Origin: a virus
Length of the DNA stretch: 28,868 nt
IMG/VR virus record: IMGVR_UViG_3300018481_000059
Coordinates: 1-28,868 of that record
Direction: 5' to 3' (one strand)
Shown here piece after piece: positions 1 through 28,868 of this stretch. The notes below the pieces were generated by a model. It was not told the origin of the DNA. It did no database searches and saw only the letters and a program-made list of their open reading frames with translations. Every line of letters starts with the position of its first letter. The stretch's first letter is position 1. The position numbers and the translations under genes are program-made.

Positions 1-1
1 C

Positions 2-757
2 GATCCGGGGGATGACGGTGTCGTTAGGGCACTGGACATCGACCATGATGGAATCGACAAGCACGAGCTTCGTCGCAGAGTTATTGCCGATCCACGAACC
101 GAGTACTTCATCCAGGACGGGTTGATCTACACCCGACAGAACGGTATGCGACCGGCTCGGTACACGGGAACCAACAAGCACGACAAGCACTCGCACACAT
201 CGCTGCGTCACGGCGACACCTATGAGCGGGCTGGCGCTTGGGGTTACACCGGCAAGGGTGGTGCACCAGCGCCTAGGCCTACGCCTGGTAAGAAGCCACT
301 CGGAACGGTTGTGAGTGAGGTCATCGCGGGTCAGTGGGGTGAAGGTCCGGATCGGGTCAACCGCCTTCGGGCTGCTGGCTACGACCCGACTGCCGTTCAG
401 ACCGAAGTGAACCGTCGGCTATCGGGCGCTAAACCGGCTCCTCAACCAGCTCCCACTCGCAAGTCTGTAGATCAGGTAGCTCAGGAGGTCATCGACGGAC
501 GATGGGGTAACAATCCTGAGCGTAGTCGTCGACTGGCGGCTGCTGGGTACAGGGCCACTGAGGTTCAGGCGGCGGTCAATCGTCGTCTCGGCGGTAGTGG
601 TGCCGGTCGTGCCGTTCGACTTAGTGTCGAAGCGCTGGCTGATCAGGTAATCAATCAGCAGTGGGGCAATGGCACTGAACGACGCCGTCGACTCACGGCC
701 GCTGGGTACGACTACGCTGCTGTTCAGGCCGAGGTCAACCGACGGTTGCGCCGGTAG
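2..757 (+). CDS. Endolysin, C-terminal part (peptidase-like domain plus three CW_7 repeats); 5' end outside window
   Basis: Open from the first complete codon, so the gene begins upstream; 251 residues are visible. The TTG at 122 is only an internal codon, because the frame stays open to the window edge and the domain continues across it. Visible residues 9-68 contain V-R-A-L-D-I-D and then H-D-K-H-S-H-T-S-L. This A-x-D plus H-x-H layout resembles the metal site of M15-type peptidoglycan peptidases. After a Pro/Ala linker come three repeats at about 302-421, 464-589 and 623-748, each with E-V-I-x-G-x-W-G-N, then a-A-G-Y and V-Q-x-x-V-N-R-R-L, which is the CW_7 (CPL-7) cell-wall binding pattern. 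Role: degrading host peptidoglycan at lysis. The CW_7 call is firm; the exact peptidase family is less sure because the N-terminus is missing. Confidence 0.87.
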   Translation, partial: DPGDDGVVRALDIDHDGIDKHELRRRVIADPRTEYFIQDGLIYTRQNGMRPARYTGTNKHDKHSHTSLRHGDTYERAGAWGYTGKGGAPAPRPTPGKKPLGTVVSEVIAGQWGEGPDRVNRLRAAGYDPTAVQTEVNRRLSGAKPAPQPAPTRKSVDQVAQEVIDGRWGNNPERSRRLAAAGYRATEVQAAVNRRLGGSGAGRAVRLSVEALADQVINQQWGNGTERRRRLTAAGYDYAAVQAEVNRRLRR

Positions 758-773
758 GCGTCAAAATGGGACC

Positions 774-825
774 CCTCAGGGAAGGGTTCGAAGTTCCTCC
801 CCGCTCTTCGAGCCCTTCTCTGAGG
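774..825 (+). terminator. 20-bp stem-loop between endolysin and head operon (probable terminator)
   Basis: The arm at 774-793 (CCTCAGGGAAGGGTTCGAAG) pairs with 806-825 over 20 positions with only two non-Watson-Crick pairs, around a 12-nt loop. It is followed by CTTTG rather than a T-run, so it is not a classical intrinsic terminator. Its place after the endolysin stop and before a new strong ribosome binding site fits transcript termination or RNA processing. Confidence 0.55.
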
Positions 826-855
826 CTTTGTCAACAAAAGAAGGAGGTGTTCCGC

Positions 856-1248
856 GTGACAGAGCCAACGATCAATCCAGATAGCATCCTTGACAGCGTC
901 AAGAAGGTGCTGCAGGTTCCGTTTGACTACGATGTATTTGACCTCGACATCATGATGCACATCAACTCTGTGTTCAACACCTTGCATCAGTTGGGTATCG
1001 GTCCAGTAGAGGGATACCAGATCACGGATGCCGAGGACACGTGGGATGCCTTTCTTGGGACCGATCCACTACTCAATTCGGTCAAGACCTACGTCACGCT
1101 TCGAGTTCGGATGATCTTCGATCCCCCACCAAACTCGTTCACCCAGACGGCCATCAAGGAAGCCATTCAAGAACTAGAATGGCGAATGAGCGTGCATCGG
1201 GAAGGCGTTGTTTATCCGACACAGGTTACTGTTGTATCGGACACGTAA
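856..1248 (+). CDS. Head-tail adaptor (HK97 gp6-like connector), 130 aa
   Basis: The start is GTG 856, set by AAGGAGG at 841-847 eight bases upstream; a longer reading from 766 would run through the stem-loop and is rejected. The protein has a helical N-terminus (D-S-I-L-D-S-V-K-K), then D-L-D-I-M-M-H-I-N-S-V-F, L-G-I-G-P, a T-W-D-A-F-L segment, R-M-I-F-D-P-P-P and E-L-E-W-R. That ordered set is what I know from phage head-tail adaptor proteins that bind under the portal. In most siphoviruses this gene follows the capsid gene; here it lies upstream of the terminase. The assignment rests on pattern recall only. The C-terminus is followed at once by the next gene. Confidence 0.7.
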   Translation: MTEPTINPDSILDSVKKVLQVPFDYDVFDLDIMMHINSVFNTLHQLGIGPVEGYQITDAEDTWDAFLGTDPLLNSVKTYVTLRVRMIFDPPPNSFTQTAIKEAIQELEWRMSVHREGVVYPTQVTVVSDT

Positions 1249-1249
1249 C

Positions 1250-1621
1250 GTGTTTTGGTGGAGCGGGGGTATATTAGCAGTCTGGCTGATTGCTGCTTTA
1301 TTAATAGGCATAGCGATCGGCAAAGCAATCCATGTAGCGGATCAAAGAGAGGGTGGGCTTATGGTCCGCTATCCTGAATCTCGTTTCGATCGTCGCCGTA
1401 AGAAGCGACTCAGTGAGCGAGAAGAGGCTGAGATGAAGGCGGCCAAACTCGCGGAGAAGATGGGTCGTCAAGATCCTCGAACCGGCGATGATCGTCGTCA
1501 ATCAGAACGTCGGAAGATGGTCATGTCGGCTGACGAAGTTGACGATTGGCTCAAGCGTAATGGCATATCTACTGGCGACCGGCGACACAATGACCGTCGT
1601 TCCGGCGACCGACGAAGATAG
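1250..1621 (+). CDS. Small membrane protein with Arg-rich C-terminus, unknown function, 123 aa
   Basis: The start is uncertain. GTG 1250 lies one base after the upstream stop and keeps one strong transmembrane segment (about residues 2-25, W-L-I-A-A-L-L-I-G-I-A-I-G). A TTG at 1208 would overlap the adaptor by 41 bases. ATG 1361, behind GAGAGGGTGG, would give a soluble 86-aa protein. The rest is highly charged: a basic patch (R-R-R-K-K-R), a Glu/Ala/Lys helix, then repeated D-R-R-x-x-x-R-R / G-D-R-R-x-x-D-R-R units to the end. The basic tail could bind nucleic acid or acidic surfaces. It sits between the adaptor and the tagged-protein genes, so a head-related role is possible but unproven. No family recognised. 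Confidence 0.6.
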   Translation: MFWWSGGILAVWLIAALLIGIAIGKAIHVADQREGGLMVRYPESRFDRRRKKRLSEREEAEMKAAKLAEKMGRQDPRTGDDRRQSERRKMVMSADEVDDWLKRNGISTGDRRHNDRRSGDRRR

Positions 1622-1638
1622 GAAGGAGGTGATCTCAC

Positions 1639-3060
1639 ATGACAACTGTGACTCTTGCTCATGTCAGTGAGAAGCCATGGAGCGAGTACACCAAGGCTGA
1701 TTACACTCCGGAACAGTGGCATAAGTCTTGTCTTATTCATCTACATGATGGCGAGCCGACGGCTAAGGATCAATGCAAGCTTCCTGTTCGTACTCCCGGT
1801 GGCGCCATTTCTCGACCAGGCGTTCATGCCGCAGCTGCTGCATTGGCGGGAGCTCGAGGTGGAGTTGACGCTTCATCCGAGGCAAAGAGCAGGGCAGCTT
1901 CTGCGCTTATTCGTCTGTACCGCAGTCTCGATGAGGATCCTCCGGAGTCTCTCGTCAAGCATACCGAAGGAGGTGAACCCATGGCGAACACAGTCGATGT
2001 GGAAGATTTTCTAGAGCACTATGGCGTGCGAGGTATGAAGTGGGGCGTTCATAACGGCGAAGTTCGAGAAGGAGCCAGTCGAAAAGAACGCAAGGCAGCT
2101 AAGAAGGAAAGTAAGCTAGCCTACAAGGCTTGGAAGAAGGAAGTTGGTAACGAGAAGGTCGCCAACGAGATTTTCCAGGAAGCAACGAAGTCATTCAACA
2201 AGGATGTCAAGATCATTAACAACGATCCGGCATTCAAGGGTAAGGATCTGACCACGGATCCTCGACTTCGTCGACAGTACGACAATGCGGTCAGCGCTCA
2301 GTTCAATTCTCGCATGGCGGATGCATCGGTCGCTCGGACTATGACCAACACAGGTCGAGCAATGATTTATCAGTTCGACAGTAGTGTCGGTATGATGCGA
2401 GCCCAAGAGAGTCAGTTAGTAGTGCACGCTGACGATGATCCTTGGCCCGACTTCGTGGCCGAGATGGATTCGCTGGGTCACATTATTTCACTTCGACTTG
2501 ATGACGATGACGACAAGCTTCTCGAGCAAGCCGAAGAGATGGCTGAGCATATTCTAACTCACTATGGCGTTCCTGGTATGAAGTGGGGCGTTCGTAAGCG
2601 AGTTAGCGACGCAAAGGCTCAAGTCAAGAAAGAAATCAAGGAACGAACTGATACTGAAACTCACGTTCGGGCCAAGCCTGGTCAAATGGTTCGCGTCGTC
2701 GGTGGCAATAGGCAAAAGGCACATGAGGATGCCATCAAGGCTCGGTCTTCTGAGCAAGTCGCCAAGCGAAGCACTCTTGATGCGCTTTCGAACAAGGATC
2801 TTCAGCATCTTGTTCAACGGATGAATCTTGAGAAGCAGTATCGTGATATGGCATCCAAGGAAACTCGTAAGAGTCAGGCCCAAAAGTGGATTGAAAACTT
2901 GATTACTTCCGACAAGGGCGATAAGTATTATGAGAAGCTTGGTCCTCATGCTCTTGTCGGAAAGAAAGTTGTCCAAGGCGCGCTTAATCTCGTAACGCAG
3001 AACAAGGCTATGCTAGGCGGTACGGTGAAGGGCGACAAGGACAAGAAGGACAAGGAGTGA
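1639..3060 (+). CDS. Two-part head-associated protein with two GMKWG tags, 473 aa
   Basis: ATG 1639 has AAGGAGGTG seven to eight bases upstream. Residues 1-113 form a compact domain (E-K-P-W-S-x-Y, D-Y-T-P-E-Q-W, C-L-I-H-L, C-K-L-P-V-R, G-V-H-A-A-A-A-A-L, R-L-Y-R-S-L) that I recall as a module joined to phage head and protease proteins; I cannot name the family. Residues 125-138 carry the first tag (L-E-H-Y-G-V-R-G-M-K-W-G) and 305-319 the second (L-T-H-Y-G-V-P-G-M-K-W-G-V-R). Each tag is followed by a Lys/Glu-rich helical stretch. An acidic run (D-D-D-D-D at about 289-293) and V-V-H-A-D-D-D at about 261-267 precede tag 2. A perfect ribosome binding site and in-frame ATG lie at 1967-1983 just before tag 1, so a shorter product may be made. 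It is followed four bases later by the phosphoesterase gene. Confidence 0.75.
   Translation: MTTVTLAHVSEKPWSEYTKADYTPEQWHKSCLIHLHDGEPTAKDQCKLPVRTPGGAISRPGVHAAAAALAGARGGVDASSEAKSRAASALIRLYRSLDEDPPESLVKHTEGGEPMANTVDVEDFLEHYGVRGMKWGVHNGEVREGASRKERKAAKKESKLAYKAWKKEVGNEKVANEIFQEATKSFNKDVKIINNDPAFKGKDLTTDPRLRRQYDNAVSAQFNSRMADASVARTMTNTGRAMIYQFDSSVGMMRAQESQLVVHADDDPWPDFVAEMDSLGHIISLRLDDDDDKLLEQAEEMAEHILTHYGVPGMKWGVRKRVSDAKAQVKKEIKERTDTETHVRAKPGQMVRVVGGNRQKAHEDAIKARSSEQVAKRSTLDALSNKDLQHLVQRMNLEKQYRDMASKETRKSQAQKWIENLITSDKGDKYYEKLGPHALVGKKVVQGALNLVTQNKAMLGGTVKGDKDKKDKE
1967..1983 (+). promoter_or_regulatory. Internal ribosome binding site with in-frame ATG 1981
   Basis: AAGGAGGTGA at 1967-1976 followed by ATG at 1981 in the frame of the 1639 gene (residue 115). 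Spacing and strength equal those of the real starts nearby. Initiation here would give a product of about 359 aa beginning M-A-N-T-V-D and carrying both tags but not the N-terminal domain. Confidence 0.6.
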
Positions 3061-3064
3061 CGCA

Positions 3065-3496
3065 ATGAGTGATGGCGTCATGATCGCATATCTTCCTGTC
3101 AATACCGAATGGGCTCGTCAACCGCTTCCACACATGACGTTGGTATATTGTGGAACGATTGATGATCTCAGTCCAACCGCTCAAAACAGATTGGCTAAAG
3201 ACGCTGTCTCAGCAGGCATGATGACAGGGCCGCTAACCCTGGAAGTCACGGGCGTTGATACGTTTGGTGATGAACTTGAGAAGGTCGACGTCATCAAGTT
3301 ATTTCCTACGTCTCGATTGCTAACAGCGCGAAAGATCGTCGAATCATGGAATGCCAGTGAGCATCCGTTCAACCCACACACAACGATCGGTCCGGTGGGG
3401 TCAGCAAGTGACGTTGTCATTCCACCGGTTGTATTCTTCGATCGAATCATGGTGGGTTGGGGCAACGAACGAATGGTATTCCAACTATCTCGATAG
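3065..3496 (+). CDS. 2H phosphoesterase (2'-5' RNA ligase / cyclic phosphodiesterase-like), 143 aa
   Basis: Two H-x-T motifs typical of the 2H superfamily are present: P-H-M-T-L-V-Y-C-G at residues 22-30 and N-P-H-T-T-I-G-P at 103-110. Their spacing of about 80 residues is right for the two symmetrical lobes. Such enzymes hydrolyse cyclic phosphodiester or 2'-5' bonds in RNA or nucleotides; some phage members (Acb1 type) destroy CBASS signal nucleotides, but that function is not shown here. Start ATG 3065 lies four bases after the previous stop, with AAGGAG inside the end of that gene. It carries no GMKWG tag although it sits beside tagged genes and the terminase. Substrate unknown; the family call is fairly firm. 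Confidence 0.78.
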   Translation: MSDGVMIAYLPVNTEWARQPLPHMTLVYCGTIDDLSPTAQNRLAKDAVSAGMMTGPLTLEVTGVDTFGDELEKVDVIKLFPTSRLLTARKIVESWNASEHPFNPHTTIGPVGSASDVVIPPVVFFDRIMVGWGNERMVFQLSR

Positions 3497-3511
3497 GAAG
3501 GAGGATTGGCA

Positions 3512-5356
3512 ATGAGCATGTCGGATATTAAGGAACGAGAGACTACTCGTCATTCGATGCGGGCCAAGCGGCGCTCAGCGAGAGCCAGGCATCGCGAGCC
3601 GTATGACGATTCACGTCTGTCGAACACGGCTACACCGAAGTACTACGGCATGTTCCGAGACGCTGTGTTGCGTGGCGATATTCCAGTGAACCGAGAAGTT
3701 TCACTGGAGATGAATCGTATCGATGCGCTCATTGCCAACCCGAACATCTATTATGATCCACGTCCGCTTGAAGGGTTCATCCTATATTGTGAGAAAGAAC
3801 TTACACTCACTGATGGTACAGATCTTCACCTTCTTCCGACCTTCAAGCTTTGGGCAGAACAGATATTCTGCTGGTACTACTTCGTGGAGCGAAGCGTCTA
3901 CGTCCCTAGCGAGGACCATCATGGTGGCGAATACGTTACCAAGACGATTCGGAAGCGGCTTACAACTAAGCAGTTCCTTATCGTCGCTCGAGGCGCTGCA
4001 AAGTCCATGTATGCACAGTGTCTCCAGGCATATTTCCTCAATGTAGACACGCAGACTACGCATCAGATCACTACGGCTCCGACGATGAAGCAAGCGGAAG
4101 AGGTGATGTCACCCTTTCGAACTGCCATCACTAGGGCTCGGGGCCCGTTATTCAAGTTCCTGACCGAAGGGTCGATGCAGAACACCACTGGTAATCGGAT
4201 GATGCGGCAGAAATTGGCCGCAACCAAGAAGGGCATCGAGAACTTCCTGACTGGAAGTCTGCTCGAAGTCCGTCCGATGTCCATCAACAAGCTTCAGGGA
4301 CTTCGCCCCAAGATCTCAACGGTCGATGAATGGCTTTCCGGCGATATTCGGGAAGACGTCGTTGGGGCGATCGAACAAGGTGCGTCGAAGCTTGATGACT
4401 ATCTGATCATCGCCATTTCTTCCGAGGGGACAATCCGTAATGGTTCTGGTGACACGATCAAACTGGAACTGGCGGATATTCTCAAAGGCGATTACTTCGC
4501 TCCGCATGTTTCTATCTGGCATTACAAGCTGGATGAACTCGAAGAAGTTTCTGATCCGGCAATGTGGCTCAAGGCTCAGCCAAATCTGGGCAAGACTGTC
4601 ACATATGAGACATACCAACTCGATGTCGAACGAGCCGAAAAGGCACCTGCATCTCGTAACGACATCCTCGCCAAGCGCTTCGGCATCCCCATGGAAGGTT
4701 ATACATATTTCTTCACATACGAGGACACGCTCCCGCATCGGCAGAGGAAATTCTGGGAGCTTCCGTGTGCGCTAGGTGTTGACCTTTCCCAAGGTGACGA
4801 CTTCTGTGCGTTCACATTTTTGTTTCCGCTTTCACGTGAACGATTTGGCGTAAAGACTCGCAGCTACATCACGTCGCTTACTCTCGCCAAGTTGCCGGGT
4901 GCTATGCGGCAGAAGTACGAGGAGTTCATCAAGGAAGGCAGTCTCCACGTTCTCGAGGGCGCCACTCTCGACATGATGGAGGTCTATGATGATCTCGATG
5001 CTCATATTGAGGACGTGAAGTATGACGTTCGTTGTTTGGGCTTCGACCCGTACGGGGCCAAGGAGTTTATTGAGCGCTGGGAGCGAGAGAACGGTCCCTA
5101 TGGAATTGAGAAGGTTCAGCAGGGTGCACGGACCGAATCAATCCCGCTCGGCGAGCTGAAGAAGCTGGCTGAGGAGCGGTTGCTCATATTCGATGAGGAA
5201 CTGATGACGTTCACGATGGGTAATGCCATCACCATCGAAGACACCAACGGTAACCGCAAGCTGCTCAAGCGCCGACAGGATGAGAAGATCGACAACGTGT
5301 CTGCGCTGATGGATGCTTACGTTGCTTTCAAGGCCAACAAGGAGGCATTTGAATGA
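3512..5356 (+). CDS. terL: Terminase large subunit (DNA packaging ATPase/nuclease), 614 aa
   Basis: ATG 3512 is preceded by AAGGAGGA seven bases upstream; a TTG at 3506 overlaps that site too closely. The ATPase part has a Walker A variant A-R-G-A-A-K-S (residues 159-165, Lys164) and a Walker B S-T-V-D-E-W (Asp272, Glu273). The C-terminal nuclease shows acidic positions in G-V-D-L-S-Q-G-D-D (Asp424), L-G-F-D-P-Y-G (Asp512) and I-D-N-V-S-A-L-M-D (about Asp594), as in RNase H-like terminase nucleases. It drives DNA into the prohead at the portal and cuts it. The basic N-terminus is typical. It overlaps the next gene by ATGA, implying coupled translation with the tagged genes. No small terminase subunit was recognised in this window. 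Confidence 0.93.
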   Translation: MSMSDIKERETTRHSMRAKRRSARARHREPYDDSRLSNTATPKYYGMFRDAVLRGDIPVNREVSLEMNRIDALIANPNIYYDPRPLEGFILYCEKELTLTDGTDLHLLPTFKLWAEQIFCWYYFVERSVYVPSEDHHGGEYVTKTIRKRLTTKQFLIVARGAAKSMYAQCLQAYFLNVDTQTTHQITTAPTMKQAEEVMSPFRTAITRARGPLFKFLTEGSMQNTTGNRMMRQKLAATKKGIENFLTGSLLEVRPMSINKLQGLRPKISTVDEWLSGDIREDVVGAIEQGASKLDDYLIIAISSEGTIRNGSGDTIKLELADILKGDYFAPHVSIWHYKLDELEEVSDPAMWLKAQPNLGKTVTYETYQLDVERAEKAPASRNDILAKRFGIPMEGYTYFFTYEDTLPHRQRKFWELPCALGVDLSQGDDFCAFTFLFPLSRERFGVKTRSYITSLTLAKLPGAMRQKYEEFIKEGSLHVLEGATLDMMEVYDDLDAHIEDVKYDVRCLGFDPYGAKEFIERWERENGPYGIEKVQQGARTESIPLGELKKLAEERLLIFDEELMTFTMGNAITIEDTNGNRKLLKRRQDEKIDNVSALMDAYVAFKANKEAFE

Positions 5357-6159
5357 TCCATGATCTCAAGCCTCCTTTAGATGAGGCTTTGCTTGTTCAC
5401 TTCGGTGTGCTGGGCATGAAGTGGGGTGTTCGGAATAATTCTTCGACGCCACCCACACTTAATGTCAAGGCAAAGGGTGTTACTGTTCGATCCGATGGAT
5501 CAATCACAATCGAAAAGGGCGCTTCTTTGCAGCGTTTGATTCGATCAGATGGTAAGTCTGCTCCGTTGAAGAACATGACATATGCCAGTATGTTGGAACA
5601 CGACAACACTCGCTACATCAAAACGCTGGGTGGAAAAGGTATTTTTGGTGGAGGTCGAGATCAAATTCTTAGTCTCCAAGCTACCAAAAAGATTACTGCT
5701 CCATCCAAGGATGAAGCGACGCGAATGCTTTCGGACATGATGGTTAATAATTCAGAGTTCCGAAAGCGAAACACGCTGTTAATGGGTGGCCCAATCAGCG
5801 CTAAAGAATTAAAGCAAATCAAAGATGATCCAGGTGGCCGTACAGCACAAGCGTGGTATCACATGACGAACATGAAACTCGCTATCGATGCGAAAATGGA
5901 TCCAGATGTTCCGTTTGTTCAATCAGCATTTCGTAATCGACTAGCTGCCAAGGGATACAACGCACTTCGAGATGAGAACGATGTTTCTGGTTTGAAGATG
6001 AAGTCACCAATCGTCATTTTCTCACCTGAGAACTCGCTTAGAGTCACCTCTCTCACGGACATCACCGATGAATTGCGACGATCTAACAAAGAAACCTTGG
6101 CTGCATATAAGGCACAGGGTCGAGATTGGGTTGAACGAGAACTGTACGGATCATCCTAG
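5353..6159 (+). CDS. GMKWG-tagged protein with a C-terminal alpha/beta domain, 268 aa
   Basis: ATG 5353 overlaps the terminase stop (ATGA). The tag lies at residues 13-27: L-L-V-H-F-G-V-L-G-M-K-W-G-V-R, preceded by K-P-P-L-D-E-A. The body has no transmembrane segment. Its C-terminal third contains F-R-N-R-L-A-A-K-G-Y-N-A-L-R-D-E-N-D followed by S-P-I-V-I-F-S-P. This resembles the K-G-Y-D-A-I-x-D-x-N-D ... P-L-I-V-F pattern I recall from phage head-associated effector domains, some ADP-ribosyltransferase-like; this is recall, not proof. Thirty-three bases at the tag are identical to the next gene, a sign of recent duplication. The end (GGATCATCCTAG) is repeated at the end of the 6910 gene. Function unknown; likely virion cargo by context. 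Confidence 0.72.
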   Translation: MIHDLKPPLDEALLVHFGVLGMKWGVRNNSSTPPTLNVKAKGVTVRSDGSITIEKGASLQRLIRSDGKSAPLKNMTYASMLEHDNTRYIKTLGGKGIFGGGRDQILSLQATKKITAPSKDEATRMLSDMMVNNSEFRKRNTLLMGGPISAKELKQIKDDPGGRTAQAWYHMTNMKLAIDAKMDPDVPFVQSAFRNRLAAKGYNALRDENDVSGLKMKSPIVIFSPENSLRVTSLTDITDELRRSNKETLAAYKAQGRDWVERELYGSS

Positions 6160-6212
6160 AGGAGGCAGGAATGCCAGTTGCCGAAAAGCCTCCTTTAGAT
6201 GAGGCTTTGCTT
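6148..6212 (+). repeat. 65-nt direct repeat, copy A (gene end, RBS, start, tag leader)
   Basis: Begins GGATCATCCTAGAGGAGG and runs through ATG 6171 into the tag leader. It matches 7090-7154 with four mismatches in 65 positions; weaker similarity continues to GGTATGAAGTGGGG. The two copies are 942 bases apart in direct orientation. Confidence 0.9.
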
Positions 6213-6917
6213 GTTCACTATGGCGTAGTGGGTATGAAGTGGGGTATTCGTAAGAGCGACGAAACTGGCGGCGTACATCGGTTCCAAACTGTAGGTCCTA
6301 AGATCGATTCGGCTTTACATAAGTCGACGCAAGTTGCGGGACAAGATGTGGCTAGGCTCATGGGTGAACGATACGGTTTTCATATCAGCGAACTCAAGAG
6401 CTTTGGGCCCGGTCATCCGGAGTATGAAAGAGGAACAGCCGCTTATGTTGAGCATACTCCAGGAAAGCGTGGCGGCGTTATTCATGCGAGTCAAGCTGAT
6501 CTCCGAAAGAGCTTGAAGTATTCCGAAGAAATCGGTTGGTCTGCCAAAGGCTGCGGTCATAACCATGGTCTTCTTACCCACGAAGCGTCACATGCCCTTT
6601 TTCATGCTGAAGAAAAAGTGCAGATGGGATTCTTCAAATCCAAGGTTGTCGGTGGAAACATCGAAGCCAGAGATGCTGCGCTTAAAGTCGCAATGCAAGA
6701 TGCTGAACGTAGCGGCATTCGAAGAAACCAATTCGTGACTAACGTCTCTGGTTATTCTGCGGCTTCTGGAACTCGACAAGAGATGGAAGCTGAGCTATTT
6801 TCTCAGTATCACTGGAGTCCGAATCCTCCAAGCTACGTAAAGGTGTGGGGTGAAACCCTTCATCAACAAATGGGCGTCGATCCCACTCCATTCCGAGAGG
6901 AAGTGAAGCATGTCTAG
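6171..6917 (+). CDS. GMKWG-tagged zincin-like metallopeptidase, 248 aa
   Basis: ATG 6171 follows AGAGGAGG. The tag is at residues 13-27 (L-L-V-H-Y-G-V-V-G-M-K-W-G-I-R). A zinc-peptidase motif H-E-A-S-H is visible at residues 137-141 (in L-L-T-H-E-A-S-H-A-L-F-H). A later segment, S-G-Y-S-A-A-S-G-T-R-Q-E-M-E-A-E-L-F-S (about 190-211), supplies candidate third-ligand glutamates (Glu204, 206 or 208). This layout is known from zincin domains of phage-delivered proteins. No signal peptide or membrane segment is present. Inference: a tagged peptidase packaged in the virion that acts in the head or in the infected cell. Its substrate cannot be told. It overlaps the 6910 gene by eight bases. Confidence 0.75.
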   Translation: MPVAEKPPLDEALLVHYGVVGMKWGIRKSDETGGVHRFQTVGPKIDSALHKSTQVAGQDVARLMGERYGFHISELKSFGPGHPEYERGTAAYVEHTPGKRGGVIHASQADLRKSLKYSEEIGWSAKGCGHNHGLLTHEASHALFHAEEKVQMGFFKSKVVGGNIEARDAALKVAMQDAERSGIRRNQFVTNVSGYSAASGTRQEMEAELFSQYHWSPNPPSYVKVWGETLHQQMGVDPTPFREEVKHV

Positions 6918-7101
6918 GACTCCTGGTTTTGTTCTTCCTTCCGCATATCCAGTAGAGACCGATCTCGAGGAAGAAGTTCGACGGCGTGACAAGGAAGCTG
7001 GGTTCGTCGTATTTGATCCAGATGAACTCCTAACTCACGCCGACAAGCCTCCTCTCGACGAGGCCTTGCTTAATCGCTTCGGCGTTAATGGATCATCCTA
7101 G
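6910..7101 (+). CDS. Short protein with truncated tag, probable remnant, 63 aa
   Basis: ATG 6910 has GAGAGGAAG upstream. Residues 1-45 are acidic and unlike neighbours, ending in L-L-T-H-A-D. Then comes the usual tag leader K-P-P-L-D-E-A-L-L and a degenerate R-F-G-V. Instead of G-M-K-W-G-V-R the frame runs into G-S-S and a stop, exactly where copy B of the 65-nt repeat begins. The same G-S-S-stop ends the 5353 gene. The simplest reading is that recombination at the repeat replaced the rest of a longer tagged gene. It may still be translated, since its ribosome binding site and start are good. Confidence 0.6.
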   Translation: MSRTPGFVLPSAYPVETDLEEEVRRRDKEAGFVVFDPDELLTHADKPPLDEALLNRFGVNGSS

Positions 7102-7154
7102 AGGAGGTAGGAATGCCAGTAGCCGAGAAGCCTCCTCTAGATGAGGCTTTGCTT
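7090..7154 (+). repeat. 65-nt direct repeat, copy B
   Basis: Matches 6148-6212 with four mismatches. It supplies the last codons and stop of the 6910 gene and the ribosome binding site, ATG 7113 and tag leader of the next gene. Confidence 0.9.
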
Positions 7155-7637
7155 ATTCATTATGGTAAGAGAGGTATGAAGTGGGGCGTTCGTAACGTCA
7201 GGCCTGACGAAGCGCAACGAAAAGCTCGATTTGGTCCTAAGGCCAAGAAGATTGCTCTTGGCGTTGCTGCTGTTGGTGGAGCGGTCGCTGCAGGTTATAT
7301 CTTGTCTCGAAATGGAGACATGAAGATTAGTGCTGGCGGTTTGACTGATCCTAGTTCTCCGCTTTACAGCACAATGACTGCTGGGAAGCAGGCAGCCAGT
7401 TACACAATGAGCAATAAGCGAGCGATGTCAACATCGGTTAGTGCTCTTCCATCTGGGCAAAAGCTCTCCGCGAGTCCTGCTATTTCTCGGGCTATTAATA
7501 GATCTGCTAGTGCTACTAGGGTGAGTGATCGCGCGTCGAGATTGACAAGTGCTGCAAAAAGAGCTGGATTCGATCTCGGTGATCTAAACGCAGTTCGAGA
7601 CGCCATGAATGATCCCAACTTCGTCTGGGAGTTTTAA
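7113..7637 (+). CDS. GMKWG-tagged protein with one hydrophobic segment, 174 aa
   Basis: The start ATG 7113, with AGAGGAGG, lies inside direct repeat copy B. The tag is at residues 13-27: L-L-I-H-Y-G-K-R-G-M-K-W-G-V-R. After a basic stretch a hydrophobic Gly/Ala-rich segment (about residues 45-65, I-A-L-G-V-A-A-V-G-G-A-V-A-A-G) could span a membrane. The remainder is Ser/Ala/Arg-rich and looks low in complexity, ending D-P-N-F-V-W-E-F. No enzyme motif is visible. A virion protein with a membrane-active segment released at infection is conceivable; this is inference from context. No family recognised. Confidence 0.7.
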   Translation: MPVAEKPPLDEALLIHYGKRGMKWGVRNVRPDEAQRKARFGPKAKKIALGVAAVGGAVAAGYILSRNGDMKISAGGLTDPSSPLYSTMTAGKQAASYTMSNKRAMSTSVSALPSGQKLSASPAISRAINRSASATRVSDRASRLTSAAKRAGFDLGDLNAVRDAMNDPNFVWEF

Positions 7638-7646
7638 GGAGAACCG

Positions 7647-8207
7647 ATGAGTATTTTCGAAGACTCCGTAGATCTGGGCGAAGATTTTATTGCTCACTAC
7701 GGCATAGTGGGTATGAAGTGGGGAGTTCGTAAGAACAACCACCCGGGTGCTTCGAATCGAACCAATCGAGAAGCACGTAAGGATGCCGCTGAATCTGCCC
7801 GAGCCAAGATGTTCTATGGCGAAGGCGCTGGCACCCGACGAAAGCTGATCAAGGCTCAAATCGAGGCCAAGAGTAAGAAGGACCCGGCATACAAGGCCGC
7901 TTTCGATCACCACATGGCTCGACAGGATCTGGGTCGTCATGCCGAGAAGGCTCGCGGCGAACGTCGACGCAAGGACACGCGAGCTGGGGTTCGGAAGACT
8001 GGAAACGCGATCAACCGTGCGATTAACGGTCCCTTTGCTGGGTCTGCCGCAATTGCTTTGGTTGCTGCTGGTGCTGCATATGCCAGGAACACAGGCATGG
8101 ATACTAAGGCCGCAAACGCCGTTAAGCAAGCAGTGAGCAATCGAAACCTACGGCGAGAAGTAAACGATCTACTTCGTAATGCTCCCAACTTCGGTGGCAG
8201 GGGATAG
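7647..8207 (+). CDS. GMKWG-tagged basic helical protein with hydrophobic segment, 186 aa
   Basis: ATG 7647 is preceded by AAGGAG. The tag at about residues 14-28 (F-I-A-H-Y-G-I-V-G-M-K-W-G-V-R) has a different leader from the preceding genes (S-V-D-L-G-E-D rather than K-P-P-L-D-E-A), so it was not copied from them recently. The middle is a long charged helix: A-K-M-F-Y-G-E-G-A-G-T-R-R-K-L-I-K, then F-D-H-H-M-A-R-Q-D-L-G-R-H-A-E-K-A, then many Arg and Lys. A hydrophobic stretch (G-S-A-A-I-A-L-V-A-A-G-A-A-Y-A) lies near residues 132-146. The high positive charge suits contact with packaged DNA. I recall similar bodies behind the same tag in other phages, but no function is known. Confidence 0.72.
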   Translation: MSIFEDSVDLGEDFIAHYGIVGMKWGVRKNNHPGASNRTNREARKDAAESARAKMFYGEGAGTRRKLIKAQIEAKSKKDPAYKAAFDHHMARQDLGRHAEKARGERRRKDTRAGVRKTGNAINRAINGPFAGSAAIALVAAGAAYARNTGMDTKAANAVKQAVSNRNLRREVNDLLRNAPNFGGRG

Positions 8208-8217
8208 GTGATATTTG

Positions 8218-8661
8218 ATGCCAGGCGAACTAGTACGAAGGCCCGAAGTTGGTAGCTTAGAGCATTACGGTGTTCCTGGTATGAAGTGGGGACAACGAAA
8301 GCTCAAGGACTATCGGCATACACCCGATACTAGCGGCGTTACTCGAAGTCAGGCTCGAGGTGCTGTTAAGCGACAAAATGTCGAAACACGACGCCGTCTC
8401 GAAGATTTCGAATCTGGGCCCAATCGAAGCATAGCCATTCGAGCTGCTCGAGGTAACCAGCGAGCTGCTAGTCGAAAGTATGAAGACGTCAAGGCTGATA
8501 TTAAGAATCAGAAGAGCACTGGCGCTTTGGGTCGTAATGCAGCTCGTATTGCGCTTAACAGGGCCAAGAATGAGCGGTATGAAAACGCATACAAGGCAGA
8601 AGCAAAGACTTATGGGGAACAATTTGTAGAGGCTTTGTTCACGCCGAGAACAACAGCATAG
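8218..8661 (+). CDS. GMKWG-tagged basic helical protein, paralogue 1, 147 aa
   Basis: ATG 8218 is chosen over the adjacent TTG 8215 because GGATAGGTG lies at a better distance. The tag is at residues 14-26 (L-E-H-Y-G-V-P-G-M-K-W-G-Q-R), the Q-R variant shared by the next two genes. The body is clearly paralogous to the following gene: S-G-V-[TS]-R, R-K-Y-E-D-[VI]-K, L-G-R-N-A-A-R-[IV]-A-L-N, K-N-E-R-Y-E-N-A-Y-K-A and G-E-Q-F-V-[EQ]-A-L-F are shared in order. The protein is helical, Arg/Lys-rich and without membrane segment or enzyme motif. A DNA-binding or head-internal role would fit its charge; unproven. Confidence 0.72.
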   Translation: MPGELVRRPEVGSLEHYGVPGMKWGQRKLKDYRHTPDTSGVTRSQARGAVKRQNVETRRRLEDFESGPNRSIAIRAARGNQRAASRKYEDVKADIKNQKSTGALGRNAARIALNRAKNERYENAYKAEAKTYGEQFVEALFTPRTTA

Positions 8662-8690
8662 TACTCAAACTAACGAAGCAGAGGTGAAAC

Positions 8691-9113
8691 ATGGCTGAGC
8701 TCGGTAGTCTTGAGCATTATGGCGTAGTGGGCATGCGGTGGGGTCAGCGAAACAGCAAGCCGGATATTAGCGGCGTTAGCCGGAACGACGCTCGTCAACA
8801 GATTAAAACTCAGAATCGCGAGCGTCGTCAGAATCTCAAGAAGTTCAAATCTCGCCCACGCAAAACAAAGAACAAGCTAATCAAGCAAGCTCGAGCAAAC
8901 ACGCTAAGTGCCGAGCGAAAGTACGAAGATATTAAGCTAGATCTCAAGGACCAGAGAAGCGCTGGTTCATTGGGGCGAAACGCTGCTCGTGTTGCGCTTA
9001 ACAAGGCCAAGAATGAGCGGTATGAGAACGCCTACAAAGCAACAACCAGAACCCTAGGCGAGCAGTTTGTCCAGGCGCTTTTTGAACCACGACTTTATAT
9101 TACACGCACTTAA
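8691..9113 (+). CDS. GMRWG-tagged basic helical protein, paralogue 2, 140 aa
   Basis: ATG 8691 follows GCAGAGGTGAAAC. The tag at residues 7-20 reads L-E-H-Y-G-V-V-G-M-R-W-G-Q-R; it is the only copy with Arg in place of Lys. The body matches the preceding gene through its whole length, with divergence in the first basic segment (R-P-R-K-T-K-N-K) and at the extreme C-terminus. The two genes form a tandem duplication that has diverged at the base level while keeping the same order of motifs, so both copies appear to be under selection. The gene junctions on either side share C-G-A-A-G-C then G-A-G-G-T-G and A-A-C-A-T-G bases. Confidence 0.72.
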   Translation: MAELGSLEHYGVVGMRWGQRNSKPDISGVSRNDARQQIKTQNRERRQNLKKFKSRPRKTKNKLIKQARANTLSAERKYEDIKLDLKDQRSAGSLGRNAARVALNKAKNERYENAYKATTRTLGEQFVQALFEPRLYITRT

Positions 9114-9131
9114 CCGAAGCGGAGGTGGAAC

Positions 9132-9521
9132 ATGACTTCAGGAATTAAGCCCGAGCTCGGTAGTCTAGAGCATTATGGCGTAGTGGGTATGAAGTGGGGG
9201 CAACGCAGAAAGGGCAACGCTTACGACATTCGTCGAGCTCGACAGAGTGTCAAGAAGACAGACCAAGCATATCGTGATGCCAAGGAAGTTGCCAAGCGAA
9301 CACATCGAGGTAATCGAGCGGCGGCTAAGGTTCTTGCGCAGGAAAAGAAGATGGAGGCATTGAAGAACCCGGATCGAGTTCTTGCTAATCGCCTTACTCG
9401 TGGTGAGAAGGCGGCTGTGCTTCTTCTGGCACCATTCGGTATGACGACCATTGCTGTTACTTCTGCATATTCTCGACGAATCGAACAGAAGCAGGATACG
9501 GGCGCTTACGACAAGAAGTAA
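9132..9521 (+). CDS. GMKWG-tagged small protein with C-terminal hydrophobic segment, 129 aa
   Basis: ATG 9132 has GCGGAGGTGGAAC upstream. The tag is at residues 12-25 (L-E-H-Y-G-V-V-G-M-K-W-G-Q-R), with the E-L-G-S leader shared with the 8691 gene. The body is a basic helix (R-A-R-Q-S-V-K-K-T-D-Q-A-Y-R-D-A-K) followed by a possible membrane segment around residues 95-112 (A-A-V-L-L-L-A-P-F-G-M-T-T-I-A-V-T). It is the last tagged gene before the portal and is separated from it by 48 untranslated bases in which I see only a GAGAGGGGGTG ribosome binding site. Function unknown. Confidence 0.7.
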   Translation: MTSGIKPELGSLEHYGVVGMKWGQRRKGNAYDIRRARQSVKKTDQAYRDAKEVAKRTHRGNRAAAKVLAQEKKMEALKNPDRVLANRLTRGEKAAVLLLAPFGMTTIAVTSAYSRRIEQKQDTGAYDKK

Positions 9522-9569
9522 TACCGCGATGACACATATTTCAACGATAACGAGAGGGGGTGAAGAGTA

Positions 9570-10832
9570 TTGGGCAAGATGACGGACCGTTTGATGCACG
9601 CCTGGAACGCATTTCTGAATCTGGATCAGGAACGCGTCCGTAGTCCCGATTATGGAGCTACTTACGGTGGTCGTCCAGATCGTATTCGTCTTGCGGTCAA
9701 CAACGAACGCTCAATCATATCCGCAATCTACACTCGTCTCGCTATCGATGTCGCATCAGTTCCAATCAGGCATGTCCAGCTGGACGAAGCGGGCCGTTAT
9801 TCGAATGATCGAGTCAGTGGTCTGAACGATTGTCTTACTGTTGAAGCAAACATCGACCAAGGCGCCACGGCGCTTCGACAAGATATTGCAATGACAATGT
9901 TTGATCGAGGCGTTGCGGCGACAGTTCCAGTTGACACTACACTCAACCCCAAGGACTCAACGGGTTACGACATCAGGACCTTGCGAGTCGGTGATATCGT
10001 GCAGTGGTATCCACAGCATGTCAAGATTTCTCTCTACAATGATAAAGTCGGTCGTCGAGAAGAGATCATTTTAGAAAAGAAGTTCGTTGCGATCTCGGAG
10101 AATCCGCTATATTCAATCATGAATGAGCCGAACTCTACTCTGCAGCGACTTATTAGAAAGCTTAACTTGCTGGACGCCGTAGACGAACAGTCTGGGTCTG
10201 GAAAACTCGATCTTATCATTCAGCTTCCTTATGTGATTAAGTCGGAGGGAAGGAAGCAGCAGGCTGAGCAACGCCGCAAGGACATCGAGTTTCAGTTGAA
10301 GGACAGCAAGTACGGTATTGCATACACCGATGGTACTGAAAAGATCACACAGCTGAATCGACCGTCCGAAAACAACTTGTTGGCTCAGGTTCAGTACCTT
10401 CGGGAGATGTTGTACTCCGAACTAGGTCTTACTAAGGCTGTTATGGATGGTACAGCTGATGAGGCCACTATGATCAACTATCATAACCGAACTATCGGAC
10501 CTGTTCTTACTTCAATTGTTGAGTCCATGCGGCGAGCATTCCTTACAAAGACCGCTCGTACACAGGGGCAATCAATTGAATACTTCCGCGATCCCTTTAG
10601 GTTGGTGCCAGTTGCACAACTTGCTGAGATCGGGGACAAGTTCACCCGGAACGAAATTCTTTCTTCCAACGAACTTCGTCAGTTCATTGGTATCCGGCCG
10701 TCCACAGATCCAAAGGCCGATCAGCTCCGGAACAGCAACATGCCACAGTCGGAGCTCGGACAAGAAACAGTAGCTCCTGAACCTATTAAGGTGACTTCGA
10801 CCAGAACGACACCTACACCAGCGATTAACTAG
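9570..10832 (+). CDS. Portal protein, 420 aa
   Basis: Recognised as an HK97-type portal by its order of motifs: N-R-S-like R-S-I-I-S-A-I-Y-T-R-L-A-I-D-V-A near residue 50, a central Q-L-P-Y-V-I segment, E-L-G-L-T-K-A-V-M-D-G-T-A-D-E-A-T-M near 295, and a C-terminal region with I-R-P-S-T-D-P-K-A. The portal forms the dodecameric DNA channel at one vertex, docks the terminase and nucleates head assembly. The start is uncertain: TTG 9570 sits nine bases from GAGAGGGGG, while ATG 9579 gives a protein three residues shorter. Its position, after the tagged genes and directly before the protease-capsid fusion, supports the call. It bears no tag. Confidence 0.88.
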   Translation: MGKMTDRLMHAWNAFLNLDQERVRSPDYGATYGGRPDRIRLAVNNERSIISAIYTRLAIDVASVPIRHVQLDEAGRYSNDRVSGLNDCLTVEANIDQGATALRQDIAMTMFDRGVAATVPVDTTLNPKDSTGYDIRTLRVGDIVQWYPQHVKISLYNDKVGRREEIILEKKFVAISENPLYSIMNEPNSTLQRLIRKLNLLDAVDEQSGSGKLDLIIQLPYVIKSEGRKQQAEQRRKDIEFQLKDSKYGIAYTDGTEKITQLNRPSENNLLAQVQYLREMLYSELGLTKAVMDGTADEATMINYHNRTIGPVLTSIVESMRRAFLTKTARTQGQSIEYFRDPFRLVPVAQLAEIGDKFTRNEILSSNELRQFIGIRPSTDPKADQLRNSNMPQSELGQETVAPEPIKVTSTRTTPTPAIN

Positions 10833-10848
10833 GAAGGAGACAGTCAAA

Positions 10849-12969
10849 ATGGGAGACATTGCAACTCTCAAGAAGGAAGCTGATTTCAGCGGTTGGGCGA
10901 CCAAGGCTGGTCTCCGGTGCAGTGATGGTCGAACCATCATGCCCGAGGCCTTTAAGCACATGGACGGTGAGCGAGTCCCACTTGTCTGGCAGCATGCTCA
11001 TGGTGAGCCAACCAATATTCTCGGTCACGCGATTCTTGAACATCGCGAGGGTGAGGGCGTTTACACCTATGCGTTTTTCAACGACACTCCTGGTGGACAG
11101 AACGCTAAGGCACTGGTTCAGCACAAGGACATCAACCACCTGTCTATTTTCGCTAACCGGTTGGTTGAGAAGAGCAAGCAGGTGTTCCATGGGATGATTC
11201 GGGAGGTTAGCCTGGTTCTCTCTGGAGCAAATCCTGGTGCAGTTATCGAGAACGTCGCGATTGCACATTCCGATGGCGACACGGAAATTCTGGATGATGA
11301 GGCGATTATTTACACCGACTACGAGCTTGAGGTGGATGACGACGTGACACACGCCGACACTGACACTGACACTGAAACTGACAACGACAATGTGACGCAT
11401 GCCGATGACGACGAAACTGTCGCCGATGTCTTCGACACGCTCAGTGAGAAGCAGAAGAACGTCGTTTATTTCATGATCGGTCAGGCCCTCGAGCAGGCCT
11501 CCGCCGAACACTCGGATAAGTCCGAGCCTATTGTGCACGCTGACGACGCAACGGTTAAGGAGATTTTCGATGCCTTTACCGAGCAGCAGAAGAACGTGGT
11601 TTATTTCATGATCGGCACCGCACTCGAGGATGCCGGTATGGAACAGTCCGATGATGATGAAAACGCCCTTGCACACCAGGATCAGGAAGGCACAAACATG
11701 ACTCGCAACGTCTTCGAGCAGGATGACACCAAGAACGGCGGCAAGGACACGCTTTCGCACGACGATCTCAAGAGCATCGTCGAGGAAGCTAAGAAGCCCG
11801 GTCAGACGCTCAAGTCGGCGTTCCTTGCGCACGCCGTTGAGTATGGTATCGAGAACATCGACTACCTGTTCCCGGACGCGAAGAGCATCACCAACACTCC
11901 CGAGCTTATTTCTCGTAGGCTGGAGTGGGTCAACATCGTGATGAACGGCGTTCGGAAGTCGCCATTCGCTCGAATCAAGTCTGTGTCGGCTGATATTACT
12001 CTCGAGTCGGCTCGTGCCAAGGGTTACGTCAAGGGCAACCTCAAGAAGGACGAGTGGTTCAAGCTCGAGCGGCGAATCACCACTCCTACCACAATCTACA
12101 AGAAGCAGAAGCTTGACCGCGATGACATCATCGACATCACGGATCTCGATGTCGTTGCGTTCCTCAAGGGTGAGATGCGGCTGATGCTGGACGAGGAAAT
12201 CGCTCGCGCGGTTCTCTTCGGCGATGGTCGTGAGGTCGATGACGAGGACAAGGTTGACGAGAACTGCATCCGTCCGATCGCTCACGATGATGATTTCTAC
12301 ACGCATCGTGTTGTTCTCCCTGCGAATGTCAGTGGAGATGTGCTCGTTGAGTCCATCCTCCGCGCTCGGCCGAAGTACCGTGGTTCGGGTCGTCCGACGC
12401 TGTTCCTCGTTGAGGATCTGCTGACCGACATGCTGCTCGGCAAGGACAAGATGGGTCGTCGTCTCTACAACAACGAGGCAGATCTTCAGAATGCTCTTCG
12501 CGTCGGTGCGATCGTTACGGTCGACGCTATGGAGGATCAGACCACTGATGGTGGAGATCTTCTCGCCGTTATGGTCAACCTCGCGGACTACACCGTTGGT
12601 GCGGACCGTGGTGGTAACGTGGCGATGTTCGATGACTTCGACATCGACTACAACCAGTACAAGTACCTGATCGAGACCCGCATGTCGGGTGCTCTGACTC
12701 GGTTCAAGTCGGCTCAGGCTTTCGTTCGAGCCGCTGGTACTTCGGTTACGCCCACGATCCCGACCTTCAACGCTAGCACTGGCGTTCTGACTGTTCCGAC
12801 CGTGACCGGTGTTTCGTACTACAACACCGAGGACGACACGGAATACTCGGCTGGCGCTCAGACTGCTATTGGTGCTGGTGAGTCTATCGAGGTTGAGGCT
12901 CGGCCTGACTCGGGTTACTACTTCCCGCACAACACCGACGCTGACTGGGACTTCACTCGTAACGCCTGA
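10849..12969 (+). CDS. Prohead protease - major capsid protein fusion, 706 aa
   Basis: ATG 10849 follows AAGGAGA. Residues 1-130 are an HK97-type S78 prohead protease: P-L-V-W-Q-H (His49), H-L-S-I-F-A (Ser99) and E-V-S-L-V-L-S-G-A-N-P-G-A. Residues 135-283 are a very acidic linker with two copies of a 45-residue-spaced unit (Q-K-N-V-V-Y-F-M-I-G) and several H-A-D motifs, probably the scaffolding (delta) region. From about residue 284 it is an HK97-fold capsid protein (R-R-L-E-W-V, E-E-I-A-R-A-V-L-F-G-D-G, R-A-R-P-K-Y-R-G-S-G-R-P-T-L-F). The last 65 residues look like a surface Ig-like domain ending in G-Y-Y-F-P and W-D-F. Codon use is the most biased in the window, as expected for the most abundant virion protein. 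An in-frame start at 11698 could make capsid protein alone. Confidence 0.9.
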   Translation: MGDIATLKKEADFSGWATKAGLRCSDGRTIMPEAFKHMDGERVPLVWQHAHGEPTNILGHAILEHREGEGVYTYAFFNDTPGGQNAKALVQHKDINHLSIFANRLVEKSKQVFHGMIREVSLVLSGANPGAVIENVAIAHSDGDTEILDDEAIIYTDYELEVDDDVTHADTDTDTETDNDNVTHADDDETVADVFDTLSEKQKNVVYFMIGQALEQASAEHSDKSEPIVHADDATVKEIFDAFTEQQKNVVYFMIGTALEDAGMEQSDDDENALAHQDQEGTNMTRNVFEQDDTKNGGKDTLSHDDLKSIVEEAKKPGQTLKSAFLAHAVEYGIENIDYLFPDAKSITNTPELISRRLEWVNIVMNGVRKSPFARIKSVSADITLESARAKGYVKGNLKKDEWFKLERRITTPTTIYKKQKLDRDDIIDITDLDVVAFLKGEMRLMLDEEIARAVLFGDGREVDDEDKVDENCIRPIAHDDDFYTHRVVLPANVSGDVLVESILRARPKYRGSGRPTLFLVEDLLTDMLLGKDKMGRRLYNNEADLQNALRVGAIVTVDAMEDQTTDGGDLLAVMVNLADYTVGADRGGNVAMFDDFDIDYNQYKYLIETRMSGALTRFKSAQAFVRAAGTSVTPTIPTFNASTGVLTVPTVTGVSYYNTEDDTEYSAGAQTAIGAGESIEVEARPDSGYYFPHNTDADWDFTRNA
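11446..11635 (+). repeat. Duplicated unit in the scaffold-like linker
   Basis: Two near-identical segments, 11446-11500 and 11581-11635, lie 135 bases (45 codons) apart. Both encode E-[KQ]-Q-K-N-V-V-Y-F-M-I-G-x-A-L-E, each introduced by an acidic stretch and T-V-x-[DE]-[VI]-F-D. This looks like an internal duplication of a helical scaffold element. Confidence 0.85.
11683..11700 (+). promoter_or_regulatory. Internal ribosome binding site with in-frame ATG 11698 at the capsid domain
   Basis: CAGGAAGG at 11683-11690 is followed seven bases later by ATG 11698, in frame with the fusion (residue 284) and exactly at the start of the capsid part (M-T-R-N-V-F). Initiation here would give a 423-aa capsid protein free of protease and linker. 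Confidence 0.5.
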
Positions 12970-12984
12970 TCAAAATAGGAGTGA

Positions 12985-13311
12985 ATGGTGAAGTTCTATG
13001 GCAAGGTCGGATTCGGTAAGACAGTTGATCGTGGTAATGGAAACTGGGAAGACGAAATCACAGAACGTAAACTCTTCGGAGATGTGATTAAGGATACTCG
13101 GCGATTCGTTTCGGCCGATAAAGTCAATCCCGATATTACGATTTCAAACTCGATTAGCGTGGTTGCCGACAGTTATGCCATTGAAAACACTTCTGCCATT
13201 CGCTATGTGGAATGGGCGGGGGCTTTGTATACGGTCTCAGACTTTGAGATACAGAGCCCTCGCCTTATCCTGCGGCTAGGGGGTGTTTACAACGGCCCAA
13301 GACCGGTCTGA
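12985..13311 (+). CDS. Head-tail connector (stopper-like) protein, 108 aa
   Basis: It lies directly after the capsid gene, where a head-tail stopper is expected. The protein is small and mostly beta, with a W-E-D-E-I-T-E-R motif, S-A-D-K-V-N-P-D-I-T-I-S-N, a central I-R-Y-V-E-W-A-G-A-L-Y-T-V-S-D-F-E and a C-terminal R-L-I-L-R-L-G-G-V-Y-N-G. The last pattern is common in small connector proteins of actinophages. AGGAG at 12977-12981 is only three bases from ATG 12985 but six from GTG 12988, so the true start may be one codon later. The 3' end overlaps the next gene by 29 bases. Family assignment is by position plus pattern. Confidence 0.65.
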   Translation: MVKFYGKVGFGKTVDRGNGNWEDEITERKLFGDVIKDTRRFVSADKVNPDITISNSISVVADSYAIENTSAIRYVEWAGALYTVSDFEIQSPRLILRLGGVYNGPRPV

Positions 13312-13600
13312 ATTGCATACTCTGCTTAAACAGCTCCTGGGTACTAACAACGTATATTTTCAGCCTCCGGCAACGGTTACGATGCAATACCCGGCGATTG
13401 TTTATCAGCGGGATACCACGCAAACAAGGCATGCGAGTAATCTTCCATACACGTTATACAAGCGCTATCAGATCACAATTATCGACCGCGATCCAGATAG
13501 TGTTATTCCCGACAAGGTGGCGGGATTGCCGATGTGTTCACATGATCGTGAGTTCGTCGCTAACGGTCTGAATCATGATGTCTTCACGCTTTACTTCTGA
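13283..13600 (+). CDS. Tail terminator-like protein, 105 aa
   Basis: GTG 13283 overlaps the preceding gene by 29 bases; GGCTAGGGG just upstream can serve as ribosome binding site. Helical start (L-H-T-L-L-K-Q-L-L-G), then N-V-Y-F-Q-P-P, M-Q-Y-P-A-I-V-Y-Q-R-D, Y-K-R-Y-Q-I-T-I-I-D-R-D-P-D and a C-terminal beta strand. The Y-P-A-I-V-Y and I-T-I-I-D-R-D-P-D segments in this order are typical of tail terminator / tail-joining proteins that cap the tail tube, and the position immediately before the major tail protein agrees. I have no catalytic or other decisive motif, so the family name is moderate. Confidence 0.68.
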   Translation: MFTTAQDRSELHTLLKQLLGTNNVYFQPPATVTMQYPAIVYQRDTTQTRHASNLPYTLYKRYQITIIDRDPDSVIPDKVAGLPMCSHDREFVANGLNHDVFTLYF

Positions 13601-13611
13601 AAGGACAAGTA

Positions 13612-14289
13612 ATGACTGCACCTGCTGCTGAAGTCGGTGTTATTTCCTGGGATCAGGTTGGCGAACGGTTCTATGAGACTGGCGTCGACAAGGGTGTTCT
13701 TTACATCCCGGATAACTCTGGCGTCTATGCAATGGGTTGGGCTTGGAATGGTCTGATTTCGGTTACCGAATCACCTTCTGGAGCCGAGTCCACCCCGCAG
13801 TATGCGGACAACATTAAGTACCTGAACCTGACGTCTGTCGAGGAGTTCGGCGGCACGATTGAGGCGTTCACGTACCCAGATGAGTTCGCATTCTGCGATG
13901 GTACTGCTGTTCCGGCTACTGGCGTCTTCCTGGGTCAGCAGGGTCGTCGGACATTCGGTCTGTCGTATCGGACTCGGAAGGGTAACGATGTCGACGGCAA
14001 CGACCTCGGTTACAAGCTGCATCTTGTTTACGGATGCAAGGCGTCTCCGTCGGAGAAGGCTTACTCGACGATCAACGACACGCCTGAGGCGCTGACCTTC
14101 AGTTGGGAATTCACCACGACTCCCGTTGCGGTTACCGATCACAAGCCGACTGCTAGCATCACGATCGATTCGACCAAGGTCGATGAGACGGATCTCGCTA
14201 CTCTGGAGACCGAACTGTACGGCGCTGTTGCGGCTGCTCCTAGCCTGCCTCTTCCGGACGAAGTTATCGCTATGTTCACTGCTCCCTGA
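13612..14289 (+). CDS. Major tail (tube) protein, 225 aa
   Basis: ATG 13612 follows GAAAGGACAAGT. It is the first of three paralogues: shared landmarks are G-E-R-F-Y-E-T-G-V-D-K-G-V-L-Y, W-N-G-L-I-S-V-T-E-S, F-G-L-S-Y-R-T, G-Y-K-L-H-L-V-Y and L-E-T-E-L-Y-G. Position after the tail terminator, C-ending biased codons like those of the capsid gene, and the following chaperone-like gene mark this copy as the abundant tail tube subunit, which stacks as hexamers around the tape measure protein. It ends in D-E-V-I-A-M-F without the extra C-terminal domain seen in the third copy. Confidence 0.85.
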   Translation: MTAPAAEVGVISWDQVGERFYETGVDKGVLYIPDNSGVYAMGWAWNGLISVTESPSGAESTPQYADNIKYLNLTSVEEFGGTIEAFTYPDEFAFCDGTAVPATGVFLGQQGRRTFGLSYRTRKGNDVDGNDLGYKLHLVYGCKASPSEKAYSTINDTPEALTFSWEFTTTPVAVTDHKPTASITIDSTKVDETDLATLETELYGAVAAAPSLPLPDEVIAMFTAP

Positions 14290-14299
14290 TCTAGGGACA

Positions 14300-14432
14300 T
14301 TTGAAAGGGAGGTCAGAGAATGCTCAAGATTTCGGTTCCATTGGCCGAAGGATTTGACGAAGCTACAAAACAGTTCGTTGATACTGAGACCTATGCTTTG
14401 GAGCTAGAGCACTCTCTGGCCTCCCTTTCAAA
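14300..14432 (+). promoter_or_regulatory. Long-range inverted repeat covering the chaperone RBS
   Basis: Bases 14300-14318 (TTTGAAAGGGAGGTCAGAG) are complementary to 14414-14432 (CTCTGGCCTCCCTTTCAAA) over all 19 positions, counting one G-U pair. The left arm contains the ribosome binding site AAAGGGAGG and ends next to ATG 14320; the right arm lies within the coding sequence 95 bases further. Pairing would hide the start. A short competing hairpin (CTCCC 14421-14425 with GGGAG 14435-14439) is also possible. Confidence 0.7.
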
Positions 14433-14859
14433 ATGGGAGTCACGAGAAGAGAAAGCGTTCCTTGGTAAAGAAGAGAAGACTAATGAACAGGTACTTCGCT
14501 ACATCAAGGACATGACTCTCACCTCTGATGTTCCCTGGGAGATTTACCTTAGGCTTTCTCCCGAAAACATCCAGCAGATCAATGCTTATATTAATGCCAA
14601 ACAGACCGCGACTTGGTTCAATGATCAGCGCACACGTCCTAGTCGAGAGATCATTACAGCCGAGCTTATTTACTATTGGATGGTTTCACTTCAAATTCCA
14701 TTTGAATGTCAATACTGGCATTTGAATCGGTTGATCACTCTTGTCCGGGTTTGTAACGAAAAGAACCAGCCTTCGAAGAAGATGAGCAGATCGGATGCTG
14801 CACGTCGACAGAGGGAACTGAACGCACAACGTCGAGCAAACATGGGCACTCGAGGCTGA
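14320..14859 (+). CDS. Tail assembly chaperone-like protein, 179 aa
   Basis: ATG 14320 with AAAGGGAGG upstream, which lies inside a 19-bp inverted repeat. Landmarks: [14 protein letters not shown] at about residues 27-40, a helical centre, and [25 protein letters not shown] near 125-148, then a basic C-terminus ([11 protein letters not shown]). I recall this W-H-L-N-R-L-x-T-L-I-R-V-C pattern from proteins encoded just after the major tail protein in actinophages and annotated as tail assembly chaperones. Usually a frameshifted longer form is made; here a major-tail paralogue follows after only 13 bases and no slippery site is obvious. Function by position and pattern. Confidence 0.68.
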
Positions 14860-14872
14860 GAGGAGGAACGAC

Positions 14873-15574
14873 GTGACACGATTGAACTGGGATGCTGTTG
14901 GTGAACGATTCTACGAAGCTGGAGTTGATCGAGGCGTTCTATATCTTAATGGCATTGGTTATGCTTGGCCTGGATTGATTTCTGTTGCCGAGTCCTCTTC
15001 TGGTGGAGAAGCCAAGCCGCACTACATCGATGGTTATAAGTATGTAAACATTGCAGTAGCAGAAGAGTTTCAAGCAACGATCAGCGCATTTTCTAGTCCT
15101 CCAGAGTTTGCTGTTTGTGATGGAATGGGGCTTGTGCATACTGGACTCATTGCCACGCAGCAACGGAGACGACCTTTCAGTTTCTCATATCGAACACTGA
15201 TCGGTAATGACATTGAGGGCATTGACCACGGATACAAGATTCATCTGGTTTACAACGCACTGGCTGCCCCGTCCAGCCGAACGAACAATACTATCAGTCA
15301 GAGTGCTGTGCCCGGAACATTGAGCTGGGCGATTACAACGCTGGCTCCTAGAGTTCTGGGCATTCGACCGACAGCGCACTTTATCATTGACAGTCGAACT
15401 ACTGTTGAAGCGACACTGGCAGCTGTTGAAGATATTCTCTATGGCTCAGATGAACTTACACCGTCGATTCCGACTGTTACCGAATTGATGACTTTGTTTG
15501 GTGAGACCGTCATGGAAGGCGGATTCGCTGAGCTTTCTGGATTTGACACAATTCTCGATGGAGGTGGGGCCTGA
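14873..15574 (+). CDS. Major tail protein paralogue 2, 233 aa
   Basis: GTG 14873 behind AGAGGAGG. Starts L-N-W-D-A-V-G-E-R-F-Y-E-A-G-V-D-R-G-V-L-Y, matching the first tail protein, and shares W-P-G-L-I-S-V-A-E-S-S-S-G, F-S-Y-R-T-L-I-G-N-D, G-Y-K-I-H-L-V-Y-N-A-L-A and the E-D-I-L-Y-G segment. It has a Gly-rich C-terminal extension (G-F-A-E-L-S-G-F-D-T-I-L-D-G-G). Codon use is less biased than in the first copy, which argues for lower expression. Inference: a minor tail tube subunit, a tail-tip ring or a decoration variant. It ends in TGATGG, overlapping the fibre gene by one base. Confidence 0.78.
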   Translation: MTRLNWDAVGERFYEAGVDRGVLYLNGIGYAWPGLISVAESSSGGEAKPHYIDGYKYVNIAVAEEFQATISAFSSPPEFAVCDGMGLVHTGLIATQQRRRPFSFSYRTLIGNDIEGIDHGYKIHLVYNALAAPSSRTNNTISQSAVPGTLSWAITTLAPRVLGIRPTAHFIIDSRTTVEATLAAVEDILYGSDELTPSIPTVTELMTLFGETVMEGGFAELSGFDTILDGGGA

Positions 15575-16254
15575 TGGGGTATCGTTTTTTACAACGACGA
15601 GCTACTACTTCCGAATGGGCTGCTGTTAACCCCATTCTAGGTCCTGCTGAATTCGGAATTGAGGAAGATACCGATATTATCAAGATTGGTGATGGTGTTA
15701 CTGCATGGCTAGATCTCGATCCAGCATTTGAAGGAGCATTTCTTCCAATTGGCGGTAAAGCTGCCGATTCTGATAAGCTTGATGGAATCGATGCGAGCGG
15801 GTTTCTTCCAGTGGGTGGAAAAGCTGCTGATTCTGAGCTTCTAGATGGACTTGAATCGACGGCATTTGTTCAGGTCTCAGACACCGGTTGGGTTACCACT
15901 GGTTTGTCGTTTTCCCCCATTACTAACTGGACGGTTAACTCGTACAAGTTGCGTAAGATTAATAATCGTGTACGTGGGGTTATTGATGTTACATATTCAG
16001 GATCTACTCTGACTGCGGGTGCTGATGGAAATCTCGCTGATGTGAACGGCTTTATTACTATGCCTTCCGGTTGGAGAATTACAAACGGATATACCAATTT
16101 GCTTCCTCTTTGGCGGGCTGGATACACTCCGCTTTGGGGACGAGCAGTTAATGGTAACGTCGGCACAATCGATTTGGTTGCCGGAAGCTTTAACGCACAA
16201 ACACTTACGGCGGCTACTCCGCTGTCCGTTCTTATAGATTATTTGATTGATTAG
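15574..16254 (+). CDS. Tail fibre / receptor-binding protein with Mtd-type N-terminus, 226 aa
   Basis: ATG 15574 overlaps the preceding stop; GATGGAGGTGGGG is the ribosome binding site. Residues 5-48 (Q-R-R-A-T-T-S-E-W, L-G-P-A-E-F-G-I-E-E-D-T, I-K-I-G-D-G-V-T-A-W-L-D-L) match the major tropism determinant N-terminal domain that joins fibres to the tail. Two spacer repeats follow, each F-L-P-[IV]-G-G-K-A-A-D-S with L-D-G (about 55-95), a pattern common in phage fibres. The C-terminal 120 residues are beta-rich and are the likely receptor-binding head. Placing it between two tail tube paralogues is unusual. Confidence 0.75.
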   Translation: MGYRFLQRRATTSEWAAVNPILGPAEFGIEEDTDIIKIGDGVTAWLDLDPAFEGAFLPIGGKAADSDKLDGIDASGFLPVGGKAADSELLDGLESTAFVQVSDTGWVTTGLSFSPITNWTVNSYKLRKINNRVRGVIDVTYSGSTLTAGADGNLADVNGFITMPSGWRITNGYTNLLPLWRAGYTPLWGRAVNGNVGTIDLVAGSFNAQTLTAATPLSVLIDYLID

Positions 16255-16262
16255 GATGGCCC

Positions 16263-16970
16263 ATGACCAGACTGACATGGGTTGACCGAGACTACGAGAT
16301 CGGCGTGGATCGAGGCGTTTACTATCCAGCAAACGGTGTGCCAGAGGTTTGGAACGGGTTAGTCTCGGTCACTGAGAACACTCCGGATATTTCAGAGCGA
16401 GTTCGTTATGTTGAGGGTAGAAAGTTTGCTCAACATCGTCGAGAAGACAGCTTCTCAGCGAAGATCTCGGCTTTCTCGCATCCATCCTCATTTTTGTTAA
16501 ACCCTCGCGTGCCTTTTGGAATGTCTTATCGAATCGAAACCGCAACGGGTTACAAAACTCATTTGGTTTACAATGCTTTGGCCCGTATTTCGAGTCGAAA
16601 CTATGGACAGGCGGAAGTTCCCGATCCGGTTGGCATTGATATAGCAACAGTGCCTATAGCGATGCCGGATTTAATGCCTAGCGCACATCTCATCATTGAT
16701 ACAGCGGCTGCATATCCTGGCTCTGTAACTCAATTCGAGGATGTGCTGTATGGAAACGATGATTTTGATCCTCGGTTGCCACTTCCAAGCGAAGTGTTCG
16801 ACATATTTGAGTTGAATGCGTTATTCAAGATCATCGACAATGGTGATGGAACGTTTACTATGGAAGCGCCGGACGATGTATTTTTGTGGTTCAGTGCTAC
16901 ACAAGTTGAAGCCGAATGGCCAAGAGTTCTATATCTGAACGAAGACACGTACAGGATTCGATCCTGGTAG
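16263..16970 (+). CDS. Major tail protein paralogue 3 with extra C-terminal domain, 235 aa
   Basis: ATG 16263 has a weak ribosome binding site (TAGGAT). Shared with the other two copies: Y-E-I-G-V-D-R-G-V-Y-Y, V-W-N-G-L-V-S-V-T-E-N, F-G-M-S-Y-R, G-Y-K-T-H-L-V-Y-N-A-L-A, E-D-V-L-Y-G-N-D and P-S-E-V-F-D-I-F. It lacks some internal loop residues of copy 1, and from about residue 190 gains a domain with I-I-D-N-G-D-G-T-F-T-M, W-P-R-V-L-Y-L and D-T-Y-R-I. That end is known to me from tail proteins of other actinophages as a separate C-terminal unit. Likely a minor tail component made in small numbers; role not established. Confidence 0.75.
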   Translation: MTRLTWVDRDYEIGVDRGVYYPANGVPEVWNGLVSVTENTPDISERVRYVEGRKFAQHRREDSFSAKISAFSHPSSFLLNPRVPFGMSYRIETATGYKTHLVYNALARISSRNYGQAEVPDPVGIDIATVPIAMPDLMPSAHLIIDTAAAYPGSVTQFEDVLYGNDDFDPRLPLPSEVFDIFELNALFKIIDNGDGTFTMEAPDDVFLWFSATQVEAEWPRVLYLNEDTYRIRSW

Positions 16971-16982
16971 AAAGGAGGAACC

Positions 16983-18563
16983 GTGGCGAGCGTTAACGTA
17001 TTTACCGCCGAACGAATGCAGGAGATCGAAGACACAACCATCGTTGGCGGTCTCGTTGACGTAGACGGAAACCTCCTTCTTCAGCCTCGAGTCGGTGATC
17101 CAATCGATGCTGGGCATGTTGTTGGTTCTGTTGGTCCAGAAGGACCGGAAGGTCCGGAAGGCCCAATCGGTCTTACAGGATTGCAAGGCGACAGTTCGCT
17201 TCCTGCCGGAACCATTTCTTTGTGGCATGGCGATACAGCACCGACTGGCTGGTTGCTTTGTGATGGTGCTGCGGTATCTCGTTCCACGTATGCGTCTTTG
17301 TGGAATGCGCTGGGCACGAAGTATGGTGCTGGTGATGGAACAACCACATTCAATGTTCCAAATCTTAAGGGTAAAGTTCCAGTCGGTAAGGATTCGACTC
17401 AGACCGAGTTCGATGCGATTGGCGAAACCAGTGGAGCAAAGACAGCCAGTCAGACACAGTCGCATTCGCATACACTGAGCGATGCTGGCGCTGCGAAAAT
17501 TGCGATTGTTGCTGGATCTTCGAACCAAATTCAGGAACGACGAGTAACGGTAGCGAGTTACGCCAACACCCACTCGATCAACAGTGTAAACCTTGGTGGC
17601 GGCGCTGGTGGATACTCCACTGCCTCTACTGCGGGCGCTGGTCTTGGCGGTTCAACCGATTCGGAAAGCGTTACCACCACAGTCAGCACTCTTCAGCCAT
17701 ATCATGTTGTCAACTTCATCATCAAGACGACATCTGGCGAATCGCCTGGTGATTCTGAACTTTCTACTCGTGTTGGCACTCTTGAAAGTCAAGTCGGCGA
17801 TAATGTTCTGATTCTTCGGGATAAGATTGCGAAGTTGCAGCGCGTTCTTTCTGGCGGTGGAGTTCGGAAAGTCGAGTCGGGTGGGGTTGCTTGGAGTCAA
17901 CGATTCATTGCTATTGGTTCGGGTGTCGATGATTACAGTCCTGGTGGATATTTTAATATTGAGATGCCGCCTGATGGAACTGTTATTCCTCTACACTCCA
18001 ATGCGACAACAACTCAAACGGTTTCCGGCGGTCGTGTTCCAATCCCCAACTGGGCTGCGCTATATTACGATCCTCCATTAGGCGATACATACACAAGTGA
18101 TCCGTCTCGATTCCATTTGGTTTCGTATACCTCTGGTTATGAATACGATGTTCCGCCACAATGGATTCTCATTGCGGTTCGAAACATTGATAGTTTGGCA
18201 CCATCTATCATGTGGGGCGATGGTCGAACACAGGACTATTGGCGCACAATCACAATGTCTGCCAGTTGGGTTTCTTTTGGTGGCGCTTATAACACGCCTG
18301 CTTGGAAATTTGCTGGTGATGGAGCAGTGGTAATGCGTGGTCTGGTTAAAAGCGGATCATTGAGCACGTCGGTTCCTGCTTTTACATTTCCAGCCGGGCT
18401 TGGGCCAGCGGGAACAGAGATTTTTCAACAAGCATCAGACATTGGCCAGTGTCGCGTGGACATTCGAAATGACGGCGGTCTTCTGATGTATGGCTATTAC
18501 AATGGTGGAAACAATGCCTGGGTCTCATTCGCTAAGATGTCCTGGTATCCCGATGGACACTAA
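16983..18563 (+). CDS. Tail fibre with collagen-like segment and phage tail collar domain, 526 aa
   Basis: GTG 16983 with AAAGGAGG upstream. After an N-terminal attachment region (about 1-45) comes a short collagen-like run (G-P-E-G-P-E-G-P-E-G-P-I-G, near residue 57-70) and then a phage tail collar domain: P-A-G-T-I-S-L-W, P-T-G-W-L-L-C-D-G-A-A-V-S-R, Y-A-S-L-W and T-F-N-V-P-N-L-K-G-K-V-P-V-G (about 76-139). Next a Gly/Ser/Thr-rich region with H-S-H-T, a short coiled coil (about 255-285), and a beta-rich C-terminus of 230 residues with no family I recognise, presumably the receptor-binding end. Probably assembles as a trimer. Confidence 0.82.
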   Translation: MASVNVFTAERMQEIEDTTIVGGLVDVDGNLLLQPRVGDPIDAGHVVGSVGPEGPEGPEGPIGLTGLQGDSSLPAGTISLWHGDTAPTGWLLCDGAAVSRSTYASLWNALGTKYGAGDGTTTFNVPNLKGKVPVGKDSTQTEFDAIGETSGAKTASQTQSHSHTLSDAGAAKIAIVAGSSNQIQERRVTVASYANTHSINSVNLGGGAGGYSTASTAGAGLGGSTDSESVTTTVSTLQPYHVVNFIIKTTSGESPGDSELSTRVGTLESQVGDNVLILRDKIAKLQRVLSGGGVRKVESGGVAWSQRFIAIGSGVDDYSPGGYFNIEMPPDGTVIPLHSNATTTQTVSGGRVPIPNWAALYYDPPLGDTYTSDPSRFHLVSYTSGYEYDVPPQWILIAVRNIDSLAPSIMWGDGRTQDYWRTITMSASWVSFGGAYNTPAWKFAGDGAVVMRGLVKSGSLSTSVPAFTFPAGLGPAGTEIFQQASDIGQCRVDIRNDGGLLMYGYYNGGNNAWVSFAKMSWYPDGH

Positions 18564-18578
18564 TACCGAAAGGTTGTC

Positions 18579-18899
18579 ATGGCTGGACGAACAGTAACCA
18601 GACAGGAACTTGATTCACGAATGTCTGAAAGTTTGGTCTTGTTGAGAGATGCAGTTACCAAACTTGAAAACATCAACGAGTTTCTGGCAACCATTCCGGT
18701 TGATGCCGAAGGTGTAGATCCATTGTCAATCCCTGCGGATCTGCTGGATGCGATGGATCCGACTAGTGCGGTGGGTCGTTTCGGTTACACCGAAGAGGAA
18801 GCACAGCTCATTCGATCGGTTTTCGGATCGTTGCTAGCACTCCGAACTCAGTTGCAACCAGTACTCAAGCAGAGTCGAAAGCTTACCGGTCTCGAATAG
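18579..18899 (+). CDS. Small helical protein of unknown function, 106 aa
   Basis: ATG 18579 follows GAAAGG. The sequence is predicted mostly helical, with leucine-rich stretches (S-E-S-L-V-L-L-R-D-A-V-T-K-L-E-N and F-G-S-L-L-A-L-R-T-Q-L) around an acidic Pro-containing loop (P-V-D-A-E-G-V-D-P-L-S). No membrane segment, no enzyme motif. It lies between the collar fibre and the tail completion gene, 15 bases after the fibre stop, so a role as fibre chaperone or small tail protein is reasonable by position. No family recognised. Confidence 0.62.
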   Translation: MAGRTVTRQELDSRMSESLVLLRDAVTKLENINEFLATIPVDAEGVDPLSIPADLLDAMDPTSAVGRFGYTEEEAQLIRSVFGSLLALRTQLQPVLKQSRKLTGLE

Positions 18900-18916
18900 T
18901 CTTGAAAGGAGTCACC

Positions 18917-19303
18917 TTGATTGTCAGTTTTACTCACCGTGGCTCCTTCGACAAATCAGAGAAGTTTCTGAATGCGATGAAGAACTATGACACCATGGTT
19001 CGAGGAATCGTAGAGCATAATGCTCAACGTGGTGTTGAAGCTCTTAGGAGAGCGACTCCAAAAGATTCACGTTTGGCTGCCGAATCTTGGGGTTACGAGA
19101 TCCGTCAAAATAGGAGAGGCGTGATCATTGCCTGGACAAACATTGACATTGAAAACGGTTTCCCAGTTGCGGTGGCCTTGCAAGTTGGCTATGGAACTGG
19201 CACTGGAGGATTTGTCCAGGGTCGCGATTACATCAATCCGGCAATGCTACCCATATTTGAAGACATCTCTGCGGAAGTCTGGAAGGCGGTGAAATCGGCA
19301 TGA
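18917..19303 (+). CDS. HK97 gp10-like tail completion protein, 128 aa
   Basis: TTG 18917 is preferred: AAAGGAG at 18905-18911 would lie inside the protein if the TTG at 18902 were used. The pattern V-R-G-I-V-E-H-N-A-Q-R-G-V-E-A-L-R-R-A-T-P-K-D-S-x-x-A-A-E-S-W, a basic strand, then G-Y-G-T-G-T-G-G-F-V-Q-G-R-D-Y-I-N-P-A and a final helix matches the HK97 gp10-like family (tail completion / head-tail joining). In most phages this gene sits between capsid and major tail genes; here it is about 5 kb downstream of that spot, directly before the tape measure gene, with which it overlaps by ATGA. Confidence 0.74.
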   Translation: MIVSFTHRGSFDKSEKFLNAMKNYDTMVRGIVEHNAQRGVEALRRATPKDSRLAAESWGYEIRQNRRGVIIAWTNIDIENGFPVAVALQVGYGTGTGGFVQGRDYINPAMLPIFEDISAEVWKAVKSA

Positions 19304-22300
19304 GCAGCATCGACGAACGCGTCGTAGAAATGAAGTTTGAAAATTCAGGCTTCATCGACAAGGCCAGGTCAACTCTCGACGCGCTTAGGTCATTGAAGGA
19401 TGGACTCAAGCTCGATGGCTCCGCCAAGGGCATGCAGCAAGCCACTCAGGGAATGGCTGAACTTGGTGCGCAGACCAGTTATATTGCGGGTCAGTTCAGT
19501 GCGTTGCAGGCCATTGCGTTCGGTGCCCTGACCACCATCGGTACTCAAGCTCTTACCATGGGACAGCAGCTTGTCTCAGGTTTGACTATTGGTCCGGTCA
19601 GTGAAGGTCTGTCCGACTATCACCAGAAGTTGACGTCGGTTCAGACCATCATGAACGCGACTGGTAAGTCGATTGAAGAAGTTGATGGTTACTTCCGGCA
19701 ACTCGATGAGTATGCTGATAAGACCATTTACAACCTGAGCGACATGACCAGTGCGTTTGCAAAGTTCACAAATGCTGGGGTCGCGCTGGACGTTTCTGTT
19801 CCGGCCATTCAGGGTATCGCCAACATGACGGCCTTGGCTGGTCAGAATGCTGGCGCCGCTAGTATCGCGATGTACAACCTATCGCAGAGTATTGCTGGTG
19901 GGTATCTTACAAGAATCGACTTCAAGTCCTTGGAACTGGCGAACATTGCCACCAAGGAATGGAAAGACTATATGATTCAGGCAGCTGTTGCTGCTGGTGA
20001 GCTGGAAAGAAAAGCTGATGGTACATACACCATCGTCGCTTCTGGTAGCGACAAGGCGCATACCGCTAACGCGTTGTTCATTGATGGGTTGCAAGAAGGC
20101 TGGGCAACCACCGATGTTCTACTCGGTGTTCTTGGCGATTACGCCGACGTAACTACCGATATTGGTCGAAAGGCCATGGCAGCCGCTCAGGATGTCAAGA
20201 GTTTCCCCATGATGATGGAGACTCTGAAAGCGGCAGTTGGTACTGGTTGGACCGACACCTTTGAGATCCTTCTGGGCAATGTCGAAGAATCCAAGGAACT
20301 GTTCACCGGGCTTACTTTGGCTATCGGCGGATTCCTGGGAAACATCGGTAATGCTCGTAATGAGTTGCTCCAGACCTGGAAGGATTCCGGCGGAAGAACG
20401 GTTCTTATTGAGGGTTTGACGGCTGCGTTTCAAGCTCTCGGTGATATTCTCGCACCTATTGGTAGAGCGTTCCGAGACATATTTCCAAAGACAACGGCAG
20501 TCGACCTTCTAAACATTACTGAAGCTTTCCGAGACTGGGCTCGAACACTAAAGCCTAGTGCGGACGCGATGCGGAATATTCGAGAAACCGCTCGTGGGTT
20601 CTTCGCTGTTTTGGACATCGGCTGGGAGTTTATCAAGGCGGGCATCGGCTTTCTCTCCGAAATGTTCGGCGTTATATTCCAAGGCAGTGGCGACATTCTG
20701 GATGTTACCAGCAATGTGGGTGACTTCCTGGTTTCCATCCACGATGTGATCGTCGAAGGCGAGCTTTTCCAGAAGTTCTTCGAGCGTGTTGGCGAGATTC
20801 TTACTCCGGTGATCAACTTCATCCGGGGTCTCGTTGGCGCAATTGGAGAATTCCTTGGTGTTGGTGGCGATACAACCGACCTCATGAGCGAGTTCAATGA
20901 AGTCGGCGAAAATATGGGTGAGATCGCTGACGATGCTCGTGAAGCTTGGGAAAAGTTCGTAGATTATCTTAAGCGTATTGGCGAGACGCTTCGTCCAATT
21001 GGCGAAGGCATCATGGAGTTCTTCCGTGACATTATCGAAGCTGTTGCGGGCTTCCTTCAGGGTCTGTCATTTGACGATGTTCTGCAGGGCGTAGGTGTTG
21101 GGGCTTTTGCTGTCATCGCCAATGCACTTCGAAAGTTCCTTGCTGGTTTTAGCCTCGAGAGTTTGTTCGGATCAGGCGAGCAGCCAGGATGGATCCAGAG
21201 AATTAGCGATGCTCTTGATCAGCTGACAGATTCTCTTCAATCTATGCAGAATGCTTTGAACGGAGGAGCGCTTCTTGGTATTGCTCTTGCTGTTGGTATT
21301 CTTGCTCTAGCCTTGATAGGTCTTGCCGGAGTTCCACAAGACGACCTTGTTGGCGCTTTGATTGTTCTCAGCTTGCTTATGGGAGTACTTACCGGCGTAG
21401 CAAAGTTCATGTCAAACATGGAACTTCAGAATACCGGGAATCTTATTGCTGTTTCAGCAGCGCTTATACTTATTTCAATTGCTGTTACGCTCCTAGCTAG
21501 CGCCGTTAAGAGTTTGGCAGATGCAGATCCGAAGGGACTAGCTAGAGGTTTGGCTTCTGTTATTGCCCTTCTCGCTATCGTTGTTGGTATTAGCAAATAC
21601 TTCACAGTGGGTAAGACCGAGGGCATGATCGAAGCCGGTATTGCTCTTATTCTTCTGGCTGCGGCTATTAAGATCCTGGCTAGTGCAGTTAAAGATTTGT
21701 CTTCTCTTGATTGGGATGAGCTAGCTAAGGGTTTGTTGGGCACTGCGGTTCTGATTACGGCGCTTGCATTGTTCACTAAATTCGGAAAGTTCAAGCATTT
21801 TGGTGTTGCCTCAGGCACAGGGCTTGTCCTACTTGCCACGTCAATTCTTATTCTTGGTGAAGCGCTTGAGAAGATCGCCGAGCTTGACTGGCATGAATTA
21901 GCACGAGGCATGGCTGGATTTGTTGTTGCGCTCGGGGTTATGGTCGGAGCGCTTTATGTTTTGAAGAAGACGAAGACTAGCATTAGACCTACCGATACGC
22001 TATCGTTTATTCTTATTGCCACGTCCATGCTTATTGTGGGTGAAGCACTAGAGAAGCTTGCTGAACTCGATTGGGAAAACTTCGCTAAGAGTCTTGTTTC
22101 CATGGGTGTTGCTTTGGCCCTTATGACTGGGGCTCTGGTATTCATTCCAAAGGGAGCAGTATTCTCTGGTGTTGCTCTAATTCTAGCAGCCACGTCCTTG
22201 CTTATCGTTGGTGAAGCTCTCGAGAAACTTGGCGAGATGAGTTGGAGTGATATCCTCGCGGGTCTCGCTGTCATGACTGTAGCAATGGCTCTCATCGGGG

Positions 22301-24597
22301 GTCTTCTGGTATTGGGAGGGTTGCTGGCGGCTACAGGTGTCGGTGGGGTGGCGTTGGTTGTCTTTGCGGCATCACTGATTATCGTTGCTGCTGCAATCTA
22401 TGTTATGGCGCTTGCTATGGAGAAGCTCGGCGCGATGTCATGGTCTGACATCGGTGCTGCTATTGGTGGATTGACGCTCTTGTTCATCGTCCTAGCACTC
22501 GGTGGCGCGTTGTCTCCGCTTATTCTGTTGCTTGGCGCTGCGTTGATTGTTCTCGGTGTTGGTGTGCTAGCTATCGGTGCTGCTATATTAATGGCTGGCG
22601 CAGGAATGTACTCTTTCGCCGAAGCTATCGAGAAGCTGTCTGAGATCGATGCTGAGGGTATCGACAGGGTCACTGAAAACCTGGAGCGGCTTCTGGAGCT
22701 TATTCCAAAGCTTGCTGAGGAAGCGGCTTTGGGCATCGTTGCGTTCGTAACAACGCTTGGTGAGCACACTGGCGAGATGAGCGACGCTGTCGGTAATATG
22801 ATCGAAGCGATGGCTGAGCGACTTGCAGAAGACACACCAATTATCGTAGAAGCCTTCGGCACGATGATCGTCGATACGCTTACAGCAATGGCCGACTTTG
22901 TTCCCGACATGGTTCAAGCCGCTGCAGATCTTATTGTGGGTCTGCTCAACGGTATTACAGACAACGCCGGACGAGTTGCAAAAGCAGGTACCGACACATT
23001 AATCGCCTTTATGCGAGGCATCGGTGATAATAGTGGACGCCTTATCGATGAAGGCATGAAGCTGATCATCAAGTTCCTTGTTGGTCTTCGGATTGCAATC
23101 GAGAAAAACATGCCTCAAATTGTGGCAGAAGCCAAGAAGATTGGCGAAGCGATTATCGATGGTATTACCGAAGGTCTCTTCGGTGGTTCAAGTGAAGTTG
23201 ATAGCGCAGCCAATTATGTTGCCGGAAAGGCGCTCGCTTCGGCTCGTCAAACTCTTGGTGTTAAGTCCCCGTCGAAGAAGTTCATTGAAATCGGCCAGTT
23301 CGTGGTTAAGGGTTTCGTCCAAGGATTGACGGGAGACAAGACCTCAGTCACCAAGGCAGTCAATGATATGCTGGGCAAGTTCAACGATGTTCAGTATGAT
23401 GCTAATCGTCGAGCAGAAGCAGCTCGAGAATCGCTTCGAAAGCTTTATGCTGCTCGCGAGAAGGACTGGCATGCCATTCAGAAGCAGGAACAAGCTTTGG
23501 CGATGGCAAATTATGAGATGTGGAGAACAGGCCAGGCCGAAGAGCGTCTTATTAATCATCTGAAGGCACATCGTCATAAGCTTATGCAGTTGGCTGATGC
23601 ACAAACTCTTAATACCAAGAAATTGGATGAAGCCAACGATAAGCTAGCGGATGCCAAGAAGCTCCGCGATGACTACATGGCGAGCACCAAGGAAGATCTT
23701 GCTGATCGTCCTGAGTTCACTGCTCAGACAAACCTCACGAAGTATATTGCTGACTTCGAGCGTCAGATTGCTGACACTCAGAAGTTCGCTACCGCAGTTG
23801 CAGAACTTCGTAAGCGTGGTCTGAATGACACCATGTACAAGGAGCTGATCGCCAAGGGTCCCGAGGCAATGCCATTTGTGCAACAGCTTCTAGATCAGGG
23901 CACCGAGGGCGTCACCAAGCTCAACACTCTCGGCACTAGTCTCGATAAGGTGGCTGGGGATCTCGCTACTACGGCTTCGAAGGCTCTTTACCAGGCTGGT
24001 GTCGACTCGGCACAGGGTCTGGTGGATGGGCTTAAGAAGAAGGAAAAGGAGATCGCCGACTACATGCGCTGGCTGGCTTCGGTTATTTCTTCGGAGATGA
24101 AGAAGGCTCTCGGCATCCGTTCGCCGTCGAAGATATTTGAGGAGATCGGAAAGCAGACCACGCAGGGTTTCGCCAACGGTCTACTCAAGTCTTCTTCGGA
24201 AGTGGATAAGTCGACAGATAAGGTCGGTCAGACTGCTATTAACAGCATGCGAAAGACGCTTGCTGGTCTGGGCGACGCAATTACCGGAGAGATGGACATG
24301 GTTCCGGTTATTTCTCCAGTGCTGGATCTCAATGCTGTCCGAAAGGATGCTTCTCTGCTGAGTTCGATGTTGGCTGTGAAGCCGATCGATATTACAGATC
24401 AGATGGCAAAGGCAAGCGATGCGGCAGCAGGCCTTCGAGACAATCAGCTTGCTCTCGAGGAACTTACTGCAGTTGGAGCTGGCGAAACGATTAACTTCAC
24501 TCAGAACAATTATTCGCCTAAGGCTCTGTCCAGTGCGGAAATTTACCGCAACACCAACAACCAGCTGTCGAGAGCGAAGGGAGCTCTGGCTACGTAA
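19300..24597 (+). CDS. Tape measure protein, 1765 aa
   Basis: ATG 19300 overlaps the preceding stop. The length, the position before the distal tail genes and the composition identify it. The N-terminus is helical (F-I-D-K-A-R-S-T-L-D-A-L, T-Q-G-M-A-E-L-G-A-Q), followed by conserved Y-H-Q-K-L-T-S-V-Q-T-I-M-N-A-T-G and the T-N-A-G-V region. Residues about 720-1120 hold roughly seven hydrophobic repeats. Two S-P-S-K-x-F motifs with I-G-x-x-x-x-x-G-F-x-x-G-L (around residues 1324 and 1608) are standard in tape measure proteins. Coiled-coil stretches occupy 1360-1480. At about 0.15 nm per residue it predicts a tail near 265 nm. It sets tail length and is ejected with the DNA, and its hydrophobic part may insert in the membrane. 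Confidence 0.93.
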   Translation: MSSIDERVVEMKFENSGFIDKARSTLDALRSLKDGLKLDGSAKGMQQATQGMAELGAQTSYIAGQFSALQAIAFGALTTIGTQALTMGQQLVSGLTIGPVSEGLSDYHQKLTSVQTIMNATGKSIEEVDGYFRQLDEYADKTIYNLSDMTSAFAKFTNAGVALDVSVPAIQGIANMTALAGQNAGAASIAMYNLSQSIAGGYLTRIDFKSLELANIATKEWKDYMIQAAVAAGELERKADGTYTIVASGSDKAHTANALFIDGLQEGWATTDVLLGVLGDYADVTTDIGRKAMAAAQDVKSFPMMMETLKAAVGTGWTDTFEILLGNVEESKELFTGLTLAIGGFLGNIGNARNELLQTWKDSGGRTVLIEGLTAAFQALGDILAPIGRAFRDIFPKTTAVDLLNITEAFRDWARTLKPSADAMRNIRETARGFFAVLDIGWEFIKAGIGFLSEMFGVIFQGSGDILDVTSNVGDFLVSIHDVIVEGELFQKFFERVGEILTPVINFIRGLVGAIGEFLGVGGDTTDLMSEFNEVGENMGEIADDAREAWEKFVDYLKRIGETLRPIGEGIMEFFRDIIEAVAGFLQGLSFDDVLQGVGVGAFAVIANALRKFLAGFSLESLFGSGEQPGWIQRISDALDQLTDSLQSMQNALNGGALLGIALAVGILALALIGLAGVPQDDLVGALIVLSLLMGVLTGVAKFMSNMELQNTGNLIAVSAALILISIAVTLLASAVKSLADADPKGLARGLASVIALLAIVVGISKYFTVGKTEGMIEAGIALILLAAAIKILASAVKDLSSLDWDELAKGLLGTAVLITALALFTKFGKFKHFGVASGTGLVLLATSILILGEALEKIAELDWHELARGMAGFVVALGVMVGALYVLKKTKTSIRPTDTLSFILIATSMLIVGEALEKLAELDWENFAKSLVSMGVALALMTGALVFIPKGAVFSGVALILAATSLLIVGEALEKLGEMSWSDILAGLAVMTVAMALIGGLLVLGGLLAATGVGGVALVVFAASLIIVAAAIYVMALAMEKLGAMSWSDIGAAIGGLTLLFIVLALGGALSPLILLLGAALIVLGVGVLAIGAAILMAGAGMYSFAEAIEKLSEIDAEGIDRVTENLERLLELIPKLAEEAALGIVAFVTTLGEHTGEMSDAVGNMIEAMAERLAEDTPIIVEAFGTMIVDTLTAMADFVPDMVQAAADLIVGLLNGITDNAGRVAKAGTDTLIAFMRGIGDNSGRLIDEGMKLIIKFLVGLRIAIEKNMPQIVAEAKKIGEAIIDGITEGLFGGSSEVDSAANYVAGKALASARQTLGVKSPSKKFIEIGQFVVKGFVQGLTGDKTSVTKAVNDMLGKFNDVQYDANRRAEAARESLRKLYAAREKDWHAIQKQEQALAMANYEMWRTGQAEERLINHLKAHRHKLMQLADAQTLNTKKLDEANDKLADAKKLRDDYMASTKEDLADRPEFTAQTNLTKYIADFERQIADTQKFATAVAELRKRGLNDTMYKELIAKGPEAMPFVQQLLDQGTEGVTKLNTLGTSLDKVAGDLATTASKALYQAGVDSAQGLVDGLKKKEKEIADYMRWLASVISSEMKKALGIRSPSKIFEEIGKQTTQGFANGLLKSSSEVDKSTDKVGQTAINSMRKTLAGLGDAITGEMDMVPVISPVLDLNAVRKDASLLSSMLAVKPIDITDQMAKASDAAAGLRDNQLALEELTAVGAGETINFTQNNYSPKALSSAEIYRNTNNQLSRAKGALAT
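21450..22680 (+). repeat. About seven tandem hydrophobic repeats inside the tape measure gene
   Basis: Units of about 55-63 codons, each with a hydrophobic helix (A-L-I-L-x-A-x-S-x-L-I-V-G-E-A-L-E-K) and L-[DG]-[WE]-x-x-[WL]-A-x-G-L. Best-preserved copies start near 21640, 21820, 22010 and 22175 and retain base-level similarity (GCCACGTC followed by CTTATT). Flanking copies near 21460, 22358 and 22545 are more diverged. Confidence 0.75.
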
Positions 24598-25418
24598 TGC
24601 TAACTAGGGTCGAAGTTAGAACTCGTCGGGGCACTCTTCTAACTCTTCCACTTGATGACGTGGAAAGTGGTTATATTCTTGCTGGAGTCGAAGGTTTGGA
24701 TCCAGTCAAGGCAACGCTTGTGTCTTCTAGTTTCGCGAACAAAGACGGTGCACAGTACCAGAGTGCTCGTCGCGAATCACGAAACATGAAGCTTAAGCTG
24801 GAACTCGAGCCGGACTACGTTACCAACAGTGTGGAGTCATTGCGACGGAATCTATATTCCTACCTGATGCCGAAGCATGAAGTTGATCTGCACCTCGTGT
24901 TCGATGATGGTCTCGAGGTGGACATTACCGGAAGAGTTGAATCGCACGAAGCTCCGGTATTCACGAAGGAACCAGCGGTAGACGTCTCGTTGATGTGTTT
25001 CGAGCCAGATTTCATCGACCCAAATCTGGTTACGATCAACGAGACGTCTACCGAACTGGATATCGAAACAGAAATTGAGTATGTCGGTAACGTCGAAACG
25101 GGTTTCGTATTTACCATGGAACTCGATCGAGATGAATCGGCACTCACGATCTATCTTCGAAAGCCCGATGGCACGATGCAGCAGATCGACTTTGCTGCAC
25201 CGTTGCTTGACGGTGATATTCTTCGAATCAGTACGATCGATGATGCAAAGGGCGCATGGCTGACCAGAGCCAGTGTTGAAAGCTCTATATTGTATGGCAT
25301 TTCGCCTCAGTCAGCCTGGCCTCAATTCGAGCAGGGAACGAATGGCTTGCGCGTCTATGCTACTGGAGCGACGATTCCCTACACCATTGAGTACATCACT
25401 AGGTACGGAGGTTTGTAA
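24597..25418 (+). CDS. Distal tail protein (Dit-like), 273 aa
   Basis: ATG 24597 overlaps the tape measure stop by one base (TAATG). The N-terminal part has R-R-G-T-L-L-T-L-P-L-D-D, G-Y-I-L-A-G-V-E-G-L-D-P-V-K-A-T-L and D-G-A-Q-Y-Q-S-A-R-R-E-S-R-N, followed by beta strands with D-I-T-G-R-V-E-S and F-E-P-D-F. This is the order seen in siphovirus distal tail proteins that form the ring between tail tube and hub. The C-terminal half is a second beta domain that may bind a carbohydrate or act as a fibre dock. It comes right after the tape measure gene and before the Gp37-like hub, the usual order. Confidence 0.78.
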   Translation: MLTRVEVRTRRGTLLTLPLDDVESGYILAGVEGLDPVKATLVSSSFANKDGAQYQSARRESRNMKLKLELEPDYVTNSVESLRRNLYSYLMPKHEVDLHLVFDDGLEVDITGRVESHEAPVFTKEPAVDVSLMCFEPDFIDPNLVTINETSTELDIETEIEYVGNVETGFVFTMELDRDESALTIYLRKPDGTMQQIDFAAPLLDGDILRISTIDDAKGAWLTRASVESSILYGISPQSAWPQFEQGTNGLRVYATGATIPYTIEYITRYGGL

Positions 25419-26608
25419 TGGAGGTGTATATTCTCGACGCTCTCCTCCGTCGTGAGGTTGTCGTAGACAAGTTCGTCTCGCTTATCTGGTCGGAACGCTG
25501 GAAAGAGATTGGCGATTTCGAATTACTATTGCACTCAACGACAACTAACCGAGGTCGCTTCATCACAGGCAAACGTTTGGCGACAAACGAGTCATATTAT
25601 GTAATGACGGTGGAGACTGTCGAGGATACCACTGATTCTGAAGGTCGACGCTTGCTGAAAGTCAAGGGTCGTTCGCTAGAAGCTATATTAGAAGATCGTT
25701 CAGCAATGGATCCGACCAACTTCATTACCGGCGAAGTGAATTGGCATCTTACAGGTTTGCCAAAAGCCATCGCTCAAGAGATGTTCACGGATATTTGTGT
25801 GACGGGGACTCTAGATGCTAACGACATCATCCCCTTCTTGGGCAGTGGCGCCTTATTTCCCGCAGACAACATTCCGGCGCCAGACGATGCTATCGATTGG
25901 TATCAACCACCGGCTCAATTGTATGACGCCATCAAAGAGATCTGCGATATTTATGAGATGGGCTTCCGACTGGTTCGTAATCCGTATACGAATCTTCTTC
26001 GGTTCGACATCTATACCGGCAGCGACCGAACACTGTCTCAGTCGATTCTGCCAGCAGTCATATTCTCACCAGAACTTGAGAATCTGCAGAACACCACAGA
26101 GCTTTCGACCATCTCACAGACAAAGAATGCCGTATACATCATTACAGAGGTCGCCGGATCATATTACTACCAATTGGTGTTCGACGAGAACGTAGACCCC
26201 GACGTTGAAGGATTCGAGCGTCATATTCTGACAATGACGGTAACTCTGGATGAGGAAGAGATCACCACAATTCCTGCCAGCATTTATACCGCATTGCAGC
26301 GACGGGGTAAGGATGAACTAACTAAGCATCGGGCATTTACTGCCTTCGATGGTGAGATCAGTCAGCGAAGCCAGTACAAGTATCTCACCCATTATTTCCT
26401 TGGCGATCTCGTCGGGATGCAGAATTCTGAAGGTAACGTCAACAACATGCGTGTTACTGAGCAGATCTTTGTCTCAGATGCTGAAGGCGATCGTTCTTAC
26501 CCGACTTTGGCGATCAACAACTTTGTCGAACCAGGTTCTTGGGCTGCTATGGGCTTCCGAGTTTGGGAAGACATGGGCCTTACCGAGTACTGGGAAACCA
26601 TGCCATAG
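25418..26608 (+). CDS. ReqiPepy6 Gp37-like tail hub protein, 396 aa
   Basis: ATG 25418 overlaps the preceding stop (TAATG), with GGAGGT seven bases upstream. N-terminus: V-Y-I-L-D-A-L-L-R-R-E-V-V-V-D-K-F-V-S-L-I-W-S-E-R-W, then G-D-F-E-L, R-F-I-T-G-K-R-L and V-K-G-R-S-L-E-A-I-L. This order (diagonal W-S-E-R-W ... G-D-F-E-L ... G-R-S-L) marks the Siphovirus ReqiPepy6 Gp37-like family, the actinophage counterpart of the tail-associated hub. It likely forms the base of the tail tip, below the distal tail ring. No lytic domain is visible in it, so any tail peptidoglycan hydrolase must be elsewhere. Confidence 0.84.
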   Translation: MEVYILDALLRREVVVDKFVSLIWSERWKEIGDFELLLHSTTTNRGRFITGKRLATNESYYVMTVETVEDTTDSEGRRLLKVKGRSLEAILEDRSAMDPTNFITGEVNWHLTGLPKAIAQEMFTDICVTGTLDANDIIPFLGSGALFPADNIPAPDDAIDWYQPPAQLYDAIKEICDIYEMGFRLVRNPYTNLLRFDIYTGSDRTLSQSILPAVIFSPELENLQNTTELSTISQTKNAVYIITEVAGSYYYQLVFDENVDPDVEGFERHILTMTVTLDEEEITTIPASIYTALQRRGKDELTKHRAFTAFDGEISQRSQYKYLTHYFLGDLVGMQNSEGNVNNMRVTEQIFVSDAEGDRSYPTLAINNFVEPGSWAAMGFRVWEDMGLTEYWETMP

Positions 26609-26622
26609 CGAAGGAGGTAAAC

Positions 26623-26859
26623 ATGGCTATTGGCGATGCAGCTATTGCAGCAGGTTACACAATCGTTCCCGATACTGGGGAAGAAGGCCGAGTTCGCTGG
26701 GGCGGTCAAGAGATCAATCGTACTCGAGACATCATTGCGCTCGTCAAGTCGCTTATTCCAAGCGGTAAGGCTGCGTATCGAACTGCCGCAGGTATCTCAT
26801 CGGGAACAGCCGAGCCATCCGGTGGTAACGACGGCGATATTTACTTCAAGATCGTCTAA
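26623..26859 (+). CDS. Small tail-tip protein, unknown function, 78 aa
   Basis: ATG 26623 is fixed by a strong GAAGGAGGTAAAC; a longer reading from 26539 would overlap the Gp37-like gene and is rejected. The short protein starts G-D-A-A-I-A-A-G-Y-T-I-V, has a R-V-R-W-G-G-Q-E-I-N-R-T-R-D segment and ends S-G-G-N-D-G-D-I-Y-F-K-I-V. Similar G-D-I-Y ends are seen in small proteins or fibre segments of phage tails. Located between hub and FN3 protein, so a tail-tip link is likely. No domain family recognised. Confidence 0.7.
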   Translation: MAIGDAAIAAGYTIVPDTGEEGRVRWGGQEINRTRDIIALVKSLIPSGKAAYRTAAGISSGTAEPSGGNDGDIYFKIV

Positions 26860-26864
26860 CCGCT

Positions 26865-27839
26865 ATGACCGACTATAAGTGGACTATCGGCACCGGCGAC
26901 GAGATGATGATTCGGGATACCGGAACACTCGTCGAATTCTGGTTTCACTCAGATGCTTCTACCTGGAATAATGACCAGAACTATTCATATACGGTTAATG
27001 GAGCCACCGCTTCAGGCACATTTGTTCTTAATAGTGGTGGTGGATGGCATCGAATCGGTTATTCGAATGTCACAACCGATCAAACCGTTAGTTTCACCAT
27101 TTACGACGAGGGGCTGGGATGGCCAACGTCGACGCGCACGCAGTTCATTGACCGAACGTCCATCCCTAGTCCACCGTCAACGCCAACGTTCCAACTCGTT
27201 GACACCGATTCCGTACGAATCCACTTTAGCGATGGAGCGAACAATGGCGCAGCAATCGACTCGAGACAGATTAGTGGCAGTAGCAACCCTGCTTCAGTTG
27301 GCTCGGGAGCACGAACAGCCAATTCAGGGTACGTCTGGGACAGTCTTGCGTCGAAGACGACGTACTATTTCTGGGCCCGCACCCATAACGTCAAGGGCTG
27401 GTCTGCTTGGTCCGCCCGAGGAACTGTCACAACCCATGGTGTCCCCGACGCACCCGATGCTGTAGTTCTATCTGAAGTCAAGCAGAGCTCGGTCAAAGCA
27501 GTATTTACCGGGAACGGTACTGGCGGTGTATCTATTCTTGAATGGCAGATCGGATACGGAAAGAATTCTACGACGCCGGAGTCATTCGTAACTGGTTACA
27601 ACTTGACCATATCTGATCTCGACCCGGGAAAGACCTACTATTTCTGGGCAAGAGGCAGAAACACCTATGGCTGGGGTCCGTGGTCTACTCGTGTTCAGAC
27701 AACTCTTATTGCGGGCGCTCGAGTGAATGATGGTGGAGTATGGAAAAGAGCGGTCCCATACGTAAAGGTCGCGGGGGTTTGGAAATTGGCTCGACCTTGG
27801 GTGAAAAGCGCTGGCGTTTGGAAGGAAACACCGTCATGA
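26865..27839 (+). CDS. Minor tail protein with two fibronectin type III domains, 324 aa
   Basis: ATG 26865, five bases after the previous stop, has no clear ribosome binding site of its own and may depend on coupled translation. An N-terminal beta domain (1-100) is followed by two FN3-like units: about 104-192 (P-S-T-P-T-F-Q-L-V, S-K-T-T-Y-Y-F-W-A-R-T-H-N-V-K-G-W-S) and about 193-285 (P-D-A-P-D-A-V-V-L, G-K-T-Y-Y-F-W-A-R-G-R-N-T-Y-G-W-G). The C-terminus has three short W-K repeats (V-W-K-R-A-V-P-Y-V-K-V-A-G-V-W-K), common at the ends of actinophage tail proteins. Likely binds surface carbohydrate or host envelope. Confidence 0.85.
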   Translation: MTDYKWTIGTGDEMMIRDTGTLVEFWFHSDASTWNNDQNYSYTVNGATASGTFVLNSGGGWHRIGYSNVTTDQTVSFTIYDEGLGWPTSTRTQFIDRTSIPSPPSTPTFQLVDTDSVRIHFSDGANNGAAIDSRQISGSSNPASVGSGARTANSGYVWDSLASKTTYYFWARTHNVKGWSAWSARGTVTTHGVPDAPDAVVLSEVKQSSVKAVFTGNGTGGVSILEWQIGYGKNSTTPESFVTGYNLTISDLDPGKTYYFWARGRNTYGWGPWSTRVQTTLIAGARVNDGGVWKRAVPYVKVAGVWKLARPWVKSAGVWKETPS

Positions 27840-28324
27840 GTTCCACCCCAGGATCAGGCAAGCGTTTTCGTAAGGAGGATTTCTGGGGTCTTCGTCAGTT
27901 CAAACGACACAGTCTTGTTCTTACAGTCGCTGGTATCGGTTACATGCTTACGGGCATTACCTATATTCTGGCCGAACCAACTGAAAACCGTAAGATTGCC
28001 CTGGCGATTGCGTTTGAGTGGTTCCCGATCGAATTCTGGGGATCAGTGTTTGTTCTTGCAGGATTGGTGGCTGTCATATCTTCGAGATGGCCACCGGTTA
28101 ACGACACATGGGGGTATCTGCCACTTACCGGATTGTCTGCTGGTTGGGCTGCTACCTACGCAGCGGGGGTGATATTTGATGACTCCCCGATCTCCAATCT
28201 TACCGGCACGCTAAACTGGGGGCTGTTGGCCTTCGTATGGTGGGGCATATCTGGGTTTGTGAATCCAGATAAGACTGTAGTGGTGGTGATTACTGACGAT
28301 GACAAGGGAACAAGTACTAGGTAG
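27836..28324 (+). CDS. Membrane protein with four predicted segments, 162 aa
   Basis: ATG 27836 overlaps the tail gene stop (ATGA), with AAGGA ten bases upstream; an earlier ATG at 27740 lies deep inside the tail gene and is rejected. Hydrophobic segments are near residues 26-46, 60-85, 95-118 and 124-145. The C-terminus is acidic (I-T-D-D-D-K-G). No enzymatic motif. It sits at the start of a lysis-type cluster with a membrane-anchored coiled-coil protein and a holin, so it could be an accessory holin or antiholin, or a membrane protein that changes the host surface. I cannot choose between these. Confidence 0.68.
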   Translation: MSSTPGSGKRFRKEDFWGLRQFKRHSLVLTVAGIGYMLTGITYILAEPTENRKIALAIAFEWFPIEFWGSVFVLAGLVAVISSRWPPVNDTWGYLPLTGLSAGWAATYAAGVIFDDSPISNLTGTLNWGLLAFVWWGISGFVNPDKTVVVVITDDDKGTSTR

Positions 28325-28802
28325 CATCATCATCTCGCTTATTGCCGCTACTGCAACATGGCTTGCTTCTCGAGCAGCTTCAAAAGCCTCGGTTAAGAAT
28401 GCTGTCACATCTTCTCGGGCTGTGATGGAAGAAGAGGCATATCAACGTGCTAGAACTTATGACGTAGAGACAATTCGTCGTCAGGATGAGGAAATTGACG
28501 AGCTGAGAGAGAATCAGAAAGCCCTCAATGCCGACGTCAAAATGGTGAACATCGAGAATGAGCGGCTACATCAAGAAAACCGTCTTATTCTTCAGGACAA
28601 CTATCGTCTCCGTGGTGAACTTCTCTGGATGAGAAAGAGAATCGTACGTCTCGAGCGAGGTCTTCCTGCTGCGCCGCTCAGTAATATTCAAGAGCGGGAG
28701 ACGGATACAAACCCTATGATGCCCGAACAGGTACAGACAGATCCTATGATGAGGGAGATATTAGAGAATGGCAGAAACCACAAAGACCAAGAGACTCAGT
28801 AA
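28299..28802 (+). CDS. Membrane-anchored coiled-coil protein, 167 aa
   Basis: ATG 28299 overlaps the preceding gene by 26 bases. One N-terminal transmembrane segment (about residues 8-26, L-G-S-I-I-I-S-L-I-A-A-T-A-T-W-L-A) is followed by a long coiled coil (about 55-125, with D-E-E-I-D-E-L-R-E-N-Q-K-A-L and L-R-G-E-L-L-W-M-R-K-R-I-V-R-L-E-R) and a polar tail. Such proteins often sit directly before the holin in actinophages and may act in lysis timing. It overlaps the holin start by 35 bases, which suggests coupled translation. Confidence 0.72.
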   Translation: MTREQVLGSIIISLIAATATWLASRAASKASVKNAVTSSRAVMEEEAYQRARTYDVETIRRQDEEIDELRENQKALNADVKMVNIENERLHQENRLILQDNYRLRGELLWMRKRIVRLERGLPAAPLSNIQERETDTNPMMPEQVQTDPMMREILENGRNHKDQETQ

Positions 28803-28868
28803 TAAGGTCTATAATGCGCTTAAGTGGATTGCTCTGATTGTTCTGCCAGCTCTAGCAACGCTATATTC
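28768..28868 (+). CDS. Holin, N-terminal part (continues past window)
   Basis: ATG 28768 lies inside the end of the previous gene; GAGGGAGATATTAGAGA upstream offers a ribosome binding site. The visible 33 residues have a basic start (K-T-K-R-L-S-N-K-V-Y-N) and then a hydrophobic helix, L-K-W-I-A-L-I-V-L-P-A-L-A-T-L-Y. The K-W-I-A-x-I-V-L-P-A-L-x-T-L-Y pattern is familiar from small holins of Gram-positive phages, which open the inner membrane for the endolysin. The frame remains open to the window end. The matching endolysin may be the one at the other end of the window. Confidence 0.7.
   Translation, partial: MAETTKTKRLSNKVYNALKWIALIVLPALATLY

Follow-up and report, generated by a model that had tools for sequence, protein, structure and literature searches.

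Tail assembly chaperones of tailed phages are usually encoded between the major tail protein and tape measure genes. In many of these phages their dosage is partly set by frameshifting, and the lambda G/GT chaperones are made by a programmed -1 frameshift. According to Vladimirov et al. (2022), as cited in PMC12859696, the chaperones of T4-like phages rely on a mechanism other than frameshifting. The same genome paper, of January 2026, could assign no chaperone gene in cluster DJ Gordonia phages, where the sole candidate was a gene between two major tail genes that had no slippery sequence (PMC12859696). In RNA phages, the Shine-Dalgarno (SD) sequences of the MS2 A-protein and Qbeta A2 maturation cistrons are sequestered by long-distance pairing, and only nascent RNA is translated, while the ribosome binding site (RBS) of the MS2 lysis gene is masked by a hairpin that terminating upstream ribosomes open (PMC6071253).

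We analyzed a viral stretch of 28,868 nt (IMGVR_UViG_3300018481_000059, hereafter the window) in which a long inverted repeat overlies the start of a gene placed like the cluster DJ candidate. The features of the locus are as follows.

13612-14289, plus strand: major tail protein gene (phrog_2645, E 8.8e-104); its TGA stop at 14287-14289 ends 30 nt before the start at 14320
14300-14328, plus strand: left arm of the helix, with SD, start codon and codon 2 (inverted repeat; covariation in 59-78 relatives)
14307-14312, plus strand: SD sequence GGGAGG within the left arm (from sequence; mean predicted pairing 0.88 in 78 relatives)
14320-14322, plus strand: start codon of the candidate chaperone gene, within the helix
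14320-14859, plus strand: candidate tail assembly chaperone gene, 179 aa (phrog_4338, unknown function, E 4.2e-75)
14329-14403, plus strand: coding loop of 75 nt, with no strong synonymous constraint (per-codon z <5)
14404-14432, plus strand: right arm, codons 29-38 (inverted repeat; synonymous constraint at codons 30-37)
14428-14439, plus strand: TCAAAATGGGAG, an invariant sense-strand motif overlapping the outer end of the right arm (codon constraint; repeats)
14873-15574, plus strand: second major-tail-protein-like gene, after the candidate chaperone gene (phrog_2645, E 5.9e-88)

The 179-aa protein had no match in Pfam. Its AlphaFold model (pLDDT 88.9) had no match in the PDB; in a viral fold library, the best named match outside its own family was a Paenibacillus phage tail assembly protein, which was weak (E 0.036, probability 0.89). 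Most named relatives share the order major tail gene, candidate chaperone gene and second major-tail-like gene, and in actinophages the candidate directly follows the major tail gene. In the Faecalibacterium phage FP_oengus, an annotated HK97-gp10-like gene comes directly after the homologue, with the tape measure gene next, and BitterVaud1 and P1046 (Bifidobacterium and Lactococcus phages) have the same layout. Synteny and the weak fold match suggest that the product of the gene at 14320 is likely a tail assembly chaperone, and PMC12859696 independently singles out the same gene as the candidate. The window carries three phrog_2645 major-tail-protein paralogues in one phage (13612-14289, 14873-15574 and 16263-16970).

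If this gene is a chaperone gene, it lacks the lambda arrangement. No overlapping or alternative-frame extension ORF was found at the gene, and a frameshift at its only A-rich site, TCAAAATGG, would enter frames of no conserved length; in the 78 relatives described below, the alternative frames downstream of codon 38 differ in where they stop. A programmed -1 frameshift of the G/GT type was therefore rejected, there being no overlapping -1 ORF, no conservation of frames and, according to PMC12859696, no slippery sequence. The helix may stand in place of the frameshift used by other phages.

The first-pass annotation had reported 19 paired positions with one G-U, the left arm holding the RBS and the right arm lying inside the coding sequence. 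Exactly this pairing was found between 14300-14318 (TTTGAAAGGGAGGTCAGAG) and 14414-14432 (CTCTGGCCTCCCTTTCAAA), with the SD sequence and start codon on the left arm and the right arm inside the gene at 14320. The helix is in fact longer. The 14319-14413 pair extends it to 20 contiguous pairs (14300-14319 with 14413-14432, one G-U), and after an A.C mismatch at the A of the window's ATG, 5 more pairs follow (14321-14325 with 14407-14411). A repeat finder delimited the arms as 14300-14328 and 14404-14432, each of 29 nt, 90% complementary, with 26 Watson-Crick pairs and a 75-nt loop, making this the longest inverted repeat of the window at a spacing of <300 nt. Folding gave -63 kcal/mol, compared with -43.0 +/- 4.1 kcal/mol for 200 dinucleotide shuffles (z -4.8), none of which was as good (0/200). 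When each of 31 starts in the window was compared with the first 220 nt of its own gene, only the gene at 14320 contained a 20-nt complement to its RBS (dG -45.9); the second by dG reached -34.6 with 11 contiguous nt, and the other 30 starts had at most 14 contiguous complementary positions in the early coding region. Synonymous recoding of the window's right arm produced an equally good pairing in 1 of 500 cases. Rfam covariance models had no match in the window, nor around the helix at a relaxed E-value.

Two further features were recorded elsewhere in the window. Inside the Dit gene lies an inverted repeat of 19 perfectly matched bp that encloses a second stem (24976-24994/25035-25053, -51 kcal/mol); the repeat is absent at the same place in the two relatives checked, the Streptomyces phages Scarif and RosaAsantewaa. 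Between 1639 and 9521, at least seven neighbouring ORFs share a short tag, HYGVxGMKWGxR, near their N-termini, the ORF at 1639 having two; the tag resembles a common signal for targeting or processing.

Homologues of the protein encoded at 14320 were collected from 240 phage records and 181 IMG/VR stretches. Removal of near duplicates and exclusion of the Clostridia/Lactococcus/Faecalibacterium group gave 78 loci, from phages of seven actinobacterial host genera and from soil phages. All 78 keep the helix in the same register, and all are predicted to fold with most of the SD sequence and start codon inside it (mean pairing 0.88 and 0.95, respectively). Over the 14 positions from -8 to +6, a non-standard pair occurs in only 0-6 of the 78 loci, except at the start-codon base, where there are 12 mismatches. 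In an alignment of 59 sequences, 95.1% of the cells of an 18-pair structure are paired, versus 35-53% when the partner is slid, and RNAalifold recovers the helix de novo, also from the extended alignment. The loci's own arms pair at -38.3 kcal/mol, versus -31.5 kcal/mol for swapped arms. In Gordonia and Rhodococcus phages the helix is retained but built from another sequence (TTAAGG/CCTTAG), and it is still present in those Arthrobacter phages from which the second major tail gene is absent.

Covariation in relatives, which the first-pass annotation had named beforehand as a check and whose absence it had counted towards refutation, was present. The start codon and the His31 codon combine as ATG-CAT in 39 loci, GTG-CAC in 27, ATG-CAC in 9 and GTG-CAT in none (Fisher p 5e-13). 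The start-codon base changed about 15 times on the protein tree, and path-disjoint contrasts on that tree were concordant in about 11 cases with 0 against at this base (+1, p 0.001), 8.5:0 at position -3 and 7:0 at position -6. On strongly supported branches alone, 3 independent +1 contrasts remained, all concordant, which are too few for significance. Cells with changes on both sides numbered 67 in the 59-sequence alignment, versus 22.4 in shuffles (0/500). Synonymous constraint on the right arm covers codons 30-37, with z up to 11, except at the codon of His31, which covaries with the start.

The complementarity could, in principle, be a by-product of the protein motif EHSLVSLS, whose codons would happen to complement SD plus ATG, the pairing itself being unselected. 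Part of it does arise in this way, since recoded arms still reach about -22 kcal/mol and His CAT complements ATG by chance. However, recoding the right arm synonymously at the 78 loci weakened the pairing from -38.0 to -22.1 kcal/mol (mean z -2.9), an average cost of 16 kcal/mol. Clostridia and Lactococcus relatives, despite a much-alike protein motif, show no excess of pairing (z -0.4 to +2.1); the Faecalibacterium phage gave z -2.6 and the Bifidobacterium phage a weak -1.3. Recoding, covariation, synonymous constraint and this outgroup together led us to reject the by-product explanation, to which we give practically no credence. The helix is selected as a pairing, and the original observation is confirmed, more strongly than it was first claimed.

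A second, smaller peak of synonymous constraint was seen further into the gene, at 14530-14544 (codons 71-75, GTT CCT CCG GAG). Many relatives carry a palindrome, CCTCCGGAGG, with anti-SD and SD halves in this region.

A selected duplex of this kind might also be a processing site. RNase III could cut it, separating the major tail mRNA from the downstream tail genes; the message for the candidate chaperone would be destroyed, either incidentally or as the regulatory step. The length and perfection of the duplex, about 20 bp and near perfect here and roughly 17-25 bp in relatives, fit a double-strand cutter, and the helix lies where the major tail gene, expected to be highly expressed, ends. 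For such an enzyme, however, any position of the duplex would do, yet the helix stays across SD, start and codon 2 (CTC, synonymous constraint z 9.8), and a cut in the right arm would wreck the coding sequence in all phages. We consider cleavage unlikely as the function of the helix.

Folding in the window and in the 78 relatives bore out the earlier claim that the helix covers the RBS, and extended it to the start codon. The predicted cost of opening the RBS was 23.1 +/- 4.8 kcal/mol with the right arm and 6.5 kcal/mol without it; for the window itself the values were 23.2 and 5.4 kcal/mol. At the starts of the major tail, second major tail and capsid-region genes, the opening cost was 3.6-5.3 kcal/mol. 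Equilibrium folding of growing transcripts lowered the probability that the RBS is unpaired from 0.42 to 0.05 at +105. The next strongest start masking in the window was seen at 15574-16254 (opening 18.1 kcal/mol, dG -34.6, 11 contiguous positions).

We propose, with a probability of about 0.68, that this is a cis-acting helix that hides the start, limits initiation to nascent RNA and holds the chaperone at a low level compared with the major tail protein. On the full-length late mRNA, the SD sequence, start codon and codon 2 would pair with codons 29-38, hiding the start from 30S ribosomes, and because opening the site is predicted to take about 23 kcal/mol, ribosomes would rarely initiate once the mRNA was complete. 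The start would be open only on nascent RNA, until about 105 nt of the gene had been transcribed, or, alternatively, while translating ribosomes held the right arm apart. Each late transcript would then yield few copies of the candidate chaperone, whereas nothing would hold back translation of the major tail gene immediately before it in the same message. The helix very likely has a regulatory effect and probably keeps the candidate chaperone protein scarce; the first-pass annotation's proposals that it represses initiation and sets the ratio of this protein to the major tail protein are plausible.

Two routes of release suggested by the first-pass annotation fared less well. The first was opening by ribosomes arriving from upstream. 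Annotated upstream stops in the relatives lie 15-42 nt before the start, short of the helix core (annotated stops only were used, as automatic stop detection gave false positives at some loci). Ribosomes would thus halt before the core, and terminating ribosomes would not sweep the helix open, which argues against simple coupling and leaves this claim weak; a partial invasion of the outer pairs by terminating ribosomes is possible. The second was a competing small hairpin (CTCCC 14421-14425/GGGAG 14435-14439). It is not supported: in 19 of 59 relatives its fourth pair is broken, covariation is absent, and its GGGAG half owes its conservation to another repeated motif, to which it belongs.

These results bear on the idea that the helix is the OFF state of a ligand- or protein-operated switch, which an alternative hairpin or a factor from phage or host would open late in infection. 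So strong a sequestration invites controlled release, and TCAAAATGGGAG is conserved at the outer end of the helix in almost all relatives. However, the proposed alternative hairpin is not conserved; a search of the extended alignment with RNAalifold found no second conserved structure competing with the arms; and many copies of TCAAAATGGGAG elsewhere have no helix beside them, while the motif can lie 12 nt further away from an unmoved helix. A switch thus also appears unlikely, if anything slightly more so than cleavage by RNase III.

Synonymous constraint peaks again just past the arm, at Ser37 (TCA in 76/77) and Lys38 (AAA in 78/78), that is, in TCAAAATGGGAG. The helix does not explain this constraint, because the AAAA of the motif is mostly unpaired in predicted folds and because in the relatives L153, L165 and L189 the motif lies 12 nt further on with the helix unmoved. 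A role for the motif as part of the helix or of a pseudoknot was rejected, since these bases have no stable partner and the motif is separable from the helix. Its copies in the window are as follows.

10844-10855, plus strand: the second exact match to TCAAAATGGGAG, spanning the start codon of the capsid-region gene at 10849
761-772, 10844-10855, 12970-12981, 14428-14439 and 19105-19116, all plus strand: copies of the TCAAAATRGGAG/C motif

In 20 whole phage genomes, GTCAAAATGGGAG with at most 1 mismatch occurred 52 times on the forward strand and 0 times on the reverse, and a reversed control gave 0. A looser pattern, with IMG contigs included, showed the same bias (43 extra copies on the same strand versus 3 on the opposite one). 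ReqiPoco6 carries eight copies about 2-7 kb apart through its late genes, both between and inside genes. Nearly all relatives checked encode a phrog_4291 protein of about 910 aa (for example, L143:1908-4634 and L144:1306-4023) that matches an RNA polymerase family at 1090-1381 bits and is labelled 'HTH protein' or 'structural protein' in public records. This protein has been noted as similar to the Lactococcus phage 1706 gp75 structural protein, and the polymerase is therefore possibly carried in the virion.

The late RNA polymerase of SPbeta, YonO, is a polymerase whose own promoter sequence is reported as undetermined (PMC5467207). The phrog_4291 polymerase of the relatives is a single-chain enzyme that we take to be of the same broad type, a comparison that bears on the neighbouring motif and not on the helix. 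TCAAAATGGGAG is a candidate promoter of the YonO-type polymerase, which is our leading guess, or another strand-specific signal. Upstream of yonK and in the YonO start region of SPbeta, no copy of the motif closer than 3 mismatches was found. A T7-type polymerase was set aside as the reader of the motif (PF00940 in 0/20 genomes), but control genomes gave no match either.

With a promoter in mind, the helix could be a hairpin at which the phage RNA polymerase terminates or pauses ahead of an internal promoter at TCAAAATGGGAG. The motif is repeated, sense-only and immediately 3' to the helix, and relatives have a gene for a YonO-type polymerase. However, the stem has no U-run, AAAATGGGAG coming next in nearly all relatives; the other motif copies have no conserved hairpin upstream; and covariation with the identity of the start codon would be left unexplained. 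We regard this reading as very improbable. A broader proposal is that a chaperone made without a frameshift is initiated only on nascent late mRNA from the YonO-type polymerase, with TCAAAATGGGAG as its promoter. As far as we could find, TCAAAATGGGAG would be the first promoter sequence put forward for this class of polymerase in actinophages, and we offer the proposal tentatively, as a doubtful extension of the start-hiding model.

To return to that model, in which the helix restricts initiation of the candidate chaperone, its closest counterpart is maturation control in MS2 and Qbeta. There, too, the SD sequence is sequestered in the finished RNA, the start is open until the complement is made, and one protein is kept scarce. 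The present locus differs in that the RNA would be the late mRNA of a dsDNA phage, the complement lies downstream in the same gene (codons 29-38), the start codon and codon 2 are paired as well, and the nascent-only window is a prediction. As with the MS2 lysis hairpin, an RBS is masked beside an upstream structural gene and the product is low, here by prediction; unlike it, the gene does not overlap the upstream gene, which ends 15-42 nt ahead of the start codon without reaching the core of the helix. The candidate shares with lambda G/GT a suspected role in assembly and the need for expression scaled to the tail proteins; in place of an overlapping second ORF or a conserved slippery site, control would act at initiation. 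With the T4-like chaperones, as far as the citing paper describes them, it shares the absence of a frameshift. Among openly accessible papers, we found none that joined chaperone, RBS and hairpin. To our knowledge, no helix of the present kind is known in T4-like phages.

The helix is thus a known kind of control, an RBS-sequestering mRNA helix, in a new place. It is a conserved control element for the gene between two major tail genes, across seven host genera. The annotation question left open for cluster DJ (PMC12859696) becomes testable by mutation of the two arms. If the proposed mechanism is true, the helix would be the dsDNA-phage counterpart of the maturation switch of RNA phages.
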